A stretch of DNA of 64,000 bases, from NCBI RefSeq assembly GCF_042100115.1, contig NC_091276.1:1054001-1118000 (forward strand), given 5' to 3'. Shown in pieces: positions 1-64,000 of the stretch (its first letter is position 1; each line of letters opens with the position of its first letter). Source of the stretch: Alternaria dauci. Lineage: Eukaryota > Ascomycota > Dothideomycetes > Pleosporales > Pleosporaceae. The notes under the pieces were generated by a model. The model saw only the letters and a list, made by a program, of their open reading frames with translations, searched no databases and was not told where the DNA came from. Made by a program: the position numbers and the translations under genes.

Positions 1-1247
1 GGCACCCGTCATACACTGGCTACATTCAACAGTTCGACGCGCGGGATCGATGCAGCGAGGGACTGGATAGCTTCTGAGATGCGGAAGTATGCCGCGGAGA
101 GCAATGGCACGATGACGGTCGAAGTACAAAGCTATCTACAGGGAGTGGCCAGCAGGATCCCCTTTCCCGTGTACATCTCGAACGTCTTAGCAACCGCCAA
201 AGGAAGCGAGGACCCAGATAGAGTATACGTGATGACTGGACATATGGACAGTCGCGTTACAGATGTCCTCAACTATGAAGCGGATTCTCCTGGAGCCAAC
301 GACGATGCGAGCGGAGTTGCCAGTAAGTCTATTCCGAACTTACTTTCAGAGAAAATGGCTAACTTTGTAAAAAAGTTGCGATGGAAATTGCGCGAGTCCT
401 CGCAAAGCACCAGCCGAAATCAACAATAATTCTTGGTGCTGTATCTGGCGAAGAACAGGGCTTATATGGCTCGACTTATCTCGCACAAACTCTCAAGAAC
501 TCCAGCACGAATGTCGAAGGTATGCTCAACTGCGACATTGTTGGTTCTTCGACTGGAGATCGGGGTCAGAAAGATCCGTACACTATTCGTGCCTTCGCAC
601 AAGGTGTTCCTCCTTTATCTGCCGAGAACAGCGTCATTGCAGCACGACGCCTCCAAATTGGTGGTGAGAATGATAGTCCGGCGCGAGAGCTCGCGCGCTT
701 CTCGGCCGAAGTCGCTGCCAACAATGCCACCGGTATGAACGTAGCCATCATCTACCGTCTAGATCGTTTCCTGCGCGGAGGCGACCACACTGGATTTCTC
801 CAGGCGGGTTATCCAGCCATCCGGTACACGGAGCCCAACGAGAACTTTGCTCATCAGCATCAAGACTTGCGTACCGAAAATGGCACTGTGTACGGCGACC
901 TGATCGATTTTGTCGATTTTGACTACACAGCACGTGTCGGCAAAGTCAACCTTGCGACACTTTGGTCCCTCTCCCAGGCTCCTGGAATGCCACGCAACGT
1001 TACCATTGATACCACAGTTTTGGACAACGATTCGCGCATCAAGTGGATAGTCTCCAACAGCACAGATGTTGCAGGCTACGAGATTGTATGGCGATCCACT
1101 ACAGCAAGCCTATGGACGCGCATGCTCGACGTTGGAAAAGTCGGCTCAGTCGTGCTTCCGCTTAGCAAGGACAATGTCATCTTCGGCGTAAGGGCCGTCG
1201 GAACGAACGGGTATAAGAGCCCTGCTGTCTATCCTTTCCCAGGATAG
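1..1247 (+). CDS. M28-family zinc aminopeptidase, 5' end cut by the window
   Basis: Probably a secreted zinc exopeptidase (leucine-aminopeptidase type) that releases N-terminal residues from peptides. The first base is already inside an open frame, so the start and any signal peptide lie outside. Exons 1..322 and 376..1247; the 53-bp intron (323-375) restores the motif order. M28 metal ligands appear in sequence: GHMDSR (H and D), GANDDASG (bridging D), SGEEQGL (catalytic and ligand E), NCDIVG (D) and a late His in the FAHQHQD stretch. The last ~90 residues look like a fibronectin-III-type fold, common at the C-terminus of fungal and bacterial M28 enzymes. Several N-x-S/T sites fit secretion. 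Family call is firm; substrate is not determined. Confidence 0.9.
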
Positions 1248-1578
1248 AGGGAGCTGACCTGGAATGCTGTGTACGAGGAGGTTGTCTTAACACGTGTAAT
1301 TAGGATGAGTAAGTTGGTTTTCTTAATGCAGTATATCTGAGGTCTTTCTTACATATTTGTTTCCAAGAGACTAGTGGGCTTTCAACACTGATATGGTAAT
1401 TATACGTGATCGATCTCTTAGGCAAGCCCTTTCCAGTACCTCCGCTTTCCGCATGTACGCGCTAGGCGTCGCCAGCCAAGGCAGGCATGGAAGTCCTGAG
1501 TCGGAGCGATATGATACCGCTTACGGTGTGTAAAGAGTCCTGTCCTTGCTGTTGACGCAGGATGCTTACCTTGTGCAG
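1248..1578. other. Intergenic, nothing recognised
   Basis: This is the 3' flank of the peptidase gene. I see no coding frame with recognisable protein, no tRNA and no repeat. It may hold decayed upstream sequence of the MFS relic that follows. Confidence 0.4.
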
Positions 1579-1790
1579 GCCATCATTCACTGGCTTGAAG
1601 AGTGCCACAATCTCACATGTTTTGGTTTCCTTGGTATTTCTCTCTCCGATGAGTGGCTATGCTAGTGCCGCCCTTGTCAACAACTGGCTGTTTGACCGTC
1701 TCGATCAGCGCGGAATTGTCTTCGTCGGACCCATCTGCCACTTTTTGGCCTGTGTCAGTATTAGCATTGCTTGCAACACACCATGACAAG
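1579..1790 (+). pseudogene. Relic of an MFS transporter (BSC6-like), frameshifted
   Basis: A fragment resembling the early transmembrane part of fungal major-facilitator proteins of the BSC6 type. From 1579 one frame gives a WLEECHNLT-like loop. A shift near 1615 moves to the frame reading VSLVFLSPMSGYASAALVNN, then QRGIVFVGPICHFLAC. Both blocks match the family pattern (LE-YYNLT-VVSLVFLSP-GY-ALLNN, then QRG-AF-GP-CHLLAY). The second frame stops at 1784-1786, and a weaker echo may continue in a third frame to about 1830. No start, no remaining transmembrane segments and no complete gene are present, so I read it as a decayed copy. Alternative: one exon of a gene with unusual splicing, which I could not build. 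Confidence 0.5.
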
Positions 1791-2189
1791 CGTGCTCATC
1801 CTAGGGCCAGGCAAGCAGCGTGCAGTGTCGATGGACGCGATTGCCCAAAGCCATCTAAATATGGGACTATGACTTCTCTGTATCCCTCCTCCCACGGCAG
1901 TAGTCGGGTGGCCTCTTTCTCGGTCTTGTTATGCACAGGCTAAACAAGTTACACCTACTTGAAATTTGTGTTTACTGGCGTCATCTCCGTGGGCTGCACC
2001 GAATGCAATTCACATTCGACGTCATGCCGCAACTGCTTGATTCGACCGAAAAGCACTAACGCGTACTGGCTACTTTGTGAGTGATGCAACTGATAGTATC
2101 TTTTAGGACTGAGGAATCTAATCTCGCAGTCTCGCGCCTTTGCCCGCCATCTCCGATCCCTCCTCGCCAATTACATCGACCTCATATCG
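1791..2189. other. Intergenic, possible 5' exon of the next gene
   Basis: No independent gene is supported. The frame of the downstream protein stays open upstream of 2190, and a possible splice acceptor (ctaatctcgcag) ends at 2129, so a short upstream exon could lie here. I could not find a convincing donor and ATG pair. Confidence 0.35.
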
Positions 2190-3701
2190 TTGACTTCACC
2201 CGAATCTTCTCCGTCTGACACCATAGACATCTCGCACTTCCAAGCAGCTACATCGGGTACGAAACCGGATGCGAAGGTTGATTCACACGGATTGCATACC
2301 TCCTCAGCCGTCGAACCGGAAAAGCCTGAAAACAATACCACAGCAGCGAAGATGATGGAGACTTCTGCAAAAGCTGAAGACAGCCCAGCGAAACCAAAAG
2401 AAACACCCACCGACATTAGTTTGCACAAGACTCGCGACAGACACCCACCCAAGTCTGACGACACCTGTATCAAGGGTCCCTCAGGATCTCTCGCGGAGTT
2501 TATCCGTCCTCCCGATCTCGATTTCACCCTGAGGAAACTGGTAGGTGTCCCCAACGACATAATCAAAGAGCACTATGGCGAACGCGTTCACTTTCTGGCC
2601 GTGATCAAACAAGACCCCTACACCATGATTTGGTCCATCAAAACGAACGATTCGCTCAAACCTTTTGCTACCCTTACTCGGACGAAGCCCGACGGAAAAC
2701 TTTTGATATTCAGAAGCCAAGGCAAGAATCATCACGATCGCCGCCCGGAAGCGTTTGAGGAACGCGGCGTAAGGCTGCTAGAGATTGCCCGTACTATCCA
2801 AGCAGCCTGCGGGTGTAATCAAGTTAGCTTCTATGACGGCGAAAACTTTGTTTTGTTCACGTTTTCGCCGGGAACCAAGAAGGGTTTCTTCATAACAGTG
2901 GCTCGCGAGAACGATGGTCGCTGCAGACTTATGATCTGGCTGGGGGAAGGCATCATCAACGCCAAAGTGATGATGTTGAAACCACTCACAGGATATACGT
3001 TGGAGGATTCGAATGTGCAGGCCCTGGGGCTGATTTCTCCACCGCAGCGGTTGATAAATGACAGTCATATCGACAAGAAGCTCCTCCTCGGCATCAAGGC
3101 CAAATTCGGTGGATCTGAGTTCAAGATGTACACTATGCAAGACGGAACTGCAAGGATCGTCACAGTCGAAGATTGCCCTCTCCCTACAGTCAACGACCAA
3201 GACATAACCACAGCTATGGGTGTTTGCAAGTCTGCCCAAGAACCATTGACCGATTTTCTGGTCGAAATCGCCAAAGATCACGTCGGTAATCCACTGAAGT
3301 TTAGTTACGACCTCCTTCCCGACGCCTTGGTTTTTTATGTGCGCAAGCCCAAAGAACGTACCAAGGAATTTATTGGCATTCTTCGGTTTGCTCCCGCTGG
3401 CACTATCGTGCCCGGCGATTGGGGGATGCGAAATAAGGACCTTACATTCACGAATGGCGAGGGGATTGTGCGTACGGCAAAGCCACTATTCGATAGCATA
3501 TTGTTGCTAGGACAGCAGCAGGAATGCTTTTGTATGGCACTATTCGATTATCACAATCTAGTCCTAGTAACGCGTTGCAAGGCCGGGAAAGTGTACGCAA
3601 GCATGGTGTTGGTTACTCCCGGCAGGATCCGTGGTGCATTGATGCAATGGCTGCTACGAGCGTTGGAAATCGCGGAAGAATCGTTTCCGGCAGTCGAATG
3701 A
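2190..3701 (+). CDS. Hypothetical protein, about 450-503 residues, start unresolved
   Basis: Not recognised. The open frame from 2190 begins at a TTG, not an ATG. The first in-frame ATG is at 2352 (residue 55), yet the codons before it look protein-like and the frame remains open further upstream to a possible acceptor at 2129, so the true start is either 2352 or in an upstream exon. The N-terminal ~110 residues are Ser/Pro/Lys/Glu-rich and probably disordered. The rest is folded-looking, with several blocks that alternate a hydrophobic strand, a charged turn and another strand (around residues 140-165, 210-245, 375-405 and 445-480). This may be a repeated beta-rich module. No signal peptide, membrane segment or catalytic motif was seen. 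Confidence 0.7.
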   Translation: MTSPESSPSDTIDISHFQAATSGTKPDAKVDSHGLHTSSAVEPEKPENNTTAAKMMETSAKAEDSPAKPKETPTDISLHKTRDRHPPKSDDTCIKGPSGSLAEFIRPPDLDFTLRKLVGVPNDIIKEHYGERVHFLAVIKQDPYTMIWSIKTNDSLKPFATLTRTKPDGKLLIFRSQGKNHHDRRPEAFEERGVRLLEIARTIQAACGCNQVSFYDGENFVLFTFSPGTKKGFFITVARENDGRCRLMIWLGEGIINAKVMMLKPLTGYTLEDSNVQALGLISPPQRLINDSHIDKKLLLGIKAKFGGSEFKMYTMQDGTARIVTVEDCPLPTVNDQDITTAMGVCKSAQEPLTDFLVEIAKDHVGNPLKFSYDLLPDALVFYVRKPKERTKEFIGILRFAPAGTIVPGDWGMRNKDLTFTNGEGIVRTAKPLFDSILLLGQQQECFCMALFDYHNLVLVTRCKAGKVYASMVLVTPGRIRGALMQWLLRALEIAEESFPAVE

Positions 3702-3778
3702 GCTGCACTTTCTTGTCACTAGTAATTGTCTAATAAATAGATTTATTTGCAACACGTCAGAGGTCTTCACTATACCCC

Positions 3779-4998
3779 TCATCGGATCTTCATGAGGCCT
3801 CCCGGAAGTGCGGTCAACCCTGGGTCAAGCCGTCAGCTGATTGTATACTGCGCAAGGGTACAGAGCATGAACTTACATCCATCAATATCCTCTTCAACGG
3901 TCCGCGGTACAGTACATTTCATCGCTTCCTCGGTAGACTGGTAATCTAGCACGGAACAAACATCTCCGGTACAGCGCGCATCCATCGCTCTCTGGAGCGA
4001 GTCGTCTTTCCAGCCAAAGACGTAATCGCCGTGCTGAGTAAATCCGTGCCTACCAACGATAAAGTCAGACCCGATGCGGCATTTTTGACACGCTAGAGGT
4101 GAAATCTAGAGGCAGGAAGATAAGGGCAGTAAATGACTTACTCATCTCCAGTACTAAGCACAAAAGGCTGCGTCCCATCCTCAGGCCACAGCGCCTCGTC
4201 ATTAAAGATCCTCGTATCCCACATAACCTCATACATGACCTGCGGTATAGCAACAGGATGACTTTCTGGACAAGTTCCCGTAGGGCCAACATCAGTATCC
4301 AGCGAGCCGATCGCATAAGCTACGTGACTCTGGTGATCCGGACTGTCCAAATTGACACCATCCCAGCAAGTTGGAAAGGTAATGATGGAGCGTATCCCAC
4401 CAGGACAGAAGCCTGTAGGAAATGTCTGAGCATCCGGGTCTACACAGTTGAGGCGATTTTCCTCGCCAACTTCAGGCATACATCGGTAGCACACTTTGCG
4501 TGCAGAGACCTGGGTCGTCGCCGTTGCGTCGCCGACCAGCATGCGGAATCCGGGACGGAAGGCCGTGACAGCTGTTTGGTTGTCCATGTCTGGTATGTAG
4601 TAGACGGTGATACCTCCGTTGCCCTTCAGTCCTTCACTAGTGAATTGCGGAACACGTTTGTAAGTGCCATTGCGTGCACGAAAGTACATGACTGCAGTCC
4701 AGTAGTTTGAAAAGTCTTCGGAAAAGGTGCAACTGGTGCATGTGGACGAGTTGACGAGGTCGTGCGTTACTGGTGGCATGGATGCAGTGAAGGAGTTTCC
4801 GCCCACAATCTGATGGAGATGGGGAGAAGGGGCGACGTTGGGGTTCACGAGGGGGTCCAACCGCTCGACGACGAGTTGCGAACATTGGAAGCGTAGCATA
4901 GGTGGTATGTTCATCGGGGGTTGGCTAGAGGCATGGCCAACAAATAGGAGAGAAAAAGATAGGCTTATCCACGCTCTTGTGATTGTGAGGCGCACCAT
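3779..4998 (-). CDS. Secreted DUF1996-domain protein
   Basis: Exons 4998..4142, 4049..3877 and 3819..3779; introns of 92 and 57 bp, both with a CTGAC branch site, give an exact 356-codon frame. The start at 4998 opens with a typical signal peptide (MVRLTITRAW followed by a hydrophobic run ending VGHASS). The frame is open further upstream to 5115, but that extension spoils the signal peptide. DUF1996 hallmarks follow: an early RFQCSQLVVERLDPLVNP block, a QIVGGNSF loop, the SCTFSEDFSNYWTA motif, FPTCWDGVNLDSPDH, then HGDYVFGWKD and a DIDGWLTALPGG tail. The family is widespread in fungal secretomes, often with WSC domains, which this copy lacks. The molecular function is unknown. Confidence 0.88.
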
Positions 4999-5832
4999 GA
5001 TGACGGCGTTGAGGGGAGACTGGGAGAAAGTAAAGAAGACATGGCAGAACAACCAAGTCGTATCTATACATGTCGCCCTCACCCCATGTTTTCCATTTTC
5101 TGAACTCACCCACAACCGAATGCTGTTGAGTGCGAATGCAATCTAACGCTGATTGTAGTGGGGTCCGGGAATTGCAGGCCCTGGCCTCAACTGAATATTG
5201 TGCAACATCAACCTACCTTTTCGGAACTGTCTGCACTGCACTCTACGATCCGCAGCATCGGTATGTGGGGCGTCAGCCGCGCCGTTTTGTAGCATGATGT
5301 ATCAGTGAATTTTAGTTAAAAGTGCTGCAGATGTACACAGTCCACACTGCATAATTGGAAGCCTCTCCACTTTGCCTGATTTATCTCACACGAAATCCAA
5401 CCAACGTCGCCCACAGGCTATTTCTGCAATGCCAGGCTAAAGTCTAGGGGTGATGAAGCTCGGCCTTAGCATTGAGACATTATACCGTCGTGTTGAGTCC
5501 CATCCACTGCCTGGCACAATATCGTGTTGCTATTGATGTCAAACATAAGCTGATTACCCGGTCGGCTGCAAATGCAAGGCTGCGTACTGGAAGCCGTTGT
5601 CTGACTTGTCCAAGGGGTGACCTGTCATATCGTGGAAGTGTCTCCACAGAATCGCGCGCTCTGATGTGTGTTTTTGGACCATTGGGCCTGTTGACTTTGG
5701 CGGCCACCACGAGAGGTTTGATGCCGGGCAGAGCCCCAAATGGACATGTTGTAACTGTCGATTTAAACAATATGTGCGTGCTCAAGAGGTGCACGAGTAG
5801 GAGCTCGTAGAGGAAGGTTTGTAGAAGAAAGG
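4999..5832. other. Intergenic, nothing recognised
   Basis: Promoter side of the DUF1996 gene and 3' flank of the next minus-strand gene. Short open frames on both strands show no protein-like composition. No tRNA or repeat was seen. Confidence 0.4.
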
Positions 5833-6850
5833 CTATGAAAGCAGGACGTCATCCTCAGCAGGCCAGCGGCGAACAGCCCAGATGAACAAAGCGAGTGCAG
5901 CGAGGCTAGCCGGCCGCGGCCGATCAAAACGGTGAGGCGCCAGCCAGCTCTTCGTGTCCAGCCATGGAGGGCGTAAGCTGTGCGCTCTCGGGGGAGGTGT
6001 ACTTAGGGGAGTGATGGAGATGAGGACGGTACGTTCACTTGCCGACCTCTTTTGTCGCTGTTGTCAGACCGGCTGAGGCAGTGCTTGACATGCTACCACC
6101 ACTGCCACTCTTCCTTCTATGGTGTTTTGTAGACTCAGATCCGACGCTTGCACGGCGGTTGCTCGAGACTGGCTGCATGGGGAAATAACCAGCCTCGTCT
6201 TCGATGGCAAAGCGCACTGGTGTCCTCGCCCTGCTCTGCACCGGGCTCATCCGGAACGCTTCTGACCCGGCGCTCCACCTCTGGCCTGGGCTTGCGCCGC
6301 CCGTCAGGCTTCTGGCATGTCTCCTAGTAGGCGTCTCGGCAGGCAGTTGGAGGCGTGAGTTGATGCCCATCCACAGGGCCTCTTCGTCGTCGTCTCCGGG
6401 CATCCTCCACCCGCCTACGCCCTCGAAGTCGCGCGTCAGCTCGCTTGTGCCGATGAGGGCCGTGAGTGAGTTGTTCTTGTGCTTCAAGAGACGCGACGTG
6501 TGTGCCGAATGGATGCCCGTGTCTTGGGAAGACGCTGTACTTGCCGTGCTGGCCCGGCGATGGCGCGGTCGGGTCGGAGACTGTCGGGCTGGCGAGGGCG
6601 TCAGAGGGGAGCGACGCAGCGGCATGGGCTTCGGCGGCGAGGGAGAGAGCCATGCGCCGACGATTGCTACGGCGAGGCGGCAGTACACGGCCAGGGCGCG
6701 GAAGGAGAGCAGCGATATGGCGACGGACGTGGTGACGACGGCGAAGATGGCGAGCGGGATCGAGACGGAGAGCAGTATCAGGGGCGTGAGGGCGTAGACT
6801 GGGTTCCACATGGTTAGCTCGACGCTGCATGAGCCCAGTCGAAGCAACAT
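5833..6850 (-). CDS. Hypothetical membrane protein with Ser/Arg-rich tail
   Basis: Not recognised. Proposed exons 6850..6039 and 5977..5833 (318 residues). The chosen ATG (6850) precedes a long hydrophobic region, LTPLILLSVSIPLAIFAVV followed by a second stretch around FRALAVYCRLAVAIVGAWL, so one or two membrane segments sit at the N-terminus. The middle is basic, Ser/Pro-rich and probably cytosolic. Without splicing the frame stops at 6035 right after a GTGAAC donor. Splicing to a CACAG acceptor (exon from 5977) keeps frame and adds a tail containing SLAALALFIWAVRRW, which could be another membrane segment. The first exon is well supported; the second is less so because its branch site is weak. 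Confidence 0.6.
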
Positions 6851-6963
6851 GGTGTCGACGCGCCGTCTTGGACAAGTCGATGACGGCCGCGTCCGCATGT
6901 GAAGGTTGCGGGGAAGCGCCAAGACCTAGGTAGCATCAGCCGCGACCTTCTCTCTTCTCTGGC

Positions 6964-7200
6964 TCAGTTGCCACTAAACCGCCGTGCCGTGCTCCGTGCA
7001 GGTGTGATTCCGATGCCAATGAGAACGGCGCCCAACGAAGTGCCCTTGAAGATGCTCTCGTACTGCTCAATCTTCAGGCGCGTCGAGTAGGGCTGGCGCT
7101 TGATGCGAAGAAACGTCGCGCCTGTGACAGCCAGCCACGCACCGAAGAGGATCTCGTAACGGTACTTCTCCAACGCGGTTTCCGGGGCGTTACCAGACAT
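6964..7200 (-). CDS. Small HIG1/RCF2-like mitochondrial membrane protein (tentative)
   Basis: A 78-residue protein. Its block KYRYEILFGAW followed by a hydrophobic segment, then a polar KRQPYSTRLKIEQYES loop and a second hydrophobic segment (SLGAVLIGIGI), follows the layout of the fungal HIG1/RCF2 C-terminal domain. That family supports respiratory supercomplexes in the inner mitochondrial membrane. The classic HIG1 signature is not clearly complete, so membership is inference. The start at 7200 (MSGNAPETAL) was chosen because the upstream extension to 7296 is not protein-like. It lies 113 bp upstream of the preceding minus-strand gene and faces the next plus-strand gene across a shared promoter. 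Confidence 0.65.
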   Translation of the reverse strand: MSGNAPETALEKYRYEILFGAWLAVTGATFLRIKRQPYSTRLKIEQYESIFKGTSLGAVLIGIGITPARSTARRFSGN

Positions 7201-7569
7201 TGTACTGAGGCGATCGACCAAAAGCAAAAGATGGAAAATGCATTCACGGACGCAGGATTGGGCGGGAGACGTCTTGTTAACTAGGAAGGGCTTCATGACG
7301 TCGTCGGCACACCATCACGCGCTCGCCACCGCCATATGTCCATCACACCAGTCCTCAGACCACTACAGTGCCACCCAGAAGCATCGTCTCCAAACCCACC
7401 ATGCCTCTTCACGAACACAGCGCCCTTCACTCTTTTCCTATCACTAACCATTGTGAATGTACTGTGCAGCCGTCGCATCGCTTTCTCCGCGATTAATTCC
7501 CCTTGTCTGTGCTTCTCACGGAATTCCCATCACGCAACCTACCCAACCGTCAAGGTCAAATCAGCCGTC
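7201..7569. other. Shared divergent promoter region
   Basis: A 369-bp space between two outward-facing genes. It is C/T-rich near the plus-strand start. No defined regulatory motif is identified. Confidence 0.4.
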
Positions 7570-8103
7570 ATGAGTACGCCAGGCAAGTCAGATATCAAGT
7601 CCAATCTAATTGCAAAAATTCTCATTCCTGTCATGGCCGTACTCACGGTGCTCGTCATCGCAATCTTCGTCTCGCAGAAGGTCATGCCCTCCATCCGTCG
7701 TCGTTCGAAAAGGTCAGTCCTACCGGTAACTAACATACCACCGCGCGGGACATCCTTCCAGCGCCGCCTTGACTCTTTGCGGGTGTGGTGGAAGCCCACA
7801 TTCCCATCCGGTGTTCAGTCAGATTCACTACCGAACACGACGGAGGCGCCTACTGTGACTAAGCCTTCTGCTGCTCGCTTGCCCCAAAATCGGGATCCAT
7901 TAACTTATCAGGGATGGTCAATGGGTAACCATACCCAGAGATGTGCTTGTGAAGAAGAGCGCTACACGAAGCTGCAGGAAAAACGGAAGCCGAGAGTCTT
8001 CGCCGAGGAGTTCGCAAAGTATCAGAACCGGATTGCTGAACAGAAGAACAAACCTCAACAAGTGTATCCGAACAATATGGAAGCCAAAATGGAAGGCCGC
8101 TAG
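7570..8103 (+). CDS. Hypothetical single-pass membrane protein
   Basis: Not recognised; 177 residues, no intron. The ATG at 7570 (MSTPGKSDIK) begins a short polar N-terminus followed by one strong membrane segment (LIPVMAVLTVLVIAIFVSQ, about residues 16-36), a cluster of positive residues (RRRSKR) and a polar tail. The topology rule predicts an outside N-terminus and cytosolic tail. The tail contains CACEEE and a charged stretch (KLQEKRKPRVFAEEF) that may form a helix. The open frame extends upstream to 7336, but that part reads as leader sequence. First of three similar-sized membrane-protein genes on this strand. Confidence 0.65.
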   Translation: MSTPGKSDIKSNLIAKILIPVMAVLTVLVIAIFVSQKVMPSIRRRSKRSVLPVTNIPPRGTSFQRRLDSLRVWWKPTFPSGVQSDSLPNTTEAPTVTKPSAARLPQNRDPLTYQGWSMGNHTQRCACEEERYTKLQEKRKPRVFAEEFAKYQNRIAEQKNKPQQVYPNNMEAKMEGR

Positions 8104-8518
8104 CCGCACGACGTGTGTTTGCTTGGCCCAACAAGACGAAGAGCTTAACAAGGACCACCGTATATCAACTATTGGGTACATGAAACATCACGATCTTTGT
8201 ATTTGCATCATCAAGTTAGTGCGTATTTATGAAAGTTATGATCATGTACTAACAAACAGGGCTAACAAGGCTCGTTTCGTCATAGCCTGTCAGCCTCGCA
8301 CTCGTTGTACATCGCCTTTGTACGCAAAATGGTCTGTGGAGGCTGAGCTGGGTATTGCATAGTCACGGCTTTGTTTCTTTATGCGTTCTGCAAACAAAGG
8401 TAATTACTCGACTAACTACAACACCAGTCGGCAGTCATCTGGTCCTGGAACACGACACCGCTCTGCCATCTAGGCCCACGTCACCCTTGTGAAATCGAGT
8501 TGCTCTGAAACTATTACA
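8104..8518. other. Intergenic, nothing recognised
   Basis: 415 bp between two same-strand genes. A run of open codons around 8200-8360 lacks protein-like character. No RNA gene was seen. Confidence 0.35.
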
Positions 8519-9130
8519 ATGTCACTACCAAGGCTCGAGCCTGCCGCAAACAAGACCAACTTGTTTGACACGGATGCTGGATCCCTGCCTTCAACATCCG
8601 ACGACTTCCAACCTCGAGCTATATCCGAACAAACATTCGTTACCGTCACTTCCGTACTAGCCGCCGCCCTCGTCGTGGTCATCCTCATTGGATCCGTATA
8701 TTTCATTCTCCGCCGACGCCTGCGGCAAGATAACAATGATGGCGAACAACAAGATGTTGAACAAAGCCTACTGCGAGCTCAAAGACCAACACTAACTATA
8801 GACACTGGTTCATCACCAGCAAACGACTTGACGAGCTCTGCAGGCAGAGCTACCTTACCGAACCCGCCCAGATACAGTGATGTACCCTGTGTGCCACTAT
8901 TACAAGTCAGGACTGCTCCTCCGAGTATTTACGGCTCTGGATTAAATGCTTTCGATCCAGTGAGACTTCATAGTGCGACCAGAAGTTCTTCAGGTTCACA
9001 TCCGCCTGGCATTTCTGGCAGGCACGCGATGATGCCTGTGTATCAAGACAGTACATTTGAAGAGATCAGTTTCAGAGAGCCCATGCAGGCCCACAATCCG
9101 CATGATACGAGGATCAACCGCTATGTGTAG
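8519..9130 (+). CDS. Hypothetical single-pass membrane protein
   Basis: Not recognised; 203 residues, no intron. The frame opens earlier at a GTG (8489), but the first ATG is at 8519 (MSLPRLEPAA). Residues 1-38 are polar and could be extracellular. One membrane segment follows (FVTVTSVLAAALVVVILIG and on to about residue 63), then a stop-transfer cluster FILRRRLRQ, then a Ser/Pro-rich cytosolic tail. There is no classical signal peptide, which suggests a type III (outside N-terminus) single-pass protein. No domain is identified. Confidence 0.65.
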   Translation: MSLPRLEPAANKTNLFDTDAGSLPSTSDDFQPRAISEQTFVTVTSVLAAALVVVILIGSVYFILRRRLRQDNNDGEQQDVEQSLLRAQRPTLTIDTGSSPANDLTSSAGRATLPNPPRYSDVPCVPLLQVRTAPPSIYGSGLNAFDPVRLHSATRSSSGSHPPGISGRHAMMPVYQDSTFEEISFREPMQAHNPHDTRINRYV

Positions 9131-9321
9131 GCCAGTGGGAGTATTCAGCAAGCTGACTGCTGATTGCACTTTGTGTGCTCACTTCCCTTGAGTCTCTACA
9201 CATTGTTGTTGTGCCTGACTCTCGACTACAATCTTATCTTCAAATTCCCCTCCCGGTCTACCGATACTCTCACGACAGCCGGATTCGTAGAGCCAGCTCT
9301 CCTCAACGACGGTATCGACAC

Positions 9322-10071
9322 ATGGCGTTGTCTCTCTCGGATATAATAGCTACCGTGTCAGGCTTAGTGCTATTAGTCACAGGTCTAATTTGGTCCTTTA
9401 TCTGCCCAGTTGGTCGCTTCACCTTTTCGCCTAGAAGGTGTCCGTTGACAATACGAGACGAAGAGAATCAACTCATTTTCATATCTAGGAATCTCCACTC
9501 CGGCACCAGTGCTTTCGAGACAATTGGTAACCTTACAATTCCTCCGGATCGTTGCCCTCTTCCCCTAGCACTAGACATCATCAATCATATAGGGATGGCT
9601 ATTGGTCTACCAGCAGGAGCAAAGCCAGTGAGACTGAAAGGTGTCCCAAGAGTATCTTTACATTTACCGCTTCCAACGCCCATTACTCCGGCAACTAAAG
9701 TCAACATCGTCATGGCAGAAGTCGAAGCCAAAGCTGGATTCCTACATGCCAGGGGCGACGCTATGCGTAACCCAATCACCTCACGTCAGGAACCTTCTAT
9801 TCATCGTAGAACTGCTTCTCACGGACGAAAGACGAAAGACCAAGGTCATGTCACCTCGCGAAGTCGGGAGCCTACTGTTGCCATGGAAAAGCATGATTTC
9901 CACCTTGGTTTGCAGACCAGTTTGGAAGGGCCCTTGGCAAGAATACAGGATGTCTTTGTCATTGGTGACAGTGAAGACGACGAGCCTGGACATGACCATC
10001 TTGCTGATTCCGAAATGGCTTCCGGCTTTGGATCAGGTAAATCTATGGCTGCGCTCTATCATGCGGTGTAG
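9322..10071 (+). CDS. Hypothetical protein with N-terminal membrane anchor
   Basis: Not recognised; 249 residues. The open frame begins at a GTG (9175), but the first ATG is at 9322 (MALSLSDIIA) and leads directly into a hydrophobic segment (VSGLVLLVTGLIWSFICPVG) that acts as signal anchor. The remainder is soluble-looking, with an early FTFSPRRCPLTI block and a Pro-rich VSLHLPLPTPITPAT patch. A Lys/Arg/Ser-rich middle is followed by an acidic GDSEDDEPGHDH region near the end. Third of the tandem small membrane-protein genes. No paralogy between the three is obvious from sequence. Confidence 0.6.
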   Translation: MALSLSDIIATVSGLVLLVTGLIWSFICPVGRFTFSPRRCPLTIRDEENQLIFISRNLHSGTSAFETIGNLTIPPDRCPLPLALDIINHIGMAIGLPAGAKPVRLKGVPRVSLHLPLPTPITPATKVNIVMAEVEAKAGFLHARGDAMRNPITSRQEPSIHRRTASHGRKTKDQGHVTSRSREPTVAMEKHDFHLGLQTSLEGPLARIQDVFVIGDSEDDEPGHDHLADSEMASGFGSGKSMAALYHAV

Positions 10072-11641
10072 GTTAGAGTATAGCATAAAATGCACCAACA
10101 CATATCTACATGGCGATTCAGAATAAAGGCTAAGGAAGAGCACACGATAAAGGCTTGACATGAAGAGACACATGATGTGAAAGAGATTCTACGACTCTTA
10201 TATGCTTGCGACATCGTCCAGTACTTGTACCCGAGTCCGGATGCGTATCATTGTATGCAATTGGGGACGCTCCGAAACAGTTCCGGCTATGGAAAAGAAG
10301 GAGGTTCGTGTTGGTATCCATTAATTAGGCTTCTTATCACGTGATTCACCCGCCAGCACTCGCTAGCATACTTCATCATTTTCCCTCTTTATACAAACAG
10401 GAGAACCTTTCTTCGTTGCTAAAACATTAGCACGATCAAACATTCTTTCTGTTTCACAGAACTGTTGCCTATAGACGTGTTGTGAAGAGAAGCGGAGTAC
10501 CAAAGGATGAGCTTTCGCTTGACTGAGATCAGCGGGTGTGTGCTTAGTCAGCCAGTGCTTGACGCGCTGACGCGACAACGCGTCCGCCCTTCGCGTTTCC
10601 ATCTATTCTTTTCGTGTCTTCATGGTCCTCTTTCGAATATCATCCACTGCAATGCAGTCAGGGCAACCGCCTCGGCGCGCTCGGCCCCTTACTCGATAGA
10701 ATTTGCTCTTCATGCAAGCCTCACTCAGCGCGCGTAACAGAAAACTCCAAGGTTGCTCAACAACCACGGCTTCATACCAGCCCTGTACTTGTCATGAGAC
10801 CGCGGAGTCGCCACGCGTGCCATGAATTCAATTTCAGTACCTGGCGGTACTCGATACCCCAATCGATGAGTGCACAATCAGCGTTGGAGCCTTGAAAGGT
10901 ATCCTGGCCCGCAGTTTTCGGATGCATGCGCTTCTCGTTCCCGACAACTGCCACTCTCCATCTCTCCAAGCACTGTTCGCATGCGCACTTTGAGGACCCA
11001 TGTGTGGTTTGGCGTCACATTTTTGATGTTATTCATTATTACTGGCTCGTGCCTCCACAGGTCACGTTTCAAGATCGTCGCATCACCGGAAGGCCCGTCG
11101 CGGGATGATCACATCTACTAGGACAACCCGGAAGACAGGTGAGGCTCCTCTGCAAAGCTGTTTTACCGTTCCTTCAGCACCCTGTGAATCCTGGAGAGGT
11201 GGTCCTGGCTGTGATCGGGTTGTCCGATTATGATGGCTCGTAGCTGACTTCTGTTTAGAATATCACCGTATCTAGAATGTCTCCAGTCTCATTCCCCGAA
11301 ATCGTATCCCTATACACCATAGCCCAGTCCTTGTAGAACATTATAATGTAGGGAGGAGGCTCCGACACAGGATGCGCGTTCTTGACATGTTGCACGCGCG
11401 ACATGGACCTGGCGTGTTTCTAGTGTTTCTAGTTCCAAATCTAGGATGTTTCGAAAACGCCATCCTGGACAGCATCACCATGTCGGTCGCGCTCGACATA
11501 TAGTATCGTTATGGCTCTTGGCTGATGGCCTACTTTCGTTTCTCCAAGTGAGCGTTGTGGCAGGCCACCGCCATTGACACATTCGTGCTTTGGTTCCTTC
11601 TTGTACATGTCTTTGAGATACCCCACTACTTTCTTGTAATA
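10072..11641. other. 1.6-kb intergenic stretch, nothing recognised
   Basis: Both strands hold only short frames without protein-like composition. No tRNA, rRNA or transposon feature was found. The last few hundred bases are the promoter of the large membrane glycoprotein gene. Confidence 0.4.
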
Positions 11642-14600
11642 ATGTTTGCGTTTGCTTCTGAAAGGCCGGTCTGGCACCTGCTAGCATGCTTTGCGACACT
11701 CTTTTTGCTTTATTCATCGACTCCCTTCTGGTTCGGTACGCAGAACACGATCGCTAGCAAACAATATCCAGACAGCCTCACAGCGATCTTCACACCTCAA
11801 ACTATCAATGCACTCAACCAAGACGTGCGCTTACACGATGCACTATTGTCTCTTACAGACGCTATTGCATACTCGTCCAGCAATATTGGTGAACGGTTTC
11901 GCTTGGAAAGCCTGAAAAGTTTCGGGTCCAATCTAACGGACGGAGTCAACAACATGCGCAATAAGCATCAGCAGCAGTTAAAGAGGCGACACATGCAGGA
12001 TGACTTGAGTGGCGCCTTCCGAGATTTGACAGGTGGTGCTGTTAGTATAGGCGGGTTGAATATGACAGGTGGGCTGACGGGTGTACTGGGCAGTCTAGGA
12101 GACCTGGTGGTTGGCTCACTTGGAATGCCCGCTTTATTTTTGGGTATCGGTCTAGGGTACGTATGCATTCAGACCACTGAGCAGAGCTGATCATCTACAG
12201 CATGGGTACAACAACTGCTCTCAACCTGACCAATATGGAAGAAGCCAACGCGATAGCTACGAATATTGCGACCGCTTACAACGCTTCAGCAACAGGCGCG
12301 AACCTTGCCGCTCAACAATTCGGCAGTGGGCTATCGAGACAAATTACCCCCTCTTTCGGCAGCAACAACATCTCTCTTGGTCCTGCAGCTTTTGCGCTGG
12401 CATCCGGTATCGGGAACGCTACTGCAGTAGGCTTTGGATTGACACAGCAACGTTTTACGCCATCGGCAGACCCGAGCATTGAGGGCGTGGCTGGGAATTT
12501 TGGTCTTGGAGTCGCTATGCCGATTGTATCCAACCTTGACCTTCAAGCTATGGTCAGGAGTTTGGGAAATAGCTCTGGCTTCTCAACGCTGATGCAAAAG
12601 CTTCCTGAGCTTGCCGCGGCTGCTGGGTTAGGTATAGGGGAGGGCGCAAGGAACGGCCTGGGGTTAACCGCATCGAAGTCACCAGCATCCAGAAACCGGA
12701 AGCGACAATCAGTGAATACTACAACGGAAACGACCGACTTTCCTGGAACTGTTCAAGCCTTCGCCCGAGGTCTCAGCGAATCGTTCATCCAAGACAGCAA
12801 TTTTTCAAATCTCAACATCGGCACGTTGACGGTGTTCCCTAACCAGACCGAGCTTCAAGGCATGCTGCGACCTATAGCAGCAGGAGCTGGTGCAGGTATA
12901 GGTATGGGGGTCGCCATCGGACTGAACTTGAAGGCTGCAGACTCGGAACCAATTCTCGGCAGTAACATCACCGGAAATGATGAGCAGATGGCTCTAGCCG
13001 CAAAAGGTTTCACGCAAAACCTGTTCGTTAACCTCCTTACAAATAGTTCGGCCATCCTGCAAGCCAAGCAGTTCATAGCAAGCAATCCGCCTGCGGCGTT
13101 TCAGAGCATAGATGGTGCCAAGGCGGCAGAAGGCTTCGCCAGAGGTACCATTGAAGGAGTTGTAAGCGCGATGTACTCTGTCGGAGGGGTCAAAAACTTG
13201 ATTAGTGGCGATATTCCGAGAACCGCATACGACGACGTGCCAGTTCTGGCCCCGACGCAGTTCAACGACAGCGTAAATGGCTCGGCTGTGGGCTTTGCCC
13301 GAGGTCTGACTAGCAAGGCGACGATTCTGATTGCCGAGATCGCCAGAAACCTTACGCAGGGCATGCCGAAGTCGTCTGATACACGTCCATCTCGCAGAAG
13401 AAGTACCGAAGAAATACATGAGGATTCCAGTGTAGGTAAGGAATTGTTGTCGAACGCGTTGTTGTATATGCTAACTCGATGCAGTGACATACAGTCCAAT
13501 TTCCATCCGCCAATCCGAAACACAAGCTAGTCAATTCCCTATCGCTATCGACGCGGGTACAGCACAGATGGGCGCTCAGAAAGTGATCGAGACTTTCACA
13601 TGCTCAGGAATTGGTGGCATCGCATCAGCAACTTTAGGCGCTGTGACTGCGGCCAAAGCGAACGCCAGTATGATGAGTAGGGTAATGGGCCAAGCTAGTC
13701 CACCACTCGACCCAACTGTTCTGCAAGCATTACCTCGAGGTCCTATCGTCCTTTCATCCGAGGGGAACATGTTCGAGATTATCGTTGAACGCCAAAGTCT
13801 CAAGATAAATGGGTTAGCACTCGTTCCCTTCGCAGTCATCACAGGACTACATGGTAAGTGACGGGAGAACTGTCGTGGATCATGCAGAACTTTGGAACTA
13901 ACTTGTGCATGTAGTACTGTTTGCTGGTCTCGCTTTCCTTACATTCCTTCCACTATATCTTGCCCTAGGCGTAGTCTGGCGATTCTCGGTCCTCACCGGC
14001 TACCCAGTCGACGAAGCTAAGAACAAGAAATGGCGCCTGGGATTCTTGATTACGTTCGCTATCCTGGGCGTTGTTGGCATTGTCCTTGGTATTGTTGGTA
14101 TGGGAAGTGCAAGTCACTTCCGAGATACACATGGCGTAAGCTCCCTGTACGGGTATACTTTGAGAAGTTTGAACTGATTGTTACATACAGATCATGGGTC
14201 TCGTTTGTCTCATCTTCATTTTCCCGGCAGTTGGCTTCACCGTCGTCCGTTTACGCACCGAACTCCCACACCCCGACTCTTCTGCGTTCACTGGTTTAAA
14301 AGGTCCTGTAGCGCTTGCCAAGACACCGCAACGTATCTATCTCATTAGCGGTATCAGTACCCAACTCTTGTTAGGCCTCGGCCAGTTCACCTTCTTGCAA
14401 GGCTTCTCTACGCTCCGCGCAATATCACTCTGCATCGTCGACGCAGTTCTCACCTCCACGAGTGTTGCTGGTCTTGTGAGCATCGTGCTGACGATACAAA
14501 TCGGTGTTACGGCGCTGGTTGGCATCCGAGCATGGCTAGAACAGCATATCGCCAAGAAAGAAGCATCAGGTATCAAGCCAGTACCGGTGACTGGTCTTGG

Positions 14601-15177
14601 CAGTCACGGACGAAGCGACACAATGGCAACGTTTGGTTTCGATAGGAAAGATCCACCACGTGCTCTCAATTTCAGCTCCAACAAATCAAAGCTCTCACAA
14701 CGAAAGATGGATGAACTCAAAGGCTCTGAAGATGATGGCATCAGCACACCGTTCAACTTCCGCAAAGAAGGTAGCATGGCTGAGGCGGATACACGAGAAG
14801 ATCCTTTCCTTTCACCGGAAGAGCGACTCAACTACCAGGAGCGCGGTATCTATAACCCCAAGACCGGAGGCTACACCTACCAAGCCCAGGACATGAACGA
14901 CGATGACTATTACAATATGCCCGCGACTTATGGAGAACGCCGCCCATCATCAGGCGTATTTGATCCGTTGCGATCTCCTCGTCCCCCAATCGCAGTAGAC
15001 AACGGGCCAAGGATGACGGGGGTTACAGTACAGGACCTATGGCCTCCGCCAGTGCCGGAGGAATCGAGAATGTACATGACCTCGAAGACTCAAATGAGTG
15101 TCAGTAGTAGGTACAGCAGACCGATAGATGGGAACGTGCCTGTAAGGGATAGCTTCATGGGCTTTGGAGACCGATGA
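11642..15177 (+). CDS. Large membrane glycoprotein with repeated Ala/Gly-rich ectodomain and cytochrome-b561-like core
   Basis: Exons 11642..12156, 12201..13435, 13485..13853, 13915..14135 and 14191..15177. The four introns (44, 49, 61 and 55 bp) keep phase throughout and give 1,108 residues. ATG 11642 starts a signal peptide (hydrophobic HLLACFATLFLLY). Residues ~35-690 form an extracellular part with about a dozen N-glycosylation sequons and a recurring Gly/Ala/Phe motif (AFARGL, GFTQNL, GFARGT, GFARGL, GAGIGMGVAIG). About five membrane segments follow (exons 3-5). The HVLFAGLAF and HFRDTHGIMGLV helices resemble the eukaryotic cytochrome b561 fold, but not all four haem-ligand histidines of that family are evident. 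The ~270-residue C-terminal tail is polar and Pro/Ser-rich. The gene model is strong; the b561 relationship is inference, and haem or reductase function is doubtful. Confidence 0.8.
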
Positions 15178-15742
15178 TTAGGACGCAGCACGCCGGAAGC
15201 GATGCAGATCGTATATGAGCCTTGATGTATGATAGATAGACATGAATGAATGCTGTCCAAATACAACGGCCTCAAGTACGAAAGTGATGGTCATGACTAT
15301 TGATCTAATCAACGGTCAATTTGAGATGCGACTGCAGGTCGGTACAAGGCATCTAGAGTGAATAATCTTCGCTTTCCATATCCTCAGATTTATGCATTGG
15401 AAAAATCCTTTATGATATCGAGATAAATCTTCGCTACGCCTCCATATGACAACAGACTCTCTGTATTTGCCCTTCTGTCCCTGTGAGATCCGAACAAGTA
15501 GTTTGCAACCTGAAGACGAGATGGTTCAAATGTAGAATTGAGCAATCAAGCCATGCACTTTTCTTACTTATGGAAGCAGGTTATTTTGGGGGGGACAAGC
15601 AAGAGTTGAGAGCGACTATGTACAATATCTATCTATTACTGCGAAGACATGCTTCTCCACTAGCTCTATGGGCGTGAAGGAAGCACATAATTTGCCGGAG
15701 TGTAGTGAGCATTTTGCAGCAATCAATTGCCGTGACATGGCT
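15178..15742. other. Convergent 3' region, nothing recognised
   Basis: 565 bp between the 3' ends of a plus-strand and a minus-strand gene. It contains an eight-base G run near 15590 and no gene-like frame. Confidence 0.4.
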
Positions 15743-17426
15743 CTATGCGTCTAGGACTTTGAGCATCTCCTCAACGCTCTGAAACTTCTCCCTCTCCTTG
15801 CCTTTACTCTTGCCTCTGGCGCGTTCAGCCTCGTCAATCTTCTTCCAATCCGACCATTGTAGCGGTCTCACACCTTTCACGATATCCTTGATGCCATCCC
15901 AGCCGAGACCTGTGCTTCTGTTGTCACCGCTAGTGTCATTCAAGAACGGTACATTAGCCTCCCAATCTTGAGCGATGATGTCTGCAGACGAAAAGGCGTC
16001 TTGCATAGTACTGGCGATGACACCAGTAGGCCCACGCTTTACCCAGCCTGCACAGTATAGCCCATGAACATGGCCTGCTGTCAAGTTGCCGGGCCCTGCC
16101 GATGGCGAGATGATACGCCCGTGCATGTCATTGGGTACTATGCCGAGTTTGTCGTCGAAGGGTACGCCAATGTCAGAAAGACCAGGCAGACCGGTCGATT
16201 TGTAACCCACGGATCTGAATGCTAGCGAAGCTTCTATCGATGTCTCTTCGTTTGTAGGCGCGACGCGGGCACGTTGGTCGAAGGGGTCGGCATCGGGGAC
16301 GAAGCGTTGCTTTGTAAAGGTGATGGATGAGAGATGGCCGGCATCTGCGTGCATGGACCTGGGCGCTTGCATAAATTCAAGAGCCCATGACCGTGCAGCC
16401 TCGTCCTTGGTAGCCTTGCTACCCTTGAGCAGAACTTCAGCTATTCGCTTCTGTACACGGGGCAGCTTCTTGATCTCGGGGGGATATAGGGAGCGGTCGA
16501 TGGGCTCAAAGGCGACGGAAGGGATGTTCATCAGCTCGCGAGCTTCTTTGACAGTGAAGGCAGCCTGGCTTCGGGTAAGCGATGTTTTCGAGTACGCGCA
16601 CTATGAGACGTACCTGTATTGGCCCACGCCGGCCAACCACCCTCACGGAACGCACCGTGCTCTCGGAGAGCGTTTGTATAGCCTGCTCCGATATGTCGGT
16701 GTGGCGTAAACTATCGACAGGACTCAGCAGTATGCGCGCAACATCGAGCGCCACATTGCCCTGCCCTATGACAACTGCCTGCTCGCCGGCTCGGAGGTTG
16801 GGTTCCAGATTTCCAAACTGCGGCAGAGCATTGTACCACCCCACAAACGATCTGGCCGAGTACACACCCGGCAGATCCTCTCCGGGTATGCCTAGCTGTC
16901 TGTCCTCACTTGCGCCGTATGAGAACAGTATCGCGTCGTAGTGGGGCTTCATCTTGGCCAACTCGACATCGTATCCAACCCTAACATTGCCAATGTAGTT
17001 GAATCGCGGCGATTGCGCTACCTCTTCGAACGTATCCTGGCAGTTCTTGACCTCGGGATGATCGGGCGCGACGCCGTAGCGGACGAGTCCATAAGGTACC
17101 GGAAGTTGCTCGTACATGTCAATAACGGCATCTTGGTTCTTGCTCATGAGTCGGTACGCCGTGTAGAAGCCTGCCGGACCAGAGCCAATGATGGCGACGC
17201 GCATGCGCCCCCGAGCAGTCGCGGCTGTGCTGAATGCATTGCGAAGTGGTTGTCGTGATAAGGATGCAATGTTGGACGGAAACGTGCCCTGTCGAATTGT
17301 GCTGATCTCTCTCAGACGCCCGGGAGTACCATGGTAGCGTCTTCTCCGAACCGACGCGCTTGCTATACGTTGAGTGCAGCTAGCGCAAACATACGGCGTC
17401 CTCTGTAGACGCTGGGTGAGTTGCAT
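15743..17426 (-). CDS. ARH1: Mitochondrial adrenodoxin/ferredoxin-NADP reductase (ARH1 type)
   Basis: Flavoprotein that passes electrons from NADPH to mitochondrial ferredoxin, feeding Fe-S cluster and haem A synthesis in the matrix. Exons 17426..16614 and 16564..15743; the 49-bp intron 16613-16565 joins GRRGPIQ to AAFTVKEARELM, as in the family, and gives 544 residues. The first ~70 residues are Arg/Ser-rich and acid-poor, as a mitochondrial presequence. The FAD-binding dinucleotide motif is GSGPAGFYTAYRL and the NADP motif is GQGNVALDVARILL; between them lie VPYGLVRYGVAPDHPEVKN and the SYGASEDRQLGIPGEDLPG block. Slightly longer than the yeast enzyme, mainly in the presequence. It faces the next gene across a 602-bp divergent promoter. 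Confidence 0.95.
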
Positions 17427-18028
17427 GTTGTGAAGGTCCTTGCGTTTGATAGCGGTAATCGCCGCGCGAGGATTCTCGAGATGACTAAGGTCCAGTCACT
17501 TGAAGCCTGCACTCAAGTCACAGCATCTACGCCCACGATTGTCGCATCCGCTTCGAAACCATAAGCAGACGACACCCGGTTCCAACTAACCTTCCTCTCT
17601 CTACTCGGATGCACGTGCGACAACGCTCGGCCTTGTTATCTGCCCAACGTGCCGTTCTTGCGTCCGAGTTGGACGAACAAAGTAAACCTAACCACGATTC
17701 CCTGCTGCAACTCGTCGGGCCCCCACATGTTCCTGGCTAATTCAAGTTTCAGCCGCCCGTGGCTATCACTAGTCAATGCACATGTCCGTCCCAGCCGTGC
17801 ATCCTCACGTCATGAGGCGTTCTGGATTTGCATTGGTCAATATTGATTGTTGTCATGACAACCCCGTATTTACATACATATCTCCCCAGGTCCCCGCGTG
17901 GGCCCATGTCATTCAACTACCAGCATTTGCATTCCTTTGCTATAAGCGAGAAGATATCTCTCACCTTCTGTCCAGACGGTCGTGTGCAGTAGAACTTCCT
18001 TCATTACTTCTCGCTCTCCATCACAACC
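17427..18028. other. Divergent promoter region
   Basis: 602 bp between ARH1 (minus) and a membrane-protein gene (plus). A TATA-like GCTATAAGC lies about 90 bp before the plus-strand ATG. No other defined motif was identified. Confidence 0.4.
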
Positions 18029-20169
18029 ATGGCGGGCCGCTGGCAGCCCCATATGTATGCAGCCTCAAGGGATTCCATGCTTGACACCGACCCCACTCGG
18101 CCGACTTTCAACCCCAAGGCCGTTACCATGGCCAGTCGCATGCCGCCTCCGCCGCCCAAGAAGAAGCAGGAAGGTCCTCTGATCGATTTCAACAAGCATC
18201 CGGACAGCTACCTCATACTTCCTTACGGTAACACAAAAGCGAAGCCAATGAGTCCCAAAACCAAGCTCTTCATCAATATTGCTCGATGGATCCAGTTTGG
18301 TCTTAGGATCCTGACTCTCCTTGGTGCAATTGGAGTCTTGCTTTGCGGCATCTTCATTCGGGGCGCTCAGGCCACAGAAGGCTACATACTGAGGATTCCG
18401 GTAAGCGCGTTCTGATCAACACACAAACACGTCGCTAACATAGACAGCCTGGTGTGGACCTCGTCGTTTCTCTTTACGCTATATACCACCTAATCCGTAA
18501 TCCCAAGACGCGACCGGCGGGTAGCTCCGCCAGCTACCACTTCTTTGCTCTTGTCACCGACGCTGGCTTCATCCCATTCTACGTCTTCACCATCCTCATG
18601 ACTCGCCGTAACTCTGATGAACAGGCTGGAACAATTGGACGTTGGCGCACCATGTTTCCCACCGACAATGAAACGAACATAGTCCTTATGACAACTTGGA
18701 TCACAGCCATTGTTACCGGTGGTCTACATCTCATCTCAGCCATCGTCGACCTGTACCTGGCCATCCTCTTCCGAAAGATTTCAAAACTGCCACCGGACAT
18801 GAACCCGCTTGAGGACAATTTGACCTCGCGTAGGAAGACCAAGCACAAGCACAAGAACTCCTCCATCTCTGCCATCACACCCCTTACATCAGACCAGGAA
18901 AAGCGATTCAGCGATCAGAGTACCATCTCCGGAGATCGCGATTCCAAAACTCCTTCATACGTCTACAGCGAGATCCCAAGCCCCAACAAAAGCCAGGTTG
19001 CGTTTATGCACACACGAACAGACTCAGAGACTACGTACTCCCCTCACACGCCTGCTTCGGCTCGCCAATCCAGGGAGCGTTTCTCCATGTACTCTCAGCC
19101 TCCATCCGCACACCAGTCCCGCAAAGAGCTCAACACTCGTCAAGACCTGCTTGACCAGGATGAAGATGATCAGACACTGGCTCAACGCAAGTCGATGCTC
19201 TCTCAGCAAGCGAACATCAAGCGACACACCCGAACCGACTCATACGTCACGAACTCGTCAAAGCAAGACGGCCATGCTCCTCCGGCCAACGCACGCTCTC
19301 TGAAACAAGAAGCGTCTGGCGATCTTTCTCTCCAACGAAACTCCCAGCAGAGCCTCAAGAACGACAATTGGTTCGTGCATCCTGAACAGGAAGACGAGTA
19401 CGACGACAATCACCTATCCCCGGCACCCAAGCAGTCAATGTTCTCGACAAATGGCAAAAAAGGCTACAATACTGTCTCACGCTACGAAGACGTCTCTGAC
19501 ATGGAGGATGAAGCTGAGGAACCCATGGTTCCCGAACCTCTGCGAATGAATCCTCTCAGCCAAAACCCGCCTTCCCCTCTGCCCTCTCCTCCACCTACCG
19601 ACGCCTTCGAAAACAACAACCAAAAGAGCACACCCCCACCAGCCGGTCTTCAGCGTACCCTGACCACGACATCAGTCTCGACCGAAAAGACCTTTGATCG
19701 CTCGCACTCCCGCTCGGGTACGCCGAAATCGCGCTACTACGGCAACCTCAAAGCTGCAACCGAAGGCGTCCGAAATGCAAACTCGCCTTCCAACTCCCCG
19801 ACAAAGGGATCTTCCTACCCCAAACAACCAAACCAGTTCCCCAGCGCCACAAAGCAGTACGCGGTAAACTCTCCTCCGCCCGTTCCGCAGCACAACTTGA
19901 CCAACTCGCCGTTTACTCTTCACAAGAAGAGTTACACGAGTATCAAACGTACTGGGGAGGCGAACTACACGCCTGTCAAGGGACAGTCACCGCGAGTGAT
20001 CAGCCGGTCTGGTGTAGACTACGTCAATCCGTATGATTTTGATGACTCGGACCTGGGCACACCGGGGCGGAGAAGAGATGTTAGTGGAAAGATTGCCGAA
20101 GAGGGACGCGGTGGTGGGTGGAGCGGAATGAAGCAAAGGACGGTCAGTGGCGTCGCCCATGCTTACTAA
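18029..20169 (+). CDS. Four-TM (MARVEL-like) membrane protein with long Ser/Pro-rich tail
   Basis: Exons 18029..18400 and 18448..20169; the 47-bp intron (GTAAGC ... GCTAAC ... AGACAG) is phase 0, giving 697 residues. A Pro-rich N-terminus with PPPPPKKKQ precedes four hydrophobic segments: ARWIQFGLRILTLLGAIGVLL, one around VDLVVSLYAIYHLI, one around YHFFALVTDAGFIPFYVF, and ITAIVTGGLHLISAIVDLYL. Spacing resembles a MARVEL/tetraspan domain, but I see no diagnostic motif. The remaining ~450 residues are low-complexity, Ser/Thr/Pro/Gln-rich, with recurring basic-Ser motifs such as RHTRTDSYV and MHTRTDSET that look like kinase sites. Probably a plasma-membrane or cortical protein with a regulated cytosolic tail; function unknown. 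Confidence 0.8.
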
Positions 20170-20470
20170 ATTTCTGTTTTTTTGTTTTTACTAGGGGGGC
20201 GTTAGAGAACACCCAGAATTTCCATGGGAAAAGGTTTATATATATGACTGGGTATATCATTAGTGTCAAGGGTATTGGGTCTGGAACTTGGGGCTTAGCA
20301 TGACTATATAGCGAATTCTGGACGACTGGAAATGACGATATGGAATCTGTTTGCCGCATTGGCTCAACCACAATTATCTTCATCAGGCCTTGCCAATCTA
20401 TCTCACGGGTTGTGTATGATGTAGGGTTATGCAATTGTCATTTCTGTGATGTAAGACGCAACGCGATCCC
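20170..20470. other. Short convergent 3' region
   Basis: About 300 bp between two 3' ends. It contains a T-rich run just after the first stop codon and nothing else recognised. Confidence 0.4.
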
Positions 20471-22017
20471 TCAGGCTGTACTATCGACATCATACTCGAC
20501 ATCCGTCCTAATCACGTATTTTGCGCCCTCAACGACTCCAGTGCCCTCATGGAGGATCGCGCCTTGGGCTTCGCCGTGCGGGAATACTGCAACACTACCC
20601 ATGATAGGCTTAACCGGGTAGGCGTTGATAACGCCTTCCTTGACACTTGGAATGAAGAAGGTTGTCTCGCCACCCTTGAACTCATCGTTCAGGTAGATGA
20701 GGAAAGTGAACAGAGAGGACTGACGAGCGTTGGCAGGCGATGCATCATATTGATAGGCATCGGTGACAGGATTGATACCAGAAGGTGGCCATGCGCCGTC
20801 TGTTGAAGTTAACGAATATACTCGAATTGGTTTTGATAGACCACCTACCAATGTGCATGCGATACTCCGCACCAGGCACATATCTATACACTCTGAAGCG
20901 TCGATTGATACCTCGCACTTTTTTGCCAGCCACGCTCTCCGGTACGAAGCCCTTCACTCTGTCCCATAGTTTGTCGTGGAAGGCTTGGTCGACGATCCAA
21001 TAGAAGTTGTGTGCCAGCACACTTGTGTCTTCACCTTGAGGTCGCATCGGCGCATCTGGAATGAACTCTATAGTCTCTCCGGCTGCGATGATCGCGGAGC
21101 ATTCCTCTGGAGAAAGTACGTCTTTGATCAGGCGAAGGTTAGGCACAATTGGGTGCTTAAAACACTCTGCTTTGGGTCCTTCGCCTAGTAGTACAGTGTC
21201 GTCTTCGGAAGCGTACAAGATCGCGGGATGAAGATTCGGCGGTTTGCGCTGGAGTCCAGGAGTAGTTTCGATGATGCGAAAGCGGTTCTTCAGATCTGGG
21301 GAGCATGACTTGAAAATGCTCTTGTCCTCAACACTTCGCCTTATTGGACGAGTAGGCTTGTCGGTGCCTCGCAGATCCCAAGTATCTTGCAATGAGATAC
21401 CTGATGCGATGTCTGTGCCGTGAGGTGTTGTATCCGTCGGACCCGTGACTCTCAGAATCGAATCCAACACTCCAATCAACTCGTCATTTTGCGCATTCTT
21501 ACCAACTACTTCGTGACTAGGAACCTGGACATGAATTGAGAGCCCGGAAATTACGTCCAGAGTACGCACCCATCGGCAAAGAGCACCCAGTGTCGGAGTC
21601 TCTTTCCTAATCTTCATTTCTGCTAACAAGATGAGGGCTTCCGTGTATTTAGCGTCTGTGAGCGCGCCTGATATGCGCGCAGTAAGGTTGCTGCCATCTA
21701 TTCTCACATTTAGTTTTGATGTTGAAGCTCAAGATAGTCGACGTACCGGCAGAGTTCAGGCCGGTTGTACATGCTTGACGAAAATCGTATACAGCAGTCC
21801 TAAGGTCTTTGCACGCTTTTGACTTGATGAGGAGCGGATGCGCAGATAAAGTCTGCAGTGTCTCTACGGCGACCTCGATTTCTTCAGACGAGATGACCGA
21901 ATGTACGCTTGCTGGTTCGAGTGGATTTGCCTCTTGTGGTGGACTTGGGATGCCCGTTGTGGATTGCTTCTTCACGACCTGAGCTTGCGCATTTGCGCTG
22001 CGCTTCCGCTTCGCCAT
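20471..22017 (-). CDS. Prolyl 4-hydroxylase-like 2-oxoglutarate/Fe(II) dioxygenase
   Basis: Probably hydroxylates a protein side chain using O2, Fe(II) and 2-oxoglutarate. Exons 22017..21747, 21697..20849 and 20799..20471; both introns are 49 bp and the model gives 482 residues. The catalytic domain is C-terminal. It has the H-x-D iron motif in YRMHIDG (rebuilt exactly across intron 2), the SLFTFLIYLNDEFKGGETTFF strand pair, a distal His in the FPHGEAQGAILHEG stretch, and a basic residue for 2-oxoglutarate in KYVIRTDVEY. There is no signal peptide. Instead the N-terminus is strongly basic (MAKRKRS...KK), resembling a nuclear signal, so an ER collagen-type role is unlikely. The substrate is unknown. 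Confidence 0.85.
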
Positions 22018-22743
22018 GCTCGGTGCTCAGGGTATTGGATGTTCAATTTGAAATCGAATGGGTGTGCACCGAAGATGTGTAGGCTATTACTGCATCGGAT
22101 GCGAGGTGGTCCGGCTGGTTCGTACGTACATGCCAAGGTCTATGGTGGCAAGTGGAGAATTTCTACGGTCCGTGCACGGATGTCTTGCAGTGCTAGTGTG
22201 GAAAGGCCCGCTCTCCGGTCTCACCACCTCAGGCTACATACAAGTACGTTGCGCTTCTGTATCAGATCGACCGGACTTTCAAGACGAGGTGTGTTTACCG
22301 TCCCTAATATCCACTGAGCATCAGACTTGACAGGTGTTTACTCTCAGAGAAACTATGTATGCCTCCATTACCAATCCACACCGCTATAGTACCCAGGCAG
22401 GCTCAAGCGCTGAGCCGACTCGGGCGTATCGCGGCGATATGCAATCATTGTGTTTGAGGCGAGATCAACGGAGAACCGGATTTGAAAACAAACAATGGGG
22501 CGGTATGCAATGCAAGGATCGAGTGGTAAACTATATGCCGACGTGTAACGTGGGGAGCGAAGAAATGGTACGGGACAGAATCTACGGATATATGCAGACA
22601 GCTCGGGCGATCGCCCTTGCTCTTTTTTCCAGTATCCACCTCTACAAGTTCTTGAGTGTACTTCAACCGTTTGCATCCCCCCAAACTGCGCAACCCCTCC
22701 TACTGTTACACATCCCTGACGCAGTCTCTACACATTCGCCAAC
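22018..22743. other. Divergent promoter region
   Basis: 726 bp between the dioxygenase gene (minus) and the DUF1993 gene (plus). An open frame crosses it into the start of the next gene, but its composition is not protein-like. Confidence 0.4.
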
Positions 22744-23363
22744 ATGTCTACATACTCCTTCTACCAGACCACCATTCCTCAACTTCGCGGCATGGCCAAG
22801 AGCGCCGTCACCTTCCTCACAGCAGCCAAAGATGAGCAGTCGAAGAACAGCTCGCTCCCCTCTGACGTAGACATACTGAACGCACAGATCGGCGACATGG
22901 CTTCCATGCGCGCGCAACCTATCCTCCTGGGCAGGTTCTGTCTCGAAGGCATCAACAACCACAAGCTTAGCTCGGCTTCTTCCCCGAAAATGGACCCTTC
23001 TTCCTTCTCGTCCATCGATGATGTCATCAACTTCTTCAGGCAGCTCATTGCTGTCTATGATGCTATTGACGAGAAGGCTTTCAACGAGAGTGCCGAAAAG
23101 AGTTTCGACGTCAGTATTGCTGGCAAGTCCTTAAAGATCACCAGCATGGCCGATTTCTACAACAGCTTTGTCATCCCAAACAGTAAGTCGTACCTCTGTG
23201 TTAGCTGCGTGTAGACCGAATGCTAACTGGTCCAGGCTATTTCCACCTCAACGCTATGTACATGCTGTTGAGAGGCAAAGGTTTCACTCTTGGCAAGGGA
23301 ACCTACGTCAGGGCTTTCTTCAGCGAGCAGACCAGGAAGGACTTGGCGCCGCTAATGGGTTAA
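22744..23363 (+). CDS. DUF1993 family protein
   Basis: Exons 22744..23182 and 23236..23363 (188 residues). The 53-bp intron has GTAAGT, a GCTAAC branch site and CCAG, and joins FVIPN to SYFHLNAMYMLLR. The sequence fits DUF1993 (DinB-like helical fold): an N-terminal YSFYQTTIPQLRGM helix, MRAQPILLGRFCLEG, a DDVINFFRQLIAVYDAID segment, and the final SYFHLNAMYMLLRGKG helix. Members are small soluble proteins found in fungi and bacteria, with no established reaction. No signal peptide or membrane segment. Confidence 0.88.
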
Positions 23364-23623
23364 AAAGAAGGAATGATTGGATACTTTTACTGCCGGACAT
23401 GATCCAGGGAATGCTCTAGCATGTTCCGACCAAGGATCTGAATACAAATGGAATAAACAAATACTCTAGTGGAAGGTCTCAAATATTGCGAGCGGATAGA
23501 TGTGACTACGCGCAGAGCAGGTTGTACACGCATGCTTGACAGACAGAAGTCACATAAATTGGAAAGCGCTGACGAGAACCTTTATTGACGTGCAGTACAA
23601 GTCTTGGGTGCTTCTAAACTAGT

Positions 23624-25709
23624 TCACTTATCGAAAGCATCTCTCAGCTTCTCAAAGTGTACCCTCGTTTCCTCACCAAGTTTTCCTTCAACATCTGCCA
23701 AGATTGTACACACCAAGCTGTAGTTGTTGCACAAAAAACGGTCTCTCTTCCGTGCATCACTGGTACCCTTGCTCAACTTCGTAATATAGGCTTCGTACTC
23801 ACTTTTCAGTCTACCCACAGATACGCTGACAGGTTCATCGTCGCCTGCTTCTGAAGAGAGAGCCAATATGCCTTGGAGCAGGTTTGCAAATTTCTGCGTA
23901 AGGGGTGTTGGCGCTGTAGAGGTTGCATTAGAGGAGCTGGAGCCAAGCAACGCAGCCCCAGTTGACGGGCGACCTGGCAGAGACGTTGTGACTTTCTGGA
24001 GCGACGTACAGTGCATGTCTAGAATCTGCTGGAATCGTGGCCATAGCAACATATTTGTTGCATTGATGTAGCCTTCGACTGTTGGAACCTTCCTGCGTTG
24101 GAGTTCAAATGCAAAGTGCTGGTTTAGTCGCACGCAGAGCAGTATCCCAAGTGTATCCGTCGTTGCTTCCACAAGCGACTTTGTGACCGCCTGTCCGACG
24201 GCTAGCGTAGGCTCGAAGATTGAGTTGAAGGTCCGCGAGATCGCATGGAAATTTTGCGATGGGGCGAAGTATGTAGAGATGAAGGTATACTCGAAGCATG
24301 CATTGTCGATGAGTGCGAGATTAAAGCTGCGAAAAGGCACCTCCAAGTAGTGCGGTAATTTCTCATCTTCGGCGACATTGGCTGGTAAAGCATTGACGGA
24401 GGAGCTCTTTAGTGCATCGCGGCGTCGTCCAAGTGAGAAAGCGTCGTAGGCGACTGGTGCGTTTCGAGACTGGCCGAGCAGAGTTCCAGTCCTTCTAGCG
24501 CTGGGATCTTCACCCAGAACGTCGTACCTGTCCATGGCGTGTACCTTGATCTTCTCGAGCGCTGATCGGTAGCGGCTAAAATGGTTGAGGTAGTACCAGC
24601 GCATAGTATAGATATATGCCTGTGCTATCTGTTGTGCAAGCTCTGCCTGATGTTTCGCCAGGAAAGAATACAGGTCTTTGTATTTCAGGAATGCTTGCTG
24701 CTGTATAATCTGCGCATTGATGGAAGGTGAGCGGATGGCCTTGATCTGAGCAACTATATAGTCTCGTATTCGTTCAACTGCGCGATTTATGAGATCGTCT
24801 CGTAGTGGTTTGACGTCCTTTATGGCCATCAACTCTGGGTTCTCTTTGGCTTTATCGTTGATCGCTTTGGACCGCTTCTCAACCTCTGCAAGGGCGCGCA
24901 CAAAACCCTCGTCAACCGGACCTTCGGCAATCTTGCGCACGACGGCTGGTGATATGCTGATGTCTTCCACCGCTGGTCCCAGAAGCTTCTCAACCACCTT
25001 GCGGTTTTCCAGCTTGGTGTTCAAAGCAATAGATCGGTTCTGGAGTGATTCTATTTCGGCAGAAACAGCCTCGAGATCGGATTGGAAGTTGGTCAGGTTT
25101 GCTTCCACCGACTTGAGTACCTCGTCGCACGCCAGTATGGATTTGTGCAGGTCCTCAAACTTGTCTCTGTCTTTGTCATCTGCAGACACAATGAGCGAAG
25201 ACCTGAGACTCCGAACATGAACACGTACATTCTTCGACTGACTGCGCACTATATGTATGTACAGAAGTGGGTTGCTGTCGTTCTGCAGTCTTGACCGCTA
25301 CGAAGTCGTGCAAGCTCAATTCCCCAAAATCAATATCTTCCTCTACCTCGTCGGGCTTTCCAGACATGTGCGCCGCCTCTTCCCCATTCGCCGCAGACAA
25401 GTTGCGCGGTGGCCCTCCCATGATCGACTCTAACACGTGTATAGGATCTGGCACGTTGGGAGGGATACCGCCTGTCTGTCGCCTCCGGAGTCCTCCATTT
25501 GGCATGCGCGCAGACAGAGGCAGGCTCGCAGTCGACGCATTGGGCGATATCAGGGGTGTCAGCGAAGACGATCGTGGATTGAGCCCCGGTCTGACAGGTT
25601 GCGCCGGGGCTGGGTAGCCCCTTCGCGGAGCTGGCGAGTGGGAATCGCGTCGCGGAGGCGGCATGCCGGTGGGCGTCGAGTACGACGAGAGCCTGTCCAA
25701 GCCCCACAT
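23624..25709 (-). CDS. VPS52: Vps52 subunit of the GARP tethering complex
   Basis: Subunit of the Golgi-associated retrograde protein complex (Vps51-54), which tethers endosome-derived vesicles at the trans-Golgi. Exons 25709..25229 and 25179..23624; the 49-bp intron rebuilds QSVEEYDKDRDKFEDLHKSI, the start of the conserved coiled coil, and gives 678 residues, close to yeast. The N-terminal ~110 residues are Pro/Ser/Arg-rich. Next come a coiled coil (LTNFQSDLEAVSAEIESLQN), the LLGPAVEDISISPAVVRKI block and a long helical body including QAYIYTMRWYYLNHFSRYRSALEKI and the NACFEYTFISTYF region. It diverges from eIF5A across a 293-bp shared promoter. Confidence 0.95.
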
Positions 25710-26002
25710 GTCATGTGCTAGAGTCGCAGTCAGTTGAGTAAGAATCGGGGACTAAATGCTGGCGTCGAGGACGGGTGCAGGTCGCCGTGGATGCACATAG
25801 GGACGCCGGCGATTGTTTAATCCGCAGACTAGACAGGGATCTGCTAGCGCCACCTTCCCCTCCGCGCCTGCCCAATTTTGCCCACGCAAAAGACTTCTCT
25901 CTCCATCTCCCATTTAAGGACTCTGCCCACCCCACCGCTCTTCGACCAGCAGCCCGAACTCGCACTCTTCCTCACCGTCGCATCCAACTCTCATTCATCA
26001 CC
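25710..26002. promoter_or_regulatory. Compact divergent promoter VPS52/eIF5A
   Basis: 293 bp separate the two start codons. The eIF5A side has a TTTAAGG element about 90 bp before its ATG, followed by a C/T-rich tract typical of highly expressed fungal genes. Regulatory function is inferred from position. Confidence 0.4.
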
Positions 26003-26726
26003 ATGGCGGACAACGACGCGCAGGTACGTTTCCGCGGATACCAGCCCCGCATGTGCTCTCTACCCCACCCTGTCGGAGCACTGTCGCCAGCTGCGACCAA
26101 GCGACTTGGACATTCGCGCCTCTCCGTCACGCCCTGTACTGACTCTATCGTCTCTAGCATGAGCACACCTTCGACAGCGCCGATGCGGGTGCCTCTCTTA
26201 CCTACCCCATGCAGTGCTCTGCCTTGAGGAAGAACGGCTTCGTCTGCATTAAGAACCGCCCTTGCAAGATCGTCGAGATGACCACCTCCAAGACCGGAAA
26301 GCACGGTCACGCCAAGGTCCATTTGGTCGCCATCGACATCTTCACCAACAAGAAGTTGGAAGATCTCTGCCCCTCGACCCACAACATGGACGTCCCCAAC
26401 GTCACCCGTCGCGAGTACCAGCTCGTAAGTGGCTCCAAATAGCCCATTGCCAAGCCTAGGCTAACACAAGCCCCAGCTCGACGTTACTGACGACGGTTTC
26501 CTCTCCCTCATGTCCGACGACGGCTCCACCAAGGACGACGTCAAGGTCCCCGAGGGTGAAGTTGGTGACAAGATCGACAAGATGTTCAACCAGGATGGCA
26601 AGGACACCAGTAAGTGCTAAATGAAAAAAAGCCCCCATGTACCGTGCTGACGTGCTACTAGACGTCATTATCCTTACTGCTATGGGTGAGGAGGCCTGCA
26701 TCGACGCCAAGGAGGCTCCCAAATAA
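26003..26726 (+). CDS. Translation factor eIF5A
   Basis: Hypusine-containing factor that relieves stalled ribosomes (for example on polyproline) and helps termination. Exons 26003..26023, 26158..26424, 26477..26609 and 26662..26726; total 161 residues, the usual eIF5A length. The 7-residue first coding exon (MADNDAQ) is followed by a 134-bp intron, then [20 protein letters not shown]. The lysine modified to hypusine sits in [10 protein letters not shown]. The OB-fold half starts near [17 protein letters not shown] and ends [20 protein letters not shown]. All intron junctions preserve frame. Divergent from VPS52. Confidence 0.98.
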
Positions 26727-27228
26727 GCGGGTCGTTCAATACGTAGACTGTTTAGCAGGAAGCAAAGCGCGGATTGCAGACAGATTACGAACGGGGCTAC
26801 GACACTCTTTGCATACCTTGTGCAAAGTTGTAGCTCCACGGCAAGCGTAGCATTCTCCCGTGCAATTAGTTTGCACTAGGCGACCAATGCACGACGTTCT
26901 TCGGGCGGTTTTGGGTTCCTTGCATTGCCATGTGTGGGAAACGTATTACGATTCATTTCCCTTCCTAGATATATCCCTTATGCTTCTGGCAATGAATAAA
27001 AGGTGATGACTTTACGGCAAATTGTCGGCTTTCTCATTGGTAGAAAATTCGTGTGACTGGTTCCCGGATCCGCGCTAGTGGCTGGCGAACTCCTACATGC
27101 AAAGCGTTTTGTAAAGCCACTGTAACATGAACAACTCGACGCACAGCGGCATGTAGCCTGCTCAACTTCAACTACTCATTCTTCAACGTTGCCGCGATTG
27201 AATCCTCAACCACGTTCAAGCCTACTTC
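26727..27228. other. Intergenic, promoter of RRN7
   Basis: 502 bp between the eIF5A stop codon and the RRN7 ATG. It holds the eIF5A 3' UTR and a promoter; no further gene. Confidence 0.4.
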
Positions 27229-28833
27229 ATGTCGACTAAAGGCCCCGTGTGTGGCGTCGAAAACTGCAGGTCTAGACGCTATGAGGAGGGCGAAGACGGC
27301 TACTTGTATTGTCAGAATGGCCACCAACAGGGGGGGTTAGTCCGCGGAGAAGATGATGATGACTACGTAGGCGCTGCCCGAACAGTCACGCGCAAAAGAA
27401 AAGAGACGGAAGAAGACGACAGATCGACGGGCAAGATTTACAAGGGCCGTCAGGCTTTTGACCTGTATTTGAAGTGCCTGCAACTTATCCTACGACATCA
27501 GCTTTGGTATCTCGTAAAGGACCGAGGATTGCCGGTTGAGCTTGAAGCGGTCACGCGAGATCTCTGGACATTGCGGATTGCCCAGCTTGGAGACCGGATC
27601 GCGAGTCAAGACGAAGATTCGTCAGAATCCCAATCTCAGCAGCAGGTTTTCAGCACTTTGGAGAGCGAGGATGATGCTACAGACCATGAGAAAGGCCACC
27701 TCAGAGATGCAAAAGAAAAGAGAAACTTGAGGTTGTCGACTGCACCCAATCTTAACGACTGTCTAGTTCTGTGCTATCTTGGTATCACGACGCTAAGACT
27801 GCCGTTCACGCCAGGCGATATCCATGCATGGGCGGCAGATGGGAAATTAGCATATAGAAGGGCAATCAGGCTACTGCCACTCACCATGAGAGATCGTCTT
27901 CTACCTGCCTACCGCGCTGTTCTCGATCCAAGCGTGCCGCTCACTCACACCCGATTTTATAAAACACTCGCAAACCTGCAAATCAGCTACAGTAAAGATC
28001 ATGGTATGACCTGGCCAGCTCTCAACGTGCCGCTGCTGCTCTTCCGATATTTGAAAGAGCTCGCCTTACCACTTGAGCTGTACGATGCAACCAGGCGTCT
28101 TGGCGACTTGTTGGGCTACGACTTCGCTCCCCACTACAGCGGTAAGAAACGTCTGGGAATACGACATCTCGCCGAGGCGCAATTAGTGAGTTGCCTTATC
28201 ATATGCATCAAAATACTCTACCCGCTTGACAACGAGAAGCGTTATCCACAGTCGCCGTCGGAACCAGCGGCAGTGGTGATGAATTGGCAAGCGTGGTGTG
28301 AGCAGATCCAAGGGACTGAAGAATCAAGGCGACAAGACAACGGACGCTTTACAACCGCGCAGTTGACGGGGCTACGGGAGAAGGACGTGCTGTCGATGGA
28401 ACCCCAAGACATGGACCAGTACCTGGACTTTTACGCCAATACATTCCTCGACAATGCTGAAATACAGCGCACAAGGGACGTTGATGATTTTCGAAACGCG
28501 TTGTACGACATTTTTCCTATTGATACCGAGGTACAACACGCACCACAGGAAACTTCGTCCCAGCTTCCGCTCGAGCAGAAATTAGAGGCCGTGAAGGCAG
28601 TTCATGGCGCGATGACTACAGTGCCAGTTGTAGCTGAGGACACTGAGGTGCTTAGGGTAGGGCAGGCATATCCAATCTGGAAGATGGAGCAGGATCTACC
28701 AGACGTAGCGAAGATACTATACGAGCAAGCTGCAAAGATAGCAGGGCTATCCGTGAATATGCTCACTTTGGCAGTAGTTTTCACAGAGGCAAGGGTTGAA
28801 CAGTGGAAGAAGGCACAGAAGCGGCAAGCTTGA
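27229..28833 (+). CDS. RRN7: RNA polymerase I core factor subunit Rrn7 (TAF1B-like)
   Basis: TFIIB-related factor of the Pol I core factor, needed for rDNA transcription initiation in the nucleolus. A single exon of 534 codons, near the yeast length. The N-terminal zinc ribbon is visible as C8-x4-C13-x14-C28-x3-H32, with the YLYCQNGHQQGG loop. An acidic/basic linker with RKRKETEEDDRS follows. Then comes the first cyclin-like fold (FDLYLKCLQLILRHQLWYLV) and the second around PLLLFRYLKELALPLELYDATRRLGDLL, containing the HLAEAQLVSCLIICIKILYP helix. No introns, unlike most neighbours. Confidence 0.93.
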   Translation: MSTKGPVCGVENCRSRRYEEGEDGYLYCQNGHQQGGLVRGEDDDDYVGAARTVTRKRKETEEDDRSTGKIYKGRQAFDLYLKCLQLILRHQLWYLVKDRGLPVELEAVTRDLWTLRIAQLGDRIASQDEDSSESQSQQQVFSTLESEDDATDHEKGHLRDAKEKRNLRLSTAPNLNDCLVLCYLGITTLRLPFTPGDIHAWAADGKLAYRRAIRLLPLTMRDRLLPAYRAVLDPSVPLTHTRFYKTLANLQISYSKDHGMTWPALNVPLLLFRYLKELALPLELYDATRRLGDLLGYDFAPHYSGKKRLGIRHLAEAQLVSCLIICIKILYPLDNEKRYPQSPSEPAAVVMNWQAWCEQIQGTEESRRQDNGRFTTAQLTGLREKDVLSMEPQDMDQYLDFYANTFLDNAEIQRTRDVDDFRNALYDIFPIDTEVQHAPQETSSQLPLEQKLEAVKAVHGAMTTVPVVAEDTEVLRVGQAYPIWKMEQDLPDVAKILYEQAAKIAGLSVNMLTLAVVFTEARVEQWKKAQKRQA

Positions 28834-29138
28834 CAAGGTGGCCGTGCGGCGCGTATGTAGTAATAGCCTATGCTTCCACGAAACTCGAGCAGTACCGGAG
28901 TGTAAAGAATGATTCAGATCTATCTTTCCTAAGAAAACAGTGTTGCAGGTATTCCTTGCCGTGCTATGTGTCAGTTGAACGTGGTTGGGAAGGCGTCACA
29001 CGCGAGGGGCATCAGGAACACGCTAACGCCGACCAGCCTAGTCGCGCCGCACAGACACCCACACAGCGTGTGGAATTCGTCTTCCTTCGCCCTCGACTTC
29101 GATCCTGAGATCACGGAACACTCGCAACACCGCCAAAG
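28834..29138. other. Intergenic, promoter of the ubiquitin-eL40 gene
   Basis: 305 bp between RRN7 and the ubiquitin-eL40 ATG. No gene; presumed strong promoter and leader. Confidence 0.4.
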
Positions 29139-29768
<630 letters not shown>

Positions 29769-30896
29769 ACTACTCGCTTCTATCGGCGTCTGGCGAAGAG
29801 AGCAACGGGGTCGGTGGATACGAATTGCAACGATTGCATGCGATGGATATGAGGGCTAGGTCACTACTACTTCTTCCACGGCACATGGCATCAACGGAGT
29901 GCTTGTCTTGTCTCGCATTTGAGACTTTATGAAGGGAACCAGGCATGTAGAGTGAATCGATTCAAATTCAAAAACCACCAGCTTCGATTCTCCCTCCCTT
30001 GCTACAGCGTGGTTTCGTCGTGTTTCGCATGTTCGATCTGGTGAAGACAGGTCACGTGAGATCGCGTCGCCATCGCACCCGTATGACGTCACGAACCATG
30101 TTGCACCCCTGGCACGTTGCACGGAAATTGTCCCTTGGAACCATTGCAGTTGATCGATTCTGATTGTCCGAAGCCATAAAAGGCCTGAACAAGATCATGC
30201 ACGTCAGATTCACGTTACAATTGTTACACCAATACACGCCAGCTTTTGTACTTTTGATGGATTTTATCGCAAAGCATACTGAACATACAAGTACACACAG
30301 ATTCCCTCCTTCCCGCACACCATACATGCGTGTATGCGAAGTAAAAACGTCCACCGTTGACCGTGGTTCTCTTCGGTAGTTTGCATGCGCTTCATACTCC
30401 GCCGCCTAGGCAAAAGCGCTTTGATGTCGTAATCATGACGGCCGCAATAGCTTGTTACCGAAGTCCCACCCGTCAACACTGCAAGGCCTGTATCCACAAT
30501 CCCCCATAACCAGAAGCGCCATCGAGAACATGGATTGGACATGTCGACCTTGTGGGTGTGGCATGTCCAGCAGGAAGAGAACGGACACGTCGCTTTGATT
30601 CAACAAGCCACATACCCCAGAAGAGAGAATAGTACACGTAAACAAGAGAAAGTTGAAATTCGAAACTCCGAGATACAACGAGGAGCGTGAAATGGTATCG
30701 TAACGCCTCGCTATGCATATAAAAACAAGGTAGAATTCAAAAAGGTGTATACATCGTATGCGCGGTCGACGTAGGCTTTGGTGCTTAGAATGTGCTGATC
30801 GTGTGCGGCGCTTCAGTAGGGTCGAGGGCAGACATGATGGGTAGTGGAAGAGCAATCTGCCGACTGGTGCGTAGGGCACGTCTTTCGTAGAGAAGC
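29769..30896. other. 1.1-kb convergent region, nothing recognised
   Basis: Lies between the 3' ends of the ubiquitin-eL40 gene and the FHA gene. Open frames here are short, or extend from the unspliced frame of the FHA gene. No RNA gene or repeat was recognised. Confidence 0.4.
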
Positions 30897-32659
30897 TCAA
30901 ACGCGGGGCTTCTTCCAGTAGTATTGCTGAGAATAGTCAGTAGAGAATTACGTAGATAAGCAGACGTATTACGTACTTTGTGTGTCTTCCTGACAGACCG
31001 CAGTCCGGTGCTGCGTGTGCCAGCTGTAATGGTCTCACGCCTCATCTGGTTGGAGTCCATCTCCGGGACGTAGTAGAATTCGTTCTCGAGTGGCTGGCCA
31101 GCAGCATCCTTGCCAGCACGTGGAATCTCACCAACACAGGGAGTATCGTCGAGAATCCTCTTCAACTCCTTCCTAGAGAGCTCAGGAAGGGGAGTTGATG
31201 TGCCATTGCCTTCTTCATTCTTGCCATCTGTGCCCATGCTCACACAAGCCTTTAGTTCAGCTGGAAGGTTGCTGTGAATAGCGGACAATGGCTGAGAGTG
31301 GATACGCGAGAATGCCAATTGGTTAATGACATGGTTCTTGATTGGCGACTCTTTGTATCGGAGGGGCTCTGTAACGCGACGTTTGGGAGATGGCGACAGC
31401 AGTGGCCCTCGCATACGCGGATGGTTGGACTGCGTTGGGGTAGCGGTGTTGAACGAGGCCATGCCACTGAGCAGGTTCTGGCCGAAGGGCCCAAAGGAGT
31501 GTACAACGGGGTCGTTTTCTTCATCGTTGTCGGAAAAGTCGTCGGCAGCGAAGTTCACACTCTCTTTGGTGTCGACAATAGGACGCACTTCATGGCTGGA
31601 TTTGGAGCTTGGAAGAGAGGGGCGGATGAAGGTCTGGTCTGCAGAGGCTGGGGTGGCAATGCTAGGGCTGTCTGCGCTGGCATCGGCATCTTCGAAGACC
31701 TCAACGGGCCCAGACTGCGGGTTCGTGCCAAGACCGGCGAAGACGGGAGGACGGATTGGGCTCTGCGAGACAGGCGACCGTGGAACGACGGGAGGGCTGG
31801 AACGGAGGTTGTCTTGAGTACGGCTGCGAGTCGGAGTAGGCATGCCTTCTTCCTCGGATTCCCAAGAAAACTTTGATACAGGGATAAATGGCCAAGCAAT
31901 CATGACGCGGGTATCCTGCACATCCAGCATGATGGCCGTCTCGGGGTTCTCTGACATGTATGTGTCTCCCTTGCTCAGCTCGAAGACGCGGCCCTTGCAG
32001 TGGATCTTCGCACCGTTCCATCCCAGACATTCAACTTCAATGTACCCATGCGGATATGGTGGGCTTGGCGCGTGATAGGCGGCTTGGACGTGAACGCGTG
32101 AAATGAGACGGTTGGTCGAGAGCTGGTAGTCGGAAGTGTTTGAGCTCCGGCCCATTCTCACAATCTCGCCGTCTGCGGGGAGGTCGACGGTGGGCACGGC
32201 ACCGAGTGGGGTCCTCTCTGACAGAGCAGAGAAGGTGCGTTCGAAGCCCGGCCGGGCATGGCGGGGCGACGAGGAGATAATGTTGGTCGACGACGTGGGC
32301 TGCGGGGTCGGGTAGTACTTGAGCTGCTTGGGGAAGGTGGGCGAGTCGTCTTCAAACTTGCGTTTCGCCGACGCTGGACGTGGAAATGGCGATGAAGAGA
32401 ATGGCCCGTCCTCGCCGAAGGCCGGAAGAAGAGTTGGTGTGGGCTTCCAAACATGCCCCGAGTGCGGCTCTGTCGACTCCATGAGGGTCTGGGATAGCGT
32501 CTGGGTGGGTGAAAAGTCCATCTTGCGTGCGGAGCTCCTAGGACGCGAGGCTCCTGGTGTGTCGATGTCTATGGGGTAAGGTGGACGTGTCTCAAAGGGA
32601 GACGAGCGAGCCGGCGGCTGGGGCTGCGGAAGGAATGTTGGAGACGCGAGGGCAGACAC
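30897..32659 (-). CDS. FHA-domain transcription regulator, TOS4/PLM2-like
   Basis: Likely chromatin- or promoter-bound regulator of G1/S genes, by analogy with yeast Tos4/Plm2. Exons 32659..30977 and 30926..30897; a 50-bp intron (GTACGT, CTACTGAC, CTCAG) leads to a short final exon ending QYYWKKPRV (570 residues). If the intron is kept, the frame runs on to 30785, giving 624 residues with a different tail. The N-terminus is Pro/Ser-rich. The FHA core lies at about residues 165-260, with GRSSNTSDYQL, the phosphothreonine-binding ISRVHV, ECLGWNGAKIHCKG and a LSKGDTYM strand. Downstream is Ser/Pro-rich, with SP sites fitting CDK control. Confidence 0.85.
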
Positions 32660-34013
32660 GCGGCACTGTGGGAAAAGAAGGACGTAGGTTAGGAAGAGGA
32701 GGCCATCAAGTCAATTACGAAACTACAGGTCAGTCACGAACGCGGTGGGAGAAGACGTCGCGACGCGGGTGTGGGTTGACTAGCGTGATGAAGCTAGGGC
32801 CGTCGTAAGAACCAGCACCCGATTTCACCACGCCTCTGCTCCCTTGCAATATGTCTCTTGTAACATGCTTTCGGCTGCAAAGCATTCTGCACGTCTCAGC
32901 TAATCCGATTGCGTGTCTTTCTGCACTTTGCCAGCGCTCATTTCGCTATACATATCCCAAAGTTCAGCATCTTCTGCGACATGGCTTTCACCAGCCTCTG
33001 TGCACGAGCACAATAATTACGCCTATGACATACTCTGTCTCCTCGGCTGCCTCTCTAACTTGATTTTCTCCGCTCTGCCAGCCCCTCTACACCGCAGCTG
33101 ATTCCACATTAAAGCACCGTCATTCGTAAAGTTGACGCGCTGACACAAAGTCAATCACACCTGACGATGCACTTGTGCCATGCACGCCTCTTGTGCTAGA
33201 GTCGCTTTCTGTAATAAAGTGCAACATAGAGGACAAGAGGCATCGACACGCACGCCATGAACGCGTATCAAGATCTTGAGGTACTGCGCGCTCATGCACA
33301 AAGATCGAACAGCCCCACTGTCCTACGCCTGTGTCCAAATGGAGGCAAACGTCACGCAAGTGAAAAGAAAAACCTTGTGCAGCAATCGATGCAGCTAACG
33401 CGAGAGCAAACACGTCCGTAACCCAAGTGGAGCTGTTAGGCCGACGGACGCGAACACGCAGCGGTATAGACTCGTCGTAAGAAGATGGCCAGGCGAGTGC
33501 ACGGTGCCGGCGTTTCGGCTCGACCGTGTCCAGATGGCCCTGATCAATCGATAACGCGAACCAGTAAATCTCGTACGTGTAGCACTGTGCATATCCGACA
33601 GCTGCTGTCACATTCATGATCCCTCGCGGCTTGGTCTCATCATGAAGAGGTGAATGCATCTTCCACCAGTTTCTGAATCGCTGCCACGGGTAACGACTGC
33701 ACATGTGCCACGGCGAGTACCGTTGGCCATGCTGCTGATGAAACCGCTGACTGCATGGAAACGAGAAAGTGAAATTGATATTGGCCGGCTGGTGACAATG
33801 CAAGGATGAACAGCCTGTCGTGTGCTTGAAGATACTGTGACGCGATGATTGGTTGGAACTGCTCGTTCGCCTTCCGCTTTCAGATGGACAGCCCCGCATT
33901 AGTCTCGGTCTGCCGGAGAAACCATATCACCGGCAAAAAGTTGGAAAGTTCAGTCCAGGGTCTAGCCCAGAATTTCCAGCGACGAGAAACATCGCAAACA
34001 TATCACAGCAACA
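32660..34013. other. 1.35-kb divergent intergenic region
   Basis: Shared upstream region of the FHA gene (minus) and the L1-domain gene (plus). A 780-bp open frame on the minus strand (33120-33899) has a Cys/His/Trp-rich, irregular composition and no recognisable domain, so I do not call it a gene. Confidence 0.4.
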
Positions 34014-35247
34014 ATGGCCAAATCCAAGAGTCTGACCAAGAAGGCCGAGAAGGCGACCGAGGCGCCTCTCACCACCAAGACCACGAGTGGTACACCCTAC
34101 CAGCTTGACCCGTCGCAAGTGGAGCGCGCGGCGAAGGCGCTCGTTGCGCACATGAAGAAACATGTCGAGGAAAAGCAGCAAGAGGCGCCAAAGAAGAGCT
34201 TGGCGGCCGACGAGGACGAGGCGGAGGAGGTCGATGAGCCCATCTTCCTCAGTCTGGCGACAAAGAAGCAGATTGGCAACACCAAGAGCTTGAAGCCTGT
34301 AGCCATGTAGGTTCGCACACGACGGCGCTTGCGACACATCGCTAACAGTGCCCAGCAAACTACCTCACCCCATCATCGCAAACGATGTCCGGATATGCAT
34401 CTTCACCAAAGATCCCCAAAGAGCATACAAAGACCTCGTCGCCTCTGACGCTTTCCCGGAAGCCCTTCGCGGAAAGGTGCAGCGCGTGCTCGGCGTGGAC
34501 AAGCTGAAGAAGCGATACAAGGCATTCGAGCAAAAGCGTGCTCTCCTCGCCGAGTACGACGTTTTCATGGTCGACGATCGCGTAATCAAGATTGTCGCAG
34601 AGTGTCTAGGCAAAACCTTCTACAAGAGCAAGTCAAAGCGCCCGATCCCAATTCGTCTCACTGCAGGTGCATACATCGACAAGAGCGCAAAGAAGGATTC
34701 GAAGGAGCCACAAAACATTGTGGGAACACCACAGGGTGTAGCAAAGGAGATCGAGTCTGCTCTCAACTCGACCTATCTGAGCATGAGCCCATCTGCCAAC
34801 ACTTCCATCAAGATCGGCAACCTCTCCATGACCCCCCAGCAGATTGTCGAGAACACTGCAGCTGTTGTTTCCGAAGTTGTAAACAAGCACGTTGGGCAGG
34901 GCTGGCGCAACATTCGCAGTTTGCATGTCAAGGGTCCTGCGACAAAGGCTCTACCTATCTGGCTCGCTGACGAGCTGTGGGCTGATTCTGAGCAAGTCCG
35001 TGACGCACCATACCATAGTGCCATCACAGAAGGCACGCCCAAGGGCAAGTCGGCAGAGCGCAAGAGGAAGTGGGATGAGTGGGAGGAAGAGATGCTCGAC
35101 GACGAGGAGCTTGCCGCGAAGCAGGCCAGGAGAGAAGCCAAGAAGGCTAAGAAGACGGAGAAGAAGAGCTCAATTAGCAAGGAGAAGCGCAAAGCGATGA
35201 AGCAGGACGCACTTCAGTCGGTGCAGACACCATTGATCGCTAGTTGA
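34014..35247 (+). CDS. Nucleolar ribosomal-L1-domain protein (CIC1/UTP30/RSL1D1-like)
   Basis: Ribosome-biogenesis protein of the L1-like family. Exons 34014..34306 and 34356..35247, with a 49-bp intron, give 394 residues. The lysine-rich N-terminus (MAKSKSLTKKAEK) leads into QVERAAKALVAHMKKHVEEK. The L1 fold shows IFLSLATKKQI, KLPHPI, VRICIFTKDPQRAYKDL, YDVFMVDDRVIKIV, the GKTFYKSKSKRPIPI strand and the INVG-like SANTSIKIGNLSM site. The C-terminus is a basic, Glu/Lys coiled tail (KKAKKTEKKSS...KRKAMKQD) typical of nucleolar proteins. It could be CIC1/NSA3 (60S) or UTP30 (90S); the sequence alone does not settle which. Confidence 0.9.
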
Positions 35248-35589
35248 GTTATTCATGATAGGCGTCGTTGCATGGCATTGGCGTTCCGGTGTTCAAAAGA
35301 TCTATTTGACGATATGGTAGTATACCACTGGTCGGCATGCACTATTGCAAGCTCTTTACAATGTCAAGTTTTCTGTTGCGTAAACACACCATGATAGTAG
35401 TGACAGGATTTTGCTTCATGTTTTGGCTGTGTATATGAAGGCGACGGAGAGCTATGACCTTGCTCGGCTGTACCTGCCGCGGCTTGATGCTAACGTCATG
35501 CAACGCGCCGGAGATCACAGGCGTCTCTCATACACTCGAGTTGCGCCTCCCAACACCACAACTCTCACTTTCATCAGACGACCACTGAA
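35248..35589. other. Intergenic, promoter of PPT1
   Basis: 342 bp with no gene-like frame. Confidence 0.4.
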
Positions 35590-36573
35590 ATGCTCCACTT
35601 GCTTCCGCTCGCGACACTCTTACTCGTGGCGCAGACAATCGCGTCGCCACTCGCACGAACCGACTCCAAGCCACTCCCACTGCTCATCTGGCATGGCTTA
35701 GGCGACAACTATGCTGCAGACGGTCTGCACAGCGTCGGCGACCTCGCAAACGAGACAAATCCTGGCACATATGTATACTATATCCGGCTTGATGAAGATG
35801 CCGGAAGTGATCGAACCGCGACGTTCCTCGGCAACGTTACCGAGCAGATTGCGCAGGTCTGTGATGATATCGCGGAACACGAGGTCTTAAGCAGAGCGCC
35901 AGGTCTAAACGCGCTTGGGTTCTCGCAGGGCGGACAGTTTCTTCGCGGACTGATAGAGCGCTGCGGCGACCGTATAAACGTCAGGAATTTGGTCACGTTT
36001 GGCAGTCAACACAACGGTATTGCAAAGTATCAGCTCTGCAAAGACGGAGACTGGCTATGCAAGGGCTATATCAATCTGCTCAAGGCTAACACCTGGGGTA
36101 CATGGGTACAAGGTCACCTCGTTCCAGCGCAGTACTTCAAAGCCACCAACGAGACAACCGGCGAACCTACGGAAGAGTATCTAGAAGCCTCCAACTTCCT
36201 CGCCGACATCAACAACGAGAGGGCGCTCAAGAACGTTACTTATGCGAAATACCTCGCTGCACTGGACAACTTCGTCATGTACGTCTTCGAGGACGATACC
36301 ACTGTTATACCAAAGGAGTCGGGTTGGTTCGCATATACAAACACCACCAGCAATGAGGTCACGGATCTGAGGGATCGCGACATCTACAAAGAGGATTGGA
36401 TTGGGCTCAAGAAGCTCGACGCAAAGGGCGGTCTACACTTCAAGACCACCAAGGGCGGTCATATGGATCTTGGAGATAAAGTGCTGATAGATGTTTTCGA
36501 GACTTATTTTGCACCGGAGAGGACGGCGTGGAGTGGCATTGTCAACGAGATCCAGGAGATTGTCGAGTTGTAA
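35590..36573 (+). CDS. PPT1: Palmitoyl-protein thioesterase 1
   Basis: Vacuolar/lysosomal hydrolase that removes palmitate from cysteines of proteins under degradation. A single exon of 327 residues. The signal peptide is MLHLLPLATLLLVAQTIAS. An alpha/beta-hydrolase core follows, with the oxyanion-side IWHGLGDN, the nucleophile Ser112 in GFSQGG, the Asp in YVFEDDTTVIP and the catalytic His291 in KGGHMDL. Cysteine pairs around QLCKDGDWLCKGY and several N-glycosylation sequons match the family. Length and triad are complete, so an active enzyme is expected. Confidence 0.95.
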   Translation: MLHLLPLATLLLVAQTIASPLARTDSKPLPLLIWHGLGDNYAADGLHSVGDLANETNPGTYVYYIRLDEDAGSDRTATFLGNVTEQIAQVCDDIAEHEVLSRAPGLNALGFSQGGQFLRGLIERCGDRINVRNLVTFGSQHNGIAKYQLCKDGDWLCKGYINLLKANTWGTWVQGHLVPAQYFKATNETTGEPTEEYLEASNFLADINNERALKNVTYAKYLAALDNFVMYVFEDDTTVIPKESGWFAYTNTTSNEVTDLRDRDIYKEDWIGLKKLDAKGGLHFKTTKGGHMDLGDKVLIDVFETYFAPERTAWSGIVNEIQEIVEL

Positions 36574-37486
36574 AATAGTGTAAGTGGCTAGCTTGTATTC
36601 CCATGTAAGAACATATACCTTGATGCGATGGACAATTGTAACGTCGTACTTTGCACTCGAGCTGCATCCCGAAACCCGCGCCATATTACTTGCTATATAT
36701 ATAGACGATCTAGCGCAAAATATACGCACTTCTGGTTGGCGGGCTGTCAAAAGTCGACTTTCGGTGGCTCCTACGGTGGTACATGCTGAGATACCATCCT
36801 CCGCCAGGCCTCGTATCTACTCACAGTACAAGCGGATGAAGCAGATCCCGTTCTCTACGGAAGATTCTTTGTGTCTCAGCTCGTTTGCCGACATCGAACG
36901 AGACCTTAGAAAGCATATGCCGTCTACATACTGTCCATATCCAGCGAGTATAAAGTCGCGAACATCTTTAGCATGTGTGTTGTTGACAGATCTTCAACTC
37001 CAGGACAAAGAATTACCCATCACGCAAACGGTTTGGAAACCCACTCTTAGAGTTGCAATAAATGGTCTCAGGCGTCTGCCAGACACCATTCAGAGCGACA
37101 GTGAGCACCGATAATGCTACTCCTAATCCTCCAATCATTACACGTTGGTGTATGCGCATCCCCTCCCCCGACCGGGGTTTTGCGGCAGACGTCATGCTTG
37201 TGTGGGTCACCATGAGCATCAGCCCACAGCAACACTCCACGCCGACGCCGCTCGAAACGAGTCTAGTCTTGGCCTCTCTATGCTTTAAATACTCCAGCCC
37301 TCCCCAGAAACATTGATTGCTTTAATTGACAAATCTCGCCCATCGCGGCTCCTCTCCACTCCATTACTCTTCCGCGACGCTCTCGTTGAGCTTGACGCTC
37401 CTCGGACAGCTCCAAAGCTCTATCGATAAGCAGATCATTTGGGTCACCATCATCGCATTGGAGAAGAAGAAAGCCCTGGACCAAAC
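36574..37486. other. Intergenic, promoter of ACH1
   Basis: 913 bp without a supported gene. Near the ACH1 side lie CCGGGG (37172-37177), matching the CreA/Mig1 consensus SYGGRG, and TTTAAATA (37284-37291), a possible TATA box about 200 bp before the ATG. Carbon-catabolite control would fit ACH1 but is only inferred. Confidence 0.35.
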
Positions 37487-39399
37487 ATGTCGGTCTCAGC
37501 AGCATTGAAGAGCCGGGTCAGGAGGCCAAGTTATCTCAAGAAGATTGCTAAGGCTGAGGATTTGCTTCATCACTTCCCCAATGGAGCATACATTGGCTGG
37601 AGTGGCTTCACTGGTGTGGGATACCCAAAGTAAGTGCTTTCTCTGCTTTTGCGCTACAATAAAAGCCAAGTCATGAGGCTCTCCGGATACTCAGCATAAC
37701 CCTGATTCTGGCATATACGACGTTGGGCCTGCCGGGTAGTTCGATCTGGGATCCCGAGGTGGAACGGAAGTTTGGCCAGTGACGAAAGCCGAACTATCCC
37801 CGACTCCACAATTCGAGCTGCGCATGGATCAGGTCGAGACGAGCAGTCAAGAGCCTTGGCTATGGCACTTGTCACGCATCCTGACTTGGATGCACAATGT
37901 TCATTGCCTTGTTAGACGTGTGAGGCTAATGTCTCAATAGGAAGATCCCCACGGCCATGGCCGACCATGTCGAGAAGAACAATCTCCAGGGTCAGCTCAA
38001 GTACAATCTCTTCGTCGGTGCATCCTCAGGTGCAGAGACTGAGAACCGATGGGCGCGTCTCAATATGATCGAGCGCCGGTCGCCGCATCAAGTCGGCAAG
38101 GAAATCGCCAAGGGTATCAATAACGGCAACATCAAATTCTTCGACAAACATCTTAGCATGTTTCCTGTCGACTTGATGTACGGATTCTACACATTGAACA
38201 AGCCCCACAACAAGCTAGACGTTACCATTGTTGAAGCCTCAGCCATCACTGAGGACGGTGGCATCATTCCTGGAGCCAGTGTTGGCGCATCACCCGAACT
38301 GATCCAGATGGCCGATAAGATCATTATCGAGGTCAACACCGCAGCTCCTTCTTTCGAAGGTCTGCATGACATTACTATGACTGATCTTCCACCTCGCCGA
38401 AAGCCGTATCTCATCATGTCTCCGGAAGATCGCATCGGCACACCGTACATTCCTGTTGACCCGGAGAAGGTCGTGGCGATTGTAGAGAGCGACTACCCCG
38501 ATCAGACGCAACCCAACGCCGCTGAGGATGAAACCTCAAGGGCCATTGCTGCGAACTTGATCGAGTTCTTGAAACACGAAGTCAATCACGGCCGTCTTCC
38601 AGAGAACCTTCTGCCCATCCAGTCTGGTATTGGAAACATAGCCAACGCTGTCGTTGGTGGACTTGCCTCTGGTGGTGCAAACTTCAAGAACCTGAAGGTA
38701 TGGACCGAAGTTCTTCAAGACTCTTTCCTTGACCTCTTCGACTCTGGCAACCTCGATTTCGCAACTGCAACTTCGATTCGCTTCTCTCCTGACGGCTTCC
38801 ACCGGTTCTACGAGAACTGGGACCGATACGCACCCAAGCTACTGCTCCGCTCCCAGCAAGTCTCCAACTCGCCTGAGATTATCCGACGTCTCGGTGTCAT
38901 TGGCATGAACACGCCTGTTGAAGTCGACATCTATGCCCATGCCAACTCGACATGCGTCATGGGTAGCCGCATGCTCAACGGTCTCGGTGGATCGGCCGAC
39001 TTCCTTCGTTCTTCCAAGTACTCAATCATGCACACTCCCTCGTCGCGTCCTACCAAGACGGATCCAACTGGTGTATCCTGCATTGTTCCCATGTGCACAC
39101 ACATTGACCAGACGGAGCATGATCTCGACGTCATCGTCACTGAGCAAGGTCTCGCCGATGTCCGTGGTCTCTCGCCCAGGGAGCGTGCCCGCGTTATCAT
39201 CAAGAAGTGCGCCCACCCCGACTATGTACCAATTCTCGAGGACTACTTCAACAAGGCAGAGTTTGAGTGCCTAAGGAAGGGCTGGGGCCATGAGCCGCAT
39301 CTGCTGTGGAACAGCTTCGACATGCATAAGCACCTGAACGAGCACGGCACCATGAAGCTGCCCAAGTGGGACTACTCTAGTGCTGAGAAGGCCATGTGA
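37487..39399 (+). CDS. ACH1: Acetyl-CoA hydrolase / CoA-transferase
   Basis: Mitochondrial enzyme that moves CoA between acetyl-, succinyl- or propionyl-CoA and acetate, important for acetate handling and propionyl-CoA detoxification. Exons 37487..37629 and 37941..39399 (533 residues). The junction [26 protein letters not shown] matches the family without a gap, so the 311-bp intron removes nothing coding. Domain 1 has [16 protein letters not shown] and [12 protein letters not shown]. The conserved [22 protein letters not shown] and the catalytic Glu region [17 protein letters not shown] are present, with [18 protein letters not shown] in domain 2. No clear presequence, as in yeast. Confidence 0.96.
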
Positions 39400-40443
39400 A
39401 GATTGAATGCCAAGTATTTTGAATGTAGTAAATGTAATCGAACCCAATGTTCATCTACCTCGCTCTAGTGTAGTGTATTCAGTTGTACGAAAGGAACAAA
39501 GACAGCGGATCAGCGCATTTGGATGTGACCAATAGCACCAAGGATAGTGTGTGTGCGTGCGCATGTGTGCTTTTTCCTGACTCTCGTCACGTCGTCGACA
39601 GAACGCATGGTGTTTTCTACACTCTCAACCTCGAGACGGCGAAATTCTACCACCCAAAGTATGAACCACTGTGCTGTCCGGACGAAATATAGCACAAACA
39701 GAATATCCGCGCGGCATCTATATCGACTTGTACAGGCCCGGCCGTGGCATTGTGCACAGATGGTTTGCGTTTGAGCCAATGCGGCAGTGTACCACGGGTC
39801 TTCGCATGGACGAGAGCATGACGTGGGATGTTCGTGTTTGGCGCACGCAGTCACTGCTGACATTGCATTGCAGCAAGCCGTACGTGTGTCGTGCCGGAAA
39901 ACTCTGCCCAGGCCAGCCGTTCGCCTGCATATGGAATGGATGGCGGTCGCGCCCTTACCGCCAATGTCGGAATCGTTCGTTCGTTGGGAGTTAGATTGCC
40001 ACCCGCTAATGCTACGCGTCGGCTGGCACCATGTGACTGCGCGGCTCACAAGCGGCATTCAGGTTCTTGCATTCGAGCATAACGCCTGGCTTCGTCTTCA
40101 CACACCTCACCGGAACGCGCCTCGAAGCTTTACGACACTCGCCCTGACATCTCCTGGCCTCTTTTCCGCGCCCCTTGCACGCTGCTTTGTGAGTGCCGAA
40201 CAGGGAACTGTTCCGCCCGTTCGCGCGTCTTCCCGTATCTCGCGTGCTGCGCACGAACACGGTGCTCCTACGACACGTCTCCGACCATCGCTCTGGCACC
40301 GAGGACCGCCATTGGGACGCTTGCCATCCTGCCCTCTTGCCTTGCATCGATATTTCTGACGCCGATACTGGCATTTGTTTCGAGACTACAAGGACAGCGC
40401 GAGCCACTAGTTGCCTACTACCCCGCCGCCACGCTCGCGAACG
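39400..40443. other. 1-kb intergenic region, nothing recognised
   Basis: 3' flank of ACH1 and promoter of the Whi5-like gene. It includes a short GT/GC-alternating stretch (gtgtgtgcgtgcgcatgtgt, about 39548). A 190-codon open frame (39787-40359) is not protein-like. Confidence 0.4.
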
Positions 40444-41857
40444 ATGATGCGTAAGTCAGTCGCGTTTCTCTTAAGCCGAGTTATTGCCTAGGTACTCATA
40501 CGCCCATTGCACCAGCAGAAGACGCACACCCCGCCCACACAGCAGCCATTGCTACCGCAGACGACGCAGTGCCCCAGGACTCGCAAGAGTCGGTCCAATC
40601 TGCCGTCTCTAGCACCTTCTCGGCACCGGCACTCGCCTCGTCCTCGAGTAACCTGTCCACCTCCACCACTACCGAGACGGACCTCACCACCCTCTCGCCG
40701 ACCAATGCAGCACCCCAAAGTGAAGCTCTAGAGGCACCAATGCCCAAACCCTCGAGCCAACCTACTGCCGGAGACGTGCCAGCTGCACCGCGCATCGATA
40801 CAGCCGCCGCCAACGCGCTACAGAATGGCGACACAACAGCCAGTCCCATGCCACCGGAATCTCCAGCAACCCAAGGCGCCAAGAGAACTGTAGACGGTTC
40901 GCTCAAGAGCGCAGGCCTGGTGCCCGAACCGTCATCGGTGCGCACATATGCACACAAGAGAAACAAGAGCATGGATACACATTCAGGTACTCGCATTGGA
41001 GAGGTGCGTGTCGTAGCTTCAGACTAAGTCTTCAGGTTGCTGATGCAAACGCAGTTATCCGCACAGCTCAAGACGCGTCTCTCTTACGCCATGGTCAAAG
41101 TCCAGAACGGCTGGGAGAAGCAGTCACTTGACGAGCTCGAGGAAAGTCAGTCACAGCGTGGATCGCCTAATTCTGCTCCTGGGAGAAGTGATCACTTGGC
41201 GTTTGACTCACCTGGCACGACCGATCGCCAAAGAAGACCAAGCGGCGTCTCTGACATCTCAGACCAAATGATCATGTCCCCTGCTTCTGACCCAACTCGA
41301 TCACTCGCAGGAACCCCAGCTTGTTAGTCCTCTCTCAAGACCTGTTTGCAAAGTGCTAACGTCTGTCAGCCTACTGGCGGCCAGGTACGCGTCCTGCGAT
41401 GAATGCTGCGGCAAGTCTCATATCCATCACCGGAGCACAGCCTGGCTATGGCCTCGCACCAGCCCCGACTTTCCAGAATAGGCGGAGAAGTCGCTCGAGC
41501 GTCTCACATGTACCCCCTCCACTACTCGGGGCTGGTCAAAGGAAACACTACAGCGATGTTGGTGCAGGCCCGCGATCGCCAGCAACCCCCCGGGCAGGTA
41601 TACTTCGCATGCCAAGTCAACAAGCAGAGAAAGACGCTGTTGATACATTGCTTTTCATGAGCAGCCCCAACAATTCACAACGCTTCCCAACAGGCGGCCA
41701 GCCTCAGCCGAGTCCACTCAGAGCTGAAGCGCCTCAAAGACGTGTCATGTTTGAGGCCTACCCTCCACAAGACAGGCGCGCCATGTACCAGCCGTCGATG
41801 CCTGCTCCGCCTCATCACCACCAACACGGACCGTACCCTGCGTATCCAGCGAGATAA
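40444..41857 (+). CDS. Whi5/Nrm1-family cell-cycle transcriptional repressor
   Basis: Probably represses SBF/MBF-type G1/S transcription until CDK phosphorylation releases it. Proposed exons 40444..40450, 40492..41003, 41055..41322 and 41370..41857 (424 residues). The conserved family motif is rebuilt across intron 2 as GELSAQLKTRLSYAMVKVQNGWEKQSLDELEE. A second block common in ascomycete members is EKDAVDTLLFMSSPNNSQR, followed by a VMFEAYPPQ end region. The rest is Ser/Thr/Pro-rich and disordered, with SP/TP sites. Introns 2 (51 bp) and 3 (47 bp, GTTAGT donor) are firm. The first exon (ATGATGC, 7 nt, 41-bp intron) is the best in-frame start I could find and is less certain. Confidence 0.82.
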
Positions 41858-42688
41858 TGACGGAAGTAATTGTGCCATCAGATGCTACCTCCTTTTCTCT
41901 CTTCAACACTATTCTTACGGCTCGACGATCGCATTGCATGGATGGCGTTGAGATACCCACTGCACGGATGCAAATATTCTTACTGTCAGGTCTCTCTTCC
42001 CCTCTACCATGTTTGATAGTGCCCTTGTGTCGCGCTTCAGAATATCCTGCGAGGTGTATTCATATCGCTTGGCTACTTGTATGAGCTTGTGCTCTTACGC
42101 TTGTTTACTTTGGCTACCATGCCTTGTTGACATTTGTATGCTTGAGCGTTTTGGCTGTCACGAATGGGTATTATGACCATGTAACGAATAGACGAATGCG
42201 CATTTCGATTCTGTCTGATGTTGGATGGTGATGAAGAGAATACAGTGAGATTGAGTCACAAACTCCTTGCTCATGGAATGTTTCAAGTCAATGAAGCCCA
42301 TAACGAGCGTGGTTTCTCGACCATTTGAGCATCATCGAGGAAGCCAATGACATTGCATGTGGTCAAGAGATCGACTGACCGCAACAAGACTTGGGTTGAC
42401 GACTGCCTTAGGTTACACGGGTTCACGACTAAGAAGGGCATCTGACGTGTACGCAGCACAATACACACCAGACGTAATCTTTCCCTTTGAGACTACGCTT
42501 TGAGAGAACCATAGGTTCCTTCGTGCAACACAAAAACGAAAGAAAGCTTGACCAATGCTTTTCTAGAAGTAGGTGATGGTGGTGGTAGTGGAACACTTAG
42601 CTGTGGGGACAAAAAAAGGTTCTTCTCCGCCCACCACCAACACCCTTGGACCCGCGATGGGAGGCAGGATACCGAAAAAAAGAAAGGA
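41858..42688. other. Convergent region before the tRNA gene
   Basis: Holds the 3' flank of the Whi5-like gene and the downstream side of the minus-strand tRNA gene. No other gene recognised. Confidence 0.4.
42675..42681 (-). terminator. Pol III terminator of tRNA-Lys
   Basis: On the minus strand a run of seven T residues begins eight bases after the tRNA 3' end, preceded by TTCC TTTC. It is a standard RNA polymerase III stop. Its position shows that the transcript includes the whole interrupted gene with both inserts. Confidence 0.85.
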
Positions 42689-42704
42689 AGCCCGACGTGG
42701 GGGT

Positions 42705-42754
42705 CTAATGATTGTTAGATGATGAATCGAACAGAGGAGTCTTGAAGTACTAAC
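42705..42754 (-). other. Spliceosomal-type intron inside the tRNA T-loop
   Basis: Fifty bases between T-loop positions 57 and 58. The 5' site is G/GTTAGT, the branch-like CTAAC is at 42718-42714, and the 3' site is ATTAG/A. The size equals that of the common mRNA introns in this window (44-62 nt). I see no clear bulge-helix-bulge around the two junctions of the kind the tRNA splicing endonuclease recognises. It also holds a B-box-like element. Confidence 0.75.
42723..42733 (-). promoter_or_regulatory. Surrogate B-box-like element in the T-loop intron
   Basis: Minus-strand TGTTCGATTCA matches the Pol III B-box consensus GGTTCGANTCC at 8 of its 10 fixed positions. The normal B box of this gene is cut after GGTTCG by the intron. 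Function is inferred. Confidence 0.5.
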
Positions 42755-42844
42755 CGAACCCACAACCTTGAGATTGTATGCAATCGTGTCTGTTAGGACG
42801 TGATAACTAAGAGTCTCACGCTCTACCGATTGAGCTAGCCGGGC

Positions 42845-45800
42845 GATTGTTGCCTTTGATGGACAAACCAAAAAATACAACAACCATAATGCCAGTGCAA
42901 AGCTCTTTCTCTATGCCATGACTCCGCAGGCATCCAAGACTGCTTCAGATAGAGCCTGGTTGGTTGTGGAAAATTTTTGTTTGGGTATGCGGGTCGGGCA
43001 GGTAGGCAAATTCGCCCGCATTCAAAGACCCCGCATCCCTGGCTGGCTCAAGCACCACCCGCGCGCTCTCTTCCTTCCAGGTTCCATGTCTCCGGCACGC
43101 TCTGTGCCAGGACCGTGACATTCGGACGTTTGTGACGGATCGAACAAGTTGACGCTTGAGTAGCCGAAGTATTTCCTTTTCGGCAGTTTCGACATTAGGA
43201 CCGATGCTGTGGCTCGATACTACCTACCTAGGTAGGTAGCCATTTACTCATCGCCGTTCTGCCTTGTGAGGCATGTTTCTGCTGCCTGAACCTGCAAGCA
43301 ATATGCACGTCACCGTACCAATCAAGCCACCTTGCCCGAATGGGTCAGGCGGAGATACCCGAAAGAGGAACAGTATGCCTCCCATACCTGTGCTTTACGA
43401 CCGCATCGCGACAACAGACGCGTAGAGTAGTGGCGAAGCAAGACGATGGTTTCATCGAGGCGCATATAAGCTCATCATCTATGAGCTTGAGGGATTTATC
43501 CAATGTCGACATTGGAAGCTGGACAGGCCTCCCCTGGTCGGAACGTCCTAGGTGCATGCGAGTTTTGTGTTGCACACATGTTCGGTGAATTCAGTGCTTC
43601 TTGATGTACTCAGGGGTTCGTTGGGCACGTACCATGTGAAACGTTGGATATCTAATGTGCCGATTGCTAGCAGGTACGAGGCAGAATGAGAGGCTTTCTA
43701 GACCTACATGGCATCGGTTTGGGATGGTATATACTAATGGTGCGCTTTGGGCGGCCGAAACTGGTCGGTTTCCTCGGTTCGATGTCATAGTCGCGCTGAC
43801 CTATGCTGATCATTCGCGTGGAGTACTTAACTCGACACGTGACGTAATCACAACATCACTCTGTACCTACGTCAATCGTTGCTGGTAAGAAGATGCCGTC
43901 TTGGTGGAATACACTTATGATGTGCATAACTCTATGATCTTCTTGCGCCCGGAAATGTGACAAACACAAAGCGGTGCACCTCCAGCTAGGAAGGAAAGGA
44001 CAAGACCAAGAGCGGGCGCTACGGCAAAAGCGGCACCCGTCTTACATAGTGAGTCGATGCCCTACATCACACAGATTCCATGATAATGTTTGTGATTGGC
44101 ATTGGTAGGAAAAAGTACACCATGCGGAAGGAGCATTGACGACGTGACAATGGCAACCGGGTGGTAGGATCAACCGGGCTGTCCCAGAGTGCGGACAGCC
44201 GTGCCTTGCCGATAGTAGTTACCATGTCGTATCGATGAGCCATTACCTGGAAAAAAAGACGCTAGTGTAAGTCTTTTTGGACAAGGACGAGTCACTAACC
44301 CGATATCGATGGTGTCGCGGAGTGCTCACCGACCATAGTAGTCGGCATACTAGAGCATCTTGATGGGACACATGCGACGAGGCTGACAATGGAGAAGACG
44401 TCTGGAAACAAGCAGATGGAGTACGGCGATAAGTTGAAGCCACCGCTGTGCGATCAGATGTTCTAGTCCATCTCCATCACCCTAATTCGTTCTACCATCG
44501 GTAAACCACCGTAAATCGGGCCTCCCAAAGCGGACCACTTCGCTGCTAAGCAGAAAGCTTAATTCGTGACGGGCGTGGACACGCGTCTCAATAATCCTTG
44601 CTGACCCTTGGTAAGGCAAACTACGAGGCTGAAACTTGACCTTTGTGATGTCTCGCTCCTGCTGTATCGTATTGTGTACTGTAATGTAATGTAACAGCGC
44701 GACGAAGTTACCAGTGGAATATCCCTGGACATTCAATGCGCATGTCCCTGCACTCATTTATTGATAGCGTTCTAACTCTCCGCTAGCCTGAAAAGAATTG
44801 TCGTGTGATGTCGAAGTTGTGATGTAGAAGTTATGAAGTGACAATATATCGATAGATCTCAGGATGAATTTGGATCTCTAGGTACACATGCGAGACTAAA
44901 AGCCCCTTCTTAGTGTCGATATCAAAGTTCTCATTACTAGAAACAATTTCACTCTGTGGTGCATTCGTAATAGCTACAATCACCACCTACCGCTGCACCA
45001 AGATCTGATAAAGACTTTGAAGCTCATAGTACAAGGAGACGATCTGCGGAGAGACACCTCGCCTATCGCGGGTTTCGCCTTCAAGTAGCTGCCTATTCCT
45101 TATCGGAGAGTTCAACTCCCTTACGCGTCCATGACTTCAAACAACTAACCCCAGCTTGATCCTCTGCGCAAATCATATTCCATCATCAGCACAACTGCTC
45201 GTCCTCAACTCCGAATGGCGATTCCGCACCTTCAGTCTCACCATGTGCAAACAGGCGTCCGTGATCGTACCACATTTTCGAAGCGTGCATACACCCAAAG
45301 ATACTCTCTTCTCATGCAGGAACGCGTACGCTCTTCCATAAGACTTTCTCCAGCATACGAGGCCTACCTCAAGGCAACAGCATACCAACTCAGGTTGGAC
45401 CCGATTCCCGGTTCGAGAATGCGAAGAATGAGGTATGGCGTGCAACATCAACGACGCAGATCGACAGGAACGGGACGCCGTTCCACGTAGGCGGTCAAAT
45501 TCCATGCCAATGGTACCTAGGGTACCGCGGTAAGCCACCATCGGGCTCTCGGTGTATCTTAACAAGGGGTCAACAAACAACGGCCCAAGGGAGCAGAATG
45601 GCAAAATCTAGCCTGTGAGAGACCAAACCGTAGGTAACTCGCGTATGCGATGTGGAATGCCACATGCGTCATGCATCGGATGAGGCAGGTAGAACAGCAC
45701 ACCAGGCGACGAGATCGTGCATCATGCAGCGGACAAGGTGGCAGATCAGGTAATCCTCCCTACCTTAGCCACACATGGCACTAGCTTGCATGCATGTGGT

Positions 45801-46322
45801 GTATTGATGCGCTGCTGCAACGGCTCAGGCTGTCTTCAAGGCAGAGAAAAATAACGTGGCCGCGCATCCTTGATTCGTGATAGTGGAGACGCCGACGTGA
45901 CTCGACTACAGATCCTGTCTTTTCTTCTTTTTTTCCCCGTGGAAGCGCACTTGACTGGGATGGGCAAGGAGCGAAGTTGACTTAACGCGGTGGGTGCGCG
46001 AGGCGTCCAACCTTTACTCGGGGTTGAGGCTGTGTTGCACTCAGGCAACCAATCAGGGGTCCTGGATGCCGAGAAAGTCACGTGGTTAGGCTTATTGCGT
46101 CTGGAGAACGTGCAGCATCGGCACCCAGGTCTGCAAGGAACTTGTTGAAACACGAGTTAGCCTCCGTGAAACAGACCATCGCAAGGGATTTCAGGCGGAT
46201 AATTATCTCTATTGCCTATTATGACGAAACCGTCTAGAGCCAACCTATCAACACTTCCCGAATCCAACCTATTGAGTAACTGACCGCCAAGTCTTACACT
46301 ATAACATACATGTTGCACAGCC
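42845..46322. other. 3.5-kb gene-poor stretch
   Basis: No protein gene, tRNA, 5S rRNA or transposon feature could be supported on either strand; all open frames are short and irregular. Contains a 20-bp perfect palindrome at 43220-43239. The first ~60 bases upstream of the tRNA include a TATTTTTT run that may serve as a Pol III upstream element. Confidence 0.45.
43220..43239. repeat. 20-bp perfect palindrome
   Basis: CTACCTACCTAGGTAGGTAG reads the same on both strands. It is built from the unit CTAC/GTAG around a central CCTAGG. No role is known; it lies about 380 bp upstream of the tRNA gene. Confidence 0.9.
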
Positions 46323-47738
46323 TCAAGAGCGATAGTAGGGATGTTGTGAATGTCTAGGGTCACGGTACATTGCCGATGCGCTCGGATCGTAGACCTGCTG
46401 ACTTGATGCAGTAGGCGGCGAGCGATTCGGCAGCGTGGCATATGCTGCTCGGTCCGTGGAGGCTGTGTAAGCAATGTTGTGGGGTGCTATTGGTTGCTGG
46501 GCAACCTGATATGGACTGTAGCCATAGAGTGGTGGGTTTGTCGGTGCACCCGTGTGCAGCAATGGTGCCGGGTGGTGTGCGTAGGGCGATGTTTGATCCC
46601 ATGTGGAAGGCATGTTCGAGCCCAGTGGTGGCTGAGTATACAGATATTGAGACGGGTGGACCGATTGATGATGTGCGTTTTGGTCGGCTATGGCGGTAGG
46701 TGTGGCGTATGTCTGCGGAGATGACCATGTCGAGTATGCATCATTGTCGAAACTTGACCAGGAATGACGGTCTGATCCATGAGAGGGTGTTGGCAATAAT
46801 GTATTGTACACGTGTGAACTCTGGGAAAGATAGTCGTCGTCATCAGGATAGCTTGACAAGCCCGCCGGTGTACCACAATCGGATGGAGAGCTTGGAGCAT
46901 TGGGCAGAGTAATACCCTGATTCTGATATCTCCGCACGAGGACAGTGTATCTTGAGATCATCAACAACAAGTCCCAAAGGTAACGGTAAGTGACATACCG
47001 ATTCTTGATATCATTCTTCGACCTGCCTGGGAAATGCTCGCGTTGGATGTCCTTCCAGTGTCGTCCGAGTTTCTGGACCGCGTCGATAAGTGCGGCATCC
47101 TGCGAAGCGCTTGTCAGCTCACTGAAGCGTAAGATATCCTAGAATAATATTCACTGACATCTGAGTCACGCCACTCGCTCCGGTCTAGATCAGGATCAAG
47201 GGACTGCTGCCACCGCTTCGCGCACTCTAACCATCGATCAGCAATGAACACAGCTATCATCCACTGAACTTACGATCTGCACTGCGTGTTCCGACGCAGC
47301 TTGCAACCACCGTCCATCTGACAATAATACAATCAGCTTCAGTACTTTCCCATAAATTTTCTTTCACTGAACCATACTTTTGGCCGTGCTGCTGCACCCC
47401 TCTTGAAAGCAACTGATCTTCACTCTTTGACCATTGTCCTTTCTTCAGGCCTCCTGCTACTGAGTTGTGCCATCGTTTTCTACAGTCTTTGTTTGTTCGT
47501 CCGGGAAGGCTGTCGGCAATCTTGCACCTGAGCATCTTGTTAGTTGCGGAATCAACTAGCATGATACATGACCTACCAATCCTTGACTTCTCCTTCCATT
47601 ACTGATGACATCCAGTTAGCTAAATTGAAGAAAGGTAAATAACAATGAACACAGCTTACGTTGTGCTTCCACTTCTTCCCGGAGTTTCTGGTCTTCTGCC
47701 AAAGACCATTTTCGAGGTTGGCGAATCGAGTGGTCCAT
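46323..47738 (-). CDS. Myb-family DNA-binding protein with three Myb repeats
   Basis: Probable nuclear transcription factor. Seven exons: 47738..47660, 47619..47577, 47527..47378, 47317..47274, 47226..47159, 47099..46999 and 46950..46323. All six introns (40-60 bp) keep phase, giving 370 residues. Repeat 1: RKWSLAEDQKLREEVEAQ ... VKDWCKIADSLPGRTNKDCRKRWHN. Repeat 2: KKGQWSKSEDQLLSRGVQQHGQKWTVVASCVGTRSADQCAKRWQQSLDP. Repeat 3: SEWRDSDDAALIDAVQKLGRHWKDIQREHFPGRSKNDIKNRYTVLVRRY. The spaced tryptophans expected of each repeat are present. The C-terminal ~200 residues are Tyr/Pro/Ser/Gln/His-rich, like an activation or prion-like tail. Its targets are unknown. Confidence 0.9.
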
Positions 47739-49834
47739 TAGACTCAGGATAAAATGGATTATTGACTTTTGGATGTACGTGTATGAACGACAAAGAGACG
47801 TTCTAGCAACCGATAAAGAGTGCAGTAGAAAAGAGGGAAGATATCTGAGAGTCTCAAGGATTACAAGAAGCTTGTCTTGTATTGGTCAAGCAGGAGTGCT
47901 GAATGACGAGTAAAGAGTACAAGACAATCAGATCTGTAGACATCGTGAAGAGACAATTACAATCTTAAGCGGAAAGCTAGCACAGCAGTAGTTCGTCGTC
48001 TTGGCAAGCCAGGGACTTGGGTATAGTGGAGGTTAGCCGGTAGGGAACAGTACGCCAAGCTGTATTGTTTAAGGTCGATACTCGGTTTGGCTAGTGGGTG
48101 CGCCGACCTACAGCGTTTTCGAAACAACCGAGTAACGAACATGTTCCATGCATATCAACGGGGCTTCGCAGCCATGACGCGTGCGCATAGGGCTAGTGCA
48201 TCGTTTGACGGGCCGTTGACCAGGTGGTGTGTACAGCCCCCAAAGGATTCCCGCATGGCTAAGACCCTGTAGGTAAGGCTGCATGGGCCATACACCGCTA
48301 ACCCCCTAGGAACACCAGAACTTTGCAACCGGTGGGAATAAGCTTATTGCTCCACAGGATAAGCCATGTAGTTGCCAGGAACAGCGAGTTACACACATGC
48401 ATGCCTGACGTAACAGCCGTTCATTGTTGGTGTATTTTTCTCCACCCTCTGGGGCTAACACCCCACTTCCCAATGGCAGAAAGTATGCTGGAACCGGTTC
48501 GATGGGAAGAAATGATGGTCGATGTGTACACCCTGCTTCTAGAAAAACCGGATGATATAATCGCTCCATGAGGAAGTATATCCATGCCCGGTTTCGAGTT
48601 GATTTCAGAGAGGTTGCATAGTGGCTGAGCTGTAGGCCAATATCGGTCCACGCTGGTCATATTAACAAGACCGCCGAAGGAATCTCCGAGATGAACCAGA
48701 CCAGTCGATAACTACATGTAACTAACGAGGTGGAATGCGCGATGTGCGTGGTACATTTTGTAGGTACACGCATAACAACCACCACTTAGCGAGAAGCGAA
48801 CTGTAGTATCGCTCACGTCTAGGGACAGTTTTCGCACTCGTCTTGCAGATTTTCAGCAAGATCTGGAAGAGCGAGCGGCTTGTATGATACCCTAGTGCTG
48901 GGATGAGCTCATTTCGTTGCAGGCGCTCATTACTACCGGCGATGTACTTTTGCTGGCACGACAGACGGATAGCGCAGCGGTCGCGAATGTGGGGATCCAA
49001 AGTCAGATAGAATGAATACTTCCCGGTGAAAGGATTATTATTCGTGTCGCAAGTTCACGTGGAGAGTTGTAAGATGTAAGACAGGAAGTGAGCGAGGGTG
49101 CGAGGGTGCGAGGATCACTGGGGCTTAATGCTTGTAATTCGGCCCATCGGCAAGTCCCGTCGGTCGTTTCTACCCAGGTGGCCGCCGCCGATCACCCTGC
49201 CTCTCCCGTTGTATACAGGAGCAACGATATGGATTCACGTAGCCGCCTGTATGTGCCGGAGTCGACATTGTCGGTTAACTTCTAACACCGTACCAAGCTG
49301 AAGTGCACCCTGACCCACCGCTCGTTTTCTCAGAGCTGAAGGTAAGGCTGGATATGTAACATCACACAACATTGATCCAAGGTGATCTCGAATGTCCTGA
49401 GTAACAGAACCGAATGAACAAATGAGTTGATTCGCTCAGATGTTTCGTAGAGGTATACCCATTGAGTCGTACACCCGGCCTAGTCTGATTGTGGGCCTTC
49501 TGATTCCTAAGGAAGCGCCGTCTGTTATTCGCTGGATGGTGGACTGCTTCCCCAATTGAGCGCGCACGTCAAAACCTAGCAGATGTCGTGGTTGCCCAGC
49601 ATGCGTTCGATTACATTGGTCGACATGACTTTTCACCCGCCAAAAAGGCAGCAGCAGCTCCAGAGTAAATGGGTCAATACCGTCGTTGTTGTAAGTCGCA
49701 GTGATGTCTTTAGCGCTGATTGACATGCGTGATGATGAGAATAGCGTGGGCAGAGCGATGGCTTTGGCTGATGCGGGTACACCTATCGGCATGAAGCGTA
49801 GATGATAGCGTACCCATCATGTCATGCTGATGCC
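47739..49834. other. 2.1-kb gene-poor stretch
   Basis: Promoter side of the Myb gene and 3' side of FYV7. Two opposite 82-87-codon frames at 48306-48571 mirror each other and look non-coding. A short imperfect tandem (gagggtgc twice) sits near 49094. No RNA gene seen. Confidence 0.4.
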
Positions 49835-50619
49835 TCAGGTCTTGCCCATAAGCCTCTGGGCTTTAGCAAGCAGAACTGTGCTCTCTCGCCCCAGTTTCCT
49901 CTGTCCATTTGGCCCCCTCGCTTTAGCCATGGTTTTCCTGAAGCGCTCGCGCTCAGCAATCTTCCTCGCGCGCTCCTTGTCCGCTTCTTCCCTCGCTTTT
50001 TGCTTCGCCTCGATCTCCTCCCTCTTCTTTTGTGCCACTTCGGTCTCCTTCAAAAAGGGTTGCGGGCGTGGTCGGCGTTGCCGTCTCTCAAAGTTCTGCC
50101 TGGGTTCTGGTTCGGGTGACTTCTCTTCTAGCATCGCAATGCGATCAGGATGTGGCTCCAAAGTGGGCTCTGGCGCAGACTCGGTAGACTCCTCTTTCTC
50201 ACCCGCGTTCCCGTCTTCATCGTCGTGGGCCGATTCGCGATCGTAAACGGACTTGCGCGGTGTCGTTGCTTCGTTTTCCTCGCGAGCCTTGAGCTTTGCA
50301 TACTGCTTCTTTAGCTTTGCCTTGCTGATGAGGCTTTTCTTGATTTTTTCGACTGGGCGCAGAGTTAGCAAGTGAACTGTATGATGCGGCGCGAGCAGAT
50401 GTGGGTAATCGCGTAGTTTCCGGCTGAACCATAACACTACAATACCCTCATCCGAGTGTCCACTGCCACGAAAGCCTGTGCATAAAAATCTAGTCGAGGA
50501 GACATACTTTTCCGTCTATGGGTACCGTCGGGGAGGTTGGCGGGGCCGATGGCAAATCGACTTTTCTGCTTCTTGACAGAAGACTTTTCGTCTCCTTCAT
50601 GCGGTCGTTTGGTTCCCAT
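49835..50619 (-). CDS. FYV7: rRNA-processing protein Fyv7
   Basis: Small nucleolar protein needed for 35S pre-rRNA processing and 40S assembly. Exons 50619..50508 and 50352..49835 (209 residues). The 155-bp intron joins NLPDGTHRRK to IEKIKKSLISKAKLKKQYAKLK. The start at 50619 (MGTKRPHEGDEKSS) matches the family's short basic N-terminus; the frame is open to an earlier ATG at 50772, but that leader is not typical. The N-terminal FAIGPANLPDGTHRRK motif and the C-terminal basic coiled coil (KKREEIEAKQKAREEADKE) ending RKLGRESTVLLAKAQRLMGK are characteristic. Confidence 0.9.
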
Positions 50620-51287
50620 GTTGGAGGCTGTAGAAGATTGAAAAAGTTGAGAGTCGCGGTACCAAGACGATCGCGGAGGACGCGAGCCGATTTGATCCAG
50701 CCTTGGCAGAGTGGGGCGCGATGCAGAGCCGGTCACGAGTCCTTGGACCACCGTGACGGGCGATGAACTCATGCCTCAGCTTTGAGCGCCGTCGCATCTA
50801 TGCACCCAGTATTCACGCCTCCCGTGGGGTCGTGCAGGCGCACCCGGGAGAGTTGTTCTTTTTCGTCGTGTGACATGTCACGTCGGCCAATACCGGTTCG
50901 GTGGCACGAGCGACTTTATCAGCAGCGATTAGGAAACTTCCGTCGTGCAACAAAGCTCACAGCGCGTCATCCGTTCCGGTCCCTGCGTTCCTCCTCTCCG
51001 CACCTCGAATTGGGGCGCTCCACGGTGTTTCGTCTTAAAACTGGGCAGTATGACTGTGCAATGAAGCGGCCACTGGAGCCAACGCACCCGATTTAAACTG
51101 GAAACTCTTACTCATACCATTCGCCGGGCCAGCAGCTGCTCCAACCGCTTGACTTGACTGTCTCCGCCATCCTACGACCTGTCATCTCTGTGCTCTACGG
51201 TCTTCACGCTCGCCAGCACGCCACTATTCTCTGGTTCTCGTTAGATCTCTGTACTCATGCTGTCTATTGCTACAATTTGTTACAACC
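50620..51287. other. Divergent promoter region FYV7 / Atos-like gene
   Basis: 668 bp between outward-facing genes. The FYV7 frame stays open to 50772, but I regard it as leader. No motif recognised. Confidence 0.35.
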
Positions 51288-53782
51288 ATGCCCATATTTC
51301 ATGATCCCCATGATAGTCCGCCGACATCGTCATTCTTGCCTCAGGCATCGGTCACGGGCTTCCAGAAAGCAGACACTCTGGGATTCGCTGTAGAGAGAAA
51401 CCTGGAAACCGACATGCAATCCGAATCACCGAAAACAGACATGTCCCTGGAGAGGGACCCTGAGTCCCCTAGCCAAACGCGCAAGCCATCCATGTTTGGA
51501 CGGAAGGAGTGGATCGAGCGGATCAAGAGGACGAATAGCCCATCGTGGCTGCAGCGGCAGGGTGTGAGTACCCGGAGATCTAGGAAGCACCCACAAGTAG
51601 TTTGTTTGTCGATATAGGGAATACTGATAGTGTAATACAGGGCGAAGTTATGACTGAGCGCGATGCCTCCACCCGACCGACATCGCAAGACTGCCCGGAG
51701 ACGCCTCCAGCTTCATCCACCGAGCCACAAACCTCACGAATCTCTACCCCGGAGCACCTTCGAGACCCTGCAGCCATTGGCTTGGACATTGCACGCCCAC
51801 GATCGGCATTACACTCCGGAGACTTCAGGGAGAAGAGAGCAGGCGCAACATCTGAGAATGACCATTCGTCTTCAGACTTCCTGGCCACTTCGCCAGTCGT
51901 CCCTTGGAATCGCTCGTTCCCAGCCTCAGCCTTTGCTCCACAACACAAAGACGTCTCGTACCCGGGATCGCGCACCAATGACAATCGTACAGCTGCACGA
52001 GCACGGGCGATATCGCAGTCATCACAGTCACCCTTTAGTTCATTCGCTTTCCTACCGCCCACGAGTCCGCTTGTCCAGCAAGCAAACAATACAGACTTGG
52101 ATTTCTCCTCAAGACCAAGCTCGCGCCAGGGATCGCGAAGTCCTGACAGAAATCATCGCCGACAAACATACTCTCCTGCGTCTTTTGATGATTACCAGCC
52201 CACACAGATGGCCCGATCTGCGACCGGCACTCCAGCGGCTCGACATCTACGCCATAGCAGTTCGATACCATACCAAGCGCATCAGCCTCGACGATCGATG
52301 ACGTTCAATCAGTCTGAGCCTCATTCTCATTCGCAAACGCTATTCCTCCATGCACGTCGGCCCTCTTTCTCGTCGGAGGCATCTCCATTGCAGCACGCTC
52401 CCATGGTTGGGTCTTATGAGGAGTCGATACTACGGGGGCGCATGTCCACTACACCATCACGGCCTCTCGACTTTGTCGCTAAGATTGGAGTATTAGGCAG
52501 GGGACCGTGTAAATCAAGCCTCAAATGTCCGCCTCACGTTACAGTACCCTTTCCAGCAGTGTTTTACAGCTACAACACAGGCAATGGTAGGATCTCGGAT
52601 AATGAGCCGAGTCCTTATGTTGGGCATATTGATCTAGAGAATTCATTGCCACCGCCAGATGAAAGCAGTGAGACTGGTAAACGCAAGCGACGACATGTTG
52701 TACCTGCGCATGATCAAGAAGATCTCGACTTCAGGATAAATCTTGGGGAAGAAGAAAATGGTCAAAGTGCAAGAGGAGACCTTCGCCGGAAAGAGAAGAA
52801 GAAGCGACGATCGACATCACCCAAGGCGCCTCCTGGGGGCTCCTATCGTATTCCGCCACAAGGCCAGCTCCAGATCGTATTGAAGAATCCAAACAAGACG
52901 GCAGTCAAGTTATTCCTAGTTCCGTATGATTTGTCGGATATGGAGGCTGGTCAGAAAACGTTTATTAGACAGCGCAGCTATTCCGCAGGGCCTATCATTG
53001 ATATGCCCACATCATCACGGAAGAATTTGGGCACCGATCGCCCAGAAGCTGCTCTCAGCAATTCAGACGACCCAAACGACCGACCGATCTTGCGTTACCT
53101 AATTCACCTACACATATGCTGTCCTTCCAAGGGTCGCTACTATCTGTACAAAAGCATACGAGTCGTCTTTGCGAATCGAGTACCGGACGGCAAAGAAAAA
53201 CTCCGGAACGAGATCCAGCAGCCAGAGCCTAGATATAGCACGTACAAACCGACGCGAGAAGTACCGTCGTTGCAAAAGTCACAGTCAGTCGGAGGCCAGC
53301 TTACCGCAGACAGGGCTTTCCGTCGGCGCAGCGCTGGATGGCCACTCTCGCAGTCTCAGCAAGCATACGAACAGCTGGATGGCGTGAAGCAACACACACC
53401 AGTACCTCCCCCAGCCGTCAAGTTCACGGGTGGTACCACCAACTCGTCAGCATCGAGCGGCTTCAGCTCGCCTATGCCAGAATTGCAACCCATACCCTTT
53501 AGCCTTGGTCGCTTGGCTGCAATCGATTCACGGCCTGTTTCCCGTGACCGCATGGACGTTGATCCCAAGAGCCCGTTTAGAACACCCATAGCATCACCGC
53601 GAGCTGGTGTGAGTAGCGTGGATAGTCAAAGCGAGGGTACGTTTGAGAAGCTGAGCAAAGGCGATGTCGGCTATGGCGGGAATGCATTCTCGCCGGTTAG
53701 CAGCCCGTCCGGTCCGCCCAATGCAGGTCTCTTGTCGCAGCGACTCCGCGGTCTGGATGTTCAGCGTAACGAGGAAGAGTAA
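51288..53782 (+). CDS. Atos-like (FAM214/DUF4210) protein, chromosome segregation during meiosis family
   Basis: Exons 51288..51563 and 51641..53782; the 77-bp intron is phase 0, giving 805 residues. The ATG at 51288 was preferred because the frame's earlier start is TTG. Two conserved blocks mark the family. The first runs SYEESILRGRMSTTPSRP through FVAKIGVLGRGPCKSSLKCPPH and VPFPAVFYSY (Atos-like domain). The second runs SYRIPPQGQLQIVLKNPNKTAVKLFLVPYDLSDM through TFIRQRSYS and ILRYLIHLHICCPSKGRYYLYKSIRVVFA. Flanks are Ser/Pro-rich and disordered. Fission-yeast relatives are linked to meiotic chromosome segregation and animal Atos proteins to transcription; the function here is unknown. Confidence 0.88.
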
Positions 53783-54304
53783 GCTGTCTCACCATCCATG
53801 GGTCTTTGTACTATTTCTCGTGCGTTATGTCTTTCGTTAGAATACCCCATGACTTGTTGTTTTCTTGCACAGGCGTTGGTTGTTGGCACTGTTTGGTACG
53901 GCATCGGATGGCATAGTCTCCCCTATATACGTTTTTGCACACATGAAATGAAAGAATCTGTTCACCAAGAAGCACCTTTTTTCTTTTTCACTCCAAAATA
54001 GAACCACCAAAGATTGCATAGCGTATAGCGTCAGGATTGGCTTCCAACGGGCCCCGTCGTGCCATGGGGTCGGGATGCTGCAGCCGATTCGCGCGTGGTG
54101 CATTACGGTGCTTGCCGAACTGAAATGTTAGCGTGATTATGCTCCCGCGTTCGCGAAGAGTGACGTCGGCAATAATTTCACTTGTGACTTGAACATTGCC
54201 TGTCATAACCCGCCGAACAAACATCTTCAGCACTGCTAACGTAGACGTCGCCGAGTCCGTTCCAACTGCATCATCCCAAGTATTGCTGTGTTCATTGCGA
54301 AACA
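53783..54304. other. Intergenic, nothing recognised
   Basis: 522 bp containing the 3' UTR of the Atos-like gene and the promoter of the rhodanese gene. A CTGCTAAC sequence near 54233 resembles a branch site, so a leader intron before 54305 is possible. Confidence 0.35.
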
Positions 54305-55192
54305 ATGGCCACCCAGCGCGCCGCCCAACTGTTTGCCGCTCGCTCCACTGCCTCCGTCATCGGCCAACGGACTACACGGTTGGCCTTCACCACTGCACGC
54401 ACTTTTAGCATTGCGCCTAATTCACAGCGCGTGAATGCTTCGAAGAGCAGAGCCGTGGGTGTAGAAAGCGCAGCCAGACTACAGGCAACGCCGGTGCAGA
54501 AGAGATGGCACTCACAAGCACCAAATGATTTGAAGCAGAACAAACTTTACCAGTTTGACGACGTACGTCTACGCTTTGTGTACCCGAGCTTCTCATTCCG
54601 AAACTCTTGCTAACCCACTCAGGTCCTCCACATCCTCGAAACTCCATCAGACTCACGTCTCCTCATCGATGTCCGCGAACCCCATGAATTCGAGAAAGAC
54701 ACCATCCCCACCTCCATAAATATCCCTGTCACATCGCAGCCCGATGCGCTGCTGTTGGACGAAGAGGAATTCCAGGATAGGTTTGGCTTCCAGAAGCCAC
54801 CAAAAGGGAAGGAGGTTGTCTTTTTCTGCAAAGCCGGAGTGAGGAGCTCGGCAGCTGCGGGGATTGCAAGGCAGGCTGGGTAAGTTCACGTCTCATGCGA
54901 GAACACACACCTAAATCCAGCGGTGAAAGGCAGTATTTTTCAAAACAAAAGAACACTTACTGATTCGTACGGCAGATATACAAACGTTGGCGAGTACCGC
55001 GGATCATGGCTCGACTGGCAGAAGCGCGGCGGGCCAGGCACAAAGTCTCCGCCGAAGCCTGACGGAATGGGAGAGCCCAAAGCCCCTATAACTGAAACCA
55101 AGCCTACGGCTAGGACGGGCGACAGTGGAGAAGAGGACCTTGGACCTCAGGGACAGCCACCGTATCCACCAGGACCTATGGGCCGGCAGTAG
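54305..55192 (+). CDS. Mitochondrial single-domain rhodanese (thiosulfate sulfurtransferase)
   Basis: Transfers sulfane sulfur, probably in the mitochondrion. Exons 54305..54562, 54623..54879 and 54976..55192 (243 residues). The first ~80 residues are Arg/Ser/Ala-rich with no acidic residues early, as a matrix-targeting sequence. The rhodanese fold spans LIDVREPHEFEKDTIPTSINIP, the active-site Cys loop FFCKAGVRSSAAA, and the closing NVGEYRGSWLDWQKRGGP motif rebuilt across intron 2 (96 bp). It resembles yeast RDL1/RDL2 (YOR285W/YOR286W). A Pro/Gly-rich tail follows the domain. Confidence 0.92.
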
Positions 55193-55453
55193 ATTTCCAA
55201 TGTGATACATGGCTAGAGGATCAACAAATGAACTCAAAATATCGCACGGAGGCTGTACATATGAAGATCAAGACTGTACATATGATCACCTGGAGATCGC
55301 CACGCAAGCATATCAATGTAATGACATTGTGGTATTACAAAGGTAGAGTGACGCTGTCTGCAATTACAAAGCTGATCGCAAAAAAGAAAGATATATCTTG
55401 AAGAGAAGGCAATTAATACATTCACTAGGTACCACAATCAAGACCGTCCGGTA

Positions 55454-58400
55454 TCATCGGTCTAGAGCCTGAGCCTGACACTGTTTGATAGTTAGCATAT
55501 CTTAACCTGCGTATGTAGGTCAGTCGGAAACTCACCATTTGCCAATACACTCCCCTCTTCCTCAGCAGTTCCTGATGATCCCCCCTCTCCAACACTTTCC
55601 CGCTGCCCAAGACGAAGATAACATCCGCCTTCTGGATAGTAGCAAGTCGATGCGCGACAGCAATCACAGTTCGTCCACCCTCGCCAGCGGCGCGCTCAAT
55701 CGCCTCTTGGACCAGTTTCTCGGATGCAGAGTCAAGAGATGACGTTGCTTCGTCCAGCAAGAGTAATTTTGGTTTCCGCAGCAATGCCCGAGCAAGACTG
55801 AGACGTTGTTTCTGACCACCAGATAGAGACATGCCTTTTGGTCCGAGACGCTGTGCGTATCCATCTGGCAACGAGGTGATGAAGTCGTGGATCTGGGCGT
55901 CGCGGCATGCTTGCTCAATGTCTTCGTTCGTGGCGGCATCAACAGACAAGGCGATATTCTCTCGGATTGTGCCTTCATAGAGTGTGGGTTCTTGACTGAC
56001 GAGACTGATCTGCTTGCGGTACTCTGAGGGATCGAGGGAAGTGATGTCTTGCCCATTGTAGAGAATATGACCAGATGATGCGTCGTAGAAGCGCTCAAGA
56101 AGCGAGATGGTGGTTGATTTTCCGCAACCGGATGCACCTACTAGTGCAATGAACTGGCCTGGCTGGACTTGCATGTTGAGATTTGACAATACGGGCACTT
56201 CTCGATTTTTGTAGGTAAAGTTCACGTTTTGAAACTCGATTCCTACACCTTCTTCTGTTTCATTCAGTGGTGGGTATGTTGGCGACGAAGCGGTTTTCTG
56301 TGGACGCATGCTGAGGATACGGTTTGCAGCACCCGTTGCTTGTGCCATGTTTGGAGCGAAGGAAAAGAATTGGCCTGCTGCGATGGCGCCTTGGACGATG
56401 GCTTGGTAGATGACGAAGAAGTCGACGGTGTTGTACTCGCGAGAGGCCAAGAGAGTGCCACCATACCAAAAGGTGAGCGCCATACAAGCAAGCTCAATAC
56501 TGTCACTCGCCGCAAAAATTAGGGTGCCGTACTTTGCACTCGAAAAGGCTGACGCGACGTGGCCCTTGAGCAGCGTCTCGTAGCGCTGGCCGATCATGTC
56601 TTCCATGATGAGACTGGATACGGTACGGAATGCACCGACAGCTTCAGCCGCGAACTGGCTGCTGTTCTCAAATACCTTTGCGTTGGTCTTGTCGAATTCA
56701 AGCTCTAGACGCACGCGAAGATACCCAGCAGCCAGGATGAGTGGCAGTGCGGCAAAAAGAGCAACCAGTGAGAGTTTCCAGCCGTAAATGAAAGAGATGA
56801 TGACACATCCTACAACATTGACAACGGCAATGCCCGCCAAGGACATTTCGGTTGCCATCAGCTGCTGGATCTGCGTCGTGTCCGAACTCAGCCTCGCTGT
56901 CAGAGATCCGGGGCTATGTCCTTGGTCGTCGAAAAACGCAATGCGTTTGCGTATCAGGTTATCAAGATACTCTTGTCGATACTGCTTCGTCACCATGACA
57001 GCGATGAGATGACAAGCCGATCCCATGAAGAAGTAGGATAGGAATGTACTGGCAGCTAGCACACCGAACATGCCAGCCCAGAAGTTTCCCTGGCTCACGA
57101 GCTCGTCCATTGGAAGGATGAAGACGTTGACGACACTTGCAAAGATGTAAGCTTGTAGCGGGTAGACAGCACCGCTCGCTAACACACCGAGAACGGCGAC
57201 CGTGTACAAGATCCAATGGTGGCGTTGCTCGTAGATGAGACGTCCAAAGCTACCGAGAAGACCTTTCTGTTTGTATTCCGGACCCGCCGCTGATTCGGAT
57301 ACCTGACTGTTGTTTTTGTGCTCCTCGATGATGGTGGTGTCTGTGCTCTTTACCTTCTCGAGTGGGTCAACACCGGCGTCCTGTTCGGCCTCCATTGTGA
57401 TTTCTTGTGCATGTACCAAGCCGTAATAGACACCCGCTTCTATCTTCAACAGCTCGTCGTGGGTACCTTGCTCTACCAGTTGGCCTCGGCGTAACACAAC
57501 GATCTTGTCCGCTCTCCTGATAGTGGAGAGGCGATGTGCGATGACGACGGTCGTTCGATTCTTCGATACACGATCGAGAGCTTGTTGAACAATACGTTCT
57601 GTCCTTACATCTATAGCGCTAGTTGCCTCGTCTAGAATCAGTATCGTAGGCTGCTTGATGATACTTCGCGCGATGGCAACCCGTTGTCGTTGACCGCCCG
57701 ACAGCTTGATGCCGCTCTCTCCCACCAAGGTCTCATAACCTTCTGGTAGTTTGGCGACAAATTCTTCGGCATAGGCTTCGCGACATGCGTTTTCTACCAT
57801 TTTCATCTTCTCTTCTTTTGGCAAATCTTCGTATTGAGTACCTGTCAGACCGAATGCGACGTTGTTGTATAGGGTATCATTGAAGAGAAAGGGCTCTTGC
57901 TGGACCAGACCAATCTGAGAGCGCCACCATCTTAGGTCGACATCCATTAGATTAGTGTTCCCAAGCATGATGTTACCAGTGCAAGTATTTGGACCCAGCT
58001 CTGGCTCCTCGTCCTTGCTCTTGTCATGTTCGACTTTTCCCGTTGATGCTTGTTTGTCTTCGGTCTTTGGTTTACCTCGTTTCTTGAACCAGCCAGACTC
58101 CTTATTGGCACCATCCTCGGCTTTAGAGTCGTCTTCGGGGGACGATGAGTGGCCGTGGTGTGCAGCAGATGATACTGTGGCTGTCGTTCCCGATAGGTCA
58201 TACCATCTCTGCACCAACCCTACAATAGTAGACTTACCTGAAAGCAAGAGCACAGTGTCAGTAACGATTCGATGGTATAGGATAGTTGAGATCACTTACC
58301 ACTTCCAGAAGGACCAACAATAGCAGTGACCTTACCTGCCTCAAGTTCAAGATTAAGACCCTCAAGGATCTGAACATTTGGTCGGCTTGGGTACGAGAAG

Positions 58401-59789
58401 GCAACATTCTGGAAAGTAATGTTTGCGTTTGCCGTTATATCAGGCTCCTTTATTCCAGCAGTATCAGGAACGGGGGCGTCGATTGTGATGAACAGTTCCG
58501 TAGCAGCAGACGCTGCCTTCGCAATGGCGATGATTGGGCTCACAACCCTGCTAATGTTCATGATCGCCATCATGACCGAGAATAGGACCACAACTATGAC
58601 TCCGATGTCGGTACTCTTGCCCTCTGAGTACTGCTTGATGCCAAACCAGAACGCGATAGCAAAAGTGCCATACTGTCCAATCATCAAGGGCGACATCATG
58701 AGACCCATCAAAGGCGCAGCTCTTCGCTCGTTCTTCGCGGCCTTGTCCAGTAGAGTTTCATGTTGCCTTGCCAGTTTCGCCTCTGCTCCGAAGGCAGCAA
58801 CGATGCGAATTGACGAGAACATCTCGAAAGCCATAGCAGAAGCATCTTCATGATGCTTCTCAGTGACCTTGTGTATCCGGATAAAAGGGGGTACTAGAGC
58901 GCCAGAAATGATGAGGATGAACGGCAGCGAAGCAGAGGCGACTACGGTAAGCAGCGGGCCTTTGACAAATGCTACCACATAGGCTCCAATAACGAATGCG
59001 AGAGATTGGAAGAGCATAGCGAAATGCTGCGATATGGCCAGTTGAACCGTGTTGGAAGAGGTCGTGATTCGGGTGGAGACTTTGCCGGGGCTTATAGTGT
59101 CTATCACACTGACGGGTTGCGCAAACAAGGCTCGCAGGTAAGCTAGGCGAAGTGCAGCCGAGATTCGAAGACCGCTAATTCGGATAGTGAGCTGTATCTG
59201 CGTTAACATGCTGATAGTATATTTGAGACATATGTCTGTACCATTGCTATGTATGACAACACGAACTTTGCGATGAAGAGGTAGAGGAGAAACAAGGTAA
59301 GTCTGTTGATCTCCGCTTGGAATTCGCCAGCCGTCATTGTCGTTCCCGGAATGAAGTAGTCTGTAAACGAGCCGACCAATTGACCTGATCACAGTCAGTG
59401 TTTCTTGAATGCATCTCACATACAGTGGCGTCAGATCATACCGAAGACAACATTCATCAGAGGAAACGTGACGCCAGAGGCTATTGATGTAACACAACAC
59501 AAAACAATAAGCCAGAAGTCGGACATGGATCCGTAAGAGAAGACCCGCTGATCATGTTAGCGATGAATCACGTCCTAGGCGGAATGCCTACGAAGTAATT
59601 CTTCAGACCCGCCTGGGGCACTTTCTTTGCTTTTGTGGGGGTTTCTCCATCTTTCTCTGTAGCTTCAACATCGCCTTGCTTTTCTTTGGCTCCCGTCTCA
59701 AGGACTTGGGTAGCGAGCGTCGCATTTTCTGCTTCAGCATTGGTTGTTGGTCGAGGTGGCGATCGACTATCGGTGATACTGGAATCCAT
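55454..59789 (-). CDS. Full-size ABCB (multidrug/P-glycoprotein type) ABC transporter
   Basis: ATP-driven exporter of the TMD-NBD-TMD-NBD type. Exons 59789..59592, 59547..59442, 59384..59242, 59197..58300, 58237..55536 and 55480..55454 give 1,357 residues; introns are 44-62 bp and all keep frame. The acidic N-terminus (MDSSITDSRS) is followed by TMD1. NBD1 has Walker A GPSGSGKST (split by intron 4), LVQQEPFLF, signature LSGGQRQR and ILDEATSAID. TMD2 then NBD2 follow, with GASGCGKST, LSGGQKQR and LLDEATSSLD. The last exon restores the usual ...WQMCQAQALDR ending. NBD1 carries an unusual ~65-residue Lys/Glu/Ser-rich insert after WYDLSG. The substrate could be a drug, toxin or peptide pheromone; not decided. 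Confidence 0.95.
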
Positions 59790-60779
59790 GACTGGATTCA
59801 AAAGGGTGAGAACAAAGTTGTAAAGGACAGGAGGAGAAGAGAGGAGTAAGCATGGGTAGCCGAGGAGGTTGTGTAAACGAAGGAACAAAAGTAGTTGCCT
59901 GGTGATGCGGCTGCCGTATAGATCGTATTCTTGTCTACATCGGTAGAAGTCGACCTACATGTTCCGATTTGGCACGCACATCGCAAGAAGACGGAGTAAA
60001 AGTGCGCGGTAAGGATTCACAGGCAGAATAATCTCTGAGCCATTCTTCGCCTGGGCGCCTGGGGGGCTGAGTTTGTACAGACTTGGCGCAATGAGCACTC
60101 GCGGCGCTAACTGGCATCCATCTCGCTTCACCACACATCTTCCCAATCGAGCGAAAACCTGCGAGCTCAAAGGGGCAACGCGCGTCTCTCATGTTTCATT
60201 GTCCAGGGTCCTGAAGTCCTGCTTGATGCGAATAGGAATCTCGGTTCAAAGGAAACGCTGCGTAGACTTGGCTCATCGCGAATCAAGACGAAAGGAATCA
60301 GTGATTGGTGGATGAAACCTTGATGGTTTCCTGGAAAGTCGGATGATAATTGCTCTCATCTTGCCCTTGAGCGGACGTCGGTGCCCGCGAGTCCGACGAT
60401 ACATCGAAAGGTCATGTGCACAACCTACAACACCCGACATCAACCTACACCCTTTCTGGCAATAGTTATGGCCAAGACATGTATTTGAGCGTGTCTGCAG
60501 AAATGACGTACTGACAAAGTGGTCCTACGTAAACAGATCTCAGGCAATATACAGACTGTCGTAAGTGTAAGGATCAGGTCAATAAAATGGGAGCAATCAC
60601 ATCCATGGTTAGGTTCGAGAGTTTATCCAAATAGCGTTAAGGTTCGCCGCAGATTGGTGAGGCAGGCGCGCATGGCCAGAGAGACGCAACACGGCCATTC
60701 CTCTTCTCAGTGGATGCCAATGCGACCTTGGGATATAGCCGTGTCTTGAGATGTCAATAAACAAAATCCTACATTCACG
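59790..60779. other. 1-kb intergenic, promoter of the ABC transporter
   Basis: Lies upstream of the ABC gene and downstream of TOK1 (both minus strand). Open frames here are short and irregular; nothing recognised. Confidence 0.4.
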
Positions 60780-63041
60780 CTAGCATCCTAGTACGTCGGC
60801 TTCATCTCTACCACAATACTCCCTTTCCATCTCCCTTATAGCTTCCATATCAGAATTTCCCCTCGCAATCTCCTTCCTCCTCTCTAACCTCACCAAACTC
60901 TCAATCAGACGTTTCATAAGCCACTCACTTTCACTGATCCCAGACACCATGGGACTATCATCTCCGATCCAATCCCAGTTCACTAAGCCTTCTTCGTTTT
61001 CCTCATCAAACGGCATTGCATCACTTCCGAGATCGCGGTCCAGACGCTCTGGGCTGGTCAAGCGAATAAGTCGCGTAAATTCAACCCACTCCTCGTACGT
61101 ATAGCGTTTGTTATCGGTTTTCAGATCGAGAGAAACCTTTTGGATGGAAAGAGCGAGACGGCGGGTGAGAGAGGCGCGGGTTGGGGGGTTTGTGATGTCA
61201 GCCTCGGCTTCATCTGCAAGAGCAAGAATATTGGGGTGGCGAGTTAGTTCTATGTCGGTCGCTGCTTCGCGGCGTTCAGGGTCAGTCAGAGTATCTTCTT
61301 GGTCCCGAGGGTCAGAGGAGTCCACAGAACTGTCCTCTGATCTCGGATCCGCGATGCTGAAGCCCCTTTTTAGTCTGTTCTTTCTCGCTCGGTATTCTGA
61401 CCACTGCTGCAGCCATCGCAGCAGCCAGGGATGCTTGTTCAGGAACGAACGCCAAATACCTGCTTTAGGCAGTACCGTAAAGTCAGCGAGTTCATCGCTC
61501 CATCTTTTGAAGTTGGCAACAACCGTGTCCCCAAGATTCGAGACCAAAATGGTCATGGTCGGCACAGCTATCAGGCTCCAGATGACGAAGAAGCAGCGCC
61601 CAGAATTAGATCTCGGTGCCAAGTCTCCATAACCAATAGTCAAAAGACTGACATAGCAGAAATAGAGTGACTGAAAGTACGTCAAATTCAGCGTCTCCTC
61701 TTCGGTGACCCAGAAGACAACTGCGCCAACACACCAAAGAATTGAGAAAGTGGTGACGGACCAGAACAGTGCCATCCAACGCTTGAACTTCTGTGAATCG
61801 GCCTGAATCCTGCGCATAGCCTCAAAGCGATCCTTCTCTTCTTTCAAGAGCATGATCTTCGGTTGAGAAGAGGCGATGCCAAAAGCATGGGCAACACGGG
61901 GCACAGTTGATCCATGCTGAACTGACTCTCCCACAAGCGTCCTAAGAGGCCGTGGCTCAGTAGGTGCTGATATCCGTGGGAAGCCAAGTTTACGTTTCCG
62001 GACAAGGTGGTGAGCTTCGCGCTCGCGATGTCGGAGGTCGAACGAATTGGTAACTGTACGTTCTGCGACACGCTCGCGCATGCGATCAACGTGCTTCTGG
62101 ACGATTTTCTCATCCCCGAGCTCGCGCATCGCCGTGTATAGTGACGAGACGATGAGGGCTAGCGTTATTGTACCGCCCACAGAGTAGGGGAACACAATAC
62201 CCCTAGTGACGTTGGTCGTGGGTACCAGGTCGCCGAAACCAACAGTCAAAATAGTTACGTCGCAAAAGTAAAGAGCGTCGGCAAACCTCCAGCTATCTTG
62301 GCCAGCATCTTGCTCAAGCTTCGCAAAGACCGCTGCGCCGCCACCTAGCCAGATGAAGAAGGTCATGGTCTGTAATATGAGCGTCCTCTGACTGTCGCTC
62401 AGTGCAAAATTCTCTGGATAGTGACCGAGAAAGAAACCAAGCATGTTGACCATGAGAATCATAGAACATATGGTGTAGAATGCAGCAGCTGCAATCGCGT
62501 ACCAGAATCCTTGCGTATACCCTTGTTCCGGTCGAACGGGTGGTTCGTAAGTGTTCATGCATATCGTTATTGCTATCAGAAACGCGGACGAAAGATACCA
62601 CAGAATGACGGTTGCGGGTAAAGCAATAATGTAGCGAATCCTCTGTGTGAAGTTGAGGAGCAGGAAGAGGTTTCCGAGAAAACCGCAAATGAGTGAAGCT
62701 ACATTGATCCAGTAGCACCATCTCGGGTCGCCAAAAGGTACGCCTTCGAAGTCTGAGACTTGAACGCCGTTGATGATGTTTTGTTGTCTCCAGGGGGTGA
62801 CGAGAGCAGCTATCGAGCTCACGTTTGCCACTGGACCGAGAGTCGCAGCGAGCAACGGAATCCCAGTGCTGGCAAACCACCAGTCGCTATCCTGACCTTC
62901 CCACTTCTTCCACACGTTCCACCATCTCTTCCGAGTGCCGTCTTCCACTGGTGAAGGATCTTTTCTTTTCTCCTCCTCTGATCGAGGTGTATGCTGCCTT
63001 AAGTCGTTTACTTGCTCCGGTCCTTCATGTTCATGCGCCAT
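60780..63041 (-). CDS. TOK1: Outward-rectifier potassium channel, TOK1 type
   Basis: Plasma-membrane K+ channel of the fungal two-pore, eight-TM family that releases K+ on depolarisation. A single exon of 753 residues, near yeast Tok1. Six to eight hydrophobic segments occur in the 6+2 arrangement; the first group spans residues ~58-300. Pore 1 is ILTVGFGDLVP (residues 265-274) and pore 2 LLTIGYGDLAP (466-476), both complete selectivity filters. A charged linker of ~120 residues separates the pores. The ~220-residue cytosolic tail contains Ser/Asp-rich clusters (SEDSSVDSSDPRDQED) that could be phosphorylated. The start (MAHEHEGPEQ) is the first ATG of the frame. Confidence 0.95.
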   Translation of the reverse strand: MAHEHEGPEQVNDLRQHTPRSEEEKRKDPSPVEDGTRKRWWNVWKKWEGQDSDWWFASTGIPLLAATLGPVANVSSIAALVTPWRQQNIINGVQVSDFEGVPFGDPRWCYWINVASLICGFLGNLFLLLNFTQRIRYIIALPATVILWYLSSAFLIAITICMNTYEPPVRPEQGYTQGFWYAIAAAAFYTICSMILMVNMLGFFLGHYPENFALSDSQRTLILQTMTFFIWLGGGAAVFAKLEQDAGQDSWRFADALYFCDVTILTVGFGDLVPTTNVTRGIVFPYSVGGTITLALIVSSLYTAMRELGDEKIVQKHVDRMRERVAERTVTNSFDLRHREREAHHLVRKRKLGFPRISAPTEPRPLRTLVGESVQHGSTVPRVAHAFGIASSQPKIMLLKEEKDRFEAMRRIQADSQKFKRWMALFWSVTTFSILWCVGAVVFWVTEEETLNLTYFQSLYFCYVSLLTIGYGDLAPRSNSGRCFFVIWSLIAVPTMTILVSNLGDTVVANFKRWSDELADFTVLPKAGIWRSFLNKHPWLLRWLQQWSEYRARKNRLKRGFSIADPRSEDSSVDSSDPRDQEDTLTDPERREAATDIELTRHPNILALADEAEADITNPPTRASLTRRLALSIQKVSLDLKTDNKRYTYEEWVEFTRLIRLTSPERLDRDLGSDAMPFDEENEEGLVNWDWIGDDSPMVSGISESEWLMKRLIESLVRLERRKEIARGNSDMEAIREMEREYCGRDEADVLGC

Positions 63042-63697
63042 TATCGGTACGATGCAAGGACATCGTCAACCCGGTATGCTGTATATCTTTAGCGAATCCA
63101 GGTATGTCAGAAACCGTCGAGACCTCGAGATAAGCCTGTATTTCTTAACAACACCCGGATCCAAGGTTTGTGGGACGCCGGTCAATATGTCCGGTGAGGA
63201 TGTGCGCGGATGACCAGATGCTGAGAAAGCGGCGCTAGGGCACATTGACACAAGTATTGGAAGCAGCGTCCACGGTTAGGGGGCAGATACGGAAGAAGAC
63301 GTGAAAGCGAAAGAACGATGACTGTCTTCCGCAACGAAATCATGGTTGCGCATCTGACCCAGGTCTCAGAAAGGTTGCGCGATTGACTGCTCGGCTATCG
63401 CGGCGTGGTGGAGACGAATCGTGGGCGCGTGGGTGCGGGTGCCGATCAGCCGTTGACGCACGCCAAGCAGTCGTTGACTGGGGATACTTGAAGATCCAAA
63501 ATTAAGAACTTACACGCTGTCGCGGACTTTTCAGAAAGTGCAGGAAGTGCTGTATATTTTGCGTCACAACTCACAATGAGGTGTACAGGATTTCTCAGCA
63601 TGATACCCGGGCCTGAAAGCTCACACAGTCCATGTTCTTCATCTTATTGGTTTATTCTTAAGCTATATACAACCTCTAGGTAGGACGCGCTCCGTGC
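63042..63697. other. Intergenic, nothing recognised
   Basis: 656 bp between the TOK1 start and the ETF-alpha 3' end (both minus strand). No gene-like frame. Confidence 0.4.
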
Positions 63698-64000
63698 TTA
63701 CTGCGACTTGAGCTTCTCGGTCAACTCTGGGACCTTCTCGAAGAGATCACCAACGAGACCGACGTCTGCGACCTGGAAGATGGGTGCCTCGGCGTCCTTG
63801 TTGATGGCTGCAATGACCTTGCTGTCCTTCATGCCCGCCAAATGCTGAATAGCACCGGAGATACCAGCACAAAGGTACAATTGTGGCGCAACGTTCTTCC
63901 CGGTCTGACCCACTTGTAAGCTGTTGTCCGCAAAGCCGCTGTCGACTGCTGCTCTTGATGCGCCAATAGCCGCACCGAGCGCGTCTGCTAGCGGTGGCAT
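63698..64000 (-). CDS. Electron transfer flavoprotein alpha subunit, C-terminal part
   Basis: Mitochondrial matrix protein that takes electrons from acyl-CoA dehydrogenases and hands them to ETF-ubiquinone oxidoreductase. Only the last ~100 residues lie inside the window; the 5' part continues beyond 64000. The FAD-binding domain is unmistakable: [56 protein letters not shown] and [27 protein letters not shown] at the end. The fungal orthologue is AIM45. The frame runs off the window edge, so the internal Met at 64000 should not be read as the start. Confidence 0.95.

Follow-up and report, generated by a model that had tools for sequence, protein, structure and literature searches.

Introns at position 37/38 of tRNA genes are removed by the tRNA splicing endonuclease, and textbooks keep tRNA introns, which are handled by an endonuclease and a ligase, separate from spliceosomal introns. 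Ectopic tRNA introns occur in archaea and algae, where excerpts of PMC4090602, PMC3978253 and PMC9602550 link them to cleavage at a bulge-helix-bulge. For Cyanidioschyzon merolae, an excerpt of PMC3978253 states that no homologues were found of the TFIIIC subunits that read the A and B boxes. A further related system is the U6 snRNA gene of S. pombe, a Pol III gene that carries an mRNA-type intron (PMC10484740, excerpt); reference 17 of that paper (1990) concerns, by its title, introns that match the B-box consensus.

In the genome of Alternaria dauci (34.9 Mb, ten contigs) we identified ten tRNA genes with an insert in the T-arm, a lower bound. Based on their sequence signals, we consider it quite likely that these inserts are U2-type spliceosomal introns in Pol III tRNA genes and that they form a small class here. 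As far as the cited excerpts describe U6, both cases combine a Pol III gene with a spliceosomal intron that contains a B-box match. Unlike U6, an snRNA with its intron near the catalytic bases, the hosts here are tRNA genes whose own B box is split by the intron at 57/58, and all of them except the Arg gene would also need a second splicing system. The excerpts on C. merolae and archaea also describe D-, anticodon and T-arm introns within one tRNA gene, and a T-arm site at 53/54 as in our Arg gene. In contrast, the D-arm site is 12/13 there and 11/12 here, and all ten T-arm inserts here read GT...CTAAY...AG, with B boxes mostly kept. Canonical 37/38 introns differ as well, being 12-33 nt long and, in the seven that we scored, lacking the GT...AG signals of our splice model. 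Among the matches listed in open-licence PMC text, none reports spliceosomal introns in nuclear tRNA genes (subscription papers and preprints lie outside this scope).

One of the ten genes lies on the minus strand of the window, the whole stretch of 64,000 nucleotides that was analysed (NC_091276.1, positions 1,054,001 to 1,118,000). Reading of the sequence together with ARAGORN places this tRNA-Lys(CUU) gene from 42844 to 42689. Exon nt 1-37 (42808..42844, minus) includes the 5' strand of the acceptor stem, the D-arm with the A box and the anticodon, and is identical in five intact copies. It is followed by an ordinary 33-nt tRNA intron at 37/38 (42775..42807, minus), which scores far below mRNA introns. 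Exon nt 38-57 (42755..42774, minus) ends in GGGTTCG, the left part of a split B box, and borders a 50-nt T-loop insert of spliceosomal type at 57/58, GTTAGT...CTAAC...TTAG (42705..42754, minus). Within the insert are a B-box core, GTTCGATTC (42724..42732, minus), and a branch-point-like CTAAC (42714..42718, minus). Exon nt 58-73 (42689..42704, minus) supplies A58, the 3' strands of the T-stem and the acceptor stem, and the discriminator, and a T7 run that resembles a Pol III terminator lies at 42675..42681 on the same strand. These coordinates agree with a sequence-only reading that had proposed the 33-nt intron and the 50-nt insert between nt 57 and 58, the GTTAGT, CTAAC and TTAG signals, and the terminator downstream; its distance of 10 nt from CTAAC to the end of the insert is corrected to 9 nt by count. 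The insert boundaries are ambiguous by one G, and GT...AG sets them at 57/58.

Neither Rfam at gathering score nor a default ARAGORN scan found a tRNA anywhere in the window. In intron mode, on a 300-base piece, ARAGORN names none while the insert is present and returns tRNA-Lys(ctt) with a 33-nt intron once it is removed; the 73 exonic bases equal those of the five intact copies. A BLAST search of the Lys insert and short flanks against the genome recovered only itself. In the predicted fold of the unspliced precursor (z -2.0), the acceptor, D- and T-stems are kept and the anticodon stem folds otherwise; the minimum-energy fold contains four extra pairs that span both T-loop splice sites and are absent from the centroid. 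CTAAC also occurs inside the 37/38 intron of this gene (42775-42807), where the intact Lys copies have CTAAT, CTAAC or CTGAA at a like place, so it is a feature of Lys 37/38 introns and not specific to the split copy. Elsewhere in the window (37960-39396) is an acetyl-CoA hydrolase gene with 99% identity to an Alternaria burnsii protein cluster, its next three named matches being from Pyrenophora, Lentithecium and Coniothyrium at 95-96%.

Nine of the ten genes carry their insert at 57/58: one of six Lys(CUU) copies (contig C5), two of five Glu(CUC) copies (C5 and C9), one of six Gly(GCC) copies (C2), and all five Gln genes found, three Gln(CUG) (C1, C7 and C8) and two Gln(UUG) (C2 and C4). Their inserts all have the form GT...CTAAC...AG and measure 48-54 nt. 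ARAGORN names all ten spliced sequences correctly, and every gene except that for Arg has an additional 37/38 intron of 12-33 nt. For Lys, Glu and Gly, split and intact copies agree at every exonic base (73/73, 72/72 and 71/71); there are five, three and five intact copies, respectively, and those of Lys(CUU) have 37/38 introns of 29-36 nt and an uninterrupted T-loop. The Lys copies were collected with a 5'-half query, and a seventh match with three mismatches, among mitochondrial-type tRNAs on C3, was left out.

Several searches contributed to this census. A pattern with GT...AG at 57/58 gave 21 matches, and the flanks mark one of them as an additional real tRNA, Glu(CUC) on C9; broader T-loop patterns and family searches brought the total at this site to nine. 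Queries outside the T-loop, which could have revealed any kind of insert, located 21 of the 22 copies of the four families. Eight of these have a T-loop insert, always GT...CTAAC...AG, 13 have none and no other kind of insert was seen among them, a sample biased in that three of the four families were chosen because an intron-pattern match fell in them. The ninth 57/58 gene, Gln(UUG) on C4, came from a broad T-loop pattern alone (140 matches; the gene finds are among the matches listed, up to C7:349354). The pattern GTTCRGTNNG...CTRAC...AGA returned 32 rows versus 52 in a reversed control, and ten rows represent the nine genes; five further rows are not tRNA, judged by their loci or by fetched pieces. 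Inserts of other kinds or at other sites were sought within the fetched loci. There, a scan for a GT...AG insert at 57/58 with a paired T-stem recovered the nine genes plus two loci (L005 and L107) whose flanks do not look like tRNA genes, and a scan at 53/54 recovered the Arg gene plus one match among mitochondrial-type tRNAs (L008), which we take as chance. In viral contigs, five stretches match the T-loop pattern, none with tRNA-like flanks by eye, and the Gln exon pattern has no match in viral or prokaryote contigs.

The Rfam list of the genome, with 58 tRNA hits (63 of 931 candidates scored), contains none of the nine 57/58 genes and also misses intact Lys, Glu and Gly copies. The hits divide into 17 in a mitochondrial-type cluster, three Lys genes and 38 nuclear places. 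The cluster, at G000:C3:3344209-3399162 near the end of a contig of 3445196 bases, appears mitochondrial and includes two Asn tRNAs of equal score on opposite strands, separated by about 55 kb; either the assembly has fused a mitochondrial genome to a chromosome, or this is a large copy inside the nuclear genome.

GT...AG ends are present in 10/10 T-arm and 5/5 D-arm inserts, with U1-complementary 5' sites (GTAAGN, GTTAGT, GTGAGA and GTAYGT), and CTAAC lies 8-11 nt from the 3' end in all nine 57/58 inserts. We scored the inserts with a model of the 5' site, branch point and 3' site trained on 202 introns that were predicted de novo from 344,669 bases as joins between long open frames. This training set, drawn from the window and partly overlapping loci, is impure, with a median length of 72.5 nt versus 56 nt in a stricter set of 43 mRNA-like introns. 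In the stricter set the 10th-90th percentile of length is 47-84.8 nt, and the T-arm inserts (48-54 nt) fall within it, as the sequence-only reading had held for the Lys insert. Model scores place the 57/58 inserts at the 15th-94th percentile (Lys at the 27th) and the Gln D-arm inserts at the 51st-85th. The lowest score of a 57/58 insert was reached by 63 of 200,000 random segments, and that of the Lys insert by 40 when 200,000 segments of 48-54 nt were drawn at random from the window. Seven 37/38 introns used as controls are at percentile 0, but they are short (14-33 nt). On the spliceosomal reading, the spliceosome would first excise a lariat from each interrupted D-arm or T-arm, which would make the arm whole again, and the tRNA splicing endonuclease and ligase would then remove the 37/38 intron. 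We infer this order because the endonuclease reads the folded tRNA body.

Each of the five Gln genes has three introns, in the D-arm at 11/12, at 37/38 (12-17 nt) and in the T-loop at 57/58. Their 5' part reads GGTTxxGTAGT, then a GTAYGT...AG insert of 50-53 nt, then GTAGYGGTTATCAC; the 11/12 position is set by GT...AG, a repeated GTA leaving three bases of slack. This insert splits the A box in all five genes, and its branch motifs (CTAAT in three, CTAAC in one, CTAAA in one) are weaker than those of the 57/58 inserts. No uninterrupted Gln gene was found in a search that was not exhaustive. ARAGORN names 37 of the 38 nuclear Rfam places that were fetched, none as Gln, and the remaining place is the split Arg gene. 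One of these loci (L125) is called Asn by ARAGORN and looks like Arg(UCU) by eye. No place in the genome matches the uninterrupted Gln D-arm TAGTGTAGYGGTTATCAC with zero or one mismatch, and the corresponding pattern gave 30 rows versus 41 in the control, 29 of them with three mismatches, which is chance level, one being a known Gln gene. The split version of the D-arm pattern gave 13 rows versus seven in the control, and five of these are the Gln genes. At G000:C8:383522-383539 on the minus strand, TCGTGTAGCGGTTATCGC resembles a tRNA D-arm and differs from the uninterrupted Gln version at two positions; this place might be an intact Gln gene.

Comparisons among the Gln genes suggest which parts are under constraint. 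Exons are the same in all three Gln(CUG) genes (72/72), with T-loop introns at 76-92%, D-arm introns at 79-85% and 60-base flanks at 46-67%; flanks compared between families by the same method reach 42-56%. In the Gln(UUG) pair, the genes agree at 68/72 exonic positions, with introns at 58-67% and flanks at 40-42%. Their four exonic differences (6, 27, 43 and 66 when the 72 nt are counted through, the last corresponding to standard position 67) make up two compensated pairs, C6-G67 to T6-A67 and C27-G43 to T27-A43. A rough, uncomputed estimate puts the probability that four randomly placed differences yield two complete pairs at about two in ten thousand. Gln(CUG) on C1 and Gln(UUG) on C2 differ at 11 positions, six of which form three compensated pairs (5-68, 6-67 and 29-41); the other five are unpaired, and one of them is in the anticodon. 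The paired bases sit in different exons, which implies that selection acts on the joined RNA, and from these substitutions the joined Gln product appears to be selected. About 55 bases past the mature 3' end of the Gln(CUG) gene on C8 (L091) there is a fragment, CATCGTTCGATTCCGGGCAAGATC, that corresponds to a Gln 3' end preceded by an apparent inner B box of the intron, as if the stretch between two GATTCC copies were lost.

The insert breaks the exonic B box in all nine 57/58 genes. At the left junction the B-box score is 2.4 in Lys and -1.7 in the others, versus 12.2-16.8 for intact boxes. Seven of the nine inserts (Lys, both Glu, Gly and the three Gln(CUG)) contain the core GTTC[AG]ANYC, starting at base 21-25. 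The density in the window predicts 0.0034 cores per 52-mer, and the core in the Lys insert is one of ten matches in the window. By matrix score, the chance per random 52-mer is 0.016 for Lys, which has the lowest-scoring of the seven cores (7.5), and 0.0017-0.0069 for the remaining six, and none of the 43 mRNA introns scores as high for a B box. The seven cores may trace back to two or three separate origins. Seven genes came to light with no B box required (Lys, Glu on C9 and C5, Gly, Gln(CUG) on C1 and both Gln(UUG)), and five of them have the core; Gln(CUG) on C7 and C8 came first from a pattern that required the motif and were found again by one that did not. We infer that the intronic core replaces the Pol III promoter element split by the insert, and Pol III would transcribe the split gene via this intronic B box. 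Runs of T5-T7 lie 3' of all nine genes, beginning 19-50 nt past the insert.

No good B box is present in the T-loop intron of either Gln(UUG) gene, the best scores being 1.5 and 2.0. The gene on C2 (L092) has AGTTCGATTCG in its 3' trailer, between the mature end and the T-run (chance 0.002 per 52-mer, nine trailers examined), possibly a displaced promoter element. In the gene on C4 (L158), CATTCGATTCC lies in the D-arm intron, beginning 13 bases before its 3' end (chance 0.022, five examined). There it precedes what is left of the A box, an unusual arrangement for a B box.

The tRNA-Arg(CCU) gene (L150, G000:C5:2292895-2293032) has a 51-nt insert at 53/54, GTAAGT...CTAAT...TAG, and no 37/38 intron. 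It was taken from the Rfam list with no intron pattern used, as the only Rfam place that ARAGORN could not name, and ARAGORN names it as Arg once the insert is left out. The insert ends in AG before TTCGAGTCC, and the box across the junction reads AGTTCGAGTCC, whole; thus, the final AG of the intron substitutes for nt 52-53 and keeps the B box whole. This is a second way of placing a T-arm intron, at a site shared with the C. merolae T-arm intron. The insert is at the 69th percentile of mRNA-like introns, with CTAAT 10 nt from its end, and the splice model prefers a CTAAC 32 nt from the end. TTTT lies at the very edge of the fetched piece. Another Arg(CCU) gene, L133, carries no interruption and departs from this one in several stems.

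We consider it very unlikely that the split genes are pseudogenes interrupted by intron-like or mobile DNA, with the cell relying on intact copies. The window copy alone is indistinguishable from a recent dead insertion, and intact copies exist for Lys, Glu and Gly, together with the different intact Arg(CCU) gene. The sequence-only reading had named uninterrupted Lys(CUU) genes, together with silence of this copy, as a point for a pseudogene. The first half applies, as the five intact copies make the split Lys copy by itself dispensable for decoding; that copy may be silent. Against decay, exon sequence is unchanged between split and intact copies of Lys, Glu and Gly, no target-site duplication was seen by eye, and the two Gln(UUG) genes differ by compensated pairs. 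No intact Gln gene was found, either among the nuclear Rfam places or by the near-exact D-arm search, which makes pseudogenes a weak explanation of the class as a whole, whatever holds for the Lys copy. The spliceosomal reading, proposed earlier from the Lys gene, is instead strengthened by nine more split genes with like signals, by the compensatory changes in Gln exons and by the interruption of all five Gln genes.

The least credible alternative is that the tRNA splicing endonuclease cuts the inserts at a bulge-helix-bulge, as in archaea or C. merolae. The combination of D-arm, anticodon and T-arm introns is known in C. merolae from tRNA-Ile(UAU), with a T-arm intron at 53/54 as in Arg (PMC9602550, excerpt), and such introns are attributed to an archaea-like endonuclease (PMC4090602, excerpt). 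Here, the required geometry (a 4-bp central helix with 3-nt bulges, allowing one base of slack) is found in two of nine 57/58 inserts and in none of five D-arm inserts, whereas 22-36% of shuffled 57/58 inserts have it. The geometry is thus no commoner than in shuffles, leaving the non-standard endonuclease cut that the sequence-only reading had offered as its other option unsupported, and this mode of cleavage leaves the GT, branch motif and AG of all ten T-arm inserts unexplained. An unlikely variant of our preferred explanation is that the split Gln genes use Pol II or external promoters, the intronic B box being irrelevant and the spliceosome still splicing the transcript. The lack of a clear B box in the Gln(UUG) T-loop introns and the A box split in every Gln gene fit this variant; the T-runs close 3' of all nine 57/58 genes and the B-box cores in seven of them argue for Pol III.

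Returning to the spliceosomal reading, the T-loop introns of Glu, Lys and Gly have much of GTTCGAYTCAT...TCTAACAA in common. Alignment z-scores are 10.4 for Glu-Glu, 7.7 and 9.5 for Glu-Gly, 7.2 and 7.8 for Lys-Glu and 5.4 for Lys-Gly, values that are inflated by the common B box and branch motif; in 561 pairs of mRNA introns the mean is 2.6, the 99th percentile 5.2 and the maximum 7.3. Common descent of these introns is likely from their similarity, not proved, and the link to Lys is the weakest. Flanks and 37/38 introns align at 41-56% between the three families. The inner box of the Lys intron has ATTC, as do the Glu and Gly exons, and the exon of the Lys gene itself has ACCC, which fits transfer over local duplication. 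The introns probably spread between tRNA genes into the common GTTCG|A site, and reverse splicing or gene conversion through the common GGGTTCG could be the route. Kinship of the Gln T-loop introns with this group is unsupported (z 1.6-5.7, within the range of mRNA-intron pairs), and likewise that of the Arg insert (z 1.4-5.4).

Introner-like elements of Dothideomycete fungi have been described in protein genes. They resemble the present case in having related introns at several sites and apparent gain within the same fungal class, and differ from it in that the family here measures 50-54 nt and occupies one fixed tRNA site. We lean towards a picture in which the whole cytosolic supply of Gln-tRNA is under the spliceosome, each three-intron Gln gene relying on two unrelated splicing machineries, and in which mobile T-loop introns that carry a replacement B box invade Glu, Gly and Lys genes without silencing them.

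Rfam and ARAGORN both miss the window gene, and the noncanonical-intron step of tRNAscan-SE 2.0 is described in PMC8450103 for the archaeal search mode; the tRNA sets of such fungi may thus wrongly lack Gln. Intron gain would be caught in progress in families where one or two copies are hit and the others intact. If the introns are spliced, a promoter element within the intron accounts for how introns become established in a gene with an internal promoter, and Pol III transcripts beyond U6 are substrates of the spliceosome, on which an essential tRNA would depend. If this is true for Gln, the spliceosome would be essential for decoding CAG and CAA.
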